Shown here one piece after another: positions 1-64,000 of a stretch of 64,000 bases of DNA. The notes beneath the pieces are model-generated. The model was not told where the DNA came from. It searched no databases and was given only the letters and a program-made list of their open reading frames with translations. How positions within the stretch are numbered: the stretch's first letter is position 1; the number at the start of each line of letters is the position of its first letter. The DNA lies in assembly GCA_023382385.1 (NCBI GenBank), contig JAHDVH010000004.1, forward strand, positions 62,001 to 126,000, read 5' to 3'. This DNA comes from a bacterium (GTDB taxonomy: Bacteria > Electryoneota > RPQS01). The translations under genes were made by a program, and so were the position numbers.

Positions 1-774
1 GTTTTCCGTGTTATACGACATTAGTCTGTAGAACTCGGAATCTTTGTCAGTGATCACATAGAGCGTCTTGCCATCGGGCGCAAAGTCCGCGAATTCGTAG
101 TTGGCCTCGCCGTCTTCCTGCGAGGTGATCGCCGTCATCGTCTTTTGGGTTACATCATAAGAGAAAAGATTAGAGGACAAGGTGTTGATGAATTGCGAGA
201 GAATCAGTGTGCTGTTATCCGGCGAGACGCCAACTACCGTAAGCGTGGAATTGTTCTCGAAAATTCGTGACGCTTTCATCGTTCGCACGTCAAGGCTGTA
301 GGTGTCCATGTATTGCGGGTCGCGTTCGTTGGTGCTGTAGTAGAGATAGTAACCGTCATGGGACCAGCCCAGAAAATCCGCGCGCGTACCTTCCGCCGTC
401 AGCGACTGCGACTTCTTATTGACAAAACTGTAAACAAAGAGCCGGAAATTCTCGTCGCCGCCCTTATCCATGATGTAGAAAATCATCTCAGCATTCGTCG
501 GGCACCACGTGATTCTGTAAATCGCGTCCTCGGTCGTGAACAGCGGGGTCCAATCTCCGCCGCGCACGGGCATGAGATACGGCTGGGAGTGTCCGTATTT
601 GTCCGACACAAACACAAACTGTTTTTCATCGGGCGAAAAGGACAGGCTCCCGACCCGATAGGTCCTGAAGAACTCCTCGAGAGTCAACTCCGCCGTACTT
701 TGTGCAGTAGCCGCATTCATAATAAGCACAAGCGCCGCGAGGGCGCTCCACATTCTCGAAACTCGCTTGTCCAT
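1..774 (-). CDS. S9-family (prolyl oligopeptidase/DPP-like) peptidase, N-terminal part
   Basis: The window edge cuts this gene; 258 codons of the N-terminal part are present. The protein opens with a signal peptide (residues 1-24, basic MDKR then a hydrophobic run ending ATAQ), so it is exported. The rest consists of repeated blade-like segments (FSPDEKQFVFVSDKYG, WSHDGYYLYYST, FAPDGKTLYVITDKD), typical of the TolB/WD40-like propeller that precedes the alpha/beta-hydrolase domain in S9 peptidases. The catalytic Ser-Asp-His domain would lie beyond position 1 and is not visible, so a propeller-only protein cannot be excluded. The ATG at 774 follows a GGAGAGA ribosome site. It is the last visible gene of the minus-strand operon that begins with the efflux adaptor, 23 bp after the acetyltransferase gene. 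Confidence 0.7.
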   Translation of the reverse strand, partial: MDKRVSRMWSALAALVLIMNAATAQSTAELTLEEFFRTYRVGSLSFSPDEKQFVFVSDKYGHSQPYLMPVRGGDWTPLFTTEDAIYRITWCPTNAEMIFYIMDKGGDENFRLFVYSFVNKKSQSLTAEGTRADFLGWSHDGYYLYYSTNERDPQYMDTYSLDVRTMKASRIFENNSTLTVVGVSPDNSTLILSQFINTLSSNLFSYDVTQKTMTAITSQEDGEANYEFADFAPDGKTLYVITDKDSEFYRLMSYNTEN

Positions 775-797
775 CTCTCTCCGTTTGACACCTGATT

Positions 798-1400
798 TCA
801 ATCCTGCTTTGGTTCCGGGACTCGAATCAAATCATCGTTCTCTCGATACTTTTCCCATATCGGCAGCCATTCCGTTCGTAACAGTCCGGTTTCAATCGAA
901 TCCCAGTAGCGCCCCGCGCGGAATAGGTGCTCGCGGCGGCGACCCTCTACCTTGTATCCGCACTTTTCGTTGAACTTCTGACTTGCTGTGTTGAATTCGT
1001 AACTGAATGTATAAAGCTTGTGGAGATTCAACGTGCAAAACGCATGATAGCACAACAGCATCTTTGCATCCGTCGCATAGCCTTTGCCCCTATCCTCCGG
1101 ACGTCCAATCCACACTCCTGACGTCGCATTGCGATGCACGAAATCGATCCGGATAAGCCCCATCATCCCGATCCAGCGGTCGTCGTGTCCACAAACTGCG
1201 AAGATCTGATTGTCCTCAGACTTCGACATCTTGTCCACGAACTCCCGCGTATCTTGGGTGCGGTTTGGTCCGGTGAGCAGCAGGTTAAGATAGACGTCCG
1301 GGTCATTGATCAAATCGGCGATAAGCGGAATATCCGCATCGTCGACCGCGCGCAAAGTGACCTTCTTTCCGCGCAGGAATGGAGTGTGAAGATGTGACAC
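798..1400 (-). CDS. GNAT-family N-acetyltransferase (RimJ/RimL-like)
   Basis: A 200-residue cytoplasmic acetyltransferase. The N-terminus (GKKVTLRAVDDADIPLIADLINDPDV) is the standard opening of RimJ/RimL/SpeG-type GNAT enzymes. The acetyl-CoA pyrophosphate-binding segment is GRPEDRGKGYATDAKMLL (about residues 98-115, an R/Q-x-x-G-x-G/A pattern). The later N-xx-S-xx-F-x-K-C-G-Y stretch is the usual motif B region. The acceptor, whether a protein N-terminus, an amino acid or a drug, cannot be read from the sequence. The start is GTG at 1400 with GAGGAAAA just upstream. It lies 15 bp after the second MacB-like permease, so it is probably carried on the same transcript as the exporter. Confidence 0.85.
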   Translation of the reverse strand: MSHLHTPFLRGKKVTLRAVDDADIPLIADLINDPDVYLNLLLTGPNRTQDTREFVDKMSKSEDNQIFAVCGHDDRWIGMMGLIRIDFVHRNATSGVWIGRPEDRGKGYATDAKMLLCYHAFCTLNLHKLYTFSYEFNTASQKFNEKCGYKVEGRRREHLFRAGRYWDSIETGLLRTEWLPIWEKYRENDDLIRVPEPKQD

Positions 1401-1415
1401 CGTTTTCCTCGAAAG

Positions 1416-2669
1416 CTATTCGTAACGCAATGCGTCGATCGGATCAAGCCGCGACGCTTTCATCGCCGGCCACATGCCAAAACCGACTCCGACCGCTGTG
1501 CAGAAAATCGTCGCAAGAAACACCGCCCAGACCGGCACCGGTGCGGGGAAGTTCAGATAATTGTTGATAAAGATCGCGACCCCGTATCCCAGAAGAATGC
1601 CGATCGCCCCGCCCACCAAAGACAACGTCGTCGCTTCAATCAAGAACTGACGCAAAATGGAAGATCGCGTTCCGCCAAGGGCCTTCCGCACCCCGATCTC
1701 CCGCGTGCGCTCGGTGACAGATACAAGCATGATGTTCATGATGCCAATGCCGGCTACCAGAAGGGAGATGCCGCATATTCCAAAAGCAGCAATCCCGATC
1801 CACGCAGTCTGCTCCGTGAACTGCTTGTTCAACACATCGGGTGTCCACATGCCAAAATTATTCTCTTCACCCGGCCGCAACCCACGTATGATGCGCATCG
1901 CTTCAATCACCTCCGACTGCGCCTTACGGTAGGCGGTCGGGTCCCACGCCTGGACCGTTAGGTTCACCGACTTTTCGCCGTAGATGCGCTCAAAGGTGGA
2001 CAATGGTATCCAGTTCTCACGATCCTGCGACTCCCCGAACATCTCGCCGCGCTCCTCGAAAACACCAATCACTTCAAACTTCTGCCCGTCAACACGCACG
2101 AAGCTGCCCAGAGGATCCGCTCCAAAGTAAAGCTGCTTGTAGGCGTCATACCCAAGCACGATAACCCGACGCGCAGAGTTAATGTCTTGCTGTGTAACAG
2201 GCCGTCCCAGAGTCAGATAGCGCGAGTTATTCGCTGCGAACTCGATCGATCCTCCGGCGATGCTGTGATCGGCATTTGTCTCAACACCCCCGCGAGTCAG
2301 GCGCCGCCCGAACGTCCATGACTCCACGCCGACCGCTTTCACAGACGGGCAGCGCTCCATTATCTCGGACGCGTAGCTCGCCTCAATCTTCGGCCGCCAT
2401 TTGCGCCTGCGCGGGCCGAATTGGATGCCGCCTTCACTTTCATAGCGCTGTACTTGAAATACGTTTGCGCCAAGCGAATTGAGCATTGCATCGTCAATCT
2501 TATACTTGATCCCGCCAAGCACCGTCATCATAGAGATAATCGTCGCCACACCGATGACCACTCCGATGAGCGTGAGGAAAGCGCGCATCTTGTGGGCGCG
2601 CATAGCTTCCAAAGCCATGCGAAACGATTCCCAATACGAATACAGCGACTTGTATAGCCGGTGGCCCAT
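1416..2669 (-). CDS. MacB/FtsX-type ABC transporter permease (second copy)
   Basis: A 417-residue inner-membrane permease of the MacB_PCD/FtsX class. One membrane segment near residues 28-50 (MRAFLTLIGVVIGVATIISMMTV) is followed by a large periplasmic domain. Three C-terminal membrane segments then include ISLLVAGIGIMNIMLVSVTERTREIGVRKALGGTR, the family's most conserved block. It closes with the usual DPIDALRYE tail. It starts only 4 bp after the first permease stop, so the two are translated together and probably form a heterodimer served by the ATPase at 3960-4667. MacB-like systems extrude lipoproteins, peptides or drugs, or move lipids, through mechanotransmission; the substrate here is unknown. 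Confidence 0.9.
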   Translation of the reverse strand: MGHRLYKSLYSYWESFRMALEAMRAHKMRAFLTLIGVVIGVATIISMMTVLGGIKYKIDDAMLNSLGANVFQVQRYESEGGIQFGPRRRKWRPKIEASYASEIMERCPSVKAVGVESWTFGRRLTRGGVETNADHSIAGGSIEFAANNSRYLTLGRPVTQQDINSARRVIVLGYDAYKQLYFGADPLGSFVRVDGQKFEVIGVFEERGEMFGESQDRENWIPLSTFERIYGEKSVNLTVQAWDPTAYRKAQSEVIEAMRIIRGLRPGEENNFGMWTPDVLNKQFTEQTAWIGIAAFGICGISLLVAGIGIMNIMLVSVTERTREIGVRKALGGTRSSILRQFLIEATTLSLVGGAIGILLGYGVAIFINNYLNFPAPVPVWAVFLATIFCTAVGVGFGMWPAMKASRLDPIDALRYE

Positions 2670-2673
2670 GCTG

Positions 2674-3900
2674 CTACTCCGCGCGCAGCGCCTCGATAGG
2701 AGAAAGCTGCGCCGCCTTCACACTCGGGTAGAGTCCGAAGAAAATCCCGACAATCGCCGAAAAGAGCACGCCGAACACGACAACCCAAATCGGCATATAT
2801 GTCGGCAGGAAATTGCTGATAGCCTGTGATACAACCGCCGCCAACGCAACGCCCACAATCCCACCTATGGCACAGATGACCGCCGACTCTATCAGAAACT
2901 GCCATGCGATGTTCCAGCGCTTCGCACCGAGTGCCTTCCGCAAGCCAATTTCCGCCGTTCTCTCCGTCACCGAGACGAGCATGATGTTCATGATTCCGAT
3001 TCCGCCAACGAGCAGCGAAATAAATCCGATGATTATCCCCCCCGCATAAACTCCTGCGGTCATAGCATTAAACTGCTCAAGAATTGCCGACTGCGAGTTT
3101 ATGCCGAAATCATTCACCTCGCGTGGATCCAATTTCCGCAAGCGGCGCATGATACCCGTCACTTCCCACTTCAATTCCTCAATGCGATCCGCACTCTGGC
3201 CCTTTGCGATAATTGTAAGTCCGTCCGAATTCCGCGAAGCAAAACGCTTCTTAAAGACGCCGTAAGGGATCACGGCAAAGTTATCCCAACTCTGACCGAA
3301 CACCTTTCCGTACTTTGTTGTGACGCCGATCACCTCAAACTTCCAACCGCCGATCTTGATTGTTTGACCCAGTGGAGATTGATCAGGAAAGAGTTGATTT
3401 GCGACGTCTGGGCCAATGACCGCGACTTGCGCATTACGTCCGACTTCCGCTGCAGTGAAGACCCGTCCTTGGGCAAGCTCTTTCGGATTCGTGATGAAGA
3501 AGTCCTCAGAGACACCCTGAACATTGACATTGCTGAGCTGAGCGGCTCTGTAGGATACGGTCATACCCTGATCGTAAAAGGGCGAGACGGCCTCGATTTC
3601 CTGCGATTCCGCGCGCAGTGCGTCAATGTATTCAAGCTCCATGTCGCGGCGCTTGATCATGTCCCGCCAGTTGTGGTTGTTCCAGTCCCAGCGCGACACG
3701 AACACGGTTTCCGCTCCCAGAAAGTCGAGTTGACTTCTGAGTGCCTTGTTCAGTCCCATGACGATGACCACCATCATGATCACGGTCATCACGCCGATAA
3801 CGATGCCCAGCGTCGTCAAACCCGCGCGCAGCTTGTTCGCGCGCAATGCTCCAAAGGCGATGCGCAGGCCGTTCAACAGTTCTGTGAAAAATCGAATCAT
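2674..3900 (-). CDS. MacB/FtsX-type ABC transporter permease (first copy)
   Basis: A 408-residue paralogue of the following gene with the same architecture. The N-terminal membrane helix is near residues 25-48 (LRAGLTTLGIVIGVMTVIMMVVIVMG), then a MacB_PCD periplasmic domain, then three C-terminal helices with GGIGIMNIMLVSVTERTAEIGLRKALGAKR and an LSPIEALRAE end. The two permeases differ clearly in sequence, which fits a heterodimeric exporter rather than a recent duplication. The ATPase gene lies 59 bp upstream. The separation of ATPase and permease into different genes resembles LolCDE-like and Gram-positive MacB-type systems rather than the fused E. coli MacB. Confidence 0.9.
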   Translation of the reverse strand: MIRFFTELLNGLRIAFGALRANKLRAGLTTLGIVIGVMTVIMMVVIVMGLNKALRSQLDFLGAETVFVSRWDWNNHNWRDMIKRRDMELEYIDALRAESQEIEAVSPFYDQGMTVSYRAAQLSNVNVQGVSEDFFITNPKELAQGRVFTAAEVGRNAQVAVIGPDVANQLFPDQSPLGQTIKIGGWKFEVIGVTTKYGKVFGQSWDNFAVIPYGVFKKRFASRNSDGLTIIAKGQSADRIEELKWEVTGIMRRLRKLDPREVNDFGINSQSAILEQFNAMTAGVYAGGIIIGFISLLVGGIGIMNIMLVSVTERTAEIGLRKALGAKRWNIAWQFLIESAVICAIGGIVGVALAAVVSQAISNFLPTYMPIWVVVFGVLFSAIVGIFFGLYPSVKAAQLSPIEALRAE

Positions 3901-3959
3901 GGGATTTCTTGGTTCCAGCTGCGGAAGGCTTGTCCCGTTTTGGAAAACCTGCCGGCTAC

Positions 3960-4667
3960 CTAAGCTGCTCGAGGAATAGACTGGTCCGACTCGATCATGC
4001 CGTCGCGCAGGCGAACGATGCGTCTGGCGTGGCGCGCGATATCTTCCTCGTGTGTCACCAGAATAATCGTGTTGCCGTTCTCATAGATGCGCTCGAGAAG
4101 CTGCATAATTTCTTCGCCGGTTTTTGAATCGAGGTTGCCCGTCGGCTCGTCGGCCAGAATAATGGAGGGGTTGGTCACCAGCGCGCGTGCGATCGCCACC
4201 CGCTGCCGCTGACCACCCGACATTTCATTAGGCTTATGCTTCATGCGGTCGCCAAGCCCGACAGACTCCAAGGCCTCCTTCGCACGTCTGCGCCGTTCCG
4301 AGGGGGATTCACCTGCATAGACGAGAGGGAGTTCCACGTTTTGCAGCGCAGACGCGCGAGGGAGGAGATTGAAAGTCTGAAAGACAAATCCTATGCGGCG
4401 GTTGCGAATGTCCGCGAGTTGACGGTCGGTTAACCCGGCCACCCGCTCGCCAGCCAGAAAGTACTCCCCGCTGGTCGGAGTATCCAAACAGCCGATTAAG
4501 TTCATCAGCGTGGATTTCCCTGAGCCCGAAGGACCCATGATCGCCACGTAATCGTTCTCTTGAATATTCACACTGACGTTGCGCAATGCTTCGACCTTGA
4601 CGGCACCAAGATCGTAGACTTTGCTCAAGTCTTGAATTTCGATAATGGCCTTGCGCTCAGAACTCAT
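3960..4667 (-). CDS. ABC transporter ATP-binding protein (LolD/MacB type)
   Basis: A 235-residue ATPase that powers the adjacent permease pair. It carries a Walker A motif GPSGSGKST (residues 45-53), a Q-loop in [10 protein letters not shown] (Q97), the ABC signature [15 protein letters not shown] (149-163), Walker B with catalytic Glu in [13 protein letters not shown], and the switch His in ILVTHEED. The length and the EPTGNLD motif are typical of the LolD/FtsE/MacB subfamily. It lies 28 bp after the periplasmic adaptor gene and is read from ATG at 4667. Confidence 0.95.
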
Positions 4668-4695
4668 AGTGTCTCCGGAGTATTTCTGAGGGCGC

Positions 4696-5988
4696 TTAGC
4701 CCTGTTCCTTCTTATCTTTGTCGCCCTTCTTCTTCTCTTCGAGTGCGACCTTGTCTTTGTTCTTCATATCGCGTGCCAGCGCGCGGTATGGGCCCGTAAT
4801 CACAGAGTCTCCAACCGATAGTCCGTCCAGAATCTCTATGTAGCGGTCAGCGGCAATTCCGGTCTTGACAGGCCGCCATTGGGCTTCGCCTGCAGCAAAG
4901 ATGAACACGCCGGTTTCCAGTTCGTCCTTTTTTGTCAGCTTCGTCGTGTCTAAAACACCTGCGCTGACCTGCTCCTGCATCTGCCGGGACGAAAGCTCCT
5001 CTGTTTCGCGTGTCAGCGTCACGGCCTCTCCTTCCCCCTTCTTGCGGACCGCAACGGACTGAATGGGAACCGAGAGCGCATCTGTACGGTAGTCTGTCTC
5101 AATGTCCACCGTAGATGACATCCCCGGACGGACTCCCGGAACGCTGTCTATCAAGACCACGCGCACCGTAAAGTTTGTCCCACTGATGTTTGCCCCGAAG
5201 TCTCCAGTGCCTGTCACCGATGATGCCGATTGCGCAATGTCCGTCACTACGCCGCGAAATTTCATGTCGGGAATCGCATCTATCTCCACTCGCGCGGTAT
5301 CTCCGACTTTGACCGAGACAATGTCATTCTCGTCGACATCGGACTTGACTTCCATCTTGCTCAGGTCCGCAACTACCAAGATAACGTCTTCTTGAAATTG
5401 CGACCCCAGAGTCAGCTCACCGACTTCCTTATTCAGCACGGAAATTGTCCCGGACATTGGAGAACTTAGACGCGTCTTTCGCAAATTGTCGCGCGCTTGG
5501 CGCTCTTGTGCCTCGGCACGCTCCAAATCTGCTTCGGCAAGTTGAGCAGCCGCGAGCGCGCCGTCCAGGTCGGCCTGCGAGGCCATGCCGCGAGTAACCA
5601 GTTCAGAAATGCGCTTGTAATCCGCGTCGGCCTTCAGTTTGTTGGCTCGTGCAGACTTCAAGCTCGACTTTGCCGCATCCAGAGTTGAATTGTAGATTTC
5701 CGGATCGAGTTCAACCAGAAAATCGCCCTGCTTAACGACATCCCCTTCGCGAACGGCAAGTTTTGTGATACGACCTGGTATTTCGGCCGATATCTTCACT
5801 TTTGTAACAGGTTCCACAGTCCCTTCAGCGGAGACAGTGGCGGTCAATGAGCGAGTCGCGGCCGTCTCAACGGTCACCTGTGCCGATGGCTTGTTCTTGT
5901 TTTTCTGCTGCTGGTAGGCTCCTAAGCCAACCACAGCCAAAACAACCAGTATAACAATCCACAGGATACGCTTGTTTCGTTTCTTCAT
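4696..5988 (-). CDS. MacA/HlyD-family periplasmic adaptor of the ABC efflux system
   Basis: A membrane-fusion protein of about 430 residues that bridges the inner-membrane transporter to the periplasm or outer membrane. A single N-terminal membrane helix ([20 protein letters not shown]) is followed by a lipoyl/barrel-sandwich half ([32 protein letters not shown]). An alpha-hairpin coiled coil follows (about 85-155), then the second lipoyl half ([20 protein letters not shown]) and beta-barrel domains. The C-terminus is unusually Lys-rich and charged. I chose ATG at 5988; an in-frame GTG at 6003 (adding five residues) is an alternative, since neither has a strong ribosome site. It is the first gene of the minus operon. 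The leader at 6046-6061 holds a perfect 7-bp inverted repeat (AGCCGCC/GGCGGCT) that could form a hairpin. Confidence 0.88.
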
Positions 5989-6179
5989 AGGAACACCAAT
6001 CACCCACCAAATTTGCTAATTGTGCAGGCTTCTCAGCCTATTGGCAGCCGCCCCGGCGGCTCTGTTAGTAAGGAGAGAATCTTGAGCTAAAATGTTGCAG
6101 AGCCGCTTCATTCTGTGGTCCCCTTCTTGCACAGCACCTGCCAGATGACCGCTTTTTGTGAACAGACGGAGACGATCGC

Positions 6180-8759
6180 ATGACGCCAGCCAAGCCCACC
6201 CCAGGTGCTGAACTTGTTGAACCCCTGCGCCAATTCCTTGAGTCATTTACCCAAGAGCTTACCGAACAACAGTTTATCCCAGCTTTCAGAGGAGAGCTTG
6301 GAAAGCTCGCCGAGGGTCTGGACAATATACAACAGTCTGGTGAAACCCTGCAACAGATTGCGCGGGGAGTTGACCGTCTGCGTGATGTCTTTGCCCCAGC
6401 AGGCACCAGAATGCTCGAGGGGGTCAAGGATTTAGAGACCCAGCTCAAGGCCGGAGGTGACCAACTCCGCAACCGAGCCGAAGAGGTGCTCTTGCAGCTT
6501 CAGACGACCCATCGCGAGCTGGAACAGGCTCTGCGCGCCGAATCGGGATTACTGGTCGACCAAAACTCAGCCAGCCGTGAAGCGTTGGGACGACTCGCCA
6601 TAGATGTCGAAGAACAACTTAAGAGCTTCTCCGGTAAGCTCGATGCTCTTTGCCGCAAGGCGGAACAGGAGATTGAACAGATCTCGCAGCTCTCGACACG
6701 TGTCGCCGAGCAGGTCACCGATCAGCAGATTCAATCGTCGCAACCACAACCGATGTCCGCTCCTGCGCCCATGGCGGTCGCTGCAAATACCGAAGAGTTC
6801 TCACAGTTGCTCGCGCGGACGGAGAGCACGGTATCGGAGGAACTCGCGCGCTATTCCTCAGAACTGCGCGATTTGCTTTCGTCGAACACCAAGGATCACG
6901 GCGAACGTCTTGCGAAGATCGACAAGACCATTGACGAAGCGTTGCGCACTGTCGCTCCGCGAGTCCAGTCGGAACTTGACAGCGCACTCGCCCGTTTACG
7001 TGACCAAATGGACGCCATCGTCCGCGCCGAACGCGAATTGCCCCTTGCGGAAAGCGCAGAAACTCCGGTCCCAGCCGTCGTGGATACAAGCTCCTTTGTG
7101 ACCGCTTTGAGTAGTGCGGAGAACAGAATTCTGCGCGAGTTTGACGAACAGCGCAAGTCGGGTGCACAAGACTTGAGCGAGATTCAAAAAGGGCTCGCTG
7201 ACTTTGCGCTTGATTTGGCCGAAGTCACGGAAAAGCAGACCGAGCGTATCGAGCGTGAACAGCAGGTGGTTAAAGAACTGCTCCTCAAGCTCGAGCGCAT
7301 GGCGAAAGAGCGCTCCGCTGTTCTTGCCAAAGTAGGCAGGCAAATCGACGACCAGAGTCAGTCGGTTGAAACTCTTCGCAATGTTGTTGCGCAGTCCGGC
7401 ACGCAGATGCAGCAGCAGGTCGGACAGGTTTCTGAGCAGTTGGGTTCGCAGCTGTCGCTGCTGCGCTCGCAAGGTGACCAGCTTGGCGCGCTCCAGCAGG
7501 CGGAAGATGAGCGATTTACGCATGTGCGCGGTTTTCTGACGCGATTGGATGAGCAGGCGAACAAGCTCGTCGACCTGCAATCACAGGAGACGCGAGCTAC
7601 CCGCGAACGTATTGAGACGAGCATCGCCGAACTGCGCAGCCGCTGGGACGGCCGACTGGAGCAACTTACACAAAAGTCGGCAGAGATTGCTGTAAAACTT
7701 TCGCAAGAGCTGGGCGGACAGCTGGATGAGATGAAACAGGAGGTCGGTCATCGTCTTCATGATCTGGGGGAAGCACTTCGATCGGACCTGACACGCTTCG
7801 ACAACGTAGTGCGCGAACAGTCCAAACATCAGGAAGCCCAGAACCGCGATCTCGCCACTGAAGTGTCCCGCGTCACCGGATTGATTGACGAGAAACTCTC
7901 CAATTTCGAGTCTCGCCGCGAGGAAAACGAACGGTTCACGAGGGCCATCGAATCCCACGTCAAGGTCGTCGCTACTGAAGTCAGCGCACTGCGCTCAAAA
8001 CAGCAGGAGCAGCTCGAAGTCCTGAAGGAAGCTATCCGCGCCAACTACGACGACAACGCTGCCCGCTTGAAAGAAGTCTTTGACGGAGCCTACGACCGAT
8101 TCCTTGAGCAGATCCGCACGATTCCCCAAACATTAGAGCGTTACTCAAAATTCATCGAAACGATGAATCAGAGCAATCAGCTTGCGCTGCAAGGCATCGC
8201 GGGGACAGCAGAAAATATCCTGACGGTAACCAGCGAACTGAAATCCGACAACGAAGCGCAGAAGAAGTTCTTCCCGCTGCTTAATAAGTCGCTCGAGAAG
8301 CACGGACAGATGCTTGAAGCCGTCCGCCGCTCGCAATCTGACCATGACAAGAACTTTTCGCAAACCGGAAAGTCCCTGCAGGAGACGCGTGAAGAGGTAA
8401 CACGATTTCTGATCGATTTGAAGGGAGAACTGCGCCGCGTTGAAGGCGCGGAACAGACTAGACTCTCGGAACTTGTGCAGATGCTCGGCACAACCTTCTC
8501 GGAACTTGAGAAACTTCAACGCAATGACCTGCCCGCTTTCCGCCGTGAAGTGATTCAGCTTGTCCAGTCCAAGTTTGAATTTATCGAGACAACTCAAGCT
8601 GAACGACTCACCGCGCTGAAGGCTGAGCTCAACGAACAGCTGGAAGCTCAGCAAAAGGTTGCCCGAAAGGACGCCAAGCTGCTGGCTGTTTTGGTTGCAC
8701 TCGGTGTGTTCGCGCAGTTCGCGCTGCATTACAAGCTCTTTTCATTCCTGTTGCCCTAA
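6180..8759 (+). CDS. Long coiled-coil protein with a C-terminal membrane anchor, unrecognised
   Basis: An 859-residue protein with no signal peptide. Nearly all of it is charged, Glu/Gln/Leu-rich helix with heptad-like spacing, resembling apolipoprotein/MCP-like or tropomyosin-like coiled coils. A short Pro/Ala-rich interruption falls near residue 187 (SSQPQPMSAPAPM). The only hydrophobic stretch is at the extreme C-terminus (LLAVLVALGVFAQFALHYKL, about 835-855), so it should be tail-anchored in the inner membrane with the coiled coil in the cytoplasm. The ATG at 6180 follows GGAG. The stop is 12 bp before the next gene, with which it forms a two-gene unit ending at a terminator at 10350. I do not recognise a family; a structural, scaffolding or partitioning role is only a guess. 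Confidence 0.8.
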   Translation: MTPAKPTPGAELVEPLRQFLESFTQELTEQQFIPAFRGELGKLAEGLDNIQQSGETLQQIARGVDRLRDVFAPAGTRMLEGVKDLETQLKAGGDQLRNRAEEVLLQLQTTHRELEQALRAESGLLVDQNSASREALGRLAIDVEEQLKSFSGKLDALCRKAEQEIEQISQLSTRVAEQVTDQQIQSSQPQPMSAPAPMAVAANTEEFSQLLARTESTVSEELARYSSELRDLLSSNTKDHGERLAKIDKTIDEALRTVAPRVQSELDSALARLRDQMDAIVRAERELPLAESAETPVPAVVDTSSFVTALSSAENRILREFDEQRKSGAQDLSEIQKGLADFALDLAEVTEKQTERIEREQQVVKELLLKLERMAKERSAVLAKVGRQIDDQSQSVETLRNVVAQSGTQMQQQVGQVSEQLGSQLSLLRSQGDQLGALQQAEDERFTHVRGFLTRLDEQANKLVDLQSQETRATRERIETSIAELRSRWDGRLEQLTQKSAEIAVKLSQELGGQLDEMKQEVGHRLHDLGEALRSDLTRFDNVVREQSKHQEAQNRDLATEVSRVTGLIDEKLSNFESRREENERFTRAIESHVKVVATEVSALRSKQQEQLEVLKEAIRANYDDNAARLKEVFDGAYDRFLEQIRTIPQTLERYSKFIETMNQSNQLALQGIAGTAENILTVTSELKSDNEAQKKFFPLLNKSLEKHGQMLEAVRRSQSDHDKNFSQTGKSLQETREEVTRFLIDLKGELRRVEGAEQTRLSELVQMLGTTFSELEKLQRNDLPAFRREVIQLVQSKFEFIETTQAERLTALKAELNEQLEAQQKVARKDAKLLAVLVALGVFAQFALHYKLFSFLLP

Positions 8760-8771
8760 GCGGAGTGACCG

Positions 8772-10325
8772 ATGTCTGCTCACTTTGAGAAATCGGCCAA
8801 TGCCGCCCTTTCGTTTCTGACCAATCTGCTCCAATATGCGGGACAGGATTCAGGCCGCATGGCTGCGCCACAGCTACTGGAGCTGCTCACGCTCTGCCGT
8901 GAAACAGGTCTTAGATTACCGGTACTCGAAACATACAGCCGAGTCCACGACCTCCCGCCGGCGGTCATACTCCTCGGCGGCGATGCGGAACTCGCGGCGG
9001 CACTGGCACATTGCGTAGGACTGAATGCTGAACTGCGGCACGTTCCCGAGACTCCCATACTTTGGTGGGTTGAACCCGGCGACGTAGAGCGCACACTCAT
9101 CCAAGTTAAAGACTCCGAGCGCGAACTGTCCGAAAGTGCCCTGAATGCACTCTTAAGTTCGCCGCTGCCGCCAGATCGCGTAACGGTGGTGAAGAGGATT
9201 GTCCGCACGGAGTTCGCGTGGCGTTTCGCCTGGCTGCCTGATGTCGAAGGATTGGCTCTTCATGCCGCGTGGCCGACCGTTATGGAAGCCATGCTCGCCG
9301 CGCAGGTGATGATCAACATCGGCGATGAGATTCACGCCGCCTTCGCTCCGTGGTTTGCACGCCCAGGCTTGATCGCCCGTCAATACACTGGCACCGAGAT
9401 ATGCCGCGATGATGTGCGACCGATGTTACTCTCCGGCCTCTTCGCGATGCGCGAGCAGTCTTATGCTGAACAGCAGGCGGTACTCGCGGCGACGTGGAAG
9501 TTTATTCTGCCGCGAATGGTGGACGAACTCGACGCGCTCCGACAACAGTATACTCTGGATATCGATCGTCAGAATATCAAGCTTCAGACAACGCGCCAGA
9601 TGCTCAGCGAATATCGCCGCAATTGGAGCAATTCGATACGCAATATCGTGGAAGACTACTTCACAAAGAAAGAGTCCGGCCCCGCGTTCGCCGCTCTGTT
9701 GGACCCGCGCCAACCCGGTCCACAGCCTGCCACCTACGTACAGGCGTTGAGTCTGTCCACCTTGTGGAAGCGATTGAATGAAGTCATGACCGACAAGATG
9801 GCGGAATTCGTGCAAGGATTAAGCGCGCTCGCCACCCGTATTGAATTGCGCAACATTTCGCTGAAGGAAGTGGAAGTCCGCTGGGTCCCGAATCAGTTGG
9901 CAGCAAGCATTGAGGAAGAACTCTCGAACAAGCAGATCTTCCGCGCTGGAGGCGGAGAGCGTTCCGGTATCGTCGGCACGCTAACCGGTAAAAAGGACGA
10001 AATCGCGCAACAGCGCCGCTCGCAGATTCTGCGTGCCAATAAGATCGCCTTTAACCTCATCGATCAGGACTTTGTGCTCTGGAGTGACCGCGTCCTGCAC
10101 GCCATTGAGCAGCGCGTGCGGGTGCAATTGACCGCAGCGCAAATCAACCAAGGGCTTCCGGATATCGAAATGCTACGCACAGGATTGACCGGCATCGACC
10201 GCCTGACGGCCATGCTGGAAGGCAACCGCGAGGGAACGCGAGTCGAGCCGCCCAAGCGCGCCGCCGCTACTCTGGCCGGATGGGTCGGGCGCCGCTGGTT
10301 CCGTCGCTTTGCCCCTTCAGCCTAA
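8772..10325 (+). CDS. Unrecognised 517-residue protein, possibly a degenerate dynamin-like protein
   Basis: No family was recognised with confidence. The N-terminal third has the layout of a P-loop GTPase without its residues. PPAVILLGGDAELAAALAHC (about 65-84) sits where a dynamin-like protein would have a strand and a GxxxxGKS loop. WRFAWLPDVEGL (about 154-165) sits where DxPG would be, and it is followed by a hydrophobic helix-strand (TVMEAMLAAQVMINIGDE). The Lys/Ser of Walker A and the DxPG Asp-Pro-Gly are absent. From about residue 190 the protein is helical and charged, ending in a basic, Trp-rich tail (GWVGRRWFRRFAPSA) that could touch membrane. No signal peptide or transmembrane helix is seen. 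ATG 8772 follows CGGAGTG. It is cotranscribed with the coiled-coil tail-anchored protein. The GTPase-fold idea is inference. Confidence 0.75.
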   Translation: MSAHFEKSANAALSFLTNLLQYAGQDSGRMAAPQLLELLTLCRETGLRLPVLETYSRVHDLPPAVILLGGDAELAAALAHCVGLNAELRHVPETPILWWVEPGDVERTLIQVKDSERELSESALNALLSSPLPPDRVTVVKRIVRTEFAWRFAWLPDVEGLALHAAWPTVMEAMLAAQVMINIGDEIHAAFAPWFARPGLIARQYTGTEICRDDVRPMLLSGLFAMREQSYAEQQAVLAATWKFILPRMVDELDALRQQYTLDIDRQNIKLQTTRQMLSEYRRNWSNSIRNIVEDYFTKKESGPAFAALLDPRQPGPQPATYVQALSLSTLWKRLNEVMTDKMAEFVQGLSALATRIELRNISLKEVEVRWVPNQLAASIEEELSNKQIFRAGGGERSGIVGTLTGKKDEIAQQRRSQILRANKIAFNLIDQDFVLWSDRVLHAIEQRVRVQLTAAQINQGLPDIEMLRTGLTGIDRLTAMLEGNREGTRVEPPKRAAATLAGWVGRRWFRRFAPSA

Positions 10326-10349
10326 TCCTCTCAGAGTCTCCAAAGTTTG

Positions 10350-10377
10350 ACGGCCCGCCCGATTTGCGGGCCGTTTT
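10350..10377 (+). terminator. Intrinsic terminator of the coiled-coil gene pair
   Basis: A perfect 9-bp stem ACGGCCCGC/GCGGGCCGT with a 7-nt loop, followed by TTTGTCTCTATTT. It lies 25 bp after the stop of the 517-residue gene and separates it from the outer-membrane operon. Confidence 0.85.
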
Positions 10378-10428
10378 GTCTCTATTTCCTTGATTTTTCG
10401 GGCACTTTTCGCGTTATTACTTAATGGT

Positions 10429-12336
10429 ATGAGATGCTTCCGAAAAATACTTGTCGTCTTGGCCCTCCTTCTGCTCGCGTGGCCTCGCTTCGCCGCGCGC
10501 GCTGACTTCACTCTCGCCGAATACGAAGATTGGCAGCGTTATACCGGCTGGCTCATACGCGTCATCGAGTTTCCCGGAATCCACAGCTTCGCTCGCGCCA
10601 ATCTTCTCGAAGTGATGGCAACTGAGAAACCAACGTGGCTCCGCCGCTATGCCCCCATCGGCAGCCGCTCCATCTTCTACGCCGATGACTTCGCCGCAGA
10701 CTTGCTCCGTGTTCAGAACTTCTATCGCCGGGAAGGCTTTCCCTCTGCCGTGGTGAGAGGCAAGGTCTACCCGAATGAAGCGAAAGAGGAGCTGCGTGTC
10801 CTCGTCGAGATTGAAGAAGGTTCTCCCCTGCTGCTGCGCAATTGGAGATTTGAGCAGGTCGGCTCTGCGCGTGCGCAAATGGATTCCGCTCGCTGGTCGC
10901 GATCCTTGCCCATCCGATCCGGCAAGAGACTCGCCGAGACCGATTTGCAGGCTGCGGCGGATACGCTCGTGCGCAGACTGCAATCCATCAGTCACGCACG
11001 CGCCAAAGTCACCTTTGACACATTGAATGTCTATAACGACTCCGCCGATGTCGTCCTGATCATCGACGCCGGTCCCTACTGCCGTTTCGGTCAGACGCGA
11101 ATCACCGGACTCAAACAAATTGAGGAAAGTGCCGCACGTAGAGAGCTTGAATACGAACCTTACGACCCTTACACGCCGCGCGCGCTCGATGAAACACGCA
11201 AGAACCTCTTGCGCCTTGAGGCCTTTAGGATGGTCCGCACCGATGTCGACTTATCCCAAGACTCAGACACGCTCGATGTCCTCATTCGCACTGAAGAAGG
11301 CAATCGTTATTTCGTGAGACTCGGCGCCGGCTTGGACGCCGAGGAGGGGGCGCACGTCTCCGGTCAGTTAACCGACTTGAATTTCTTCGGACGGGCGCGC
11401 CGCTTTACCTTCGAAACTTCCGCCGCTGACATCTTCAATCGCCGTGGAAACATCGACGGCGCTTCCGGCATCTTTAATGATATCGAACGAATCGACCGCA
11501 AAGTCGGATTTTCCCTCTTCTGGCCCCACACTCCCTACAACGCGACCGACATTACAATCAAGCCGTCCTGGGAGTACGAGTACAAGAGCGGAACCATTGT
11601 CCGTACACTGTCCGCCACAACCCGTCTCTCGGCAACGCCGTTGCACCGAGTGGCTGCATCCGTCTCCAACGAGTTCGGCCGGCAGGATGTCCTCGTTGAC
11701 ACAGTCGGAAGCACAAACGTCGTCAGCACTATTTCCATTGAGTCGTTTGACATCGGATGGGATACCCGCGACAATCCGTTGATGCCGCGGCGCGGGCACG
11801 TGCTGAGCGCAACCCTCTCCGAATCCGGTCTGCTCTGGGACATTGACAACCGCTGGTGGCAAACCGTTTTCGGCGGCAGAGCTTTGATTCCCATTGATCA
11901 ATTCACAGTTGCGGCAGTGCGCGGTGAAGTTGGATTCATGGGTCCTTTGCATCAGTCCACGCAGACTCCCGTGCAGGAACGCTTCCGCCTCGGCGGAGTC
12001 GCGAATGTACGCGGCTGGGGACGTGACATGATCGGACCGCGTGCGACAGACGACAATAATGTCATTCTCGGCGGTGACCATTCCTTCTTCGGTACATTCG
12101 AAATTCAGCGGGACGTTTGGGGACCCGTCGGACTTGCGCTGTTCACCGACGTGGGAAATGTCTGGCCAAAGGCGAAGGACGCACAGTTAAGCGACCTCTA
12201 CCCGTCTGCCGGGCTTGGGTTGCGATTCATGACGATTGTGGGACCAATCCGATTGGATGTCGGTTATCAGCTCCGCAAAAATCCTTATGACGAACCGCCG
12301 TGGGCCTACCATATTCTGCTGGGGTCACCCTTCTAA
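10429..12336 (+). CDS. Omp85/BamA-family outer-membrane protein (first of two)
   Basis: An outer-membrane barrel of 635 residues with N-terminal POTRA repeats. The signal peptide is MRCFRKILVVLALLLLAWPRFAARA. POTRA-like units run to about residue 300 (for example AGPYCRFGQTRITGLKQIEESAARRELEYEPYDPYTPRALDETRKNLLRLEAFRMVRTDVDL in part). The C-terminal surface-antigen barrel contains DTRDNPLMPRRGH and FRLGGVANVRGWGRD, the latter the VRGY/F-like lid-lock motif here as VRGW. The terminal residue is Phe (LLGSPF), the classic outer-membrane sorting signal. I chose ATG at 10429; an upstream TTG at 10390 would place extra residues before the signal peptide. Its stop overlaps the TamB start. It may act as BamA or, given the TamB neighbour, as a TamA partner. 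Confidence 0.88.
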   Translation: MRCFRKILVVLALLLLAWPRFAARADFTLAEYEDWQRYTGWLIRVIEFPGIHSFARANLLEVMATEKPTWLRRYAPIGSRSIFYADDFAADLLRVQNFYRREGFPSAVVRGKVYPNEAKEELRVLVEIEEGSPLLLRNWRFEQVGSARAQMDSARWSRSLPIRSGKRLAETDLQAAADTLVRRLQSISHARAKVTFDTLNVYNDSADVVLIIDAGPYCRFGQTRITGLKQIEESAARRELEYEPYDPYTPRALDETRKNLLRLEAFRMVRTDVDLSQDSDTLDVLIRTEEGNRYFVRLGAGLDAEEGAHVSGQLTDLNFFGRARRFTFETSAADIFNRRGNIDGASGIFNDIERIDRKVGFSLFWPHTPYNATDITIKPSWEYEYKSGTIVRTLSATTRLSATPLHRVAASVSNEFGRQDVLVDTVGSTNVVSTISIESFDIGWDTRDNPLMPRRGHVLSATLSESGLLWDIDNRWWQTVFGGRALIPIDQFTVAAVRGEVGFMGPLHQSTQTPVQERFRLGGVANVRGWGRDMIGPRATDDNNVILGGDHSFFGTFEIQRDVWGPVGLALFTDVGNVWPKAKDAQLSDLYPSAGLGLRFMTIVGPIRLDVGYQLRKNPYDEPPWAYHILLGSPF

Positions 12337-15300
12337 TGCGGAACTGGATACTCAGACTGCTGCTTTGGCCGTTTGCGTTTCTCGCTGCGCTCGCAGTCGC
12401 GGCATACTTCCTTATCCAGTATGAACCCGTCCAGCAATTCGCCGCGCGGCACACTTTGGCGTTTGTCAATCGCGAGATCGCTGGATCCATTCAACTCGAA
12501 CGTGTTGGACTGACTTTAGACGGCCGCGTTGCACTGAGGGACTTTGCTCTGTTCAGTGACGGCGGTGAGCAACTTCTTTCTGCTAAACGACTCCACGCGC
12601 GCGTTGCTCCGTGGGACCTCGTATTCGGAAAGCTGCATTTGTATAGTGTGAAAGTGGAGGAATTGCGCGGCATTGTAGAGATTGACTCTACAGGAGACAA
12701 CATTACTTCCGCACTCGCAACACCTCCCGCCCTGGAACCTGACACTACCTACACCCCGCTCTGGCTGCGGCTGAATCGCGTGAATCTTGATATAGACTCG
12801 GTCGTTCTGCTGATTGACTCAAGTTTCTCGTATACAGCGCGCGACTGGACTGTTCTTGCAGACGCACTCATCACTGATTCAGTCATCACATACGTGGGAA
12901 CTGTTGAGGCGAAGAACCAGTTCACTCTTGCAAGCAATGGGGTTGTGCGCCCCTACTCCGATTCGTTGTTTGCCGGAGACGTCGAAGTTTCGAGCACCTC
13001 GCAGTATCTCATGACTGACTGGCTGCCGGACTTCCCCGATCTTGGCGCGATAAACTTGACAGCACGCGGAGACGTGCTTACACGGGATCTGATGGCAGTG
13101 TTCGACGTCTCCGTGGAGAAGGTAGGTCATGCCAAAGGTGACATTGAGATACTCGACTACGCAGACTCCGCGCGCGTTTCTATTGGCACCGAGTTTCGGA
13201 ATATTGATCTGGCTTACTGGATCGGTGACTCCGTCGCGCATCAACTCAATGGCCGCGCTGCCTTGACAAAAAGCACCTCTCCCGAATGGACGCATGACTG
13301 GTTCGGCCGAGTGGAACTTGACAGCTCGTACTACGGCGCAATAGAAGTAAGAGCAGATCTCGAAGCTCAACTCTTTGAATCCGCAGCTTCCGTAGCAGGC
13401 GCGGTGCATTCCAACGCAGGTAGTTTCGAATTGCGGGTTAATAGTGGCGGTCTTTCCGCGGATTCTCTTGACTTAAGTGGTCGTGCCGTGCTAAGTGGCG
13501 CGCAACTTCACGCTTTCGTCCCCGAGATTCCTGACTCGCTTTCTCCATTGTCCGGTCTCGTGGAATTCTCTTTTGAGCAGGGGCCTGGCTCCAAGCTGTC
13601 CGCGGATGCAACGGTTGCACTTGGCTCGCTGTCATTTGGGCGCTACGCGTTAGATAGCCTAACCTTCAAGGCTACGCTCGACGGCACACATTTCACACTT
13701 GACTCCACGAGCTTGCGGATCGGTTCCGCTTCCTCCCTGCTCTTTGCGTTTGGAGATTACACTGATCGTATCTCCGCAGTCATTTCGCTGAATGTTCCGA
13801 AGATTGAGGAATTCCGGGATCTGCTCGTGTCTTTCACTCCGCAGCTCGACTCTCTCGGTGGTGATCTGCGGGCGGAAATGACTGCCGAGCTTACGTTTGA
13901 CGACGATAGCATAAGCAATGTCACCGCCCGCGGTAAAGCAAATCTTGATCGATTCACCTACGGTACGTATAGCGCGTCCGGAGTCTCTGTCGAGGTGCAT
14001 TCCGTTGAAACTGCGGCCGAGCTGTTCACTGCACAGATTGCGGTCGATTCGCTTTATGTCTTTGACGAAAGCGTGACACCAATCATGTTAGCTCTCGATG
14101 GTTCATGGTTCACGCCTGAATTCACATGCTCTCTGTCTGTCCGGCATGATACGCTCGAACTCGCGGCCGTCGGACGGATCGATCTTGCAGGCACTCCATT
14201 GCTGATCGAACTAGACACGCTCAGCCTGAACCTCTTTGGCACAAGCTGGGCAAATGACTTTCCCATAGAACTTTCTTTGGACAGCTCGCACTATGAAGTC
14301 GGCGCGCTCATTCTGAGATCCGACTTCGGCGTGCTGCGCGCGACCGGTTACCTCGAACAACCCGGCACGCAGGACATTGTGCTGGAGTTCTCCGGATTGC
14401 AGACCGGTAAGTTGACACCAATTCTGCGCACCGAAATTCCCGACGGTAATCTTAACCTCCGTCTCCAGCTGTCCGGTCCGGACACAGCCATCACGGGTAA
14501 TATCGAAATGCTCCTTGACGCCGTTACCTATCAGGAATCGCAGCTTGCGGATCGCGTGCGGCTCGTTGGGATCGTGGCAGATGGAAGTGTGACTGCCAAT
14601 CTCGATTACATTTGGCAAAATGACACCGCGCTGACCATTCACGCCGCATTGCCTGCTTCCCTGACAATTGCAGATGGACTGATAGTTTCCAAGGGCGATT
14701 CTTTGCAAGGGACGATGAGGATCGACTCTTTGCCGTTGTCGCGCTTTCAGCCGTGGATGACCCAGGGCATCCGAGTGGAAGGATCCCTTTCCGCAAATCT
14801 CGCACTCTCCGGAAGCGCAGAACAACCGGACTGGTCCGGCACGCTACACTTGGACAACGGCTTCTTCGGTGACAACCGTCACGGTATCGCGTACAAGTGG
14901 ATTCTGCTGGATGCAGATCTCATTCGTGACTCACTGCGTATCAACACCCTGCGGGCGACCAGCCGCGGCACTGTCACAGGCGGCGGATTCGCCAAACTCG
15001 GCGTGCCGTGGCCGGAATCGCTTTCACTCGATCTGCACTTCGATAAGTTTGAAGCCTTCTCGTCCCGCATTCAAAAAGCTCGCCTCGACGGGAACCTCTT
15101 CGTCGGCGGACCGTTTGACTCTTTGAACGTTGTAGGAAATTTAGCGGTGCAGGAAGGCTTTTACCGTATTACACAATCGGCGACTAAGGACATCGAACTG
15201 GTCAATATCGACAGCGTTCTTGCCGGTTTGCGAGGGGACACTCTTGCCGAAGGATTTGATCCGGATGCCTTCTACAATTCTCTTGCCCATGACCTGAACG

Positions 15301-16022
15301 TGAAGATTCCCGGGAACTTCTGGATTCGTGGCAACGGTATGAATCTTGAATTGTTTGGTGAGCTGCGAGTCGAGAAGGAGCACAACGAACTGCCAACCGC
15401 CAATGGCGAGATTCTCATTCGCAAAGGCAAGGTGAAGTTCTACGGCCAGGAATTGCGCATTCAGGAAAATTCAAGTCTGCGGTTCGACGGTCCGCCTGAA
15501 GTTCCTGACTTGAACATCACTGCAATCTACTCCGGGATTGACAAATCACGCGGACCGTTCGAGGTCACTGTCACTCTTACCGGAACACCCGACCAATCCA
15601 AGGCCGAGTTCAGCGGCCAGTTCGACAACGGCACGGCTATGTCGCAAGAGGAGGCAATTCAAAGACTGCTCCCCTTTGTCGGCGGCACCGGTGGCTCGGC
15701 TGAGCAGGCCGTTGCAGATGCGGCCAGCGGCCAAGTCTCAGAGATTGTCGGCAAGGCTTCCGGACTTGACGTGTTCGAATTCCGACCGGGTGAAGGTGGA
15801 TTGAGCGACCTCTCCAGTGCGCAGCTCGAAATTGGAACTTATGTCACTGATCGTCTGTTCATTCGCGTGTTCCAGCCTATCGAAGACCCTCGTTCGGGTC
15901 AAAAGGTCTCTATCGATTACCGACTGCTTGATTGGATGAAGTTCACCGCTGAACAAACCACCGCCGAGCAGGGCAGGCCCAGCAGTTCCTTCACCGTATA
16001 CCTGCAATTCGAATGGCGATAA
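12336..16022 (+). CDS. tamB: TamB-like translocation and assembly protein (DUF490 family)
   Basis: A 1228-residue protein with one N-terminal membrane helix (ILRLLLWPFAFLAALAVAAYFLI) and a very long beta-rich, Asp/Ser/Leu-repeating body typical of the AsmA/TamB bridge proteins that link inner and outer membranes. The C-terminal TamB/DUF490 domain is recognisable by GEILIRKGKVKFYGQELRI, FSGQFDNG, LEIGTYVTDRLFIRVFQ and the ending FTVYLQFEWR. TamB proteins help insert outer-membrane proteins or carry phospholipid across the periplasm. The start ATG at 12336 shares a base with the TAA of the upstream Omp85 gene (TAATG). Its own end overlaps the next Omp85 gene by 10 bp, a strong sign of coupled translation. 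Confidence 0.9.
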   Translation: MRNWILRLLLWPFAFLAALAVAAYFLIQYEPVQQFAARHTLAFVNREIAGSIQLERVGLTLDGRVALRDFALFSDGGEQLLSAKRLHARVAPWDLVFGKLHLYSVKVEELRGIVEIDSTGDNITSALATPPALEPDTTYTPLWLRLNRVNLDIDSVVLLIDSSFSYTARDWTVLADALITDSVITYVGTVEAKNQFTLASNGVVRPYSDSLFAGDVEVSSTSQYLMTDWLPDFPDLGAINLTARGDVLTRDLMAVFDVSVEKVGHAKGDIEILDYADSARVSIGTEFRNIDLAYWIGDSVAHQLNGRAALTKSTSPEWTHDWFGRVELDSSYYGAIEVRADLEAQLFESAASVAGAVHSNAGSFELRVNSGGLSADSLDLSGRAVLSGAQLHAFVPEIPDSLSPLSGLVEFSFEQGPGSKLSADATVALGSLSFGRYALDSLTFKATLDGTHFTLDSTSLRIGSASSLLFAFGDYTDRISAVISLNVPKIEEFRDLLVSFTPQLDSLGGDLRAEMTAELTFDDDSISNVTARGKANLDRFTYGTYSASGVSVEVHSVETAAELFTAQIAVDSLYVFDESVTPIMLALDGSWFTPEFTCSLSVRHDTLELAAVGRIDLAGTPLLIELDTLSLNLFGTSWANDFPIELSLDSSHYEVGALILRSDFGVLRATGYLEQPGTQDIVLEFSGLQTGKLTPILRTEIPDGNLNLRLQLSGPDTAITGNIEMLLDAVTYQESQLADRVRLVGIVADGSVTANLDYIWQNDTALTIHAALPASLTIADGLIVSKGDSLQGTMRIDSLPLSRFQPWMTQGIRVEGSLSANLALSGSAEQPDWSGTLHLDNGFFGDNRHGIAYKWILLDADLIRDSLRINTLRATSRGTVTGGGFAKLGVPWPESLSLDLHFDKFEAFSSRIQKARLDGNLFVGGPFDSLNVVGNLAVQEGFYRITQSATKDIELVNIDSVLAGLRGDTLAEGFDPDAFYNSLAHDLNVKIPGNFWIRGNGMNLELFGELRVEKEHNELPTANGEILIRKGKVKFYGQELRIQENSSLRFDGPPEVPDLNITAIYSGIDKSRGPFEVTVTLTGTPDQSKAEFSGQFDNGTAMSQEEAIQRLLPFVGGTGGSAEQAVADAASGQVSEIVGKASGLDVFEFRPGEGGLSDLSSAQLEIGTYVTDRLFIRVFQPIEDPRSGQKVSIDYRLLDWMKFTAEQTTAEQGRPSSSFTVYLQFEWR

Positions 16023-17296
16023 TCCGCGCACTCTCCGTACTGCTTGTTTTCACTGCACTGTGCGCCGCAGAGTCGCCAGATCGGTTGCCCGTCACGCACA
16101 TCGAGTTAGTCGGCAATCGCACGACAAAGGACTGGGTCATTCTCCGTGAGCTGCGCTTCTCTGTCGGAGACAGTGTCGCGCCGCAGGACCTCGAGGCCGC
16201 ACGTTTACGGCTCTTGTCCTTAAGCATCTTCAATAACGCCCGCGTCACTCAGGATGCTTCAGGTGCCGTTTCGATCACAGTCTCAGAGCAGTTTCGCTTT
16301 ATCCCGATTCTCAGCGCCAGCGCGGTCGAAGGCACCGTCAATGATGCGCTGAAGGAACCAAAGCGAATCCCTGACATTCTTGTGCTGTTGATCGGCGCCG
16401 CCGATATCAATCACGCGGGAACCGGAGCTTTTGTCGGCGCATACGGAGTTATCGGTGCGCGCACCGGAATTAACCTTGAATACTATTCCCGCTGGCTGTC
16501 ACCCAAATTGCCCTTGTCACTTGAGTTCGGTGCTCGCTCACTGAAAATTTCAGATCGTCACGCATCGGTTCTCGGTTACTCGCGCCGTCTGCGCAATGAC
16601 CGGGCTTATGTCAAACTTTCCACCCGCAGGGGTGCACCCTCCCGCGTCGGGCTGAATCTCGCTTTTGACGGCGTCAAGGAAGACGACTTCCTTCCCGCAG
16701 CAGGCAAACGCTACAACGTAGGCTGGGTTGCTCCCTTCGTAATTCTGGATCGTAGAAACCTCGAATGGTATCCGACCGAAGGGATGTTCGCGCGCGGGGA
16801 CGTCGAGCAGGCCTTTGGTTCAGATGTGTTCATGATGTCCAGTGCCGTGTTAGCTGCCTACTTGCCCTTTGCAGAAGGGTCGCGCGGCCCCTCTCTTGCT
16901 GCGCGCATCTATGGCGGAACCTCACAGAACAACACTCCTCCGTGGTCGCACTACTACTTCGGCTTTTCCAAAAAGTTTCGAGGCTATTCCGCCGAGCAGG
17001 TTGAAGCGTCAACGTATCTGTCTGGTGAATGCGAGTTCCGTTTCCCTATAACCCGCGAAGTCACCTACAACGTTCCTATAGCTGGTCGCTACGGCAAAGA
17101 CATTCCGTTCTGGCTTGGTGGAGCGCTCTTCTTTGAACGCGCGCAGACTCAGCTCGATGGTACGCGCAACGATGTTTGGGCCGGCGGCGCCGCGTTGCAT
17201 ATCCGTTTCCCCTACGTGCAGGTCATCGAAATCAGTGCGGCGCGAAACCGCGCCAACCAATTGGATTTGGTCTTCTCCACCGGAGTGCGATTCTAA
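16013..17296 (+). CDS. Omp85-family outer-membrane protein (second, short POTRA region)
   Basis: A 427-residue barrel. The signal peptide MAIIRALSVLLVFTALCAA is followed by a single recognisable POTRA domain (VTHIELVGNRTTKDWVILRELRFSVGDSV, then LLSLSIFNNARVT) and a surface-antigen-type barrel with FSKKFRGYSAEQVEASTY (an FRGY lid motif). It ends in Phe (VFSTGVRF). It is shorter than BamA (about 800) or TamA (about 580), resembling the small one-POTRA Omp85 proteins of FCB bacteria. It starts inside the end of tamB and its TAA overlaps the pyrD ATG (TAATG). With the first Omp85 it brackets TamB, so one of the two is probably TamB's outer-membrane partner. Confidence 0.85.
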   Translation: MAIIRALSVLLVFTALCAAESPDRLPVTHIELVGNRTTKDWVILRELRFSVGDSVAPQDLEAARLRLLSLSIFNNARVTQDASGAVSITVSEQFRFIPILSASAVEGTVNDALKEPKRIPDILVLLIGAADINHAGTGAFVGAYGVIGARTGINLEYYSRWLSPKLPLSLEFGARSLKISDRHASVLGYSRRLRNDRAYVKLSTRRGAPSRVGLNLAFDGVKEDDFLPAAGKRYNVGWVAPFVILDRRNLEWYPTEGMFARGDVEQAFGSDVFMMSSAVLAAYLPFAEGSRGPSLAARIYGGTSQNNTPPWSHYYFGFSKKFRGYSAEQVEASTYLSGECEFRFPITREVTYNVPIAGRYGKDIPFWLGGALFFERAQTQLDGTRNDVWAGGAALHIRFPYVQVIEISAARNRANQLDLVFSTGVRF

Positions 17297-18309
17297 TGAT
17301 CTACGAGAGTCTGCGCACATTGTTATTCGCGGGAGATCCCGAGAGAGTGCATGATCGCGTGCTCGCCTGTCTTGAGTCCGCGGGGAAAAGCTCTGCGGGG
17401 CGCGCGCTGGTGTCGGCAATTGCGGGGAACGTTCCCACGGAACCTGTCCGCACGATGGGGTTGTCTTTTGAGCATCCTATCGGGCTTGCCGCAGGATTCG
17501 ACAAGGATGCCCGTGCGTTGCGCGGACTCTTTGCACTTAAATTCTCCTTTGTCGAAATCGGTACTGTCACACCGCAGCCGCAACCCGGTAATCCCAAGCC
17601 GCGCATGTGGCGCTTTCCCGAAGCTGCTGCGCTGGTCAATGCGCTTGGCTTCCCCGGAGAAGGCATGCTCGCGGTCAAACTACGGCTTGCGAAACTCCGC
17701 GAACAGGATGCGTTGACTCGCCCCATCGGCATCAATCTCGGCAAGAACGCCTTCACACCACTTGCAGAAGCGGCAGGGGATTACAAACTTGTGCTGCGCG
17801 AATTGCTCGAACTCGGCGATTACTTCGTGGTTAACGTGTCGTCGCCGAATACGCCCGGTTTACGCACGCTTCAACAATTGGATTCTCTGCGCGCGCTCCT
17901 CGACCCGTTGCAGCAGATTGCCGTAAACAACAAACCTCTGCTGCTCAAAATCGCACCCGATCTCGCTGATGAAGACGTCACAGACGCCGCGCGTGTTGTA
18001 AGCGAACTCGGCCTCGCAGGAATTGTCTGCGCAAATACCAGTATTCGCCGTGACATCGTCCCGGGTGCTGACAATCTCGACCGCGGAGGACTGTCCGGTG
18101 CACCGATCTACCCGCGCATGCTGACTTGCCTGAAGTTGCTGCGAAGTGAACTTCCTCCAGAACACACTCTGATCGCAGTCGGCGGAATTGACTCGGCCGC
18201 GCGCGTGCGCGAATGCCTGTACTCCGGTGCGCAGCTTGTGCAAATCTACACGGCGTTCATCTATCGTGGTCCGCAGGTCGTCAGAAAGCTGCTCGGAGCG
18301 ACGTCATGA
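17296..18309 (+). CDS. pyrD: Dihydroorotate dehydrogenase, class 2 (quinone-linked)
   Basis: A 337-residue FMN enzyme of pyrimidine biosynthesis that oxidises dihydroorotate to orotate and passes electrons to membrane quinones. The N-terminal amphipathic helices (MIYESLRTLLFAGDPERVHDRVL) are the class 2 membrane-docking extension. FMN and substrate motifs are GLAAGFDKDA, EIGTVTPQPQPGNPKPRMWR, NALGFPGEG and GINLGKNAFTP. VNVSSPNTPGLR carries the catalytic Ser of class 2 enzymes, followed by GGLSGAPIYPRM and AVGGIDSAARVRE. The start at 17296 overlaps the preceding TAA. Placement in an outer-membrane operon is probably just cotranscription. Confidence 0.96.
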   Translation: MIYESLRTLLFAGDPERVHDRVLACLESAGKSSAGRALVSAIAGNVPTEPVRTMGLSFEHPIGLAAGFDKDARALRGLFALKFSFVEIGTVTPQPQPGNPKPRMWRFPEAAALVNALGFPGEGMLAVKLRLAKLREQDALTRPIGINLGKNAFTPLAEAAGDYKLVLRELLELGDYFVVNVSSPNTPGLRTLQQLDSLRALLDPLQQIAVNNKPLLLKIAPDLADEDVTDAARVVSELGLAGIVCANTSIRRDIVPGADNLDRGGLSGAPIYPRMLTCLKLLRSELPPEHTLIAVGGIDSAARVRECLYSGAQLVQIYTAFIYRGPQVVRKLLGATS

Positions 18310-18818
18310 AGTTCCTTCTGTTCATGTCGGTATGCCTGTTGCTCTCATGCGGCAAGCCCGACCATTCACAGCCGGGCGTGCAAAAAGCCCCCGTCACGTC
18401 GCGCGACGATTCTCTCTTTCTCGCGGATGACTGGGAGGAACTGGGGTGGGATCAATACTCTTACGAAGACTACGATTCCGGTCTTGTCCTGTTCGATTCT
18501 GCGCTGAAATATAATCCGGAGCACTCGCAGGCATGGCATGGCCGCGCGCTGATGCTGCATAAGCTGAAGCGTTACGACGAGGCGGACGTCGCTTATGCCG
18601 AGTCAGAGAAGTTCGATCCGCATAACAAGCAGGCAATATGGCATCGCGGCTGTATGAATGCGTCTTGGGGCAGAAAAGAGCAGGCGCTTCGCCAATTGCG
18701 CACCGTCGTGTCCCTCGACAGCAGTTATGCGACAACTGTGATGTGGGAGGAGTGTTGGATCAATCTTCGAACCGATCCAGAGTATCTTGAGATTGTCGGA
18801 GCACTTAAACGCGAGTGA
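18306..18818 (+). CDS. TPR-repeat lipoprotein
   Basis: A 170-residue lipoprotein. The signal peptide ends in the lipobox LLLSC (Cys15), so the mature protein should be lipid-anchored. Two or three tetratricopeptide-like repeats follow (YDSGLVLFDSALKYNPEHSQAWHGRALMLHKLKRYDEADVAY in part; EKFDPHNKQAIWHRGCMNASWGRKEQALRQL), which usually mediate protein contacts. The ATG at 18306 overlaps the pyrD TGA (ATGA). It ends the operon, 17 bp before a strong terminator. BamD is a TPR lipoprotein partner of BamA, so a role with the upstream Omp85 proteins is tempting, but it is shorter than BamD and I infer nothing more. Confidence 0.8.
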   Translation: MKFLLFMSVCLLLSCGKPDHSQPGVQKAPVTSRDDSLFLADDWEELGWDQYSYEDYDSGLVLFDSALKYNPEHSQAWHGRALMLHKLKRYDEADVAYAESEKFDPHNKQAIWHRGCMNASWGRKEQALRQLRTVVSLDSSYATTVMWEECWINLRTDPEYLEIVGALKRE

Positions 18819-18835
18819 CAAATCCAGTCTCCAAC

Positions 18836-18865
18836 AAAAACCCCGGCCAAATGACCGGGGTTTTC
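18836..18865. terminator. Bidirectional intrinsic terminator
   Basis: AAAACCCCGG and CCGGGGTTTT arms around an 8-nt loop, flanked by A-runs on the left and T-runs on the right. It is placed to end both the plus-strand pyrD/lipoprotein operon and the minus-strand oligopeptidase gene (stop at 18886). Confidence 0.85.
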
Positions 18866-18885
18866 TATTCTTAACCTGAATCGGT

Positions 18886-20760
18886 TTAGCCTTTTCGCGC
18901 CTTCAGCAGCACTTCAAGCTCGTCCACAAGCTCCGTGAACTTCTGCATCGCCGCTTCAATCGGCTGCGGCGTCGACATATCCACTCCCGCGCCTTTTAGC
19001 AGCTCAAGCGGATACTTTGATGAACCGCCCGCCAGGAACCCAAGATACTCCTGCAATTCTTTCTCTCCTCCGTCCAGCACACGCTCGGACAACGCCAGCG
19101 CCGCCGCCATGGACGTCGCATACTTGTACACGTAGAAGTTCGAGTAGAAGTGCGGAATGCGCAGCCACGTGTAGTGATACTGCGGGTCAATGACAAGTTC
19201 CGGCTCGTAGTAGCTTGCTGCAACGCGATAATACAGGTCGCTCAAGGACTCGGCGGTCAACGGTTCACCGCGCTCGTACATACGGTGCATTTCAAGCTCA
19301 AACTCGGCGAACAGGGTCTGACGAATAATCGTTCCGTGAATGTTATCGATGTACTGATTAACATACACTAACCGCTTCTCTGGATCAGTCTCCGTCTTCA
19401 ATAGATAGTCCATCAAAAGCGCTTCATTGAACGTCGATGCAACTTCCGCAACAAAAATCGCATAGTCCGCGTAAATCTGCGGCTGATACTTGTACGTATA
19501 CCACGTGTGCATCGTGTGGCCGATCTCATGCGCATTCGTGAACACGTCGTCCAGTGTGCCGTGATAGTTCAGCAGCATGTAGGGATGACTCTTGTAGCTG
19601 CCCCAGGAGTAAGCGCCGCTGCGCTTGGCTGTCGTCTCGTAGACATCCACCCAGCGGCTGCTGTAAGCCGTTTCCAGCGCTGAACTGTATTCATCGCCAA
19701 GCGGACGCAGCGCCGTTTTTATCATGTCCACACTTTCTTCATACGTGAACGACGGTGCGTCGCCCACGATTGGTGCGCTGAAATCATAGAAGTGCAGCTC
19801 CGTCAATCCCAGTGCTTCTTTACGTAAGCGACTGTATTTGTGCAGTGGCGCGAGATTGGCTTTCACAGCCGTAATCAGGTTCAGGTAGACAGTCGTGTCC
19901 ACGTTGTCGTTGTCCACCGCCATGTGCAGCGCCGAATTGTAACCGCGCGCGCGCGCGAAAAAAATCTCCGCTGCCACGTTCGAACCCATCAGACTGGCGA
20001 ATGTGTTCTTATACTTCATGTATTCATTATGCAGCGTGATGGCAGCCTCACGGCGAACCTCCGGGTTCGAGCTTTCCATCAGGGCACGGTAGCGGCCTTC
20101 CGAGAGCTTGATCAGATTTCCCTGATCGTCCCGGATCTCCGGAAACTGAATGTCGGTATTGCGCAGCGCTTCGGCAGCCGATTCTGACATTCCGATCATC
20201 TCGCCCGTCATCGACAAGAGCTTCTCTTCTTCCGTCGACAGCACGAACTTCTTCTGCCGCATCTCATTGGCAATGTATTGACGGTAAAGATCCAGACCTT
20301 TAACGTCTTTGTACCACTTCTCTAAAGTCGCAGGAGGAATTGAGGTCAACTCCGGTGTGAACCACGACACCGTCGAACCGAATTTCGAGCCGATTACATC
20401 TGCGCGGTCGCGTAGCGCGAGATACACTGGATCGCGCGTGTCCAAATGAAGCGACATGTTCGCGTAGGTTACCAAATTCTCCGAGTGTCCTCCGACTTCC
20501 ACGAGGAGATCGAGAAAGGCTTTCAAATCCTTGCCCGACTTCGATACCTTGCCTTTGTAGCTTTCCAGCTCCGGCAGCTTGCTCTCGATAAACTTGTAAT
20601 CCGCTTCCCAAGCCTCATTGTTCGGGTACATTGCCGTCAAGTCCCACTTATACTTATCGTCAATGTCCTTGCGTTCGGGGCTTTCCGCGGCTTGGGCGAT
20701 CAAAACTACACCGAACGCTGTCGCCACGACCAAGGCCAACCGATGGGTCCACATGCTCAT
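18886..20760 (-). CDS. pepF: Exported oligoendopeptidase F (M3B metallopeptidase)
   Basis: A 624-residue zinc peptidase that cleaves oligopeptides. The M3 zinc motif is NAHEIGHTMHTW at about residue 410 (HExxH), with the third ligand expected in the downstream FVAEVASTFNEALL segment. FEFELEMHRMYERGEPLT-type and YTWLRIPHFYSNFYVYKYATS blocks match the PepF subfamily. Unlike cytoplasmic PepF of Gram-positives it has a signal peptide (MWTHRLALVVATAFGVVLIAQAAES), so it should act in the periplasm. ATG at 20760 and a second at 20754 are both possible after AAGGAG. It is a single gene. Confidence 0.93.
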   Translation of the reverse strand: MSMWTHRLALVVATAFGVVLIAQAAESPERKDIDDKYKWDLTAMYPNNEAWEADYKFIESKLPELESYKGKVSKSGKDLKAFLDLLVEVGGHSENLVTYANMSLHLDTRDPVYLALRDRADVIGSKFGSTVSWFTPELTSIPPATLEKWYKDVKGLDLYRQYIANEMRQKKFVLSTEEEKLLSMTGEMIGMSESAAEALRNTDIQFPEIRDDQGNLIKLSEGRYRALMESSNPEVRREAAITLHNEYMKYKNTFASLMGSNVAAEIFFARARGYNSALHMAVDNDNVDTTVYLNLITAVKANLAPLHKYSRLRKEALGLTELHFYDFSAPIVGDAPSFTYEESVDMIKTALRPLGDEYSSALETAYSSRWVDVYETTAKRSGAYSWGSYKSHPYMLLNYHGTLDDVFTNAHEIGHTMHTWYTYKYQPQIYADYAIFVAEVASTFNEALLMDYLLKTETDPEKRLVYVNQYIDNIHGTIIRQTLFAEFELEMHRMYERGEPLTAESLSDLYYRVAASYYEPELVIDPQYHYTWLRIPHFYSNFYVYKYATSMAAALALSERVLDGGEKELQEYLGFLAGGSSKYPLELLKGAGVDMSTPQPIEAAMQKFTELVDELEVLLKARKG

Positions 20761-21065
20761 GCTGCGCGTCTCCTTGCGGGGGGGTTATTGAAATACATGG
20801 ATTCCTGTATTGTGAGACTCCAATTTCGGCTCTTTGTGACAGAGTTGCAAGCTGAAAGGGTAACTTTGTCTCACTTTTGTGGTAAGTATTTATTTTTTAA
20901 CTTATTGGACGTTCGAGATTGTGCAACTTATTATACACTTACGGTTCCAAAAGAGAGGCGCATTTTGCCGAGACATATATTTCCATTCAGTTTATCTGCA
21001 GCTTTTTGCTACAGATATGTTAGAGGATTGCTCTTCCTTTCTCAGCTTTCGGTGACTTTGATGTC

Positions 21066-21095
21066 TTGACTTCACCACCGAAGTAGCTATATTTG
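21066..21095 (+). promoter_or_regulatory. Bacteroidetes-type promoter upstream of a candidate small RNA
   Basis: TTG (21066-21068), 19 bp, then TATATTTG (21088-21095). This matches the -33/-7 pattern seen before several genes of this window. There is no good ORF in the next 150 bp, which end in a terminator. Confidence 0.5.
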
Positions 21096-21102
21096 TTTCA
21101 TA

Positions 21103-21250
21103 GCATTCGGCCGTGCAGGCGATTGACAAATACGTAAGAGACGAATGGAGTCGCAAATTCCGAGAAAATGATTGTTAAGCTTTTGGTTTGATTTGCGTTT
21201 GCTTCGGCGGATGGCGACACAAACCCTCGAGTAATCGAGGGTTTGTTGTT
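21103..21250 (+). ncRNA. Candidate small RNA of about 150 nt
   Basis: The interval between a promoter of the local consensus (21066-21095) and a strong rho-independent terminator (21219-21252). The transcript would begin near 21102. The only open frame in it is a 21-codon GTG frame (GTG at 21112) with no clear ribosome site, so a tiny peptide is an alternative. It does not resemble 6S RNA, tmRNA, RNase P RNA or SRP RNA by eye. The call rests on promoter plus terminator alone. Confidence 0.4.
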
Positions 21251-21252
21251 TC
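21219..21252 (+). terminator. Intrinsic terminator ending the candidate small RNA
   Basis: An 11-bp perfect stem CAAACCCTCGA/TCGAGGGTTTG with a GTAA loop, followed by TTGTTTCTG. No protein gene precedes it on the plus strand. Confidence 0.75.
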
Positions 21253-21311
21253 TGTGTATTTCAATCCTCTTCATTGCACCGATTATTTCATTTCGCTGAC
21301 CCACTTATGCG

Positions 21312-21341
21312 TTGTAAAACGGCAACGCTGTGCTTATATTG
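21312..21341 (+). promoter_or_regulatory. Promoter of the beta-helix protein gene
   Basis: TTG (21312-21314), 20 bp, TATATTG (21335-21341). The gene starts at 21398, leaving a leader of about 50 nt with a GAAAGGA ribosome site. Confidence 0.6.
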
Positions 21342-21397
21342 TCGTTCGATTCTGTATTTAAATATCGATTACTTCCAACTCTGAAAGGAAACCGCAC

Positions 21398-22483
21398 GTG
21401 AAGGTCGTCGTCCGTTTTTCTGTAATGATCGCGTTGCTGATGCTGGCAGCTTCAGCCAATGCCACCATCCGCTTCGTCTCGCTCAATCCCGGCTCCGCTC
21501 AATACAGCAGCATCGCCACTGCCTACGCGAATGCGGTCTCAGGAGACACCATCGTGCTGGGTCCAGGGGCATACAATGAAAATCTGGTCATCTCAAACAA
21601 GCGTGTTCATTTCATCGGCGCAGGCTGGGATGTCTGCTCGTGGTCCGGTTATGTTCAAATTGCGGGTGCGACATCCACTGGAACAATTTTCGAAGGAATC
21701 CGCTTCCTGGGCGGTGGCTACTACACGTTTTACAACAACACGTCAGTAGACTCGATCACCTACCGTCGCTGCAATATCACGGCACAGCCCGGCTGGATTA
21801 CATTCTATCTTGCTGCGGGTAAGACCTTCTTCACCGACTGCGTGCTGCATAACGCCCATACTCACGTCATTTTTGTTTCGAATGTTCCAAACTCGGATTT
21901 AATCATCCGCAACACCGTTTTCAACTGTGTCAACCCCTCTGTGAACAATAATGCGATCAACGGCCCGAACTACGGAACGATTGAGATCTACAACTGTGTC
22001 TTCCTGAATTTCGTCAGACCTTTCAACGTTACCGGTGTACCGCAGGTCATCGGCTTGAATAATATCTTCTGGGATTGGAACCCGACCGCAACGTACGGCA
22101 CGCTGCCCGTCGGGTCAGTTTTCCAATACACGGCAGCAGGAAGCGGCGCACCGGCGTGGCCCGCCTCGTTTACGAACAATATTGACCTCAACAACAATAA
22201 CCCTTTCATGAATTACGCCACCGATTACTACGAGTATGGAGTGTCCAACCTCCGTCTGAACAACTCGACGGGCGGCAATCTTTGTCGTGATGCGGGCTAT
22301 CCTTCGATTCTTGACTTGGACAGCACGGCGGCGGACTTAGGGGTATACGGCGGCCCGAAGCCGTTCGTGGATCACGGCGTGCCGGCCTATCCGTTTGCCT
22401 TGACCCTGAATATCGACAATCTTGTCGAAGTCGGTGACAGCGTGAACGTCGTCTCATCCGGTCGCATCGGTCCTCGCTACTAA
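21398..22483 (+). CDS. Secreted right-handed beta-helix (pectate-lyase-fold) protein
   Basis: A 361-residue exported protein with signal peptide MKVVVRFSVMIALLMLAASANA. The body has the layout of a parallel beta-helix: an opening (SLNPGSAQYSSIATAYANAVSGDTIVLGPGAYNENLVI) of the type found in DUF1565/Beta_helix proteins, then Asn-rich turns such as CNITAQPGW, NTVFNCVNPSVNNNA, IEIYNCVFLNF and LNNIFWDWNP. It ends with a DSVNVVSSGRIGPRY segment often seen at the end of such helices in FCB-type genomes. No sorting domain follows. No enzyme active site is recognisable, so a glycan-binding or surface role is as likely as lyase activity. It is probably cotranscribed with the next gene, 17 bp away. Confidence 0.8.
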   Translation: MKVVVRFSVMIALLMLAASANATIRFVSLNPGSAQYSSIATAYANAVSGDTIVLGPGAYNENLVISNKRVHFIGAGWDVCSWSGYVQIAGATSTGTIFEGIRFLGGGYYTFYNNTSVDSITYRRCNITAQPGWITFYLAAGKTFFTDCVLHNAHTHVIFVSNVPNSDLIIRNTVFNCVNPSVNNNAINGPNYGTIEIYNCVFLNFVRPFNVTGVPQVIGLNNIFWDWNPTATYGTLPVGSVFQYTAAGSGAPAWPASFTNNIDLNNNNPFMNYATDYYEYGVSNLRLNNSTGGNLCRDAGYPSILDLDSTAADLGVYGGPKPFVDHGVPAYPFALTLNIDNLVEVGDSVNVVSSGRIGPRY

Positions 22484-22500
22484 GCGGAGACTAACTACTT

Positions 22501-24180
22501 ATGAGCGTTCGCACAACTTGTGCTCTCTTGTTGTTATGGTCATTGACCGTCTACGGTCTGACGATTACAGAGGCAGAGTACTACTTCAATACGGATCCGG
22601 GACCCGGTAACGGTATCAGTATTCCAATCACACCCGGCGACTCGGTGTCGATCACGGCGCTACGCGCGCCTGCGGATCTTCCCGACTCCAATAAGTCACA
22701 CAGTTTGTTTATCCGCTTCCGTTCGGAAGAGGGGAACTGGGGCAACGCGGAACGGCGCTACTTCTTTCTGCATTATCCGATCACGCACGGATACGCAGGA
22801 CGCGATATCACGCAGGCGGAGTATTGGTTTGATGACGGGCCGCCCACGATGTTCGATTTGAATGACGATCCACTGGTTGTTCATCCGGTGCTCTTGCCGA
22901 CAACGGGACTGCAGACCAATCGCGCACACAAACTCTCGGTCCGCTACTACGGGTCGCATGACTTCCCCGGCAGCGTGGAATCCCGCTACTTCTTCCTGCA
23001 CGAACCGATTCCCGGAGTGGTGATTGGCCGCGACATTACTCACGTCGAGTATCAATTTGACAATCTGACTCCTGTGCTGGTTGACCTCGGCAATAACTTT
23101 GAAGTGGACTATTACGATTTGATTCCGGCGGCCGGTCTGACTCCGAATCAGAATCACAAATTCACGGTGCGCTATTTGGACGAGGACGGAAGGTGGAGCA
23201 ATCCGGAAGCGCGCTACTTCTTCGCGATTCAGCTGGAATCCGGAGCGGTTGAATACGTGGACATTACACAAGTCGAGTATTCGTACAACGACTCGAATCC
23301 CGTTGTGGTGGATGTTGCAGACGGACAGTCCATCAATTATTCTGATTTGATTGCCACGCTGGGACTGCAAACTAATCAGTCACACAAGCTGTCGGTGCGC
23401 TTTCGCGACGAACGTGGTCTGTGGAGTAATGCCGAAGCGCGCTACATGTTCGTGCATGAAAGTCCGGAAGGCAGTTTGACGCTCCAGGATATCGTGTCCG
23501 TGGAGTATTGGATTGACGCCGGCGTGCCGATGACGCTGGACATTGCCGATGCGATGAGCGTTTCTTTGAACTCCTTGTTGCCGCACAATGTCGGAGCAGG
23601 TCCGCACGACTTCTATCTGCGATATGTCAGCGAAGCAGGACAACGCGGCAATACGGAAAAACTGCCGTTCTTTGTGTGGTCGGGAGCAGGTCCGAGTAAT
23701 CCGGCGTATTTAGCCGGAGCGGAGTTTTTCGTGAACGTGGATCCGGGAGTCGGTAACGGCGTGGGCGTGGACTTTGCGCAGGACGGAGCGTGGGACGAGC
23801 AGGAGGAGAACGCATTTACGATTCTGACGGGACTGCCTGTCGGTCTGCACCGGTTTGGTATCCGGTTCCGCGATGAGCTCGGCCACTGGAGTCATACGCT
23901 GGCAGATACGTTTGTGGTTGGACCGGTGCTCGTGATTTCTGTTTCAGGCAGTGATATCATCCTGAATTGGAACGCCAATCCAGACAACATTCCGTTTACT
24001 GTTTATCGTGCACCGGGTGTGGAAGGACCGTATACAGATATCGGAACATCCAACACATTGAGCTACACGGATTACGGCGCGGTGAATTCGTTCGACCGCC
24101 GGACGTATCACATTACGACTACGAACAACGGAGTGTTGTCGAGATTCCGATTACCTGATGCGACAAGAGTAGAAAAATAG
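22501..24180 (+). CDS. Secreted tandem-repeat protein with AEYxFD-type repeats and a C-terminal FN3-like domain
   Basis: A 559-residue protein with signal peptide MSVRTTCALLLLWSLTVYG. Five or six copies of a unit of about 75-80 residues follow. Each opens with (I/V)T-(Q/H/E)-(A/V)-EY-x-(F/Y/I)-(N/D) (ITEAEYYFNTDPG, ITQAEYWFDDGPP, ITHVEYQFDNLTP, ITQVEYSYNDSNP, IVSVEYWIDAGVP, AGAEFFVNVDPG). Most contain N(R/Q/K)(A/S/N)HK-(L/F)-(S/T)-VR and end WxNxExRYFFxHE. A fibronectin-III-like module (about 475-555) closes the protein. No sorting motif is visible. I know of such repeats only as uncharacterised parts of secreted FCB proteins. A surface or adhesive role is inferred. Confidence 0.78.
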   Translation: MSVRTTCALLLLWSLTVYGLTITEAEYYFNTDPGPGNGISIPITPGDSVSITALRAPADLPDSNKSHSLFIRFRSEEGNWGNAERRYFFLHYPITHGYAGRDITQAEYWFDDGPPTMFDLNDDPLVVHPVLLPTTGLQTNRAHKLSVRYYGSHDFPGSVESRYFFLHEPIPGVVIGRDITHVEYQFDNLTPVLVDLGNNFEVDYYDLIPAAGLTPNQNHKFTVRYLDEDGRWSNPEARYFFAIQLESGAVEYVDITQVEYSYNDSNPVVVDVADGQSINYSDLIATLGLQTNQSHKLSVRFRDERGLWSNAEARYMFVHESPEGSLTLQDIVSVEYWIDAGVPMTLDIADAMSVSLNSLLPHNVGAGPHDFYLRYVSEAGQRGNTEKLPFFVWSGAGPSNPAYLAGAEFFVNVDPGVGNGVGVDFAQDGAWDEQEENAFTILTGLPVGLHRFGIRFRDELGHWSHTLADTFVVGPVLVISVSGSDIILNWNANPDNIPFTVYRAPGVEGPYTDIGTSNTLSYTDYGAVNSFDRRTYHITTTNNGVLSRFRLPDATRVEK

Positions 24181-24201
24181 TTTGCTTTCGATCTGAATGT
24201 T

Positions 24202-24234
24202 GCGGGCGACTCTTCTGAGTCGCCCGCTTATGTT
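24202..24234 (+). terminator. Intrinsic terminator after the repeat-protein gene
   Basis: A perfect 11-bp stem GCGGGCGACTC/GAGTCGCCCGC with a TTCT loop, followed by TTATGTTTC. It lies between convergent genes. Confidence 0.85.
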
Positions 24235-24248
24235 TCAGTATGTTTCGG

Positions 24249-27200
24249 CTATGGTTGCTTGAGCTGCATCGGCCGGAATGGCTCATTCGCACGATCCACG
24301 AACTCTCGCCGTTCAACTTGAGTATCCCGAGTAGAACTCGTCAGAGTAACTTGCCGTGCTGCCGTCACAATGTAGTAGTACTGCGTGACGGGCTGCTGCA
24401 GAATTCCTGTATCCAAGTAAGATGTTGACACAGACGTTCCAATCAAGTTCGCAGGCACGGGCGTGAGATTCTCATCCGTGCCGCGATAGATCCGATAGTA
24501 ATCCGCGCCAGCGGCGGCACTCCACGCCAATTCGATATCTGCCACATTGCCCGCAGTTTTCACGACCAGCGAGTCGGGAGTCCCTAAACCCAATACTCCG
24601 CCCGCCCTGACGACTAACTCGTAAAACTGGGTGCCATTGTAGTCACCGTGAAGCCCGTTGAACGACACTTCACTCCGGCCAGACTCGCCCGATGTCAACA
24701 GCGTCCGCCAACTTTGGCCCGCAGTCGTCGGACCAACGGCAATCCAGAAATCATTTCCTGCTCCGATACTGACCACGTTGTTGAACAAGCCGTCCACCCA
24801 CTTAAGATCGCTCCACCCTGTGGAAGGTGCGACATACGCCCTTGTATTCGCAACCTCGCCCGCAGGTGCTGGCGGTGCGTCATAGACGTACAGCGAACAC
24901 TCCTCCGCACACCCTCCGCTGCCGAATCCCGTGTAGACATATGCGGTATGCAAGTCAAAGTCATCAGGTGCCGTGAACCGGACGCGGCTCCAATGCTCGC
25001 TGACATAGTAAGCGACGATCTGTCCGTCGTCATTCGACAGTGTATCCGGCTGTGGATAAGACGGGTAGGTGCTGTTTGGGTCCACAGTCACGTCCAGAAC
25101 ATAGCGGCCGCACTGGTCCGGAAAGTATCCGCTCAGCACCAGGAAGTAGGTCTCCCCGGCACTGAAAGTGAATAGTTGGTCCACATGATTCGGATCCAGA
25201 CAGCCGTTGTCCAGACATCCCATCCGAAAGTCGTCCGTGCAGCCTCCGCCTTCACTTGCCCGATAGATTGAAACATGCGAATCCCACGACTCCGGCGAGT
25301 TGCACAAGGAAATTCTCGCAGTCGTCGCACACTCAGGGGTAAAGTTAAAGAACACATCCTTCGCCGGAATACCGCAATCCTCCCAGTCAATTGCCGCGCA
25401 GCAATTGGTTCCGCTTGCTGTAAAGGGAAGGCTCGTAATCGTTGTCCCGGGGCATTGATCGTTGGCCGGAGTACAAACCGTCGAGCCCGGGCCATGGAAG
25501 TCGCCACCCAGCGCCTTGCAGTCACACATGCTGATTTGCTCACAAACCGCCTGCTCCTGTGAGTTGACGTAGCAACATGCACCAATGACAGGCTCTACAT
25601 GCAACGGCGACCACGGCACAGTTGGCATTGCAAAGATCGAATCCACTGGCACCGGCTGATAGAGCAGCTCATTCAACGTCGCCGATCCCTCGCCTTGTAT
25701 CGCGATCCCTGCATCGTAGTCCATTTCATAAAAGAGATGCAGATAGCTTACTCCGCCTTGCACCGTGACACGTTCGGCAAGCCCCGGATCGCGTTCGCTC
25801 AAACTGGTCGGCGCGGGCGCAAACTGACCTCCGTCCGTTCGAGTGACGTTCGTACCGACGCTCCATGCGGAACCACCATCACCTGATCGCGAAATGTACA
25901 AGTCGCCCATAGCGATCAGATTGCCGCTCCATTGATTTGGCATCGCCCGCCAGTAAGAACAGTAGAGTACTCCTGTGTCGTCGTCTATCGCCAAACTTGG
26001 CTTGCACACCGCCCTGTGTTGTACTCCCGCCGAGATCCCCGCGCCAGGCACTGTTGCATTATCGAACGCCAACGCAATCGGACTAAAACTGTTGGTCCCG
26101 CTGTTCCAATACCATATACCAGAGTGCGGATCCGTCGTCGTGGGCATCGGTTGACCAAATTCTGTCCAGTAACGGTATCCGACCACCGTAAACGCGACGT
26201 GAATATTGTCATCTTCGTCCAACAAAATTGTATTGTCCGCCCACACGCGCAGCGTGTCACCGTTACAAGCAGACCAGTTTCCTGTTTGGCACACAATATC
26301 CGGTCCACAGAAATTCGTGACATTGATCGGCTCGCCCCAATTCAACCCGTTGTCTTCTGAGACCATGATATACAAATCGTTCTGATTCGCGTCCAGAGCA
26401 GAGTTTGGCGACACCGGATGCGGGCCGTTCCAGGCGATAACCACACGTCCGGAAACCGGTGAGGCCGCAATGTTCGCGCTAACGGTTGTCAACGTGTCCA
26501 TAATGCGAAACTCCACCGGCTGGCCGTTGACGATATCCACGGTCTGCCAGTCTATTTCCAGACCGGTCCCTTCGAGCCAAATCGGTGCGCCACGCGAATA
26601 ATAGAAGGGATAGGGATAACTACTCGAACTCTCCGTGCTCACCATGTGCAAGACGCTGTCGCGGCCAATGGCAATCTTCGGCCACAGAATATTCAACGAC
26701 CCTGCATTATTGTAAAGCCAGTCCGGAGCTGAATTCGTAAAAGCGCCGGCTCCCGGCAAGAAATCAATTGCGGCGACCGAATGCTGATTCGGGTCCGAAA
26801 TCACGCGTTCATGGAAAGCCGGAAAGCCCCATCCGTTGCGTTCCACCGCCAACGAGACAAACCCTGCGCGCTGCGCCGTGTTAGCCTGAACACCACCCGG
26901 ATAGACAAATGAATTCGCTGCAGGTGACTTTACATTATAATACACGTTGCGGGTTACAAAACTTATGTCCCCGTTGGTCCATACAACGTGCACGTTTCCT
27001 GCGTTGTCTACTCCGATGATTCGACCCGAAGTGGAATTGTGCTGTATTTCGTAATAGGTCGTTCCAGCCAGATACGTTTGACCGATCGGATCGTCAAGAG
27101 TTCTGCTTGAACTCCGAGCAAGTTCCACAACCGGAACTCTCGACAAATCTTCGCTGCCGTCCAGCGGACGCGCAATGTGAACCGGCCCCTTTACCTCGAT

Positions 27201-27311
27201 TCCAAAGTTTGGACCTCGGACAATTTCTAGTGTGCTGCTTTGTTCAGCCCAAGAAATACCTGCCATAAGAAACAGGGCAAGCATAGACATTCTCAAAGAA
27301 TCTGCTTTCAT
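24249..27311 (-). CDS. Large secreted protein: sialidase-like propeller, Cys-rich module and FN3 domain
   Basis: A 1020-residue exported protein (signal peptide MKADSLRMSMLALFLMAGISWA). Residues of about 85-530 look like a BNR/sialidase-type propeller, with Asp-box-like turns SEDNGLNWGEP and SRSGDGGSAWSVG. The catalytic Arg triad of true sialidases was not identifiable. A Cys-rich motif follows (GACCYVNSQEQAVCEQ then CKALGGDFHGPGSTVC), a module also found in the two large proteins at 48364-54137. Next comes a pre-peptidase-like domain (KDVFFNFTPE to ETYFLVLSGYFPDQCGRYVLDVTV), then an FN3-like domain (about 915-990). No YPNPFNP tail is present. ATG at 27311 lies about 8 bp after GGAGG. The role is unknown; a surface glycan-binding or degrading protein is one possibility. 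Confidence 0.75.
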   Translation of the reverse strand: MKADSLRMSMLALFLMAGISWAEQSSTLEIVRGPNFGIEVKGPVHIARPLDGSEDLSRVPVVELARSSSRTLDDPIGQTYLAGTTYYEIQHNSTSGRIIGVDNAGNVHVVWTNGDISFVTRNVYYNVKSPAANSFVYPGGVQANTAQRAGFVSLAVERNGWGFPAFHERVISDPNQHSVAAIDFLPGAGAFTNSAPDWLYNNAGSLNILWPKIAIGRDSVLHMVSTESSSSYPYPFYYSRGAPIWLEGTGLEIDWQTVDIVNGQPVEFRIMDTLTTVSANIAASPVSGRVVIAWNGPHPVSPNSALDANQNDLYIMVSEDNGLNWGEPINVTNFCGPDIVCQTGNWSACNGDTLRVWADNTILLDEDDNIHVAFTVVGYRYWTEFGQPMPTTTDPHSGIWYWNSGTNSFSPIALAFDNATVPGAGISAGVQHRAVCKPSLAIDDDTGVLYCSYWRAMPNQWSGNLIAMGDLYISRSGDGGSAWSVGTNVTRTDGGQFAPAPTSLSERDPGLAERVTVQGGVSYLHLFYEMDYDAGIAIQGEGSATLNELLYQPVPVDSIFAMPTVPWSPLHVEPVIGACCYVNSQEQAVCEQISMCDCKALGGDFHGPGSTVCTPANDQCPGTTITSLPFTASGTNCCAAIDWEDCGIPAKDVFFNFTPECATTARISLCNSPESWDSHVSIYRASEGGGCTDDFRMGCLDNGCLDPNHVDQLFTFSAGETYFLVLSGYFPDQCGRYVLDVTVDPNSTYPSYPQPDTLSNDDGQIVAYYVSEHWSRVRFTAPDDFDLHTAYVYTGFGSGGCAEECSLYVYDAPPAPAGEVANTRAYVAPSTGWSDLKWVDGLFNNVVSIGAGNDFWIAVGPTTAGQSWRTLLTSGESGRSEVSFNGLHGDYNGTQFYELVVRAGGVLGLGTPDSLVVKTAGNVADIELAWSAAAGADYYRIYRGTDENLTPVPANLIGTSVSTSYLDTGILQQPVTQYYYIVTAARQVTLTSSTRDTQVERREFVDRANEPFRPMQLKQP

Positions 27312-27478
27312 CGCAAACCTCCAATGGAGAGGGGTCGCTTACATTCGGTCAATTGACGTGATTTCGAGAAGGTATCCCAATCTCCTTCGTATGTCAATAG
27401 GTTTGGAAGAAGAAAGAAAAAGATTCTAACTCTGCGTCCCGTAGACTACCGCGATTGACCCGGAAGCGTCACGGACTC

Positions 27479-27859
27479 TTACACCACTCTCACTACCCCC
27501 GCCTCCCGTTCCGCGCCGAGAATAATCTTGAACTTGCCCTTCCGCTCGGGCAGAAAAGCTATGACTGTCGTGTGACCGGCAGGGAGTAGCTCGTAGATTT
27601 CGAGCTCCGCAATTTCAAAAATCTCGTCGGCGGGATCCAAATCAAAGCGGTGAATCAGCAACTGGACCGGCCGATTGACTTTGAATTCGAGGTGGGCTGG
27701 CTCGAGGACTCCGCTCTTGAGCTTTGTTTCGGCCTGTTGGAGTCTCCTCTCTTCTCGGGTTCCAGAGGGACCTGAGCGGTTCCGGAAGTAGAGAAACCAG
27801 AAGATCCCAACCATGAAGGCGAGACCTGCAATCAACTTCCAAAAGCCTATTGGGTCCAC
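27479..27859 (-). CDS. Membrane-anchored cupredoxin-like protein with a lost metal site
   Basis: A 126-residue protein with one N-terminal membrane helix (FWKLIAGLAFMVGIFWFLYF) and a linker. The C-terminal domain (about 50-126: LEFKVNRPVQLLIHRFD, LLPAGHTTVIAFLPERKGKFKIILG, AGVVRVV) follows the pattern of the Cupredoxin_1 family (plastocyanin/azurin-like domains next to copper exporters). In that family the copper site lies in an RTDxSPCSE-like loop and a CGMGM-like end. Here these read HRFDLDPADEIFE and ILGAEREAGV, so the Cys and Met ligands are missing and only one His remains near the first loop. It may be a structural or non-copper descendant. The gene stands alone; its leader (27860-28079) shows no clear promoter. 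Confidence 0.6.
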   Translation of the reverse strand: MDPIGFWKLIAGLAFMVGIFWFLYFRNRSGPSGTREERRLQQAETKLKSGVLEPAHLEFKVNRPVQLLIHRFDLDPADEIFEIAELEIYELLPAGHTTVIAFLPERKGKFKIILGAEREAGVVRVV

Positions 27860-28079
27860 AATAGTCCCCTAATCGCTACGCTGTAACTTGTGACATAACA
27901 TTCTCTTAACAAACTTCACCTCAGACTATTTCAAGATTAAACGACTCTACATCCAAGTGTTTCGACAGCTGTTGCGAATCCGGGAACAATCGTGAAAGCT
28001 CATGCGTCTAATAATTGCAGCCGGATGAATCAGGGTCTTCCGCTGCAAGCAGTCAACTAACCTCAGTAAGGAGTGCATC

Positions 28080-28340
28080 ATGGTTATTCTCAGTGTTCAG
28101 GAGGCTGCGAAGTTTCTCGGAAAGACCCCGGCCGCTCTGCGTAACGGCTATAAGCGGTGGGGGGTTCCACACTTCCGGCTCGGCGGCCAGATTAAGTTCA
28201 CTCAAGAAGCCCTTCAGGAATGGGTGGAAAAAGGGATGACCGTCGAGACGGGAACGGGCGCACCAGCCAAAAATGGTCGCCGCATCCGCCGGGCGGTGGA
28301 AACGAAACCAACTTCGCATACGGGCACGCACGTCGCCTGA
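28080..28340 (+). CDS. Small helix-turn-helix (MerR/AlpA-type, HTH_17) DNA-binding protein
   Basis: An 86-residue protein. Residues 1-50 (LSVQEAAKFLGKTPAALRNGYKRWGVPHFRLGGQIKFTQEALQEWV) are a winged-helix DNA-binding domain of the excisionase/AlpA type (HTH_17: helix-turn-helix, then the R-x-x-x-F wing and xLxxW). The basic C-terminal tail (KNGRRIRRAVETKP) could add DNA contacts. The start ATG at 28080 follows TAAGGAG. No integrase or phage gene is nearby, so it is more likely a chromosomal regulator than an excisionase. It is a single gene ending at a terminator. Confidence 0.8.
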   Translation: MVILSVQEAAKFLGKTPAALRNGYKRWGVPHFRLGGQIKFTQEALQEWVEKGMTVETGTGAPAKNGRRIRRAVETKPTSHTGTHVA

Positions 28341-28365
28341 CCTCGAAATTAGGACCCTAAGAATG

Positions 28366-28396
28366 CGGGCACCGGAGACGGTGCCCGTTTCTCTTT
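28366..28396 (+). terminator. Intrinsic terminator of the HTH gene
   Basis: A 9-bp stem CGGGCACCG/CGGTGCCCG with a GAGA loop, followed by TTTCTCTTT. Confidence 0.85.
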
Positions 28397-28485
28397 GTAA
28401 AACTTAGAGTTACTTGATAAGCGTTGATTTTTCTGTAAGTTAGGAATGTCTTGAACTTGCAGGAATTGGTAAGTTCGTGACGAAT

Positions 28486-28516
28486 TTGGAGATTGGGAGT
28501 TTTCTTCGTATATTCG
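28486..28516 (+). promoter_or_regulatory. Promoter of the RRM protein gene with a leader of about 210 nt
   Basis: TTG (28486-28488), 20 bp, TATATTCG (28509-28516). Transcription would begin near 28523, so the mRNA has roughly 210 nt of leader before the ATG at 28733. That leader (28523-28732) has no convincing ORF and fills most of a 390-bp gene-free gap. Long leaders on small RNA-binding protein genes often act in autoregulation or temperature response; that is inference here. Confidence 0.55.
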
Positions 28517-28732
28517 GCCACGCATGATGAATGGGCTTGCCCGCAACCATCCTCTGCAGATCGATTTCAGTTAGTGTACGCCTGTCCGTCGATTCGCCGA
28601 ATACGTCCCTCGTCGATTCCGAAGCAGTGTTCCACGGAAGTCGAGCGAGGGCATTTTGCTCTCTTAGTGTAGTAGCGAAGGACTTAGTAGTTTGTTCGCG
28701 TTTTCAAAGAGGGACGATAAGGAGAATAGACG

Positions 28733-29020
28733 ATGGCAACACGTCTTTATGTTGGAAACCTTCCGTTCAGCGCGACGGAAGACGAATTGCGTGAAGTGTT
28801 TGGTGCTCATGGCACCGTCGAAGCAGTCGAGCTCATGATGGATCGCGCCACGGGTCGTCCCCGCGGGTTCGCCTTCGTGCAGATGGACGCTGACGGAGCC
28901 AAGGCTGCTATCGAGAAGCTCGATGGTCAGCAAATGGGTGGCCGCACGTTGAATGTCAACGAAGCCCGCGAACGTACGGCAGAGCGCCCCTCGCGCCCGC
29001 GCCGCGAATCCCGCTGGTAA
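28733..29020 (+). CDS. Small RNA-recognition-motif (RRM) protein
   Basis: A 95-residue single-RRM protein of the kind found in cyanobacteria and many other bacteria. RNP2 is LYVGNL (5-10) and RNP1 is RGFAFVQM (44-51), both with the aromatic residues that stack on RNA bases. The tail is Arg/Ser/Pro-rich (ERTAERPSRPRRESRW), which adds non-specific RNA affinity. The start is ATG after AAGGAG. Bacterial relatives are often cold-induced RNA chaperones; the long leader is consistent with post-transcriptional control but does not prove it. Confidence 0.92.
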   Translation: MATRLYVGNLPFSATEDELREVFGAHGTVEAVELMMDRATGRPRGFAFVQMDADGAKAAIEKLDGQQMGGRTLNVNEARERTAERPSRPRRESRW

Positions 29021-29077
29021 AGAAGTCGCCATACTCAGGGCTTAGTTCCTGAACGGCGATTCATACTTGGCAAAGTG

Positions 29078-29110
29078 AAAGCCTGTCCTGTGAAGGACAG
29101 GCTTTCTTGT
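29078..29110. terminator. Bidirectional terminator between the RRM and cupin genes
   Basis: A perfect 12-bp stem AAAGCCTGTCCT/AGGACAGGCTTT with a GTGA loop, followed by CTTGTT. It lies between convergent genes; the self-complementary A/T ends suit both directions. Confidence 0.8.
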
Positions 29111-29154
29111 TGGGCGAATCTCGAAGGGATTCCCAGGAGAGGCATGACAGCGGC

Positions 29155-29511
29155 TTAGAGGATTTCCTCGTCCTCTTCCCGCCATGCCGGGTCAACAATA
29201 CAAAGAAACTCCAAATCCTCGGGACCCAAAGCGGTGATCCGCTGAGTTGAATAGGGGGCGATGTAGACGGTGTCGCCCGGGCCGACTTCTGAGGACTGGC
29301 CATCAAGCTCAACCTTTCCGAGACCCTTGAGGATGTAATAGACTTCGCTGGTCTTGAGCCTGTGAAGTAAAGAAGTTAGCCCGGGAGCGAGTTTTGCATA
29401 AGCCAGAGAGTAGCCCAGCGCAAGCACCTGCTTATCTGGATGCAGGATTTCCCGCAATTGGGTCTCGTCTCCGGCTGTAAACTCTTCACATTCAAGCAGT
29501 CGCTTTATCAT
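29155..29511 (-). CDS. Cupin-domain protein
   Basis: A 118-residue single cupin barrel. The first cupin motif is LHRLKTSEVYYILKGLGKVELDG in part (His, then Glu in SEVYYIL), and the second is VGPGDTVYIAPYSTQRI. The usual second His of motif 1 is replaced (HRLKTSE rather than HxHxxxxE), and the His of motif 2 is Gln, so metal binding may be weak or altered. Similar stand-alone cupins act as mannose-6-phosphate-isomerase-like or sensory proteins; no substrate can be assigned. It has the same orientation as, and lies 55 bp after, the VOC gene, probably in one transcript. Confidence 0.82.
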   Translation of the reverse strand: MIKRLLECEEFTAGDETQLREILHPDKQVLALGYSLAYAKLAPGLTSLLHRLKTSEVYYILKGLGKVELDGQSSEVGPGDTVYIAPYSTQRITALGPEDLEFLCIVDPAWREEDEEIL

Positions 29512-29566
29512 TCAGAGATATTTCTCCGGTTTTTGCTGAACTCGAACCTGTGGACTATGAGCCACA

Positions 29567-29920
29567 CTATTTTCGAGAGAATATTCCCAGTAAATAGCCG
29601 TCCGGTAGCGCGAACATTGCGATAAATCCCATATTTTCAGGGAGTGGCCGCTTTTCTTGCACGGTTTTGGCCCCGAGTTTCTCGGCTTTGGCAAGTGTGG
29701 CATTGATGTCCTCAACTTCAACATAGTTTTGGCCCCCATTGTCCACAATCTTATCCATTTTGACCAATCCGGCGGACAAGCCCGCTGACTCGCCGTTCAG
29801 GTCGATCATCCAGTAGTTTTCCATCATCGGGACGACTTTCCAGCCGAAGAGCTTGGTGTAGAAGTCGGCAGCCTGAGCAAGGTCGGTGGTGACAAGCTCA
29901 ATGTGGCAGAAGCTGTGCAT
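29567..29920 (-). CDS. VOC-family (glyoxalase/bleomycin-resistance-like) protein
   Basis: A 117-residue protein with the beta-alpha-beta-beta-beta repeats of the vicinal-oxygen-chelate fold. It opens CHIELVTTDLAQAADFYTKLFGWKV, has the mid-segment NYVEVEDINATLAKAEKLGAKTV, and ends MFALPDGYLLGIFSRK. A His in the first strand and a Gly/Asp end fit the family, but the second-half metal Glu is not clear. It is probably a small-molecule enzyme or binding protein of unknown substrate. Confidence 0.85.
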   Translation of the reverse strand: MHSFCHIELVTTDLAQAADFYTKLFGWKVVPMMENYWMIDLNGESAGLSAGLVKMDKIVDNGGQNYVEVEDINATLAKAEKLGAKTVQEKRPLPENMGFIAMFALPDGYLLGIFSRK

Positions 29921-29969
29921 TGGTCCTCCGGGGCTTGATTGTTTGAATTTACAGTCTTTTATTTCGCGG

Positions 29970-30000
29970 TTGCGAACCGGACGTCAAAAGGATAGACTTT
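29970..30000 (+). promoter_or_regulatory. Putative promoter of the thioredoxin-like/anchor-V gene pair
   Basis: TTG (29970-29972), 20 bp, TAGACTTT (29993-30000). It keeps the TTG-N20-TA spacing of the better promoters of this window but has a poorer -7 box. The gene starts at 30074. Confidence 0.4.
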
Positions 30001-30073
30001 TTGCTGGACTTCCGCAATTCACCGCACGCATTCTCACTAAAAAGCATCGACACATAGAAGGAAGAAGCAACGC

Positions 30074-30700
30074 ATGACGCTACGTAAAGGTCTCTTTATT
30101 TCGACAGCACTTCTGCTCTGCGGCTTGGCCGGAGCCTTATTTTATCCAAAGCAAATCTCCGCGGCTGCTCTGGAGATCGGGGCCAGCGCACCCGGATTTG
30201 AACTGAAGGATGTGAGCGGCCAAATGGTTTCGTTGTCCGGCGGAGCCGGCGAAAAGGGGACGCTGATCGTCTTCACCTGTAATCACTGCCCGTTTGCCAT
30301 TGCCTATGAAGACCGATTGATCGCCTTGGCCAATGAGTTTCAAGCACAGGGTATCAACTTCATCGCCATCAGCCCGAATGATCCGAAGATCAAGCCCGAG
30401 GATGGCTACGAAGCGATGCAAAAGCGCGCCAAAGACAAGGGCCTGCCGTATCCGTATCTGATTAATGAAGACGGAGCGATTGCCAAGGCCTACGGCGCGG
30501 CACGCACGCCCGAAGCCTTCCTGCTGGACAACAACTTGAAGGTCGTCTATGCCGGTCGGATTGACGACAATACGGAAGTTAAAGAAGTTAAGACGCATGA
30601 TTTGCGGAACGCGCTGACTAAACTTCTCGAAGGCAAAGCCAGCGAGATTGATCCCAAGAAGACCGCTGCGTTCGGCTGCACGATCAAGTTCAGGAAGTAA
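30074..30700 (+). CDS. Exported thioredoxin-like/redoxin protein with a CNHC motif
   Basis: A 208-residue protein with an N-terminal signal or membrane segment (GLFISTALLLCGLAGALFY) and an AhpC/TSA-redoxin fold. The active-site motif is FTCNHCPFAIAYEDRL (Cys69, Cys72), typical of the periplasmic CNHCP family related to ResA/TlpA. The NEDGAIAKAYGAARTPEAFLLD segment carries the cis-Pro loop (TPE). Such proteins reduce disulfides, including in cytochrome c or copper-site maturation. That fits the following exported CX3CH and cupredoxin proteins, but the link is inferred. The next gene is 6 bp away, so they are probably cotranscribed. Confidence 0.9.
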   Translation: MTLRKGLFISTALLLCGLAGALFYPKQISAAALEIGASAPGFELKDVSGQMVSLSGGAGEKGTLIVFTCNHCPFAIAYEDRLIALANEFQAQGINFIAISPNDPKIKPEDGYEAMQKRAKDKGLPYPYLINEDGAIAKAYGAARTPEAFLLDNNLKVVYAGRIDDNTEVKEVKTHDLRNALTKLLEGKASEIDPKKTAAFGCTIKFRK

Positions 30701-30706
30701 TCAACT

Positions 30707-31492
30707 ATGCGGGTCCGCCTCGCAACTTGGTTATGCGCGTTCGGAGTGCTGCTGAGTCTGCACAGTCTTCTGCATGCCTCACCATGGGTAGTGGGTTACT
30801 CAGGCGCGCCGGGTACTCAATCCTGCGCATCTTCCTGTCACGGTGGAGGAAGCGGCACGGTAGTTCTGCAGGGATTTCCCGAGAGCTACTTTCCTGATTC
30901 GACATACCTGATTCAATTGACGAGCAGCGGCCAAAGCATCAAGAATTTCAACGCCTCCTGCCGCGTGGGAACAGGTTCGCTGATGGCCGGTATACTGATG
31001 GGCAGCGGCAACACAGTGACCTATTCAGTTCCGGCGGAATTGAACGGTGTGCATCTTTCAGTTCTTGACCAAGCGACGGCACAGTTCTTCTGGATTGCAC
31101 CTCCGGAGGGCAGTGGAGAAGTCCGGTTGTATGTCGCTGCGCATCAAGGCAATGAGGACGGCCCCAATACAAGTTTGGTGCTCGTTGCGACGGAGAACGA
31201 ATCCTCTTCCGCCGGAGAGTGGATGCCGAGTGCCTTCGAGTTATCGCCTCCGTATCCCAATCCGTTCAACAGCAATACGCAGTTGACGCTAACGTTGACA
31301 CGCGAGAGCAACACGGTAGTTCGGATATTCGACGTGACGGGACGGGAAGTCAGCACGCTGCTTTCCGAGCGACTGGGCGCGGGACAACACCGCCTTGAAT
31401 GGAATGCGGCTCACGCAACCGCGGGACTTTATTTCATGACTGTTGAAAGCGGCGATTTCCGGCAGACGCAAAAGCTGGTCTATCTTCCATAG
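30707..31492 (+). CDS. Choice-of-anchor-V-like secreted protein with CX3CH motif and sorting domain
   Basis: A 261-residue protein with a signal peptide (about 1-25). The following GYSGAPGTQSCASSCHGG (Cys40, Cys44, His45) matches the opening of choice-of-anchor-V proteins, which normally have CxxCH. A reelin-like beta domain follows (FPDSTYLIQLTSSGQSIKNF, LYVAAHQGN). It ends in a type IX-like sorting domain (PPYPNPFNSNTQLTL, VRIFDVTGREVSTL, TAGLYFMTVES, QKLVYLP). In the usual family the Cys-Cys-His group is heme-like; here there is an extra Ser between the cysteines, conserved in the paralogue at 32853. It is expected at the cell surface or secreted. Confidence 0.85.
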   Translation: MRVRLATWLCAFGVLLSLHSLLHASPWVVGYSGAPGTQSCASSCHGGGSGTVVLQGFPESYFPDSTYLIQLTSSGQSIKNFNASCRVGTGSLMAGILMGSGNTVTYSVPAELNGVHLSVLDQATAQFFWIAPPEGSGEVRLYVAAHQGNEDGPNTSLVLVATENESSSAGEWMPSAFELSPPYPNPFNSNTQLTLTLTRESNTVVRIFDVTGREVSTLLSERLGAGQHRLEWNAAHATAGLYFMTVESGDFRQTQKLVYLP

Positions 31493-31530
31493 CAGACTAC
31501 GTCCCGCAGCCAGAAGAGCCTTACTCAAAT

Positions 31531-31561
31531 TTGACCTTTCGAACAATCAATCATAATTAAA
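31531..31561 (+). promoter_or_regulatory. Putative promoter of the cupredoxin gene
   Basis: TTG (31531-31533), 20 bp, TAATTAAA (31554-31561); it can equally be read as TTGACC-N17-TAATTA. The gene starts at 31596 behind AAAGGGGAG. Confidence 0.45.
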
Positions 31562-31595
31562 CTCCGGTGAGACCCGCCGGGAAAGGGGAGACAAC

Positions 31596-32777
31596 ATGAA
31601 GCGGATTCTACTCTTGCTTCTGCTGGCTTGCGTGCATGCAAGCTATGCTACCATTCACATCGTCAACGTCAATGCCTTGTCATTTTCTCCGGCGAATCTT
31701 ACGATTCAGCAGGGAGACACCGTGCGCTGGATCAAACCTGCGGGCGGATTTCACAACGTCGTGGAGGTTTCTACTCCGCCGGTCTTCAACAGCGGCGAAC
31801 CGACCAGCAACGCGTTTACGTACAACTTTGCCTTCAACGCGCCGCTTTCCGGCACATACAACTACGAGTGTATTGTGCATGCCTTCTCGGGCATGACGGG
31901 CACTGTGACGGTTCAAGGCGGAGGCAATCCTCCGGACGCCCCGACGTATTTGGGTCCGATGAATGGCGCAACGGGTCAGCCGACCAACGGAACGCTGTCG
32001 TGGAATCCCTCCGCCGGCGCTGAACATTACATTGTTCGGCTGGGAACCAGCAATCCGCCGCCCGTCGTGAACAACAATTTCACCGGCACGACTTACAATT
32101 ACTCCGGCTTGAGCGACGGAACGATGTATTGGTGGCAGATTACGGCAGTCAATCAATTCGGCCCTGCCGATGGCAATATCTGGTCCTTCACTACTGCCGT
32201 GCCGATTCCGCTGCCCGGTCAGGCGACCAATCCGGATCCTGCGGACGGCTCAACGAACGTGCAGATCACAACGACGTTGGTGTGGGACGCTGCGAGTAAC
32301 GCGGTGAGCTATGAGATTTTTCTCGGCACGGCAGAGCCGTTGGTCTCCATCGGAACTACCAATCTGACCTCGATTCAGCCTCCGAGCGATCTGTCGCATG
32401 AGACGACGTATCTTTGGCGTGTGAATTCGATTAATGAAACGGGAACCACGGCCGGTTTGCTGTGGAGTTTCACGACGGAAGCGGCTTCCGCGGCGGATGA
32501 CGCCGTACTTCCCAAGTCGTTCAAAGTCGGCGCGGCCTACCCGAATCCGTTCAACAACAATGTGCGAATCAACCTGTCGGTGGCTCAAGAGAGCCAGCTG
32601 CAGGCGCGCATCTTTGACATCTCCGGACGTGAGGTCACGACGCTGGCAAACGGCAGGATGAATGCGGGCGAGCACCGTCTTGAGTGGAACGCCGCAGGTC
32701 AGTCTGCGGGCCTCTACTTCCTGCATGTGACAGGCGCAGGCATCACGCAAACACAAAAACTCATCTATCTGCCTTAG
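31596..32777 (+). CDS. Secreted type I copper cupredoxin with two FN3 domains and a sorting domain
   Basis: A 393-residue protein. The signal peptide ends SYA. A plastocyanin/pseudoazurin-like domain spans residues 20-107 with an intact type I copper site: His53 (GGFHNV), then Cys92, His95 and Met100 (YECIVHAFSGM, the C-x2-H-x4-M loop). Two fibronectin-III domains follow (about 115-200 and 205-293), each ending WSFTTA/E, then a type IX-like sorting domain (AAYPNPFNNNVRINL, ARIFDISGREVTTL, QSAGLYFLHVTG, QKLIYLP). It should carry electrons or bind copper at the cell surface. A shorter paralogue lacking FN3 and sorting parts lies at 46760. Confidence 0.92.
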   Translation: MKRILLLLLLACVHASYATIHIVNVNALSFSPANLTIQQGDTVRWIKPAGGFHNVVEVSTPPVFNSGEPTSNAFTYNFAFNAPLSGTYNYECIVHAFSGMTGTVTVQGGGNPPDAPTYLGPMNGATGQPTNGTLSWNPSAGAEHYIVRLGTSNPPPVVNNNFTGTTYNYSGLSDGTMYWWQITAVNQFGPADGNIWSFTTAVPIPLPGQATNPDPADGSTNVQITTTLVWDAASNAVSYEIFLGTAEPLVSIGTTNLTSIQPPSDLSHETTYLWRVNSINETGTTAGLLWSFTTEAASAADDAVLPKSFKVGAAYPNPFNNNVRINLSVAQESQLQARIFDISGREVTTLANGRMNAGEHRLEWNAAGQSAGLYFLHVTGAGITQTQKLIYLP

Positions 32778-32786
32778 TTCGCTGTC

Positions 32787-32828
32787 GTCCCCCCACTCTA
32801 AGCAACGGGAGTGGGGGGACTCTTCCTT
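32787..32828 (+). terminator. Intrinsic terminator after the cupredoxin gene
   Basis: A 12-bp stem GTCCCCCCACTC/GAGTGGGGGGAC with a 10-nt loop, followed by TCTTCCTTC. It sits 9 bp after the stop and 25 bp before the next ATG, so the downstream gene is either partly attenuated or has its own promoter. Confidence 0.75.
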
Positions 32829-32852
32829 CGATTCTCCCGAGGTACTGCTTCA

Positions 32853-33917
32853 ATGATCCGCTCCGCCTTGCTTGCGCTTTGTCTGTTCGTTTACGCAGTT
32901 TCGTCAGTTGCTAATCCATCAAATCGTGGCTACTCCGGCGCTCCCGGGTCGCTGGGACGCTGTGCATCGTCGTGTCACGGATTGGGAGTCGGCACGGTGC
33001 AAGTCAGCGGCTTTCCCACAGACTATGTTCCGGACTCAACATATCTGATTACGATCGCCGCGTTGTCAGGACAGTCGATCAAGAACTTCAACGGGTCGGT
33101 GCGAGTCGGAACCGGATCCGTCACGGCGGGCGTCATTACGGCAGGTCAGGGCACTCAAACGTACAGCGTCGCACAGGAGCAGAATGGCGTTCACCTGTCG
33201 CAATTGGACCGGCAAAGTGCAACGTTCAACTGGCGTGCGCCTGCTGCAGGCACGGGTGTGGTGAGGATGTATGTGGCGGCGCATCAGGGCAACCGCGATC
33301 AGGGACCGAACACGAATATCACGCTCGTGGCAAACGAGCTTGTGCAACTCAATCCCCCCAACCAAGCAAGCAATCCTGCCCCTGCGAATGGAGCAGAAAA
33401 CGTGAGTTTGCCAGTGACTCTCAGCTGGAGCGCGGCGACGGGTGCAACGTTCTACGAGTTGTTCTTGGGTGAACCAGAGTCTCTGATGTCACTGGGGACG
33501 ACGACTACCACGACATTCACGCCACCTGACGTCATGGCAGGCATGACCTATTGGTGGCGGGTGGATGCCATCAACGAAGCGGGAACAAACACCGGAGAGG
33601 TGTGGAGCTTTACGACTGAAGCTCAGTCCTCCGTGCATGAAGATGTTGTGCCCCGAGAGTTCGTGATGGGGGCCGCATATCCGAATCCGTTCAACCCCGT
33701 CGTTCAAGTTGATTTGAGTATTCCCTTCACTACTGAACTGACCGCACGGATCTACGACCGCACGGGACGGCTTGCTGCAACGCTCGTCGATCGCGCGAGT
33801 GTTTCAGGAGCAGTGCGATTGGGGTGGAATGCAAGCGGTCATGCCGCGGGACTCTACTTCCTGAAGTGTGAATGCAATGGCTTCACGCAAACGCAGAAAT
33901 TAGTCTATCTTCCGTAG
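32853..33917 (+). CDS. Choice-of-anchor-V-like secreted protein with CX3CH, FN3 and sorting domains
   Basis: A 354-residue paralogue of the gene at 30707 with an added domain. The signal peptide MIRSALLALCLFVYAVSSVA is followed by GYSGAPGSLGRCASSCHG (Cys37, Cys41, His42), then the same beta domain (VPDSTYLITI, GQSIKNFNGSVRVGTGSVTAG, MYVAAHQGN). An FN3 domain (about 165-260, ending WSFTTEA) precedes the sorting domain (AAYPNPFNPVVQVDL, ARIYDRTGRLAATL, AGLYFLKCEC, QKLVYLP). I chose ATG 32853 because the signal peptide begins there; a GTG at 32811 lies inside the terminator stem. The Cys-x3-Cys-His motif is the same in both paralogues. Confidence 0.87.
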   Translation: MIRSALLALCLFVYAVSSVANPSNRGYSGAPGSLGRCASSCHGLGVGTVQVSGFPTDYVPDSTYLITIAALSGQSIKNFNGSVRVGTGSVTAGVITAGQGTQTYSVAQEQNGVHLSQLDRQSATFNWRAPAAGTGVVRMYVAAHQGNRDQGPNTNITLVANELVQLNPPNQASNPAPANGAENVSLPVTLSWSAATGATFYELFLGEPESLMSLGTTTTTTFTPPDVMAGMTYWWRVDAINEAGTNTGEVWSFTTEAQSSVHEDVVPREFVMGAAYPNPFNPVVQVDLSIPFTTELTARIYDRTGRLAATLVDRASVSGAVRLGWNASGHAAGLYFLKCECNGFTQTQKLVYLP

Positions 33918-33963
33918 CATCGGTCTGCGTTTTTTCGTCGAAGTCGCCGGAGATTGATGATGA

Positions 33964-33995
33964 AAAGGACTCGCCAACGCGAGTCCTTTGTGTTT
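33964..33995. terminator. Bidirectional terminator between convergent genes
   Basis: An 11-bp stem AAAGGACTCGC/GCGAGTCCTTT with a CAAC loop, followed by GTGTTT. It lies between the anchor-V gene and the end of the aldehyde dehydrogenase gene (34038). Confidence 0.85.
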
Positions 33996-34037
33996 ACATG
34001 GGGTGATTTCGGGAACCGAAATCAGCGTGGACAAGCA

Positions 34038-35483
34038 CTATGTGAGATTCAGCGACTTGATGACGAGCATCTTCTCAACCTGCATATCGCGGATGGAATA
34101 GGGGATGCCGCCGACTCCGAATCCCGAGTGCTTCAGCCCGGCAAACGGCATCCAATCCACCCGGAAAGCGGTGTGTTCATTAACCATGATTGCCGAACCG
34201 TTCAGACGCGAATAGGCTCGCATCGCTGTGTCGATGCTGCGTGTGTACACTGCCGCTTGAAACGAGAAGGGGGTGTTGTTCGCACGCGCAATGGCATCGT
34301 CGAGTTGCTTGTAGGGATAAACACAGATTACCGGGCCGAAGATTTCCTGAGTGGAAACTTTGGATTGCTCCGGCGCGTTCCACAGCACCGTACAGGGATA
34401 GCAGGTTTCAGATAACGGCTCGGCTCCACTAAGCGGCACGGCGCCTTCAGCCACCGCCTCGCGCACCCACATGTTCACGCGGGTGACCTCCTGCGGGCGA
34501 ATCAGCGGGCCGATTTCGGTGTCATTCAGAGTCGGGTCACCGACTTTCTGCTTCTTGGCGACTTCGGCAAGTGCTTCCGCAAACTCAAAGGCTATGGACT
34601 CATGGACATAGATGCGCTGTGCAGAAACGCAGACCTGCCCGGCGTGATAGAAGCCTGCTTTGGCAATCGGGGCGACGGCGGCACGCCAATCGGCATCCTC
34701 CGCAACGATCACAGGCGCAATTCCGCCATGCTCAAGAGCACAGCGTGCGCCGGGTGCAAGTTTGGAGCGCAACATCCATCCCACCTTCGCGCTGCCGATG
34801 AAAGTGAGAAAGGCTACACGCGGATCGGTGGCAAGTTTCTCTGCGACGGTTAAGTCATTCGTAATGCACGCCTGACACCACTCCTCCGGCAAACCCGCTT
34901 CGCGCAGCATCTGGACAAAGCGAAAACAGGAAAGTGGAGTGTCGTCGGCGGGCTTTACTATCACCGGGCATCCCGCGGCGACGGCTGGGCCGACCTGATG
35001 TGCGATGAGGTTCAGCGGATGGTTGAATGCGCTAATCGCAACGACCACGCCAATCGGTTCGCGGCGGGTGACGGCGAGCTTTCCCTGAGATGCCGGGTTC
35101 AGGTTCATCGGAATCTCACGACCTGCGTCTGTGCGCATGGTCTCGATGCAGACACGAATACTGTCGGCGGCGCGAGCGACTTCAACACGTGAATCTATCA
35201 GTGGTTTGCCACCCTCCCGCGCTGCTTCGAGTGCCAACTCCTCAGACCGTGCGAGGATAATCCTTTGCAGCTTCTCGAGAATTTCCAAACGTTTTGGCAG
35301 CGGAAGCCAGGCGTCGTGATCACTGAACAGATTATGAGCGGTGTTCAGGGCCATCTCAATCGCCTCCGCTCCGGCATTCTCCACAGATGCAATTGGCTTA
35401 CGGTCGAAGGGAGCCACAACATCGGTGCGCCCTGCGGGCTTGGCTCCCGGAATCATCAATGGAAAGTGGTCCATGTGCCTCAT
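34038..35483 (-). CDS. NAD(P)-dependent aldehyde dehydrogenase
   Basis: About 481 residues, the usual length for the ALDH superfamily; it oxidises an aldehyde to the acid. The nucleotide loop is FLTFIGSAKVGWML, the general-base Glu is in ALEHGGIAPVIV, and the catalytic Cys is in FYHAGQVCVSAQRIYV. The EIFGPVICVYPY motif and the final NEHTAFRVDWMPFAGLKHSGFG are diagnostic. The nearest types are lactaldehyde/succinate-semialdehyde/non-phosphorylating GAPDH-like enzymes, but the substrate cannot be fixed. The open frame extends upstream to 35618; I chose ATG 35483 (MRHMDHFPLM) because the ALDH fold begins there, with ATG 35474 as alternative. Confidence 0.92.
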   Translation of the reverse strand: MRHMDHFPLMIPGAKPAGRTDVVAPFDRKPIASVENAGAEAIEMALNTAHNLFSDHDAWLPLPKRLEILEKLQRIILARSEELALEAAREGGKPLIDSRVEVARAADSIRVCIETMRTDAGREIPMNLNPASQGKLAVTRREPIGVVVAISAFNHPLNLIAHQVGPAVAAGCPVIVKPADDTPLSCFRFVQMLREAGLPEEWCQACITNDLTVAEKLATDPRVAFLTFIGSAKVGWMLRSKLAPGARCALEHGGIAPVIVAEDADWRAAVAPIAKAGFYHAGQVCVSAQRIYVHESIAFEFAEALAEVAKKQKVGDPTLNDTEIGPLIRPQEVTRVNMWVREAVAEGAVPLSGAEPLSETCYPCTVLWNAPEQSKVSTQEIFGPVICVYPYKQLDDAIARANNTPFSFQAAVYTRSIDTAMRAYSRLNGSAIMVNEHTAFRVDWMPFAGLKHSGFGVGGIPYSIRDMQVEKMLVIKSLNLT

Positions 35484-35612
35484 TTGCAGTTTGTTTGTCT
35501 TTAAAATAGGAAATTCCACATGAAAGGGCAACTCTTCGCAAGCCAAAAACCGCCTCAGCTTCGAAGCAATTTGCAGGATTTGGAGTTTCAGGGCTTTGCA
35601 GTCTAATACGAC

Positions 35613-35641
35613 TTGCATGAAGACTCTAAAAGCCTAAATTG
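35613..35641 (+). promoter_or_regulatory. Putative promoter of the DUF819/antiporter genes
   Basis: TTG (35613-35615), 19 bp, TAAATTG (35635-35641), 28 bp before the ATG at 35669. It fits the local TTG-N19/20-TAnnTTG pattern. Confidence 0.5.
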
Positions 35642-35668
35642 AAAGGGTAAGATCATCCTGAGGCCTGC

Positions 35669-36841
35669 ATGACCGAACCACTGCTTTCCAGTCCCGCCTC
35701 GGTGCTCGCCGTCCTGGCCATCACCGCTGCGACCTTTTTCTGGCTTGAGCGCAAGACGCGCTGGAAGCTCTTCGAGTTTGTCCCTCCGCTATTATTCATC
35801 TATCTGTTGCCAGTCGCCTTTTCCAACGGCGGCATAATCCCTGCCAAATCGCCTGTCTATACTCAGCTTTCGGATCTTGCGCTCCCGATGTTCCTCACGT
35901 TATTGCTCCTTAACGTCGATGTCGCTGCCACCTTCAAAGTCATGGGCAAAGGGGTGTTCGTGATGCTTGCCGGAACGCTGGGAGTGGTGCTTGGTGCTCC
36001 GATCGGCTATGCGCTGGTAGCGGGTCAGCTTGGGCCGGAAGCATGGAAAGGTTTCGGCACGCTGGCTGGAAGCTGGATAGGCGGGACGGGGAACATGGCG
36101 GGAGTTGCAGAAGGTCTGGGCACAAGCGGCACCGACTTCGGCCTTGCGGTGATTGCCGACAACGGGATCTACCTGATCTGGTTGCCGATTCTGTTAGCTT
36201 CGAAAAACATCGCCGACCGCTTTCACAAGTTTACCGGAGTCTCTGACGACCGCGTGCATCAGATGAAGGCGGCTGCCGAAGCGTTACAGGTCAAGAAAGA
36301 ACCGCTCGCAATGCGCCACTTGGTCTATCTGCTCGCGATTGGTTTTGCGGTGACTGCACTATCCGAAATGATTGCGGCAGTCCTGCCGCCGATGGAGCCA
36401 GTGGTCTCAGAAAAGACCTATCGTATTCTGCTCGTCACAACTTTTGGGTTGATACTATCCGCCACTCCTGCGCGCCGCATTCCCGGTTCACAGGAACTTG
36501 CGATGGCGCTCATCTACCTCTTTGTCGCAAACATGGGCGCGAAGGCGAGCCTCGAGGGACTTGCCGGCCAGGCGCCGTGGTTTCTATTAGGCGCAGGCGT
36601 GTGGATTCTCATTCACGGTGCATTTCTGCTATTGGCGGCACGGCTCTTCAAAGTGGACGTGCATACTGCGGCTATCGCCTCGGCGGCCAACATTGGCGGC
36701 GCTGCATCTGCTCCTGTGGTGGCGGCCTGTCACGATGAGCGATTGGTGCCGGTTTCGATTCTGATGGCAATGATCGGTTACGCAATCGGTAACTACGGAG
36801 GATTCGCGGCTGCCTACTTGTGCAGCCTGTTCGCACCATGA
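35669..36841 (+). CDS. DUF819-family integral membrane protein
   Basis: A 390-residue protein with about ten hydrophobic helices. The blocks LPVAFSNGGIIPAKSPVYTQLSDLALPMFL, GTLAGSWIGGTGNMAGVAEG and SAANIGGAASAPVVAACHDERLVPVSILMAMIGYAIGNY are characteristic of the DUF819 (YjcL-like) family. These proteins are thought to be transporters with an inverted-repeat fold, but the substrate is unknown. The stop codon overlaps the start of the Kef-type antiporter (ATGA), so the two are translated together, suggesting a shared job in ion or solute balance. Confidence 0.88.
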   Translation: MTEPLLSSPASVLAVLAITAATFFWLERKTRWKLFEFVPPLLFIYLLPVAFSNGGIIPAKSPVYTQLSDLALPMFLTLLLLNVDVAATFKVMGKGVFVMLAGTLGVVLGAPIGYALVAGQLGPEAWKGFGTLAGSWIGGTGNMAGVAEGLGTSGTDFGLAVIADNGIYLIWLPILLASKNIADRFHKFTGVSDDRVHQMKAAAEALQVKKEPLAMRHLVYLLAIGFAVTALSEMIAAVLPPMEPVVSEKTYRILLVTTFGLILSATPARRIPGSQELAMALIYLFVANMGAKASLEGLAGQAPWFLLGAGVWILIHGAFLLLAARLFKVDVHTAAIASAANIGGAASAPVVAACHDERLVPVSILMAMIGYAIGNYGGFAAAYLCSLFAP

Positions 36842-38808
36842 GTCACGAGATTCCGATGTTCTATGATCTCGCGATCATACTGGCCTGCTCCCTTCCGGTG
36901 CTGTTTCTTTCGCGCCGGATCGGGCTTCCGCCAATTGCGGGGTTTGTCCTCACCGGGATTCTGATCGGCCCTTCGGGGCTGGGATTTATCAAGAGCATGG
37001 ATCACGTCGAATCTTCCGCGGAAGTCGGTGTGATCCTGCTGCTCTTTATCGTGGGTTTGGAGCTCTCGCTCTCCGGGCTGAAAAGCATGTCACACCGGGT
37101 CCTGTTCACCGCGATTGCACAGGTCATCGTCACAACCGGAGTCATTACCGCGCTGATGATGTCTTTGGGATTTTCCTTTTCCACGTCGCTCATCGCAGGC
37201 TTCATTGTCACGGGATCTTCTTCGGCAGTTGTGCTTAAGCCTCTCGCGGACAAGGGCGAGCTTGCCACGACTATGGGTCAAATGGTCGTGGCGATTTGCG
37301 TCGTGACCGACCTGGCCGCAGTTCCCATGATGATGACATTGGGAATTCTTGGAAGCGGCGACTTCTCAATGTACTTTGTGTCGATACGCGTTGCGCTTCT
37401 GGTGATCTGGTTATTGGCTCTCTACTTGCTTGGGAGATGGGTCATTCCAGCGCTGATGCGCTGGCTGGTTAAGATACAGGCCCCCGAAGCAATTCTGCTG
37501 TTTGCGATTTTGGTTCTGCTGGTGATCGGCGCCCTGAGTTCTCTCGCTGGACTATCGCTCGCGCTCGGCGCCTTCGCTGCAGGAATAATTCTCTCTGAGA
37601 ACGAGTTCACCGCTCACATCTACTCGCAGGTTCAATCGTTCGGTGTGCTGTTTTCCTCGCTCTTCTTCGTGTCCATCGGCATGCTCATGGACTTGTCGTT
37701 CGTTGCGATGAACTTTGACAAAGTAGTCCTTGTCTGTGCAGCCGTTGTGGTAATCAAGACTGTCGTCGTCGTGCTGATCTCTCCGGGATTGGGCATGACG
37801 CTTCGGGAACGTGTGCAAGGCGGTATCTATCTGGCTCAAATCAGTGAATTCTCTTTCGTATTGCTCTCCGCAGCTCTCGCCAGTGCCCTTATCACAAACT
37901 TTGAGTTCCAGTATTTCATTGCAGCCTCCAGCGTGACGCTGGCATTGACGCCGTTAATCATGCAAGTCGCGCCGCATGTGGCGTATCGTGCCGGAAGACG
38001 ACTGGGAAGTGAAGTACCGCAGAATATCGTAGAACTTCCCGAGCAGTCTCGTCCCAAGCCCGCGGTTCTGATAGTCGGGTTTGGACTGAACGGACATAAT
38101 GTTGCGCGAGTCCTGCGTGAGGCTGGAATTTACTACGAGATTCTTGAATTCAACCCGAAGACAGTGCAGCAGGCCCGTGACGAAGGTGAGATTATTCACT
38201 ACGGTGATGTCACGCACACCGGTTTTCTGGAGTATCTGACCGTCGGAGAATTTGACAGCGTGGTACTCGCAATCTCGGACCCTGCGGCCACGAGACGCGC
38301 TGTCACAACAATTCATCGACTGAATCCGAACGCACATCTGATCGTGCGCACAAAATACGTTGCAGAAGTCGAAGAACTGGAGCGGCTGGGCGCGACACTT
38401 GTCGTTCCCGAGGAGTTTGAAACCTCGCTGCGCATCTTTGTCGAGTTGCTCACCCATTATCATATCCCGCCTCATATCGTTGCGGCGCAGGTGGAAGCGG
38501 TGCGCAGTCAAAGTTACGGAGCGTTGCGCGGGACAGCAATTGGTGGCGACCGGCTTTCTCAGCTCCTCATGCAGCGGCTTGTCGAGGCCGTCCCGATTGC
38601 CGAAAACAGCAAAGCGCGCGCAAAGACTTTGCACGCGCTGGGATTCTCGAACGAGAGCCGCTGTCAGGTTATCGCGCTATTGCGGGGCGGCTGCTCATAT
38701 GCAGGTGACTTTCTGAATACGCCGCTCGAAGTAAATGACTTGGTCGTCCTTTATGGCGACCATGCCGCGCTTAATCTGGGCGTTGCGGCTCTGGTCCCGC
38801 CGAGGTAG
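36838..38808 (+). CDS. Kef-type monovalent cation:proton antiporter with TrkA (RCK) domains
   Basis: A 656-residue CPA2-family antiporter. About twelve membrane helices (to about residue 390) carry the family core (GFVLTGILIGPSGLGF, LLLFIVGLELSLSGLK, VTGSSSAVVLKPLADKGE, ALGAFAAGIILSENEF, FFVSIGMLMDL). A cytoplasmic TrkA-N Rossmann domain follows (VLIVGFGLNGHNVARVLREAG, then ILEFN, GDVTHTGFLE), then a TrkA-C domain at the end (VIALLRGGCSYAGDFLNTPLEVNDLVVLYG). It exchanges K+ or Na+ for protons and is gated by nucleotide or ligand on the Rossmann domain. Start ATG 36838 overlaps the DUF819 stop. Its 3' end overlaps the convergent PGPGW gene by 38 bp. Confidence 0.95.
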   Translation: MSHEIPMFYDLAIILACSLPVLFLSRRIGLPPIAGFVLTGILIGPSGLGFIKSMDHVESSAEVGVILLLFIVGLELSLSGLKSMSHRVLFTAIAQVIVTTGVITALMMSLGFSFSTSLIAGFIVTGSSSAVVLKPLADKGELATTMGQMVVAICVVTDLAAVPMMMTLGILGSGDFSMYFVSIRVALLVIWLLALYLLGRWVIPALMRWLVKIQAPEAILLFAILVLLVIGALSSLAGLSLALGAFAAGIILSENEFTAHIYSQVQSFGVLFSSLFFVSIGMLMDLSFVAMNFDKVVLVCAAVVVIKTVVVVLISPGLGMTLRERVQGGIYLAQISEFSFVLLSAALASALITNFEFQYFIAASSVTLALTPLIMQVAPHVAYRAGRRLGSEVPQNIVELPEQSRPKPAVLIVGFGLNGHNVARVLREAGIYYEILEFNPKTVQQARDEGEIIHYGDVTHTGFLEYLTVGEFDSVVLAISDPAATRRAVTTIHRLNPNAHLIVRTKYVAEVEELERLGATLVVPEEFETSLRIFVELLTHYHIPPHIVAAQVEAVRSQSYGALRGTAIGGDRLSQLLMQRLVEAVPIAENSKARAKTLHALGFSNESRCQVIALLRGGCSYAGDFLNTPLEVNDLVVLYGDHAALNLGVAALVPPR

Positions 38809-39085
38809 ACTTCTCTTCTCGCTTTCTGAAGAAGATTGCGCCGAGCTTTTCGCCACCTTCCTTGAAGCGCCGCAGGTATCTTCTGGCCCAGGCATACTCG
38901 GTCGCTAAAATCGCCAAGCCAATGGGGATGACAATAAAGGCCGGACCGGGCAACACGATCAGCAGAACACCGACTCCCAATACTGTGAAACCAATGAGAG
39001 TCCGCACCAACCTGAGCGCGGTCGCGAACGCTGAGTTGCGTGCTTGCCGTTCTCGTTCCGTGCTGATCTGCTTGTGTGATTTCAT
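38771..39085 (-). CDS. PGPGW-type small transmembrane protein
   Basis: About 104 residues. Two close membrane segments hold the family motif (VLGVGVLLIVLPGPAFIVIPIGLAILATEYAWARRYLRR), which is the PGPGW/TIGR02611 signature (PGP, GLA-ILATE-WA-R-L). The C-terminal tail is basic and then acidic/Pro-rich. The function of the family is unknown. ATG 39085 is preferred; GTG 39112 would overlap the divergent rsgA start. It is convergent with, and overlaps, the end of the antiporter gene. Confidence 0.85.
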   Translation of the reverse strand: MKSHKQISTERERQARNSAFATALRLVRTLIGFTVLGVGVLLIVLPGPAFIVIPIGLAILATEYAWARRYLRRFKEGGEKLGAIFFRKREEKSTSAGPEPQRPD

Positions 39086-39096
39086 GAAGGCATATT

Positions 39097-40008
39097 GTGC
39101 TGATTCCACCACCTGAAAGCAACGCGCGAGTCGCTAGTGTCGCGCGCCGTACGTGCCTCCTTCGGCTGTTCTCGGGAGAAGAAGTCGAGGCTGTGTTGCG
39201 CGGGAAACTCTTCGAAGACGGTGACGGTATCACCGCCGGCGATCACGTCGTCGCATCGCAAGAGAGCGGCAAGTGGACGGTTGATGAGGTTTTGCCGCGT
39301 GCGAACGCGTACCTGCGGAAGGGATTGCGAAAAGAGAAGCAGGTGATGTTTGCCAACGCCGATCGCGTGCTGATTGTAGTCTCGCTGGCTCGCCCGCAAA
39401 CCAAAATCGCCGCAATTGACCGCTTCGTCGTCGCCGCAATGTTCGGGAAGGTGCCGCCGTTGCTGGTGGTCACCAAGACCGACCTCGATACAAACCATGA
39501 GCACCTGCACGAAGTGAGGGAACTTTACGCGCCGTTTGAAATCCCGATCCTCGCCGTCAGTAACGTCACCGGAGAAGGCATTGACGGCGTGAGGCAAATC
39601 GTGAGTCAAGGTGTGTCTGCGATCATCGGAAACTCCGGCGTCGGCAAGAGTTCGCTTACGAATTCGCTCGTCCCCGGGATTGAGTTGCGGGTGCGCGATG
39701 TCAGCGCGTGGTCAGGCAAAGGCACGCACACGACTTCTGCAGCGTTGCTCGTTCCGTACGGAGAAAGCGCCGCGCTGATTGATACCCCGGGAATGAAGAG
39801 CTTCGTCCCCTACGGTCTGACTCGTCAAAACCTCGTGTCACTATTCCCCGATATTGAAAAGCTTGCGTCCAACTGTCGGTTCCGAAATTGCAAGCACATT
39901 TCCGAACCGGACTGCGCGGTGGCCGAGGCACTCGACGACGGACAATTGCCAAAATCACGATTCAGAAGTTTTCAAAGAATGCTGAGCGAGGTGGAGGAGG
40001 ACTACTGA
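39097..40008 (+). CDS. rsgA: Ribosome small-subunit GTPase A (RsgA/YjeQ)
   Basis: A 303-residue circularly permuted GTPase that checks late 30S ribosome maturation. An N-terminal OB fold (about 1-65: VEAVLRGKLFEDGDGITAGDHVVAS) is followed by G motifs in permuted order: G4 TKTDLD, G1 GNSGVGKSSL, G2-like GKGTHTTS and G3 DTPGMKSF. The C-terminal zinc finger is NCRFRNCKHISEPDCAV. It starts with GTG at 39097 and ends before a terminator at 40042. Divergent from the PGPGW gene with nearly touching starts. Confidence 0.95.
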   Translation: MLIPPPESNARVASVARRTCLLRLFSGEEVEAVLRGKLFEDGDGITAGDHVVASQESGKWTVDEVLPRANAYLRKGLRKEKQVMFANADRVLIVVSLARPQTKIAAIDRFVVAAMFGKVPPLLVVTKTDLDTNHEHLHEVRELYAPFEIPILAVSNVTGEGIDGVRQIVSQGVSAIIGNSGVGKSSLTNSLVPGIELRVRDVSAWSGKGTHTTSAALLVPYGESAALIDTPGMKSFVPYGLTRQNLVSLFPDIEKLASNCRFRNCKHISEPDCAVAEALDDGQLPKSRFRSFQRMLSEVEEDY

Positions 40009-40041
40009 GTTCCACGCGACAAACGAAAACGTTTCTGACTG

Positions 40042-40070
40042 AAAGGACGGCTATCGCCGTCCTTTGCTTT
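40042..40070. terminator. Terminator shared by rsgA and the cystathionine synthase operon
   Basis: A perfect 10-bp stem AAAGGACGGC/GCCGTCCTTT with a TATC loop, followed by GCTTTAT. It lies between the rsgA stop and the last codon of the minus-strand gene. Confidence 0.85.
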
Positions 40071-41469
40071 ATGCTTTCGCGGGGTTGCGATGCAGTAGAA
40101 AGTCTATCAAGTCAATCTTCGTGATGATATCCCTCGGCACGTCGTCCCTTACAACCATCACAGCGTTGCGCGCGAGTCGGGTGAATATCTCACTCACAGC
40201 TTCCAGAGATTCCTCTTCCGTCACCGTCGGGAAGTCGCTCTGAATGATCGGTTCAATGCTCGACTGCGCCGACCCGACTCCGGCCAGCAGGAAATTCAGG
40301 AGGTCTGCTTCTTGTATCAACCCTTTCACGCGGCCTTCTTCCACCACCGGCAGCTGTGAAATGCCGTTCGCCTTCATTTTGCCAATCACGTCGCCGACTT
40401 TGTCGCCGCACTGCACGGATATCAGCGTAAACGGCAGACGAGCCTGCAGAAGATCGTGCACTGTTCCGAACTGCGATGAACTCTCAAACCCGTTGTAGCG
40501 CATCCACTCGTCGCTGAACATTTTGGAAAGATAGCGCGAGCCGCTGTCTGGCAGAATCGTGACAATCACTGATCCGGGAGGAGCCTTGCGCGCGACCTCA
40601 AGCGCGCCATAAATCGCGCCGCCGGAGGAACCTCCTGCCATAATGCCTTCTTCACGGCAGAGTTTGCGCGCTGTCGTAAAACACATCGCATCGTCGACCT
40701 GAATCATGTCATCGACAAGCGAGAGATCCATATTGCCCGTGATCATGTCCTCGCCCATGCCTTCAACTTTATACACGAACGGCTCGCTCATCTTGCCCGT
40801 CTTCCACATGCTGTAGAAGATTGATCCCATAGGATCAATGGCGATGCACTTGACCTTCGGATTCTTCTCCTTCAAGTACTTCGCAATGCCCGCAAATGTT
40901 CCGAATGTGCCCACGCACGCAACGAGGTGAGTAATCTGCCCTTCCGTCTGTTCCCAGATCTCCTTGCCCGTCAGATGATAGTGCGCTTCGGTATTTACGG
41001 GATTGTGATACTGGTTCACGTAGTAGCTGCCCGGCGTTTCCTTGTGAATGCGCTTCGCGGTTTCGTAGTAGCTCTGCGGAGAGTCTGCGGGCACGTTGGT
41101 CGGTGTCACGACCACTTTCGCGCCGTAAGCTTTCATTCCGTCGGCTTTTTCCTGTGACATCTTATCCGGCATCGTAAAGATGCAGCGATAACCTTTCACA
41201 GCGGCTACCATCGCAACGCCTTGTCCGGTGTTGCCGCTCGTATTTTCGACGATCAACCCGCCGGGTTTCAATTCGCCGTCGCGTGCAGCTTTCTCAATCA
41301 TGTAAATCGCGATGCGGTCCTTGACCGAGCCGGAGGGATTCATATGTTCGCACTTAACCCAGATCTCCGACTCGAGACCTTTGCCGATCTTGTTCAGCCT
41401 GACGAGCGGCGTATTCCCGATCGCTTCGGTGATGTCGCCTAAACGGTTGTGTGGTTTCGAAGGTTGCAT
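40069..41469 (-). CDS. Cystathionine beta-synthase with two CBS domains
   Basis: A 466-residue PLP enzyme of the cysteine synthase/cystathionine beta-synthase family, joining serine (or O-acetylserine) with homocysteine or sulfide. The PLP lysine is Lys50 in NPSGSVKDRIA. The substrate loop is NTSGNTGQG, and the PLP phosphate loop is CVGTFGTFAGIAKYL (a variant of GTGGT). The EGIMAGGSSGGA motif is typical. Two CBS domains at about 345-466 (LPFTLISVQCGDKVGDVIGKM, DFPTVTEEESLEAVSEIF) are like the regulatory module of eukaryotic CBS. The downstream end of a five-gene minus operon with dapF and dapL, 26 bp after the ATP-grasp gene. Confidence 0.9.
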   Translation of the reverse strand: MQPSKPHNRLGDITEAIGNTPLVRLNKIGKGLESEIWVKCEHMNPSGSVKDRIAIYMIEKAARDGELKPGGLIVENTSGNTGQGVAMVAAVKGYRCIFTMPDKMSQEKADGMKAYGAKVVVTPTNVPADSPQSYYETAKRIHKETPGSYYVNQYHNPVNTEAHYHLTGKEIWEQTEGQITHLVACVGTFGTFAGIAKYLKEKNPKVKCIAIDPMGSIFYSMWKTGKMSEPFVYKVEGMGEDMITGNMDLSLVDDMIQVDDAMCFTTARKLCREEGIMAGGSSGGAIYGALEVARKAPPGSVIVTILPDSGSRYLSKMFSDEWMRYNGFESSSQFGTVHDLLQARLPFTLISVQCGDKVGDVIGKMKANGISQLPVVEEGRVKGLIQEADLLNFLLAGVGSAQSSIEPIIQSDFPTVTEEESLEAVSEIFTRLARNAVMVVRDDVPRDIITKIDLIDFLLHRNPAKA

Positions 41470-41495
41470 GGGTATCTACAGTTGAAAATAAGAAC

Positions 41496-42335
41496 TCATA
41501 CGTAAGATGCAAGATGCGTGACAGCTTCCGGATGGCACTCCAAAAACAAATACGGCTCAACAAGTTCGAGTTCCATCAGGATGAACCGCCCGTCGCGTAG
41601 CACTCCGTCCACGCGCGCATAGAGCGGAACGTCTTCAAACGGAATTGCGGAGAGAACTTTCAGCGCCTGACAGATCACATCTGCATCAACCTGTGTCGTC
41701 TCCTGCTGCCCTCCGTAACGCGGCTGCACGCGAAAATCGCCAGAAGCAGGCGTCTTTAACACTGCATGCGAAAATGTGCCGCGAAAGAATATCAAGGAAT
41801 ATTCTCCCGGAGTAAGGATCTCCGGAACGAACTCCTGCAGTAGCAGGTCCTTGTGTCGCGCAACATCCTTCAGTTTGTCCGTAACTTCGGGGATGTTGTC
41901 GGTCGACACGCAAAAGGTATCATAGGCTCCCGCCGAAACCGCTGGTTTGATGACCGACGGCTCGGACACATGGCGACGGAGCATCTCCTCGCAGAACGTG
42001 CCGCGCGGTATCCACGTCGTTTTCGGGATCACTACTCCCCGTTCCTGAAGCTCGAGCAGATAACGCTTGTCCATGTTCCACCGCAGTATTGCAGGCGGAT
42101 TGTACAGGCGAATGCCCGCGCTCTCAACGCGCTCAATCCACTTCAGAAATTCCGGCAAACGCCAGCTATAGTCCCATGTCGTGCGAACGACAATCTGCTC
42201 GCACTCGCGCCACGATTCACACGGATCGTCCCATATGATGATCCGGCAGGCGCCGCGTCGTGTCAATTCTTCAAAGAAGAGATGTTCGCCGCCGGAGAGT
42301 TCGGGATGAATACTCGCCGTGGCCAGACCTATCAT
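41496..42335 (-). CDS. ATP-grasp protein related to DcsG/RimK-type ligases
   Basis: A 279-residue ATP-grasp protein. Its layout follows the small family that includes the D-cycloserine ligase DcsG: VVRTTWDYSWRLPEFLKWI, LYNPPAILRWNMDKRYLLEL, SVIKPAVSAGAYDTF (ATP-binding Lys), LLQEFVPEILTPGEYSLIFF, SHAVLKTPASGDFRVQPRYGG and ILMELELVEPYLFLECHP (Mg-binding acidic strand). It joins a carboxylate to an amine or hydroxylamine using ATP; the substrate cannot be told from the sequence. Its ATG at 42335 overlaps the GDPD stop (ATGA), so it is translated with it, in an operon with lysine and sulfur-amino-acid genes. Confidence 0.85.
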   Translation of the reverse strand: MIGLATASIHPELSGGEHLFFEELTRRGACRIIIWDDPCESWRECEQIVVRTTWDYSWRLPEFLKWIERVESAGIRLYNPPAILRWNMDKRYLLELQERGVVIPKTTWIPRGTFCEEMLRRHVSEPSVIKPAVSAGAYDTFCVSTDNIPEVTDKLKDVARHKDLLLQEFVPEILTPGEYSLIFFRGTFSHAVLKTPASGDFRVQPRYGGQQETTQVDADVICQALKVLSAIPFEDVPLYARVDGVLRDGRFILMELELVEPYLFLECHPEAVTHLASYV

Positions 42336-43036
42336 TGAACCGCAACCAACCGCGCAGGCTCGTCGGTTATCACGCCCGAGACTCCCAACTCTATCACACG
42401 CTTGAACTCTTCAGGATCGTTCACTGTCCACGTGAACAACGGCACGTTGTGGATCTGAAAGAAACCTGCCAATTCCGGCGTAATCAGTTCATGCCAAAAG
42501 GCGATGCCGCGCGCACCGCATTGCTGCACCAATTCGAGCGCGTCAACTAATTCAATTCGCTGCGCGACGATCCAGATTGCAGGTACGTCCGGCGCCAATG
42601 CGCGATAGGTCGCGACGACTTCCGGCAGGAAACTCGAAAACAGAAAGGTATCCTTGGGCAGCGTCCCCCGAGCGATCGCGATAACCGTTTCCTCGTGACC
42701 GCCGACTTTCACTTCGATGTTCACAAACCCCCGGCCCGCCAGTTCGCGCAGCACTTCGTCGAGCGTATGAACATGCGCACCAAGACCGTGCATCACCTCG
42801 CGTATTTCCGAGAACGTCAAGTCAATTAATCGCTCGCCGGTTACAAAGTTGTCGTCATGATAAACAACCGGCACGCCGTCACGCGTAATCTGCACGTCCA
42901 GTTCGACACCGTCTGCGCCTTCATCTATGGCGATGTGAAAGGAATCAATCGTGTTTTCTCGCGCGTTCTTCGGCGAACCGCGATGGCCGAGAATGATCGG
43001 TCGGCCGCTCACAACTTGTCGAAAGCGATCAACCAC
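42332..43036 (-). CDS. Glycerophosphodiester phosphodiesterase
   Basis: A 234-residue cytoplasmic GDPD that hydrolyses glycerophosphodiesters to glycerol-3-phosphate and an alcohol. Catalytic and metal motifs: ILGHRGSPKNARENTIDSF (His-Arg and ENT), GVELDVQITRDGVPVVYHDD (Glu, Asp and His) and NIEVK. The end is FTWTVNDPEEFKRVIELGVSGVITDEP. It is UgpQ-like in size. It starts with GTG at 43036 with no strong ribosome site, 39 bp after dapL, and overlaps the next gene by 4 bp. Confidence 0.93.
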   Translation of the reverse strand: MVDRFRQVVSGRPIILGHRGSPKNARENTIDSFHIAIDEGADGVELDVQITRDGVPVVYHDDNFVTGERLIDLTFSEIREVMHGLGAHVHTLDEVLRELAGRGFVNIEVKVGGHEETVIAIARGTLPKDTFLFSSFLPEVVATYRALAPDVPAIWIVAQRIELVDALELVQQCGARGIAFWHELITPELAGFFQIHNVPLFTWTVNDPEEFKRVIELGVSGVITDEPARLVAVQ

Positions 43037-43075
43037 GGGAAAAGAGTTTGGATTTTGCAGGTGAAGAATTGGATT

Positions 43076-44215
43076 TCATGCGAGTCGCTTCATGGCAAGT
43101 TTGATGCGATCGAGCGGTTGCGTCAGCGCAAGCCGGATATAGCCGGTGCCTTCTTGACCAAAGCCGCGGCCCGGCGTCACAACGACGTCGTGCTCCAGCG
43201 CACGCTGCACGAACGGCAACTCGTCGTCACCGACTCGCGCCCACACATAGAACGTGGCCGGACTTTCGATGACATCGAGGCCGAGGTCACGCAGCGCTTT
43301 TTCGGTATATGCACGGCGTTCGCCGTAAATCCTGCGGATGGTCACGACTTCATTCGGCGGTTGTGTACCGCGGTAACCTGCAAGCCCGTCCGCCATTGCG
43401 CGCTGAATCATCAACGGCGCGCCGGAATCGATTTGCGACTTGACTCTAACGAGCGCCGAGATCAAGTCTGCGCGTCCAACACAAAAGCCGATTCGGAAAC
43501 CCGTCGCGTTAAAGACTTTCGAAAGCGAGTGCATCTCAACGGCATTTTGCGTGTATTGGAGGAATGACGGTGCAACATAATCGCCAAACGTCATTTCGCT
43601 GTAGGCATGATCGTGGCATACCACTGTCGTAGGATGCGTATCTGCAAAGTCTGCAAGCTGATGCCAGAATAAGTCAGTAGCAATCGCGCCTGTCGGATTG
43701 TTCGGGTAGTTCACGAACAGCATTCTGGTGGTTTCGGCCATGTTCAGGTCCGGCAGAAAACCATTCTCTTTCGTCAGCGGCATCGTCCGCACGTGGCCGT
43801 CGCATAATGTTGCAACGCCTTGCGCGTAGACCGGATAAGACGGCGACGGGCAGGCGACGTAGTCCCCTGGATTCACGAAGGCGCGACCGAGCGAAGACAG
43901 CCCTTCCTTCCCGCCGAGAACGACGCACACCTGCGAATCCGGATCAAGCTCTACACCGAATCGTCCTTTGAAATACTTCGCAATCTCTCTGCGCACTCCG
44001 GCATCACCGCGCGATGACGAATAGAAATGCGCGTCGGGATCTGAGGCGTGCTCCTGCAGACTTCTGGTAAATGACTCCGGCGGAGGTAAGTCGGGATCGC
44101 CGATTCCGAGATTGATGACATCCCGTCCGGCGGCTGTTCGCTCCGCAATCTTCTTCTCAAGATCGGCGAACAGGTATTCCGGCAGTCGGGCAAGTCTTGT
44201 TGCGGGTGTAGACAA
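43076..44215 (-). CDS. dapL: LL-diaminopimelate aminotransferase (class I/II PLP)
   Basis: A 379-residue aminotransferase. In the DapL route it converts tetrahydrodipicolinate to LL-diaminopimelate in one step. INLGIGDPDLPPP, the phosphate-site GGKEGLSSLGRAFVNPGD, NYPNNPTGA, DHAYSEMTFG and the PLP lysine (Lys233 in SLSKVFNATGFRIGF) match the MJ1391-like DapL group. The distance from other class I aminotransferases is modest, so an alanine-type role is possible. The adjacent dapF favours DapL. The apparent start is TTG at 44215 with no good ribosome site; upstream in-frame codons lack a better start. It lies 84 bp after dapF. Confidence 0.8.
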   Translation of the reverse strand: MSTPATRLARLPEYLFADLEKKIAERTAAGRDVINLGIGDPDLPPPESFTRSLQEHASDPDAHFYSSSRGDAGVRREIAKYFKGRFGVELDPDSQVCVVLGGKEGLSSLGRAFVNPGDYVACPSPSYPVYAQGVATLCDGHVRTMPLTKENGFLPDLNMAETTRMLFVNYPNNPTGAIATDLFWHQLADFADTHPTTVVCHDHAYSEMTFGDYVAPSFLQYTQNAVEMHSLSKVFNATGFRIGFCVGRADLISALVRVKSQIDSGAPLMIQRAMADGLAGYRGTQPPNEVVTIRRIYGERRAYTEKALRDLGLDVIESPATFYVWARVGDDELPFVQRALEHDVVVTPGRGFGQEGTGYIRLALTQPLDRIKLAMKRLA

Positions 44216-44299
44216 GGGAGAGCTAATTATTTGTGTCAGTGACTATACTTATTTCGCTTGACAAGAGTTGCACTGTGTGATGCACTCCTGACATCTTCC

Positions 44300-45124
44300 T
44301 CAAGGTGCCGAGCGCAACAGATCGATTTCTCCTTCAAACACCTTTTCCGCAATTGAACGCTGGCGGATTTCACTGAAGTCGTGCGCCACGGTAATGTGCA
44401 GTGTCCCGCCGGGCTGATGAACCGCGATCGGTGTGTCAAACCGGAAGTGGCCTATCGCGCAGCCCGCGCACGCCGTGGCCACCGAGCCCGAACCGCAAGC
44501 GAGCGTTATCCCCGCACCGCGTTCCCAAACCACGAGTCGGCAACTATCCGGTGACATCACGTTCACAAACTCGATATTTGCGCCTTCGGGAAATGCGCTG
44601 TTCTTTTCCAGATTCGGACCATACTTCTCCGCAAATGGAATGTCACGCTCAGGCCCGAAAATGACCCCGTGCGGATTCCCCACATTGACCGCGAGAACAT
44701 CGAAAGTCTGGTCGTGTGCACTCAAAGTCAAGCTCCGCGGTCCGGCGCTGTTGCTGAAATCGGGTGACGGCATCGTTGTTTCCACAACATTATCTCTACG
44801 ATACCACGCCCGCTGCACTCCTCCCCCCGTTTCGATCGTCAATTCGCCAGAGACATCATATCCCCGGTCCTTCAGAAACAGCACAAAACAGCGCAGCCCG
44901 TTGCCCGAAATCTCCGCGGGCGACCCGTCGGCGTTCCACAGCCACATACGGTGCACAGCTAAGTCGCTGTTTGTGCGTAAAAGCACACCATCCGCCCCAA
45001 CGCCGGTCTGTCGGTGACAAACCTTACGAACGCGTTCGGGCGTAAATTGTTCCGGGCTTATGCCGTGCCCGTCAAACAGCAGAAAGTCGTTACCGAGACC
45101 GTGGTATTTACTAAAGTGAAACAT
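44300..45124 (-). CDS. dapF: Diaminopimelate epimerase
   Basis: A 274-residue PLP-independent racemase converting LL- to meso-diaminopimelate for lysine and peptidoglycan. Two-base catalysis uses Cys79 in SGNGLRCF and Cys210 in LACGSGSVATACAG. GLGNDFLL, TGVGADGVLL, WNADGSPAE and NVGNPHGV are the family blocks. The frame is open to 45313, but the family starts MxFxKYHGLGNDF, so I chose ATG 45124. A promoter of the local type lies at 45219-45248, about 90 bp upstream. It is the first gene of the operon dapF-dapL-GDPD-ATP-grasp-CBS. Confidence 0.95.
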   Translation of the reverse strand: MFHFSKYHGLGNDFLLFDGHGISPEQFTPERVRKVCHRQTGVGADGVLLRTNSDLAVHRMWLWNADGSPAEISGNGLRCFVLFLKDRGYDVSGELTIETGGGVQRAWYRRDNVVETTMPSPDFSNSAGPRSLTLSAHDQTFDVLAVNVGNPHGVIFGPERDIPFAEKYGPNLEKNSAFPEGANIEFVNVMSPDSCRLVVWERGAGITLACGSGSVATACAGCAIGHFRFDTPIAVHQPGGTLHITVAHDFSEIRQRSIAEKVFEGEIDLLRSAP

Positions 45125-45218
45125 GGTTACAGGCGCAAGTCGGGCCGATTTCGGCACACGGGGTTGCGAGGGGAGGACTAAAATTTCTGTGGCATTGGTG
45201 CCAATTCGAGTAGAAACA

Positions 45219-45248
45219 CAATATAAGAGGTTTTTAGTCACAAGGCAA
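45219..45248 (-). promoter_or_regulatory. Promoter of the dapF operon
   Basis: On the minus strand: TTG (45248-45246), 20 bp, TATATTG (45225-45219). It fires towards dapF, and back to back with the plus-strand promoter at 45255. Confidence 0.6.
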
Positions 45249-45254
45249 ACACCC

Positions 45255-45284
45255 TTGCGCACTCTTATCTCGTTGTGTATATTG
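45255..45284 (+). promoter_or_regulatory. Promoter of the cytochrome/barrel gene
   Basis: TTG (45255-45257), 20 bp, TATATTG (45278-45284), 54 bp before the ATG at 45338. It is divergent from the dapF promoter with only 6 bp between the two -33 elements. Confidence 0.6.
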
Positions 45285-45337
45285 CTATAATTCAACATTA
45301 AGTGAACGGACACCCCATGTTCCTTAAAGGCCCGCTC

Positions 45338-46618
45338 ATGCGCTTTCCACTTTGCCTTCTGATACTACTGGTATTCATATCAGCCTCTTCCGCTCTGGCG
45401 CGTCCTCAGTATAGTGCGCTGTTCGGACAAAGTTGCTTCCTCTGCCATGTCAATCCTACCGGAAACGGCATGCGCGAACTCTACGGAAGCACTTTTTTTG
45501 GTCCTCAATATCTGCCCGTGAAGCCAGTCGAATATGAGTTCCTTGAGAAAATCAAACCGAGGCTCTCTGAGAACGTAACCATCGGAGCCGACCTGCGAAC
45601 GATCTGGCTCTCCACGAATACGCTTAGTGATACCACGGAAACAGGACTCTCGGCACCGTTTTCCACCAATACCGGTTCAGTCGCACAAATGGAAGGCAAT
45701 GTCTATCTCGAAATCCGCCCGACGGACCATTTCATGGTCTACGTCTCGCGCGGGGTGGCCGATGCCAGCGGACGAATGGAGGCCTACGGCCTTGCCAACC
45801 TGAAAGGCTTCAAGGCGTGGGTCAAGGGTGGCCAGTTTCAGGAAAATTACGGCTACCGCTTTGCCGATCATACCTCCTATGTTCGCACAGGTCTGTGGGC
45901 CGGATTCGACGGTGGCGCCTTCTCCGCACCCACTCCCCCGCATTATGGTGTTGGATTAGAGGCGGGCACACGCATCGTGGGAATCGACATGAGCGCATCC
46001 TACACCGCCGGACAATCGAACTATCCAATTGACCGCGATCAGCAGAAACGCTGGATTGGACGAATCTACGGACAGAAACGCCTGCCCTTTGCGAAGAAGT
46101 TCATTGCCAGCGCTGGCGCAAGTGGGATGCACGCACCCGGCAAAGCCCGCGATCCAGAGCTTGGCTTCCCGCAGGCCGCATCCCGCGAAGTAGCGTGGGG
46201 AGGTTTCGGCAGCCTTGCCTTTGAAGGCATGCACAACCGCATGGGAACCGGAGGCGGTGCTTCCAATTTCGGCTGGCTGGCCACGACTCTGCTCTTCGAA
46301 TACGACCGCAAGGATTGGACTCCCTTCTGGGCGCCTTTCGCCGTGACGAGTGCCTACTCGACAGCTCAGCTTGAAATGATGGTCTATCAAGGCATATGGC
46401 TGATTGGGGCGTATGACTGGCTTGATAACGCCGAAACGTCAAACATCGCGGGAGAGGCCGAGCGCACGACCATCGGACTCTCCACTTATCTGCTGCCGTG
46501 GGTGGAAGTCTCCGCCAAGCATCGGCTGTACTCCACGGAAGAGGCGTCACCGACGACTGGGACATCGCAGCCACGCAATAAGAAGCAGTTCGAGTGTCAA
46601 TTGCACCTGTTTTTCTGA
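45338..46618 (+). CDS. Monoheme cytochrome c/outer-membrane beta-barrel fusion
   Basis: A 426-residue exported protein. The signal peptide MRFPLCLLILLVFISASSALA is followed at once by one c-type heme motif, GQSCFLCHVNPTGNGMREL (Cys33, Cys36, His37), with Met45 as a possible second ligand. The remaining 370 residues are amphipathic beta strands rich in Gly and aromatic residues (FMVYVSRGVADAS, GLEAGTRIVGIDMSASYTAGQ, TTIGLSTYLLPWVEVSAKHRLYST), ending in Phe-Phe. That is the pattern of an outer-membrane barrel. I chose ATG 45338 because AAAGG lies 7 nt upstream; ATG 45317 is possible. The fusion suggests electron transfer at or through the outer membrane (inference). Confidence 0.82.
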   Translation: MRFPLCLLILLVFISASSALARPQYSALFGQSCFLCHVNPTGNGMRELYGSTFFGPQYLPVKPVEYEFLEKIKPRLSENVTIGADLRTIWLSTNTLSDTTETGLSAPFSTNTGSVAQMEGNVYLEIRPTDHFMVYVSRGVADASGRMEAYGLANLKGFKAWVKGGQFQENYGYRFADHTSYVRTGLWAGFDGGAFSAPTPPHYGVGLEAGTRIVGIDMSASYTAGQSNYPIDRDQQKRWIGRIYGQKRLPFAKKFIASAGASGMHAPGKARDPELGFPQAASREVAWGGFGSLAFEGMHNRMGTGGGASNFGWLATTLLFEYDRKDWTPFWAPFAVTSAYSTAQLEMMVYQGIWLIGAYDWLDNAETSNIAGEAERTTIGLSTYLLPWVEVSAKHRLYSTEEASPTTGTSQPRNKKQFECQLHLFF

Positions 46619-46639
46619 CCTTAAGCTTTCCGCATGTTG

Positions 46640-46671
46640 AAAACCCGCCACAGTCGCGGGTTTTCTTTTTC
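46640..46671 (+). terminator. Intrinsic terminator of the cytochrome/barrel gene
   Basis: A 9-bp stem AAAACCCGC/GCGGGTTTT with a 7-nt loop, followed by CTTTTTCG. Confidence 0.85.
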
Positions 46672-46759
46672 GTCTGAGATTCCTTGACAATGCGCCTCAA
46701 CAATAGCACGTTAGCTGTGGTCGTTTGCACCTTTGAACTTTCAACTACCAGATGGGGAG

Positions 46760-47350
46760 ATGATGATGATGAGAATCCTGTGGATTTGTATTGTACTTTT
46801 CTGCGCGAGCAATGCTCTTGCCACGCTGCATACGGTGAACGTGAACTCGTTGTCCTTCAGTCCGGCGAACATAACTATTCAACAGGGTGACACCGTCCGT
46901 TGGGTGAAGACCGCTGGCGTTCATAATGTTGCCGAAGTTTCGCCGACTCCCGTCTTTCGCAGTGGCGAACCGACGGGCAGCGCCTTTACGTATACGTTTG
47001 TCTTCGCCGCACCGCTTGTGGGGACCTACAATTACCGCTGTGAAGTGCATGCGGCTTCAGGCATGATCGGCTCGGTGACTGTTGAAGCCCCCGCGCCCTG
47101 CCTGCCCGCAGAAAACGTTGTGATTGCATGGGAGGCCGATGACCAAGTCGCCTTGCATTGGGTCGCTCCGCAACTCGGTCACTACGACGTATATGGCACG
47201 TCTGATGCCACGCTCGTCACGCCGCCGCCCAGTGCGGGCTGGTCGCTTGTTGCAGGGGAAGATGTCCCCGCCCCGGGACTCGCGTCGACCACCCTAAGCA
47301 GTTTGTCTGCGCAACAGTTCCTCGTTGTTGTGCACAGCTGCTCCCCGTAG
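46760..47350 (+). CDS. Secreted type I copper cupredoxin (short paralogue)
   Basis: About 196 residues. After a signal peptide (MMMMRILWICIVLFCASNALA) comes a plastocyanin-like domain very close to that at 31596 (HTVNVNSLSFSPANITIQQGD, GEPTGSAFTYTFVFAAPL). The type I copper ligands are all present: His55, Cys94, His97 and Met102 (YRCEVHAASGM). The C-terminal 90 residues (PCLPAENVVIAWEADDQVALHW, YDVYGTSDA) resemble a single FN3-like half-domain, and there is no YPNPFN sorting tail. Four in-frame ATG codons in tandem (46760, 46763, 46766, 46769) follow GATGGGGAG; any could be the start, 46766 having the best spacing. Confidence 0.88.
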   Translation: MMMMRILWICIVLFCASNALATLHTVNVNSLSFSPANITIQQGDTVRWVKTAGVHNVAEVSPTPVFRSGEPTGSAFTYTFVFAAPLVGTYNYRCEVHAASGMIGSVTVEAPAPCLPAENVVIAWEADDQVALHWVAPQLGHYDVYGTSDATLVTPPPSAGWSLVAGEDVPAPGLASTTLSSLSAQQFLVVVHSCSP

Positions 47351-47371
47351 GTATCGTTGACCTCAGATACA

Positions 47372-47406
47372 CAGGGCCGCACTTTCGTGCGGCCCTGCTC
47401 GTTTTC
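47372..47406 (+). terminator. Intrinsic terminator of the short cupredoxin gene
   Basis: A perfect 10-bp stem CAGGGCCGCA/TGCGGCCCTG with a 6-nt loop, followed by CTCGTTTTC. It also lies just downstream of the convergent endonuclease IV gene. Confidence 0.85.
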
Positions 47407-47420
47407 AGAAGCTTCGGAAT

Positions 47421-48257
47421 CTACTGGTCCCGTAAGCTCTTCAGTGTTGCTATACTTGACGGCGTGTCCTCATCCGGCAGTTCCGTCGTCGCGGGAAGCC
47501 CGGCAAATCGCGGATCTGTGGCCAGCAGCTTGAAGCCGCTCAGTCCGATGAATCCCTTGCCGATTGCCGCATGCCGGTCGCGATGCTGCCCCAGCTCGAA
47601 CTTTGAATCGTTCAGATGAAACGCCCGCAAGAGATGTAATCCGATCTCTTCATCAAACTTCTTCCAAGTCTCCGCATACGATTCTTCGGTACGGAAGTCA
47701 TACCCCGCCGCAAAGATATGACATGTGTCTACACACACGCCCATCCGCTCATCCTGCCGGCACTCCCGAATGAGATAACCCAGATGCTCAAACTTCGCAC
47801 CTAAGTCTCCGCCCTGACCTGCCGTCGTTTCCAGCAGGATTCCCACACCAAGGTTCTCAGTCCTAAGCAGCACCTCCCGCAACGACGCCGCGCAATTGTT
47901 TAGTCCGGCCTCTTCGCCCGCTCCCTTGTGCGATCCCGGATGTGTATTCACCCACGGAATCCCGAGCAATGCCGCGCGCTCAAGTTCATCAATGAATCCG
48001 TCAATCGACTTGCGCCGCAACTCAGAGTCCGGCGACGAGAGATTAATCAGATAACTGTCGTGCACGAGCACCGGAGGCTCACCCGCCGCTTCCCAGGCTT
48101 CAAACCACTGAGTGACCGCTTCCGGTTCTATCGGTTTTCCCCGCCATTGTAGCTGGCTTTTAGTGAATATCTGAATGGACTCGCAGCCGAATTCCATTCC
48201 CCACTTGAAAGCGTTGTGCAATCCCCCGGCGGTTGACGTGTGCGCACCGAACAGCAT
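47421..48257 (-). CDS. nfo: Endonuclease IV (AP endonuclease)
   Basis: A 278-residue zinc-dependent AP endonuclease of base-excision repair. It opens LFGAHTSTAGGLHNAF. The metal-site blocks are VLVHDSYLINLSSP, WVNTHPGSHKGAGEEAGL, GILLETTAGQGGDLG, GVCVDTCHIFAAGYD, FHLNDSKFELGQHRDRHAAIG and ELPDE, which supply the His/Asp/Glu ligands of three Zn ions. The frame is open to 48347, but MLFGAHTS at 48257 has a GAGGAG ribosome site and the family's normal start. It is a single gene, cut off from the upstream secreted-protein gene by the terminator at 48313-48340. Confidence 0.95.
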   Translation of the reverse strand: MLFGAHTSTAGGLHNAFKWGMEFGCESIQIFTKSQLQWRGKPIEPEAVTQWFEAWEAAGEPPVLVHDSYLINLSSPDSELRRKSIDGFIDELERAALLGIPWVNTHPGSHKGAGEEAGLNNCAASLREVLLRTENLGVGILLETTAGQGGDLGAKFEHLGYLIRECRQDERMGVCVDTCHIFAAGYDFRTEESYAETWKKFDEEIGLHLLRAFHLNDSKFELGQHRDRHAAIGKGFIGLSGFKLLATDPRFAGLPATTELPDEDTPSSIATLKSLRDQ

Positions 48258-48304
48258 GATGTTTCTCCTCTGAATCTGCGTGTAAGGTAGCGAAGATCCC
48301 TCGC

Positions 48305-48340
48305 ATAAACAAGCGGGGCGGACATTGCTGTCCGCCCCGC
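48305..48340 (-). terminator. Intrinsic terminator of the downstream secreted-protein gene
   Basis: A 12-bp stem GCGGGGCGGACA/TGTCCGCCCCGC with a 4-nt loop (48313-48340), followed on the minus strand by TTGTTT. It belongs to the 571-bp identical repeat, so the same hairpin recurs at 51396-51423. Confidence 0.85.
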
Positions 48341-48879
48341 GTCTCAAGGCTCTAACCCTAAGCTTACTTCATCAGAACCATCTTCGCCTGCGCCGTGAAG
48401 CCGTTCGCTTCCATCTTGTACAGATACAAACCGCTCGACAGACCCGTCGCGTCAAACGACACCACGTGACGGCCAGCTTCGAACGATCCGTTCACAAGCT
48501 CCGCAACCTTCTGGCCCATCACGTTGTACACGCTGATCTTCACCAAGCCCGCATCCACCAGGTCGAACGCAATGTTCGTCGTCGGGTTGAACGGGTTCGG
48601 ATAGTTCTGATGCAACGCATATTCCGTGATCACTGCAGCACCCGCGTTCGGAGTCGCTTCCACGCTCGCAAGCTCCTGACGAGCACCGTTCACATCCACA
48701 GATACCAGACTGTAGCTGTAAATCGTCCCGTTCGTCAAGTTCCCGTCCACGTAACGATAGTCCGACCCCGTCGCGCTGTTCGTCGCCGCTACTTCCGCGA
48801 CCTTCGAACCGTCACGAATCACGTCGAAGTGATGAACGTTGTTCTCCGAAAGCGTGTTCCAGTTCAACGTCACCTGACG
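48309..48879. repeat. 571-bp perfect direct repeat, copy 1
   Basis: Identical base for base, as far as I compared by eye, to 51392-51962 (offset 3083). It spans the terminator hairpin, the stop codon and the last 172 or so codons (FN3 and sorting domain) of the secreted-protein gene. The match ends abruptly at both borders. There are no terminal inverted repeats or target-site duplications, so it is not an insertion sequence. Confidence 0.9.
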
Positions 48880-51066
48880 ATCACCGGCCACCGCGTCAAA
48901 GCTGCCAAAGTTCACCGGCAAGATTCTGTCGTATTCGAACTTCAAGCAGACGCCCAGAATGTGGCCCTGATCGCCGCCGACGTTATCCGTCACGCAGAGC
49001 AGCCAGTCACCCAGCGCGTTCTCGCCGTCCACATCCGATAGAGCCGTCTCAGGTTGGAAGCTGCCGCTAAACGGAGCCGCGCCTGCGCCGATCGGCGTGG
49101 CCGCTTCGTCGTCAAACGTCGTGCAGGTGTAATTATCACCGTTGGCTCCGCGACGGTTGGAAAGCTGCACAACCGTGCCCATCGGCGACGTCAATGTAAT
49201 ATCAAGATCGCCATCCCACGTGTGAACCAAATCAAGGCAGACGTCGAGATCGGTAATCTGATACTCGATCGGCACGTTGATCGTGACGCACGTCGTCGGG
49301 TAAACTTCGCTGATCGGGTACGTCGTGGCGTCAACCGCAAACGTTGCGTGAGCGTCCGCCTGAGTTGCGCATTCGCAAACACACGGAACATTCGACGGAC
49401 ACGGATTCTCTGCGCAGGTTCCGAAGCGCGTCCAGACACCGCCCAGCACGTCGCACTCGCTCTCGAGCACACCGTCCACACAAAGCGGAACACTGCACAC
49501 GTCGAAGGGCGCCACGCTGTAGCAGCAGCTCCCGACCGGCGGAACGCACGGCTCAACCGTCAGTGTGTAGTCGCCGGCACCAAAAGAATTATACGCCTCA
49601 ATCGTCACATAGACGATTCCCTGCGGAACGAACGTGCAGATTTCCGACTGCAAGCCGCAGGCATCGTCATTCGAACCGATATCACCGAGGCAGCAGTCTG
49701 TACCTACATAGAGATACGTGTCATATTGCGAGCCGCACAGCGAGAAGCGCCAATCGGCGGAGTACGGAATGCTCACTTGAATCACGAGCTCCTGCGAGGG
49801 ACGCGTCGGGCAGTCGTTGCCGGAGCCGACCGTCGTGCCGTTCGTAGTACCGGGAGCCGCCAGCGATCCGTCATGGCACGGGCAGGTGATGCCGTCGCCA
49901 TTGGAGGGAACGCCGTCATCCGATAGCACGAGGCCGAAGCGTCCAGCATTAGTGCTGAACCCGTGCACCAAAATGTAATACGTGGCGCCTGCATCCGTTG
50001 CCCACGAAACCGTTGATCTAAGGCTGTTGAGTGTGCAGCTGAAATCGTCGTCGTTGCCGGCCACGCACGTATGCAGGTCGCAACCACAAGTGAAGACACG
50101 CAACTTCGTGTCAAAGTCCGTGCACGGTTCGCACGTCGAGGCCGTGAAGGTGTTGCCGTTGCCGACCACCTTGTACCACACGCCGCCGTTTAGCCCGTCG
50201 CTGGTGCCGCAGAAGCCCAGGACTTCAGCCGACGTGCCGACCGTCGAACCGTACTGAATGGAGGGAACAGGCGCCAATATGGCGTCTTCACAATGATCCG
50301 CGACCGGACCCGGATCCGTGCAGGTTCTCGGGCAATCGCCGCTGCCGCACACTCCATCATTCGAAACATGCAGGGTGTAGGTGCCCCAGGCTATGCTGAA
50401 TCCGTCTACAACGATGTAATAAGTACGTCCCGCAAACAGGAGCAGGTTCTGAAGGCATGACTGAAGACTACCAAAATCATCGTTACATCCGATAAGGATT
50501 CCTGAACCCGGGCAGCCTTCCCAGACATGCAAGCCCGTGTCATATCCCGAGCCTAACAGCGAAACGACCGCGACGACGTCGGCGGCCGGAGTGAACTCAT
50601 AAACCACATCCGGTCCGCCCGTGCTATGGCAGCCACCAGAATAATCGTTGAGGTAGCCAACCGTCGTCCCTTGGTCACAGTAGGGGATTCCACTGATCAC
50701 GGTCGCGTTGGCGCACGTCTCGCCACCCTGATCCAGACGGTCCGCGCCGCGAGCCGGGAACAGCAGCTCGTACAGCTCATTGGCACGCGCCTTCTGTGCC
50801 GAATAATCCTTGCCTTCGGCCGACAGCGCATTAATTGCCGCCGTCAACGACTCAAGTTCCAACTTCTGAGCTTCACGCTCATCTTCGGCCGCTTCACGGG
50901 GCAATGGCTTCACCAGACTGTGGTCATACTGGTGAATCACCTGCTTCGTCGCGTCCGCCGACTTGCCCGAGGTCTCCACGGGCTTCGTCACTTCCTTGCT
51001 GCCGCTGGCCAGCGCCGTGCTGACGACAAAGGCCAGCATGGTACAAACAGTCAATAGCTTCTTCAT
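48364..51066 (-). CDS. Large secreted Cys-rich/P-domain protein with type IX-like sorting domain (copy A)
   Basis: A 900-residue exported protein. The order is signal peptide (MKKLLTVCTMLAFVVSTALA), a short coiled coil (about 60-105), then three or more pre-peptidase-like beta domains (about 115-505; for example LDQGGETCANATVISGIPYC, PDVVYEFTPAADV, YYIVVDGFSIAWGTYTLHV). A Cys-rich GSCCY...CDVLGGVWTRFGTC module follows (about 510-555), then a proprotein-convertase P domain (about 600-712; VCLDLVHTWDGDLDITLTSP, DGENALGDWLLCVTDN). An FN3 domain and sorting domain (QNYPNPFNPTTNIAFDL, VYNVMGQKVAELV, SSGLYLYKMEANG) close it. No catalytic domain was recognised. It is a surface or secreted, disulfide-rich protein. 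ATG 51066 follows GGAAG. Confidence 0.88.
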   Translation of the reverse strand: MKKLLTVCTMLAFVVSTALASGSKEVTKPVETSGKSADATKQVIHQYDHSLVKPLPREAAEDEREAQKLELESLTAAINALSAEGKDYSAQKARANELYELLFPARGADRLDQGGETCANATVISGIPYCDQGTTVGYLNDYSGGCHSTGGPDVVYEFTPAADVVAVVSLLGSGYDTGLHVWEGCPGSGILIGCNDDFGSLQSCLQNLLLFAGRTYYIVVDGFSIAWGTYTLHVSNDGVCGSGDCPRTCTDPGPVADHCEDAILAPVPSIQYGSTVGTSAEVLGFCGTSDGLNGGVWYKVVGNGNTFTASTCEPCTDFDTKLRVFTCGCDLHTCVAGNDDDFSCTLNSLRSTVSWATDAGATYYILVHGFSTNAGRFGLVLSDDGVPSNGDGITCPCHDGSLAAPGTTNGTTVGSGNDCPTRPSQELVIQVSIPYSADWRFSLCGSQYDTYLYVGTDCCLGDIGSNDDACGLQSEICTFVPQGIVYVTIEAYNSFGAGDYTLTVEPCVPPVGSCCYSVAPFDVCSVPLCVDGVLESECDVLGGVWTRFGTCAENPCPSNVPCVCECATQADAHATFAVDATTYPISEVYPTTCVTINVPIEYQITDLDVCLDLVHTWDGDLDITLTSPMGTVVQLSNRRGANGDNYTCTTFDDEAATPIGAGAAPFSGSFQPETALSDVDGENALGDWLLCVTDNVGGDQGHILGVCLKFEYDRILPVNFGSFDAVAGDRQVTLNWNTLSENNVHHFDVIRDGSKVAEVAATNSATGSDYRYVDGNLTNGTIYSYSLVSVDVNGARQELASVEATPNAGAAVITEYALHQNYPNPFNPTTNIAFDLVDAGLVKISVYNVMGQKVAELVNGSFEAGRHVVSFDATGLSSGLYLYKMEANGFTAQAKMVLMK

Positions 51067-51391
51067 GTTTTGGCTTCCTTGGCTGATTATGGGTTCGTTA
51101 GGTCTGTTTGCATTCTTCCTTACTGAAGCATATCAAATATATCCCATACAGCCCCATCGCGCAATCAATTGCACTGCGATTTCGCAAAAAGTTGATAAAA
51201 AACGCCAGATTTGTCCGTTTTTTCTTATTCCTGTAAATTAGTTCTTTATGTCAACCTCTGGGTCAGAATTCTTCACTCTCGCTTTGTGAAAGAGGCATCT
51301 TGTTTCCAAATTTCAACATTCAAGCGTTCACTTGACTAAACTCTTGGTGGGTCACCTGTAATGTCTAAGTGCCGCTTCGAATGCCGGAAAT
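51067..51391. other. 325-bp intergenic stretch: promoter and leader of copy A
   Basis: Holds the minus-strand promoter at 51134-51164 and, farther up (51230-51345), a block resembling the region upstream of copy B (ACCTCTGGGTCA, AGAGGCAT, TTGTTTC shared in order). No ORF or RNA gene was seen. Confidence 0.6.
51134..51164 (-). promoter_or_regulatory. Promoter of secreted-protein copy A
   Basis: Minus strand: TTG (51164-51162), 20 bp, TATATTTG (51141-51134), flanked by GTATGGGA before and ATATG after. The same arrangement precedes copy B at 54203-54233. Confidence 0.65.
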
Positions 51392-51962
51392 ACAAGCGGG
51401 GCGGACATTGCTGTCCGCCCCGCGTCTCAAGGCTCTAACCCTAAGCTTACTTCATCAGAACCATCTTCGCCTGCGCCGTGAAGCCGTTCGCTTCCATCTT
51501 GTACAGATACAAACCGCTCGACAGACCCGTCGCGTCAAACGACACCACGTGACGGCCAGCTTCGAACGATCCGTTCACAAGCTCCGCAACCTTCTGGCCC
51601 ATCACGTTGTACACGCTGATCTTCACCAAGCCCGCATCCACCAGGTCGAACGCAATGTTCGTCGTCGGGTTGAACGGGTTCGGATAGTTCTGATGCAACG
51701 CATATTCCGTGATCACTGCAGCACCCGCGTTCGGAGTCGCTTCCACGCTCGCAAGCTCCTGACGAGCACCGTTCACATCCACAGATACCAGACTGTAGCT
51801 GTAAATCGTCCCGTTCGTCAAGTTCCCGTCCACGTAACGATAGTCCGACCCCGTCGCGCTGTTCGTCGCCGCTACTTCCGCGACCTTCGAACCGTCACGA
51901 ATCACGTCGAAGTGATGAACGTTGTTCTCCGAAAGCGTGTTCCAGTTCAACGTCACCTGACG
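51392..51962. repeat. 571-bp perfect direct repeat, copy 2
   Basis: The second copy of the repeat at 48309-48879. It contains the terminator (51396-51423), the stop and the last 172 or so codons of copy B. Just beyond 51962 the sequences differ at several third-codon positions, although the proteins stay similar through the P domain. Confidence 0.9.
51396..51423 (-). terminator. Intrinsic terminator of secreted-protein copy B
   Basis: The same 12-bp hairpin as at 48313-48340, followed on the minus strand by TTGTATTTCC. It separates copy B from the promoter of copy A. Confidence 0.8.
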
Positions 51963-54137
51963 GTCACCAGCAACCGCGTCAAAGCTGCCAAAGTTCACCG
52001 GCAGAATGATGTCATACTCAAAGGTCAGGCAGACCCAGTTCAACCAGCCATCGTCACCACCCCACAGGTCGGTCACGGCCAGCACCCACGCGCCGACGGC
52101 ATTCTCACCGTCCACCGCCGACAGAGGGGAATCCGGCTGGAAGCTGCCGCTAAACGGAGCCGCGCCAAAACCAATCGGAGTGGCCGCTTCGTCGTCAAAC
52201 GTCGTGCAGGTGAAGTTATCACCGCTGCCGCCATTGCCCAAAGACAGGTCAATGACCGTGCCCATCGGCGACGTCAACGTGATATTAAGATCGCTGTCCC
52301 ACGTGTGAACGATATCCAGACACACGTTCAAGTCCGTAATCTGATATTCGATCGGAACGTTGATCGTTACGTAAGTCGTCGGAATCAGATTGTTGATCGG
52401 ATAGGTGGTGTTGTCCACGGCATATTCGCAATGCGTATTCGGATGAATGTCGCAACGGCACACAAACGGCTCGCTGCACGGAGTGCACGTACGTGTCAGC
52501 ACATACTCTGCTCCGCACGGAACGCCCGTGAAGCCCTGCGGTAAGACCACCGCAATGTAGTCACCGGCAGGCAGGCAGTTCGTATAGCAGGTCGGCACAC
52601 ACGGTGCCGCAGGCATCACGATGATCGGCGCAACCACGCCGCCGCTAATGTCCGCACACGAAGCCATCGGGAACAGGAAGAAATACGCGTTAAACTCTGC
52701 GGTCAGGCAGAACACGTTGCTGTCCAGATCATCCGTGACCGTGAACACGAACCAATCGGTGTCGCGGTAGTTCGAACCGTTATACAGGAACGTGCCGCTC
52801 GTGCCGCAGAACTCCACACCGCAGGGTAGCGGCAGTGCGCTGAACGCCACTGGATCGTTGCAGCCCGCATTGTACGTATCAATGCTTCCGTCTTCACAAA
52901 TCGGCTCGCCTTCGGGCGTGCCGTTCGGCGGGCAGACCACGTCACAAACTTGGCAGGCGTCCATCGTCAGCACATAGTCGCCGCAAGCGGCGCCGTAGCC
53001 GTCCACCACGATGCAGTAGCTGTGACCGGCATAGAGCTGCACGCACTCCAACAGCGAACGGAAGCTGCCGGTGGAGCCGGGGCACGGGTTGGCGTCGTCG
53101 TTACAGGCAATCTCTCCGCCCGGTACCGGTGCGCCGTCATAGATATAAATCTTCGTGTCGTAGCCGGACAGACACAGGCTGAACGTCACTTGCTGATCTA
53201 CGGTCGGAGTATACGTGTAGACCACATCCTTGGCCGTTCCGCCCGTGAAGGGGCATACTGCGTCATAGTTGTTCTGATAGCCGCACGTGTTGCCCGTAGC
53301 CGTGAACGGCAAACCGGGAACCGGCAGAGCGTTGCAGCACAGATCGCCGGGCAGCGGCGTCGGGCACGGGCTGGTCGCGCAATTCACGCCGGACGTCCAA
53401 GTGCCGCCGAGTGCCACACAGTCAGCCTCATACATATCTGCGCAGGATCGATTGCACGGATCTCCGTAGCAGCATCTGTACGGAGCCGGAGGCGCGGGTG
53501 CTTGCAGATTGAAAATGTAGTTGACATCGGTCATCGAGGAGTAGTAGTTGCCGCACTCGATGAACAGGACAACGCCTGCTGCAAAATTAATCGTGCGCTG
53601 TGGGTCTGCGCCACCGCATTCGTCGTCGCCAGTCGTAGACGTGCCACTGCAGCATGTTCCCGCAGTCCAGATCTTGAAGTATGAGTCTCCATCGGAGCCG
53701 CACATGTCAAAGACGTGATTCCCGGCATATACCGTTGTATACGTGTAGAACACATCAAAATACGGTCTGCCGACGCAGTCATCGGTCAAACCGTAGGTGC
53801 CAGTGTCAGAAAACGGTGCACTTGCAATCACAAAGGCATTGGCGCAGCTTTCGCCACCCTGATCCAGAGTGCGGCTGCCCGTGCGGTCGGCAGGCTCAAC
53901 CTGTGCATACAGCTCTGCCAGGCGAGCCTTCAGATCCGGAGATTCAATGCCGCGGATCGAATTCTCCGCCAACTGGGCTTCAATCACTTGGATCTGCAAC
54001 TTCAGCTCTGATGCGTTCTGCGCATCATAGTTCAGGACGTTCACAACGTCCACGTTCTTGACTTCCTTCGCCGCAGCGTAGACCATGCTACAACAAAGTG
54101 CTGTCAAAACAAGACAAGAAATCAGGATCTTTTTCAT
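51447..54137 (-). CDS. Large secreted Cys-rich/P-domain protein with type IX-like sorting domain (copy B)
   Basis: An 896-residue tandem paralogue of copy A. The signal peptide (MKKILISCLVLTALCCSMVYA) is followed by a coiled coil (about 40-80) and pre-peptidase-like domains (LDQGGESCANAFVIASAPFSD, KDVVYTYTPTVDQQVTFSLC, YCIVVDGYGAACGDYVLTM). A Cys-rich module YRCCYGDPCNRSC...CVALGGTWTSGVNC sits near 215-255. A P domain (about 594-707) is followed by FN3 and sorting domains identical in sequence to copy A. The middle third (about 255-560) is strongly different from copy A, with many cysteines (PLPCGVEFCGTSGTF, CVPTCYTNCLPAGDYI). No active site is recognised. The divergent body and shared tail suggest different targets delivered to the same surface route. 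Confidence 0.88.
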   Translation of the reverse strand: MKKILISCLVLTALCCSMVYAAAKEVKNVDVVNVLNYDAQNASELKLQIQVIEAQLAENSIRGIESPDLKARLAELYAQVEPADRTGSRTLDQGGESCANAFVIASAPFSDTGTYGLTDDCVGRPYFDVFYTYTTVYAGNHVFDMCGSDGDSYFKIWTAGTCCSGTSTTGDDECGGADPQRTINFAAGVVLFIECGNYYSSMTDVNYIFNLQAPAPPAPYRCCYGDPCNRSCADMYEADCVALGGTWTSGVNCATSPCPTPLPGDLCCNALPVPGLPFTATGNTCGYQNNYDAVCPFTGGTAKDVVYTYTPTVDQQVTFSLCLSGYDTKIYIYDGAPVPGGEIACNDDANPCPGSTGSFRSLLECVQLYAGHSYCIVVDGYGAACGDYVLTMDACQVCDVVCPPNGTPEGEPICEDGSIDTYNAGCNDPVAFSALPLPCGVEFCGTSGTFLYNGSNYRDTDWFVFTVTDDLDSNVFCLTAEFNAYFFLFPMASCADISGGVVAPIIVMPAAPCVPTCYTNCLPAGDYIAVVLPQGFTGVPCGAEYVLTRTCTPCSEPFVCRCDIHPNTHCEYAVDNTTYPINNLIPTTYVTINVPIEYQITDLNVCLDIVHTWDSDLNITLTSPMGTVIDLSLGNGGSGDNFTCTTFDDEAATPIGFGAAPFSGSFQPDSPLSAVDGENAVGAWVLAVTDLWGGDDGWLNWVCLTFEYDIILPVNFGSFDAVAGDRQVTLNWNTLSENNVHHFDVIRDGSKVAEVAATNSATGSDYRYVDGNLTNGTIYSYSLVSVDVNGARQELASVEATPNAGAAVITEYALHQNYPNPFNPTTNIAFDLVDAGLVKISVYNVMGQKVAELVNGSFEAGRHVVSFDATGLSSGLYLYKMEANGFTAQAKMVLMK

Positions 54138-54604
54138 ACTTTTTCCTCTTCCTTATGGTAATTGGGTCAAATACACACGCATTTTCGGTATGACTAACAT
54201 ACCAAATATACCCCATACCACTCCGCAACGCAATAAAAATCGGCACCTTTCTCCGAAAATTCGAATTATCGAAAAGAAACTCTTTTATTTCTTAGTTCCT
54301 GTAGTTATTCTCTTTACCATACCTCTGGGTCACCCTTATTCAACGGTGCTGACAGATAAGAGGCATACTGTTTCTATCTTGCAGCATCTCGTGCAATTTG
54401 CCTTGCCTGGCTCCAAATTTGCCGCTAAGTTCACGAATAGCCTTGACTTTCATATGTCAATTGGTTAGGTTAAAGTGCTTTAGCCTGTATGGCTATCTCG
54501 TGGCGTAGAAGATAGACTAACTCCTTGATTTATCTGTGGTTTTGGTTGGCTGCGTCCGCGGTGTCGTTTCTTCCCGTTCATATCACTTGCTGTAGATTCT
54601 GCCC
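54138..54604. other. 467-bp intergenic stretch: promoter and leader of copy B
   Basis: Contains the minus-strand promoter at 54203-54233 and a block (54290-54420) resembling the region upstream of copy A. The remainder up to the next plus-strand gene shows no ORF, terminator or RNA fold that I can support. Confidence 0.55.
54203..54233 (-). promoter_or_regulatory. Promoter of secreted-protein copy B
   Basis: Minus strand: TTG (54233-54231), 20 bp, TATATTTG (54210-54203), flanked by GTATGGGG and GTATG, the same context as copy A. The leader to the ATG at 54137 is about 60 nt. Confidence 0.65.
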
Positions 54605-55153
54605 TTGACCTCAAGACTTCGACTCTGTTTCCTGCTGTGCGCATTGCTGTTCCCGGCCATCGCTTGGCCGCAGGCGGCGAAGTTGCCGATGTTCTTCAAT
54701 TCGAACAGCGCGTCCACCAGTGCCGCCGGAACCATCAAAGGCTACATCGGTCAGCCTATCATTGCAGCTTCCACGAACGCCACGCGCGGCACGATTCGCT
54801 CGGGCTACATTGTGACACGCGCGCAGTTCCTGTCACGTCCGCTGTCGACGCCGAACCGTCCCGCTGAGTTGGTCCACGAGTTCGCGCTGCAGCAGAATCA
54901 CCCGAATCCGTTCAATCCGTCCACCGTGATTCCGTTTTCGCTGGATCACGCGGGGGACGCTACGCTTGCGCTCTTTAACGTGCTCGGTCAGAACGTGCGC
55001 AGCTTCGATTTCCCTGCGGCGCAGCCCGGTTCCTATTCCATCACGTGGGACGGCCGCACGCAGCACGGTGCCACGCTGCCCAGCGGACAGTATTTCGCGC
55101 GGCTGTCGCAGGATGCCCGCGTGCAGGTTCGCAAAATAACTCTTCTTAAGTAA
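54605..55153 (+). CDS. Small secreted protein with a type IX-like sorting domain
   Basis: A 182-residue protein. The signal peptide LRLCFLLCALLFPAIAWPQA leads to a short N-terminal region (LPMFFNSNSASTSAAGTIKGYIGQPII, TRGTIRSGYIV) found in many FCB secreted proteins of unknown role. It ends with a full sorting domain (LQQNHPNPFNPSTVIPFSL, ALFNVLGQNVRSFDF, PSGQYFARLSQ, KITLLK). The apparent start is TTG at 54605 with no clear ribosome site, and no ATG or GTG lies in frame before the signal peptide, so the start is uncertain. It is followed by the next gene after 27 bp, probably cotranscribed. Confidence 0.75.
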   Translation: MTSRLRLCFLLCALLFPAIAWPQAAKLPMFFNSNSASTSAAGTIKGYIGQPIIAASTNATRGTIRSGYIVTRAQFLSRPLSTPNRPAELVHEFALQQNHPNPFNPSTVIPFSLDHAGDATLALFNVLGQNVRSFDFPAAQPGSYSITWDGRTQHGATLPSGQYFARLSQDARVQVRKITLLK

Positions 55154-55180
55154 ACTCTTCTCATTCAGGATAGACTCTCT

Positions 55181-55966
55181 ATGAGACTCGCGACGCTTCT
55201 GTTTGCCCTGCTGCTGGCTACTGTGCCGGTCTGGGCCATTGGTCCGACCACCATGACCTATCAGGCGATCTTCACCGATTCCCAAGGCGAAGTTATGGCG
55301 GACGGCGTATATAACATCGGCTTCCACATCTTCACCGGTCCCGTCGGCGGCCCGCCGATCTGGTCCGAATGGCAGGATGTGACCGTCACAAACGGCGTTT
55401 TCGAAGTTACGCTCGGCATCATCATGCCACTTTCGCCCGCGTTCTTCCCGCCTGCCGGCGCGTGGCTCGGCTTGTCCTACAACGGTGACTTCCTGAATCC
55501 GCGTCAGTTCATGACGGCTGTGCCCTATGCGTTTATCGCGTGTTGGGCGGATTCCGCACGTGTGGCAGGAAACGTCTCCACCGGCGGATTCTCTCACCTA
55601 CTGAATACTGACAACGAAGTCTCCAATTCGCCGACGAACTTCGCGTCTTCCTCTTTCACGTTGAATGCCAACTCCGCAGTGACGTTCTTCGCCACGGCGA
55701 TTGTCGAAGATGACGAAGACAGCGAAGGCGTATTGTGGCGCGGTCGCCTTGAGTTGCTGGACAGTTTCGGTTTGGTTGTGGCCTCGTCTCAGGAAGTCAA
55801 GGAAGTCGCACCGGGCGATCTCTTCTTCCAGACGCTTGCATCCGTTCCCGCCGGAACTTACTCGCTCCGTCTTGTTCTGTGGACGACGGATGAGGCCGCG
55901 ACCGTTTGGGTTGAGCACATTGATTTCGGCGCAAACTGGGTTCCGATGACTGTCACCACCCGCTAA
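55181..55966 (+). CDS. Secreted protein with a TYQ-type N-terminal beta domain, unknown function
   Basis: A 261-residue protein with signal peptide MRLATLLFALLLATVPVWA. The N-terminal domain (TTMTYQAIFTDSQGEVMADGVYNIGFHIF, VTVTNGVFEVTLG, YNGDFLNPRQFMTAVPYAFIA) is the module that opens many long secreted or tail-fibre-like proteins (YQGxLxDxxG...RQxLxSVPYAxxA). In this one a second beta-rich domain of about 120 residues follows (SSFTLNANSAVTFFATAIVEDDEDSEG, GTYSLRLVLWTTDE). There is no sorting motif. It may be anchored through another protein; the upstream gene carries a sorting tail. Confidence 0.75.
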   Translation: MRLATLLFALLLATVPVWAIGPTTMTYQAIFTDSQGEVMADGVYNIGFHIFTGPVGGPPIWSEWQDVTVTNGVFEVTLGIIMPLSPAFFPPAGAWLGLSYNGDFLNPRQFMTAVPYAFIACWADSARVAGNVSTGGFSHLLNTDNEVSNSPTNFASSSFTLNANSAVTFFATAIVEDDEDSEGVLWRGRLELLDSFGLVVASSQEVKEVAPGDLFFQTLASVPAGTYSLRLVLWTTDEAATVWVEHIDFGANWVPMTVTTR

Positions 55967-55996
55967 CGACTCTCTTTCGAATTTACGATAAGCATT

Positions 55997-56022
55997 GCCC
56001 CGGCTTCACGTCGGGGTAGTGT
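55997..56022 (+). terminator. Weak terminator-like hairpin
   Basis: A CCCCG/CGGGG 5-bp stem with a 9-nt loop followed by TAGTGTGTTTC. It is a poor but plausible terminator between the secreted-protein pair and the metal-efflux gene. Confidence 0.35.
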
Positions 56023-56033
56023 GTTTCTGAACC

Positions 56034-56948
56034 ATGTATTCACACTCTCATACTTTCGGTCAGGACATTCCCCGCGCGGGAGAACGGCGCACGTTGATCG
56101 TCGTGTTCATCACGTTCACGATGATGATCGTGGAGATCGCCGCCGGCCTGCTCTACGGCTCAATGGCGCTGTTGGCCGACGGGCTGCACATGGCGTCGCA
56201 CACCGTCGCATTGACTTTAAGTTGGGCCGCTTATGTGCTCGCGCGCAAATATGCCGGAGACCCGCGCTTCAGCTTCGGAACCGGCAAAGTCAACTCGCTT
56301 GCCGCCTTCGCCAGTGCACTGTTGCTGGCCGTCTTTTCACTGATGATGGCATGGGAGAGCATCAATCGCTTCCTGCATCCGGTTGCCATTCAATTCAATC
56401 AGGCGATTCTTGTGGCCGTTGTGGGCCTAATCGTCAACGGCGCCAGCGTGTTTATTCTTGGTGTACAGCACACTCACGACCACGATCATGCTCATGAGCA
56501 CGACTCGGATCATGTGCACGTTCACGCTGAAGACCACAATCTGCGAGCCGCCTACTTTCACGTGATGGCCGACGCGCTGACTTCGATACTGGCCATCTCC
56601 GCCCTGCTCTCCGCGAAGTTCTACGGCTTGACTTGGATGGATCCCATGATGGGAATCGTGGGAGCTATTCTCGTGGGCCGCTGGTCATGGGGACTCCTGC
56701 GCGATTCAGGGAAAGTGCTGCTCGATCGGCAGGCGCCCGAATCGGTCATTACCGCTGTGCATCAGTCCATCGAAACTCAAACCGAAGCCCGCATCGCCGA
56801 CTTGCATATCTGGGCCATCGCACCCGGTCTCTATGCCTGCGAACTCTGGATCACGACCTCCCAGGACGCCTCTCCCAATCACTACAAGTCGCTACTCCCG
56901 AAGCACGTCGGCATCGTGCACGCTACTGTAGAGGTGCACAAAGTGTAG
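56034..56948 (+). CDS. dmeF: Cation-diffusion-facilitator metal efflux protein, DmeF type
   Basis: A 304-residue inner-membrane metal/proton antiporter with six membrane helices. Metal site: LLADGLHMASH (Asp49 and His52) in helix 2 and FHVMADALTS (His176 and Asp180) in helix 5. A His-rich cytoplasmic loop lies at 146-168 (HTHDHDHAHEHDSDHVHVHAEDH, in part). The blocks FSFGTGKVNSLAAFASA and GLLRDSGKVLLDRQAPE match the DmeF subgroup, known for Co/Ni efflux. Zinc export cannot be excluded. It is a single gene ending at a strong terminator. No regulator is adjacent. Confidence 0.9.
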   Translation: MYSHSHTFGQDIPRAGERRTLIVVFITFTMMIVEIAAGLLYGSMALLADGLHMASHTVALTLSWAAYVLARKYAGDPRFSFGTGKVNSLAAFASALLLAVFSLMMAWESINRFLHPVAIQFNQAILVAVVGLIVNGASVFILGVQHTHDHDHAHEHDSDHVHVHAEDHNLRAAYFHVMADALTSILAISALLSAKFYGLTWMDPMMGIVGAILVGRWSWGLLRDSGKVLLDRQAPESVITAVHQSIETQTEARIADLHIWAIAPGLYACELWITTSQDASPNHYKSLLPKHVGIVHATVEVHKV

Positions 56949-56975
56949 TTTCGCCTGTCCTAAGTCACTGTGCAA

Positions 56976-57010
56976 CGCCCTGCAAACCCTTGCGGGGCTT
57001 TTTTGTTTTG
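56976..57010 (+). terminator. Intrinsic terminator of the metal-efflux gene
   Basis: A 9-bp stem GCCCTGCAA/TTGCGGGGC (one T-G pair) with an ACCC loop, followed by TTTTTTTGTTTTG. Confidence 0.85.
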
Positions 57011-57162
57011 CAGACTTAAAGTTTCGCTTGCGATTCCAACAGACAGAATGGCAGAAAACTAACGAGTTCTGGTGCAACGGTATTGCTGCTGGTGCAAATG
57101 GCCCTGTTGTTGCTCTGTATTTCTCCGATAAGTTGGTGCAATGCAACAAACCCGGTTTTGCC

Positions 57163-58593
57163 ATGCAAGCTACATTACTGGTTGTGGATGACGACCGCGA
57201 TATCCGCGAAATCATCCGCCAAGTCGCCGAAATCAAGGATTATGAAGTCATCGAAGCGGAAGACGCTGTCGTGGGTCTGGAAAAGATGCGTACGATGGCG
57301 CCCGATTTGTCTATTCTCGACGTCGGTTTGCCGGGCGGAATCGACGGCGTTGAACTCTGTCAACAGATTCACGAAATATCACCGCAGCATCCGGTTCTGA
57401 TTATCAGCGGGCAGGCTACTCCCGAAAAAGCTGTCGAGGCATTGAAACACGGTGCTTTCGACTACCTCGGCAAGCCGCTCAATCTCGAAAAGCTCATGCT
57501 GCTGGTGGACCGCGCGCTCTCCAACGTCGCCACCGCGCGTGAAATCGAGCGCGTTTCCGATGAACGCAAAGCTGTTTACGGCTTTGACCGCCTGGTCGGC
57601 AACTGCAAGCAGATGCAGCACGTGATTGATACAGCGCGCAAAGTGGCCGCCGTGCCTTCTGCCACCGTGCTGCTGACGGGTGAATCAGGAACGGGCAAAG
57701 AGCTTGTCGCACACGCCGTGCATCTGGCGTCGCCCAATGCCGATAAACCCTTCGTCGAAGTCAACTGCGCCGCGATGCCTGAGCAACTGCTCGAAGCGGA
57801 ACTTTTCGGCTACGAAAAAGGTGCCTTCACCGACGCCAAGCAGCGCAAACGCGGTTTGTTCGAAGTGGCCTCCGGTGGAACGTTCTTCCTCGACGAAATC
57901 GGCGAAATGCCGCTCAATCTGCAGGTGAAACTCCTGAAAGTCATCGAAGAACGCACCTTCCGCAGAGTCGGCGGCACGCAGCCGCTGCAGATGAAATTCC
58001 GCCTGATTGCCGCGACCAACGCGAATCTCATGGAACAGATTGAATCCGGAAAATTCCGGCGCGATTTATATTATCGTCTCGCCGTGTTCTCGATTCACCT
58101 GCCGCCGTTGCGTGAACGCGGCTACGACACGGTGGAAATCGCCAAGCATTTCATCGAACGCTTCAACCGCGAATTCGGCAAGAGCATCAAAGGCATCTCT
58201 CCCGATGCGGAGCGGCTACTCATGAGCTACAACTGGCCCGGAAATATCCGCGAATTGCGCAACGCCGTCGAGCGCGCCGTGTTGATTGGCGCGGGACCCT
58301 ACATCGAGGCCGCCGACCTCGCCGTGCTGCCGATGCAGGAGACGCCGACTCCCAGCAAGGCCACTGTGCCCGAACGCGACATTGACGCCATGCTCGACCA
58401 TCGGGACAGCTTCTCGATTGATGTGCCGACGGGCGGGGTCAATCTTGAGGAAGTCGAAAAACAGCTAATCCGCATCGCCATGCGTCATTGCCGCAACAAC
58501 GCAAGCGCCGCCGCGCGCTTCCTGCGCATGACCCGCGAAACACTTCGCTACCGCCTGAAAAAATACGGCATCCGCGAAGAGATCGAAGCGTAG
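57163..58593 (+). CDS. NtrC-family sigma-54-dependent response regulator
   Basis: A 476-residue activator. Receiver domain 1-120: acidic pocket VVDDDRD, phospho-acceptor Asp53 (LSILDVGLP), Lys104 (YLGKPLN). AAA+ domain: Walker A GESGTGKE (173-180), the GAFTGA sigma-54 contact loop as GAFTDA (220-225), Walker B FFLDEIGE (241-248), the LIAATN sensor and the R-finger region FRRDLYYRL. A Fis-type HTH ends the protein (LIRIAMRHCRNNASAAARFLRMTRETLRYRLKKYGI). The frame is open to 57028, but the receiver starts at ATG 57163. No histidine kinase gene is adjacent, so it is an orphan regulator whose kinase lies elsewhere. Confidence 0.93.
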   Translation: MQATLLVVDDDRDIREIIRQVAEIKDYEVIEAEDAVVGLEKMRTMAPDLSILDVGLPGGIDGVELCQQIHEISPQHPVLIISGQATPEKAVEALKHGAFDYLGKPLNLEKLMLLVDRALSNVATAREIERVSDERKAVYGFDRLVGNCKQMQHVIDTARKVAAVPSATVLLTGESGTGKELVAHAVHLASPNADKPFVEVNCAAMPEQLLEAELFGYEKGAFTDAKQRKRGLFEVASGGTFFLDEIGEMPLNLQVKLLKVIEERTFRRVGGTQPLQMKFRLIAATNANLMEQIESGKFRRDLYYRLAVFSIHLPPLRERGYDTVEIAKHFIERFNREFGKSIKGISPDAERLLMSYNWPGNIRELRNAVERAVLIGAGPYIEAADLAVLPMQETPTPSKATVPERDIDAMLDHRDSFSIDVPTGGVNLEEVEKQLIRIAMRHCRNNASAAARFLRMTRETLRYRLKKYGIREEIEA

Positions 58594-58622
58594 AAACACC
58601 ACATGCAAGTTCGTTTGATTGC

Positions 58623-58652
58623 GACGTCGGCTTTGGGCCGACGTCTTGTTTT
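58623..58652 (+). terminator. Intrinsic terminator of the NtrC-type regulator
   Basis: A perfect 9-bp stem GACGTCGGC/GCCGACGTC with a 5-nt loop, followed by TTGTTTTC. Confidence 0.8.
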
Positions 58653-58703
58653 CGTAACGTAAATTTGATACCTTTCTCTTTCAATCAAACAACATTTAGT
58701 ATT

Positions 58704-59789
58704 ATGGATTCTGTCTTACGCGTCACCGACTTCGCGGCGCAGGCCAAAGCAAAACTTCCCCACATGGCGTGGGAATATCTCGAAAGTGCGGCAGGTGACG
58801 AACTCACATTAAAATGGAACGTCGATGCGTTTAATCGTGTCGAACTCCTGCCGCGCGTGCTGCGCGATGTCTCGCATATCGAGACTGATGTCCCGCTCTT
58901 CGGCGACACTCTCCCCCACCCGATTCTCCTTGCCCCGATTGCCTATCACAAGCTGTTTCATCCGGAAGGTGAATGCGAAACCGTGCGCGGTGCGGCGCTT
59001 TCATCGAGCGTCTACTGCATCAGCACGATGACCAACACGACGATCGAAGAGATCGCTCAAGCTGCCCCCGACGCAAAACTCTGGTATCAACTTTACGTGC
59101 AGCGCGACCGCGGCTTCACCCGCGAACTGATCGAGCGCGTCCAGCAGGCCGGAGTGCAAGCGCTGGTCATCACTGTGGACACTCCGGTGCTTGGTCTGCG
59201 TATCCGCGAAACGCGGGCAAAGTTCCAACTTCCCGACGGACTTGACCGCGCGATGCTGCGCGACCTGCCGCCCGAACTGCTGGTCAAAGGTCACGGCACC
59301 GATCTGCAGGGAATCTACTACCCGCTGGTCAATCCGGCCCTGTCGTGGGCGGACGTTGAGTGGATGGCCTCTGTCGCACGTGTTCCGGTGATATTGAAGG
59401 GCATCCTCCATCCTGAGGATGCGGAGCTTGCCGCAAGTTCCGGCGCAGCTGGAATCATCGTCAGTAATCACGGCGCGCGCAATCTGGATACAGCTCCGGC
59501 GGCTTTTGAAGCCCTGCCCGCAATTGTTGAGCGAGTGGCCGGACGACTTCCGGTGATTTTGGATGGCGGGATCCGGCGCGGAACGGATATTTTCAAGGCT
59601 ATGGCAAGCGGCGCGGCGGCTGTCATGCTGGGCCGTCCCTATATCTGGGCTTTAGCGGCGCATGGCGCCGCCGGAATTCGGCGTTGCCTTGACCTGCTGC
59701 TGACCGAGCTGAAAGTCACCCTGGCTTTGTGCGGGCAGCCCAAACTGGCCGAGCTTGAGGCTGGCCTCCTCAAAGAGGCAGGAAAATAG
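58704..59789 (+). CDS. FMN-dependent alpha-hydroxyacid dehydrogenase/oxidase
   Basis: A 361-residue FMN enzyme of the lactate/glycolate/hydroxymandelate oxidase family. It opens AKAKLPHMAWEYLESAAGDELTLKWN. FMN and substrate blocks are PILLAPIAYHKLFHPEGE, CISTMTNTTIEEIA, LWYQLYVQRD, VITVDTP, VILKGIL (Lys), the catalytic His in IIVSNHGARNLD, and VILDGGIRRGTDIFKAMASGAAAVMLGRPYIW (partly). The usual SNHGGRQLD reads SNHGARNLD here. The final acceptor (O2 or the respiratory chain) is not known. ATG 58704 is chosen because the family begins there; the open frame runs upstream through the previous gene. A TAAATTTG box lies at 58660. Confidence 0.9.
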   Translation: MDSVLRVTDFAAQAKAKLPHMAWEYLESAAGDELTLKWNVDAFNRVELLPRVLRDVSHIETDVPLFGDTLPHPILLAPIAYHKLFHPEGECETVRGAALSSSVYCISTMTNTTIEEIAQAAPDAKLWYQLYVQRDRGFTRELIERVQQAGVQALVITVDTPVLGLRIRETRAKFQLPDGLDRAMLRDLPPELLVKGHGTDLQGIYYPLVNPALSWADVEWMASVARVPVILKGILHPEDAELAASSGAAGIIVSNHGARNLDTAPAAFEALPAIVERVAGRLPVILDGGIRRGTDIFKAMASGAAAVMLGRPYIWALAAHGAAGIRRCLDLLLTELKVTLALCGQPKLAELEAGLLKEAGK

Positions 59790-59860
59790 ATTGATATCAA
59801 ACGGAGAGGCATGACCTCTTAACATTCAACAGACCCACTTTCACTTCATCGGAAATCCCC

Positions 59861-59893
59861 AAAGAGATAGATTTTTCTATCTCTTTGTTTTTT
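59861..59893 (+). terminator. Intrinsic terminator of the hydroxyacid dehydrogenase gene
   Basis: A perfect 10-bp stem AAAGAGATAG/CTATCTCTTT with an ATTTTT loop, followed by GTTTTTTAATC. Confidence 0.85.
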
Positions 59894-59922
59894 AATCTTT
59901 CATACTCCCCTTGCAGGATAGA

Positions 59923-59939
59923 TAAAATTTATTATTTTA
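59923..59939. promoter_or_regulatory. Possible operator upstream of the marR-type gene
   Basis: A short inverted repeat TAAAAT-5 bp-ATTTTA, 28 bp before the MarR start. MarR proteins often bind such AT-rich palindromes at their own promoter; at 6 bp per arm this could be chance. Confidence 0.3.
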
Positions 59940-59967
59940 GTGTTTAACAAATTAATATCGGAGGAAT

Positions 59968-60423
59968 ATGGGAACCAAACATCAGGGCAGCGCGTCAGAA
60001 GTGAGAGCGCTGGACGCATACATTAAGCTCATGCGGGCAGCCGACTCGGTGACCGCGCGGGTTACTCGGGCGCTGTCGGCGCACAACCTGACAATCAGCC
60101 AGTTCGGGATCCTTGAGGCCCTGATGCACTTGGGAGAGCTGCACCAGAACGAACTTGGGCAGAAGCTCCTGAAGAGCAGCGGGAATATTACGCTGGTAGT
60201 GGACAATCTGGAGAAGCGCGGGCTGATTACCCGTGAGCGGAGCACCGATGACCGCCGCTTCGTCTGGGTGAGGTTGACCAAAGACGGCGAAGCCTACATT
60301 CAGAAGGTGTTTCCCGAGATTGTCAAGGTCATCACCCATTCGATGGTTGTCCTGTCACCTTTCGAGCAAGAGAAGATGGCCGAGTATCTGAAACAGGTCG
60401 GGCTGTCCGCCGCACAAGAATAG
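59968..60423 (+). CDS. MarR-family transcriptional regulator
   Basis: A 151-residue winged-helix regulator. The MarR core is LSAHNLTISQFGILEALMHLGELHQNELGQKLLKSSGNITLVVDNLEKRGLITRERSTDDRRFVWVRLTKDG (taken in parts), with the helix-turn-helix at about 55-80 and the basic wing DDRRF at about 91-95. N- and C-terminal helices form the dimer. ATG 59968 follows CGGAGG. The YceI gene starts 60 bp later in the same orientation, as in many genomes where MarR and YceI sit together, so it may control it. Confidence 0.93.
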   Translation: MGTKHQGSASEVRALDAYIKLMRAADSVTARVTRALSAHNLTISQFGILEALMHLGELHQNELGQKLLKSSGNITLVVDNLEKRGLITRERSTDDRRFVWVRLTKDGEAYIQKVFPEIVKVITHSMVVLSPFEQEKMAEYLKQVGLSAAQE

Positions 60424-60483
60424 ACGCATTGCATAGACGAACCATAAACAACTCAAAACACCTCTAAGAGGGAGACCACACTT

Positions 60484-61074
60484 ATGAAACTGATTCGATT
60501 GCTGCTCTTGACCGTTTTTGTCGCCGGTTCTTCGGCCCTTGCCGCAGACTGGAACCTTGACAAGTCCCACTCGTCCGTCAATTTCTCCGTGAAGCATCTG
60601 GTTGTCGCCACAGTGCGCGGTCAATTTACGGACTTTGACGGCTCCGCGAGTTTCGACCCCAAGGATCTGTCAACACTTAAGACGAATTTCACCGTGCAGA
60701 TCGCATCCGTTAATACGGATAACGAAAAGCGCGATGGTCACTTGAAGACCGGGGACTTCTTTGACGCCGAAAATCATCCGACCATGACCTTCGTCTCGAA
60801 GAAGGCCGAGCAAATCGCGCCGGGCAAGGCCAAGCTGACGGGCGACCTGACGATTCGCGGCGTCACCAAGGAAGTGACGTTTGATGTTGAAGGATTCAAT
60901 GAAGAAATCAAGACGCCGTGGGGCATGTATGCCGTCGGCGGCACGGCCACAACGACCATCAACCGTTTTGACTTCGGCGTCAGCTGGGATAACAAGATTG
61001 ACTCCGGTGGATTGGTGGCCGGTGAGAATGTCAAGATAACGCTGGATCTCGAATTCAACCGCCCGGAAGCCTAA
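60484..61074 (+). CDS. YceI-family periplasmic lipid-binding protein
   Basis: A 196-residue exported protein (signal peptide MKLIRLLLLTVFVAGSSALA). The YceI/lipocalin-like barrel starts WNLDKSHSSVNFSVKHLVVATVRGQF and includes IASVNTDNEKRDGHLKTGDFFDAENHPTMTF (partly), the GDLTIRGVTKEVTFDVE block and NRFDFGVSW. Family members bind isoprenoid or polyprenyl lipids. ATG 60484 follows GAGGGAG. It is the last gene before a terminator and probably shares the MarR transcript. Confidence 0.94.
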   Translation: MKLIRLLLLTVFVAGSSALAADWNLDKSHSSVNFSVKHLVVATVRGQFTDFDGSASFDPKDLSTLKTNFTVQIASVNTDNEKRDGHLKTGDFFDAENHPTMTFVSKKAEQIAPGKAKLTGDLTIRGVTKEVTFDVEGFNEEIKTPWGMYAVGGTATTTINRFDFGVSWDNKIDSGGLVAGENVKITLDLEFNRPEA

Positions 61075-61096
61075 GCTGGACGTGTGGTAGTTTCTG

Positions 61097-61130
61097 AGGG
61101 CGGCTCGCGGGGGGCCGCCCTTTTGTTTTC
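61097..61130 (+). terminator. Intrinsic terminator after yceI
   Basis: A GGGCGGC/GCCGCCC 7-bp stem with a 9-nt loop followed by TTTTGTTTTC. Confidence 0.8.
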
Positions 61131-61150
61131 AAAGTCTGTAACTTTGTCTC

Positions 61151-61181
61151 TTGCGTTACGTGAAGAGTTTCACTAAGTTCT
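61151..61181 (+). promoter_or_regulatory. Putative promoter of the hemerythrin/PAS gene
   Basis: TTG (61151-61153), 20 bp, TAAGTTCT (61174-61181). It gives a leader of about 28 nt to the ATG at 61216 and keeps the local spacing, but the -7 box is imperfect. Confidence 0.45.
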
Positions 61182-61215
61182 GGATAACAAAATCTATTTC
61201 TGTTGAGTGTTTGTA

Positions 61216-62697
61216 ATGTCTAAAGATTTCAATATGTTTCGATTGACTCCCGCAACCAAAGTTGGTGATTTGATAGAGGCTTTTCCATTCCTGATTGAAG
61301 AACTGGGGAACTTCAATCCGCATTATATGGCCTTGCGCGACCCGCACATGCGGCAGATGATGGCCAGTCAGGCGACGCTTGAGATTGCCGCGATGCGCGG
61401 AGGTGTCAGACTTGAAGAATTGATAAGATTCATCGCCGGAACGATTCAGGCGAAGACGGGGCGGGTGGTGTTAAGTGATTTGCCGGCGGAACAAGGTGTC
61501 AGTCCCGAACGCCTGGATGCGTTTCGCAGAATCATGGCAAAGCTGCATGACGGGGGCAATGTTGGAGAGGCGGAGCGTGAGTTTGCGGCATTAGTTCGGG
61601 AATCATCCCCGGGCGAGATTGCCGAAATGGAGCAGCATTTGATTCGCGAGGGAGTTCCGGTGTCTGATATCAAGCGGATGTGCGACGTGCATTTGCAAGT
61701 TGTGAATCCGTCGCTGAAGAAGACACCGCTGGATGTTCCGGCGGGACATCCGGTGCATACGTTCGTCTCGGAAAACCGGCTGCTGGAGCTTACAGCCACT
61801 CACCTGCGGGCAATTCTATTGGCTGCTGAAGGGAAACCTACGCGCGATAAGCACCCTGAGGCGTGGAAGGAACTCGGCACGTATCTGGAGAAGCTCTCTG
61901 AGATCGACAAACACTATCTGCGCAAAGAGCATCAGCTGTTTTCGTATCTCGAACGCTACGGATTCACAGGACCTTCCACAGTAATGTGGGCGACGCATGA
62001 CGACATTCGAGCGTACTTGAAATCCGTGCGCGAAGCCTACTCCAATCAGGATAGTGATTTCATTGCGGCGAATCTGCCGCCGCTGTTGCAAGCGGTATCG
62101 AGCATGATTCAGAAGGAGGAGTCCATTCTGCTGCCGACCGCGCTGAAGCTGCTAAAGGAAGAGGATTGGATTGCCATCAAACGCAGCGAGCACGAAATCG
62201 GCTATATGCAGGCGTTTATTCCCGGCACGGAGTGGCAACATGCGCATGTGGGGAAAATCGGCGGAGCCAAAGCCGCGGAGAGCGGATTGCTGGAGATGAA
62301 CGTGGGCGCGCTGACGTTGGAACAGGTGAATCTGATTCTGACACACCTGCCGGTTGAACTCTCGTATGTGGATGAGCACGACACGGTGCGCTACTACTCC
62401 AATCAGCAGCACAAGATTTTTGCACGGACACCGGATGCCATCGGACGCAAGGTGCAGAATTGTCACCCGCCGAAGAGCGTGCACTTAGTGAATCAGATCC
62501 TCGCGGAGTTCAGAAGCGGCAAGCGCAACGTGGCGGAATTCTGGATTCCGCTCGGCGAGATGTTCGTGCATATCCGCTATTTTGCAATTCGGGATGCCAA
62601 CGGGGCGTATCGAGGATCGCTGGAAGTGGTGCAGGATGTGGCGAAGATCCGCACACTGGACGGACAGAGGAGACTGCTGGAGGAAGAGGCAAACTGA
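61216..62697 (+). CDS. DUF1858/DUF438-hemerythrin-PAS protein
   Basis: A 493-residue cytoplasmic protein. The N-terminus (DLIEAFPFLIEELGNFNPHYMALRDPHMRQMMASQATLEIAAMRGGVRLEELIRFI, in part) is a DUF1858-type domain, and a DUF438 domain follows. A hemerythrin domain (about 180-330) has His-rich di-iron segments (HPVHTFVSENRLL, EIDKHYLRKEHQLFSYLERYGF, WATHDDIRAYL, EESILLPTAL). A PAS domain closes it (about 375-485; LPVELSYVDEHDTVRYYSNQQ to GSLEVVQDV). This order is known from DUF438 proteins linked to anaerobes and is thought to sense oxygen, NO or iron. No output domain is visible. ATG 61216 is preferred over GTG 61207. Confidence 0.9.
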   Translation: MSKDFNMFRLTPATKVGDLIEAFPFLIEELGNFNPHYMALRDPHMRQMMASQATLEIAAMRGGVRLEELIRFIAGTIQAKTGRVVLSDLPAEQGVSPERLDAFRRIMAKLHDGGNVGEAEREFAALVRESSPGEIAEMEQHLIREGVPVSDIKRMCDVHLQVVNPSLKKTPLDVPAGHPVHTFVSENRLLELTATHLRAILLAAEGKPTRDKHPEAWKELGTYLEKLSEIDKHYLRKEHQLFSYLERYGFTGPSTVMWATHDDIRAYLKSVREAYSNQDSDFIAANLPPLLQAVSSMIQKEESILLPTALKLLKEEDWIAIKRSEHEIGYMQAFIPGTEWQHAHVGKIGGAKAAESGLLEMNVGALTLEQVNLILTHLPVELSYVDEHDTVRYYSNQQHKIFARTPDAIGRKVQNCHPPKSVHLVNQILAEFRSGKRNVAEFWIPLGEMFVHIRYFAIRDANGAYRGSLEVVQDVAKIRTLDGQRRLLEEEAN

Positions 62698-62918
62698 GGA
62701 CGCGAACGGCGGAGGAAAGCTGAATCGTAGAGAGGAGCTTTCAGGCCGTTCTTGGTGTTTAATATAATACAATATTTACAAAAAGTCAAGTCTATTTCGT
62801 AAAAATGTTGTAAACATTTGGGCAATAATAAGTTATAGGTGGGTATCCGTCCGAGTCAGCTAAAGGAAAAGCGGGTCCTCTTATCGGATTATTATGCAGG
62901 ATAATGCCGCCCATTGCG

Positions 62919-62950
62919 TTGCATCCTAACCCCAAGCGGGGTATATTTTG
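62919..62950 (+). promoter_or_regulatory. Promoter of the TetR-family gene
   Basis: TTG (62919-62921), 20 bp, TATATTTTG (62942-62950). Transcription should begin near 62956, i.e. at the left edge of the palindrome. Confidence 0.6.
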
Positions 62951-62955
62951 GACTG

Positions 62956-62981
62956 AAAGTGTGAAATATTTTTCACACTTT
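62956..62981. promoter_or_regulatory. Palindromic operator, probably for the adjacent TetR protein
   Basis: AAAGTGTGAAA-TATT-TTTCACACTTT: a perfect 11-bp inverted repeat with a 4-bp centre, lying at the predicted transcription start, 38 bp before the TetR ATG. TetR repressors bind such palindromes over their own promoter. As RNA it would form a hairpin followed by TCTC, so an attenuator is a weaker alternative. Confidence 0.65.
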
Positions 62982-63019
62982 TCTCAGCAACTTTCGCCGT
63001 GCACGAGGACCGTTTGATT

Positions 63020-63775
63020 ATGACCGTTTCAAAAGTGAAGACCAGCCAGAAGAAGAGAGCCACGAAACCGATGGCCAAGCCACAGGCCCCGCGCTCTGCA
63101 AAAGGACCGGGAACTCGGAAGTTCAATCCGCAAATGTCGCCGGATCCAACGACAGCAAAAGGGAAGATCTTCGTTGAAGCCACGCGGTTGTTCTCAGAGC
63201 TGGGCTACAAGAAGGCAAGTACGAGAGCAATCGCCAGCGCCGCCGGAGTCCGGCAGGTGATGATCAATTACTACTACGGAAGCAAGGAAGAGCTTTACGA
63301 AGCGGTGTTGAAACATGAAGGCACCGCAATGCTGGGGGTCATCTTCGGCCCGGAGCCGGATCAGATGACGCTGGAAGACGTGCTCATCGGTTCGCCATTG
63401 CGCGTCATGAACGTCCTGCATGACAACCCGCAATGGGCGTCGCTCTTACGCAGGGAAATCGCGGATGGCGGGGAAAATCTGAGGCGCGTACTGCGCGAAG
63501 TGTCCGAGCACGGGCCGCTCAATGCCGGGCATAAGTTCACGTCTATTTATCGCGACGCCGTTGCTGCAGGCAAAGCCATCGATTTGCCGCCGGATGCTGT
63601 GCGGGAGTTATTGCTGATTATCGGTTACAGTGTAATTTACCTCGCGCCGCTGATTTCGATGATTGACGAGCGGGATATTCAAGATGCTTCGGTATGGAAG
63701 GAATGGACCACTACCGTCGGCACAATTCTGAGACGCGGACTGCTGATTAACCCGACCAATTCAAAAGGCAAGTGA
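63020..63775 (+). CDS. TetR-family transcriptional regulator
   Basis: A 251-residue repressor-type protein. A basic, Pro/Lys-rich N-terminal tail of about 45 residues (KKRATKPMAKPQAPRSAKGPG) precedes the TetR HTH (GKIFVEATRLFSELGYKKASTRAIASAAGVRQVMINYYYGSKEELYEAVL, in parts: TRAIASAAGV is the recognition region). The C-terminal helical domain (about 100-245) would bind the ligand and dimerise; it resembles the CecR/DUF1956-like group. I chose ATG 63020; a GTG at 62999 is possible. The perfect palindrome at 62956-62981 suggests autoregulation. Target genes are not adjacent in this window. Confidence 0.9.
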   Translation: MTVSKVKTSQKKRATKPMAKPQAPRSAKGPGTRKFNPQMSPDPTTAKGKIFVEATRLFSELGYKKASTRAIASAAGVRQVMINYYYGSKEELYEAVLKHEGTAMLGVIFGPEPDQMTLEDVLIGSPLRVMNVLHDNPQWASLLRREIADGGENLRRVLREVSEHGPLNAGHKFTSIYRDAVAAGKAIDLPPDAVRELLLIIGYSVIYLAPLISMIDERDIQDASVWKEWTTTVGTILRRGLLINPTNSKGK

Positions 63776-63808
63776 CCGCGCCCGAGCGCGTGAGATAGAG
63801 ATAACGAG

Positions 63809-63843
63809 AAGCGGCCCGCAGAAATGCGGGCCGCTTGCCTTTG
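63809..63843. terminator. Bidirectional terminator at the TetR/OmpA-family boundary
   Basis: A perfect 12-bp stem AAGCGGCCCGCA/TGCGGGCCGCTT with a GAAA loop, followed by GCCTTTG. It lies between convergent genes. Confidence 0.8.
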
Positions 63844-63856
63844 ATAGCAGGTCGTG

Positions 63857-64000
63857 CTACTTGGTGCGCACGAAATCGATGCGGCGATTCATCTGACGAC
63901 CTTCTTCGGTGTCGTTGGTCGCCACGGGCTTGTCGGGACCGAAGCCCTTGGTGGTGATGCGAGCGGCATCAATGCCCTTGGCAACAAGCCAAGCCTTCAC
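63857..64000 (-). CDS. OmpA/Pal-family peptidoglycan-binding protein, C-terminal end
   Basis: Only the last 47 residues are inside the window. They read LVAKGIDAARITTKGFGPDK, then PVATNDTEEGRQMNRRIDFV, and end RTK. That is the end of the OmpA-C fold: the GxGxxxP turn and the NRRIxF strand with the Arg that helps bind the diaminopimelate of peptidoglycan. The protein would be an outer-membrane or periplasmic anchor to the wall, but its N-terminal part and start lie beyond 64000. It is on the minus strand, convergent with the TetR gene. Confidence 0.85.
   Translation of the reverse strand: MKAWLVAKGIDAARITTKGFGPDKPVATNDTEEGRQMNRRIDFVRTK

Follow-up and report, generated by a model that had tools for sequence, protein, structure and literature searches.

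The window, a 64,000-nucleotide stretch of contig JAHDVH010000004.1, carries two adjacent genes, A (6180–8759, 859 aa) and B (8772–10325, 517 aa), which like every feature described here lie on the + strand. The original prediction had placed them 12 bp apart ahead of a shared terminator, and had drawn them as a coiled coil with a C-terminal membrane anchor beside a possible dynamin-like GTPase that had lost its nucleotide-binding residues. The open reading frame coordinates confirm the spacing exactly. A Shine-Dalgarno-like GGAG lies at 8762–8765, and a G+C-rich, 10-pair intrinsic terminator is present past B (10349–10375). Downstream are a tamA-like Omp85 gene, assigned from Pfam Omp85 and POTRA matches and synteny (10390–12336), tamB (12300–16022; Pfam TamB, 1.9e-38) and a second Omp85/POTRA gene (16013–17296; Pfam Omp85, 7.5e-9). 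A itself is flanked by MacAB-type ABC genes and by B.

Along most of its length, A shows a hydrophobic periodicity of about 3.5–3.6, and it contains 0.1% Trp and 2.1% Pro. The predicted extent of coiled coil, about 830 residues, was slightly generous, as Pro/Ala/Gln-rich linkers at approximately residues 181–205 and 288–302 break it. The membrane anchor was borne out: residues 832–850 (8673–8729) form a single hydrophobic helix whose Kyte-Doolittle value of 1.85 over 19 residues is the maximum of the protein, and a hydrophobic C-terminal segment is also present in the relatives examined. With one transmembrane helix at the extreme C-terminus, a short tail after it, no signal peptide and a non-hydrophobic N-terminus that is predicted to be cytoplasmic, A is, on sequence analysis, a coiled-coil rod whose tail anchors it in the inner membrane. 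Its best-conserved N-terminal block (residues 57–90, 6348–6449) begins LQQIARGVDRLRDVFAPAGTR; residues 61–90 of relatives are 72% identical to the window sequence, and L57, Q59, V64, L67, F71, P73, A74, G75 and R77 are invariant. A membrane-proximal block (residues 601–720, 7980–8339) retains 43–67% identity, against only 14–31% in rod residues 391–570. Pfam and NCBIfam revealed no nucleotide-binding domain in A. Matches to Apolipoprotein (43 bits, cut-off 90), SMC, ZorA, SpiroCoCo and JetC were rejected as below cut-off or confined to the coiled coil.

Homologues of A occur in 12 of the 13 genomes examined from the host's class of uncultured bacteria and homologues of B in 11, with both B misses falling at contig ends. 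The reading frames of both genes are conserved across the class in the same order, at 24–62% identity for B, which places both genes beyond chance. They are adjacent wherever both are assembled, overlapping or separated by at most 18 bp in eight of ten genomes, and tamA is the next gene after B in all ten B loci read. Gene-neighbour conservation in related genomes had been proposed as a check, and both the pair and its neighbourhood are kept throughout the class. A terminator like that after B was found in three relatives and was not found in the other six examined, so its presence varies within the class. Beyond the class, B was found in none of 26 same-phylum genomes; these other classes have tamA and tamB without A and B, and no A/B pair was found beside their tamA. 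Two further phyla, represented by 1 and 101 genomes, also yielded no match, which is weak evidence because neither set included a positive genome. Phage and plasmid collections gave no match, and a wider contig scan added two loci only, both from the same class. A and B are a fixed, co-inherited gene pair. They probably act together, and their gene order suggests that the two proteins may interact directly.

This neighbourhood raises the possibility that A and B assist TamA/TamB as accessory factors, positioning the inner-membrane end of the periplasm-spanning TamB or coupling it to the cytoplasm. The N-terminus of TamB is located in the inner membrane, in keeping with such a role, as is the position of tamA immediately after B in every B locus read. 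Against it, B ends at a strong terminator in the window and three relatives, the other classes manage with tamA and tamB alone, and no direct link is known. We regard an accessory role as possible but doubtful.

B has no recognizable relatives among described proteins. Single-sequence and profile searches of Pfam, NCBIfam, PADLOC and PDB sequences returned no significant match, and the dynamin Pfam families (PF00350 Dynamin_N and relatives) matched neither B nor any member of its family. The best profile match, to potassium-channel beta-2 (E 0.15), was dismissed as chance. A match of either gene to an already described system would have counted against the original prediction, and the family search of both genes found no described family or system that matches B.

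The predicted loss of the P-loop Lys/Ser and of DxPG proved correct, and it holds for all ten members of the B family. At the G1 position (residues 69–76, 8976–8999), B reads GGDAELAA and lacks GKS/T; GxxxxGK[S/T] is missing in 10/10 members. The G3 position (residues 150–157, 9219–9242) reads WRFAWLPD, without the Asp and Gly of DxPG, and similar sequence is found across the family. G4 positions read like TGTE, RRGD or SKDD, and neither DxPG nor [N/T]KxD stands at its proper position in any of the ten. Elsewhere, W98, W150, W154, Y281, N284, W285, R415 and W437 are invariant among the same ten members. Loss of every GTP motif while other positions remain invariant points to selection on structure rather than catalysis, and GTP hydrolysis by B is predicted to be absent.

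AlphaFold models of B place a GTPase-like alpha/beta domain (residues 60–230, 8949–9461) ahead of a helical body (residues 231–490, 9462–10241; helices 231–301, 328–356, 404–460 and 465–490), the order expected of a dynamin, with long neck and stalk helices after the G domain. The models, of the full-length protein and of the alpha/beta domain alone, were built from three-sequence alignments and reach intermediate confidence (pLDDT 71.8 and 67.1). In Foldseek comparisons with the PDB, the best 50 matches of full-length B all belong to the dynamin superfamily, with E-values down to 1.1e-8 (BDLP), and include BDLP, Drp1, the Cj-DLP pair, Mx, IniA, Mgm1 and OPA1. The best 50 matches of the isolated domain are likewise all from this superfamily, among them BDLP (the best, TMq 0.53), mitofusins, IniA, Cj-DLPs and EHD4. 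TM-scores are low, at 0.2–0.36 for full-length B and 0.53 at best for the domain. A viral structure library gave nine matches at E ≤ 0.001, seven named dynamin and two nameless. The proposed dynamin-like layout is thus supported, in that structure prediction yielded a GTPase-like core and the comparison with dynamin folds returned dynamin-superfamily structures.

Two further stretches of B stand out. A conserved Gly-rich basic loop (residues 388–410, 9933–10001; F..GGGxRxGxVGxLTGxK) contains an invariant F390 and nearly invariant G395, R397, V401 and G406, and residues 393–404 are modelled as a low-confidence loop between helices 376–386 and 404–460. We infer a membrane role for this loop, as a candidate membrane-contact tip. 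The Trp/Arg-rich C-terminal tail that had been described is present (residues 503–517, 10278–10322); its RRW motif is kept in the nearest relatives and varies further out.

Could the dynamin resemblance be an artefact of modelling, with B an unrelated alpha/beta and helical protein? The three-sequence alignment, a pLDDT near 70 and the lack of any sequence match between B and dynamins leave room for this reading. We consider it unlikely given that the whole-protein and domain-alone predictions both yield only dynamin-superfamily proteins in the best 50, and that the elements of B follow the expected dynamin order. B is thus very probably, on these models, a dynamin-superfamily pseudoGTPase whose nucleotide-binding motifs have been lost throughout the lineage.

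B might instead still use nucleotide, binding GTP or another nucleotide unconventionally or having its site completed by a partner. Cj-DLP1 and Cj-DLP2 of Campylobacter depend on each other and monomeric LeoA is inactive alone, illustrating that bacterial dynamin-like proteins (DLPs) are usually paired and can be inactive singly (PMC6104087, PMC4159319); catalytic residues have also migrated in some pseudoenzymes (PMC10211241). Yet LeoA retains most of its hydrolysis residues, while B lacks G1, G3 and G4 in all ten members, A offers no nucleotide-binding domain of its own, and we recognized no active DLP in the class. The eleven PF00350 matches read in class genomes, which did not include the weaker second match of the window's own genome, were rejected as active dynamins, being MnmE-like in ten cases and Der-like in one. 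A 660-aa PF00350 match region holds an ABC-F ATPase, and a PF18709 search gave no match anywhere, controls included, and so carries no information. We see no evident active dynamin partner in the class genomes, although a divergent one elsewhere could have been missed. Nucleotide use by B is, in our judgement, improbable.

Comparison with known systems helps to place the pair. The best fold match, BDLP1 of Nostoc (PDB 2j69), and the mitofusins share with B a GTPase-like domain followed by a long helical neck and trunk, but they are working GTPases with G1–G4, all of which B lacks, and have no detectable sequence similarity to it. Campylobacter Cj-DLP1/2 and E. coli LeoABC resemble A/B in being side-by-side operon genes with a dynamin fold and a membrane setting (PMC6104087, PMC4159319). 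Both partners there are dynamin-like and carry GTP motifs, whereas A/B combines a dead dynamin with a coiled coil bearing a transmembrane helix and so is not a pair of adjacent dynamin-like genes. We rate A/B as a variant of the bacterial dynamin pair, composed of a dead dynamin and a membrane-anchored coiled coil. Drp1 and its C-tail-anchored receptor Mff (PMC5765209) offer an organizational likeness only: the system is eukaryotic and its GTPase active, A has 859 residues where Mff is a protein of about 30 kDa, and no homology is claimed. The pseudoGTPases CENP-M and p190RhoGAP use a GTPase fold without catalysis as scaffold or interface (PMC10211241), as is proposed for B; unlike B, they are eukaryotic and non-dynamin.

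The likeliest mechanism, to which we give an even chance, has B acting as a dynamin-fold scaffold that needs no nucleotide and that A holds at the inner membrane for envelope organization. A would serve as membrane receptor and spacer for B, much as tail-anchored Mff recruits Drp1. Assembly of B would rely on the stalk, the dead G domain could provide a protein–protein interface, and the loop at 388–410 may contact lipid. The resulting scaffold or tether, on the cytoplasmic side of the inner membrane, would be static and independent of GTP, supporting envelope organization and possibly the neighbouring TamA/TamB pathway. The chances of a membrane scaffold role as such seem evenly balanced, and a link to the TAM pathway is tentative. 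An envelope role was among those first suggested, and it fits the tamA/tamB neighbourhood. In the window, the terminator between B and tamA counts against the scaffold/TAM proposal.

A signalling platform, in which B would serve for docking and bring a membrane sensor into alignment, has a precedent in E. coli RdcA/RdcB (YjdA/YjcZ), where a soluble dynamin-like protein, paired at the gene level with a non-dynamin partner, acts on the membrane protein DgcE (PMC6510439). RdcA, however, requires GTP hydrolysis to activate DgcE; RdcB is small, soluble and without a membrane anchor, unlike A; and no cyclase or sensor gene adjoins A/B. Such a platform is an unlikely role for the pair. Dynamin-like proteins are found in defence contexts and A weakly matches ZorA profiles, but an anti-phage role, which had also been suggested, is very improbable, because those matches are confined to the coiled coil, the locus is passed on vertically and stays fixed at a single chromosomal site across the class, searches of phage and plasmid collections did not turn up B, and the genes alongside include none of mobile or defence type. 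Identity of A as ZorA was itself rejected, as A has a single transmembrane helix, no MotA/ExbB-type channel domain and no ZorB neighbour.

Dynamins are regarded as GTP-driven machines, and among open-licence papers we found no bacterial pseudo-dynamin. A/B suggests that evolution may keep the dynamin shape without its GTP engine. If the membrane scaffold reading is true, the pair would represent in bacteria a receptor-plus-dynamin layout resembling Mff/Drp1. At its furthest, and doubtfully, the dynamin would be fully nucleotide-independent across the class, a pure membrane scaffold kept by selection in which a tail-anchored coiled-coil rod has replaced the GTP cycle as control, and would work together with TamA/TamB to move lipid or protein between membranes. 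A dynamin fold lacking its GTP site and fixed in a conserved cluster beside outer-membrane assembly genes would separate the scaffold function of dynamins from the contribution of the motor.

The two open reading frames lie exactly where the original prediction placed them on the forward strand: gene A, at 6180-8759, encodes an 859 aa coiled-coil protein, and gene B, 12 bp downstream at 8772-10325 with a GGAG site ahead of it, encodes a 517 aa putative pseudo-dynamin. Downstream of B, at 10349-10375, is a terminator of 10 pairs; a similar one occurs in three relatives and was not found in the other six examined. A and B overlap or sit no more than 18 bp apart in 8 of 10 genomes; the spacing is 63 bp at locus L011, and locus L010, lacking a clear start codon, was left unplaced. 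The gene following B is tamA in all ten B loci read. These adjoining frames and the constant tamA neighbor across the host's class bear out the proposed pairing, and mark A and B as a fixed gene pair.

The surrounding gene order is common to the window and to loci L025 (‘bacterium isolate SJ276’) and L026 (‘candidate division KSB1 bacterium’, contig RPQS01000034.1). From A onward it reads A, B, a tamA-like Omp85 gene, tamB, a second Omp85/POTRA gene and a pyrD-like gene, with tamB and its two Omp85/POTRA flanks spanning 10390-17296 in the window. On the 5′ side of A is a divergent MacAB-type export operon (1416-6003 in the window; two MacB-type permeases, an ABC ATPase and an HlyD-type gene), which is also partly kept at locus L097. 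In other classes of the phylum, tamA adjoins tamB with neither A nor B nearby.

RPQS01 is a class within the candidate phylum Electryoneota (PMC10439189), and the host, going by the accession name, probably belongs to it. In the host's class, the B query matched 11 of 13 genomes and the A query 12 of 13. The two genomes without B both have a contig end at this spot, one (G004) within A and the other (G005) just upstream of tamA. The B relatives, which range from 62% down to 24% identity to the window protein, are open frames throughout, one (G009) being cut off by a contig end. Given these class-wide matches, misses at contig ends and open frames, the pair belongs to the core of the class and is inherited vertically. 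Neither the B query nor a ten-member profile matched any of 26 genomes from the phylum's other classes.

Protein A shows helical hydrophobic periodicity over most of its length, with linkers rich in Pro, Ala and Gln around residues 181-205 and 288-302. Its sole hydrophobic helix, at residues 832-850, is by sequence a tail anchor. As A has this C-terminal anchor and no signal sequence, its rod should be cytoplasmic. Conservation is uneven: it is high in residues 57-90 (GVDRLRDVFAPAGTR) and in two membrane-proximal blocks, 601-720 and 781-810, and residues 391-570 drift in sequence with little change in length. Such a pattern would be expected of a rod whose ends are functional.

None of the sequence libraries searched recognized B. 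We rely here on an AlphaFold model built from a three-sequence alignment (mean pLDDT 71.8, pTM 0.55), in which N-terminal helices lead into a predicted alpha/beta domain spanning roughly 60-215 (strand 64-68, helix 72-81, strands 96-102, 107-112 and 115-119, helix 121-129, strands 138-144 and 150-155, helix 168-176, strands 177-183 and 201-205) and then further helices (231-301, 328-356, 404-460 and 465-490). The best 50 PDB matches of the full-length model were all dynamin-superfamily chains, among them BDLP (1.1e-8), Drp1, the Campylobacter pair, Mx proteins, IniA, Mgm1, OPA1 and mitofusins. TM-scores were low (0.2-0.36), as can be expected because these are long hinged proteins and the modeling alignment was shallow. 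When residues 55-230 were modeled separately (pLDDT 67.1), the best 50 matches were again dynamin-superfamily structures only, headed by BDLP (TM 0.53 over the query). The suspected dynamin-like fold is thus upheld by both predicted structures and, on models of middling confidence, B probably has it.

Alignment of ten B family members also supported a dead GTP site, the loss of GTP motifs being complete. The G1 position (P-loop, GxxxxGK[ST]) reads GGDAELAA-like, without Gly-Lys-Ser/Thr; the G3 position (DxPG) reads WRxxW[L/I/V]P-like, with Trp replacing Asp; and the G4 position ([N/T]KxD) is variable. GxxxxGK[ST] occurs nowhere in any of the ten sequences. Strongly conserved Trp and Pro residues (W150, W154 and P156) occupy the same columns, so the former GTP site is re-used structurally rather than merely eroded. 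Because B lacks the catalytic features that a strict definition of the dynamin superfamily requires, the proper name for it is dynamin-fold pseudoGTPase, not dynamin. A motif at residues 388-410 (window 9933-10001), G[IL]VGxLTGxK, superficially resembles a P-loop with the wrong spacing; it is situated between helices, outside the alpha/beta domain.

Bacterial dynamin genes usually occur as dynamin pairs (PMC6104087, PMC4159319). A Dynamin_N search gave low-scoring matches in 12 of 13 class genomes, and of the 11 frames read, which took in nine class genomes, ten were MnmE-like and one Der-like. Thus no active dynamin partner is recognizable among them; divergent ones could be missed. PF18709 matched nothing, controls included. 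Genome G011 carries a Roc/Roco-like GTPase frame (L049:3-1190; VVGEGGVGKT...WDFGGQ) immediately adjoining its mnmE-like gene.

The original reading is therefore supported for fold, dead site and gene pairing, and the function of the pair is putative. We found no description of a bacterial pseudo-dynamin in the open literature; scaffold pseudoGTPases are known outside dynamins (PMC10211241). RdcA/RdcB also joins a dynamin-like protein to a partner that is not a dynamin, but that system cannot do without GTP hydrolysis (PMC6510439). The A-B organization resembles that of tail-anchored Mff, which recruits Drp1 (PMC5765209). By our proposal, A would hold B at the inner membrane, B would assemble by way of its helical body, the candidate for lipid contact would be the conserved Gly-rich basic loop at 388-410, and the dead G domain may serve as an interface. 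The outcome would be a static envelope scaffold or tether.
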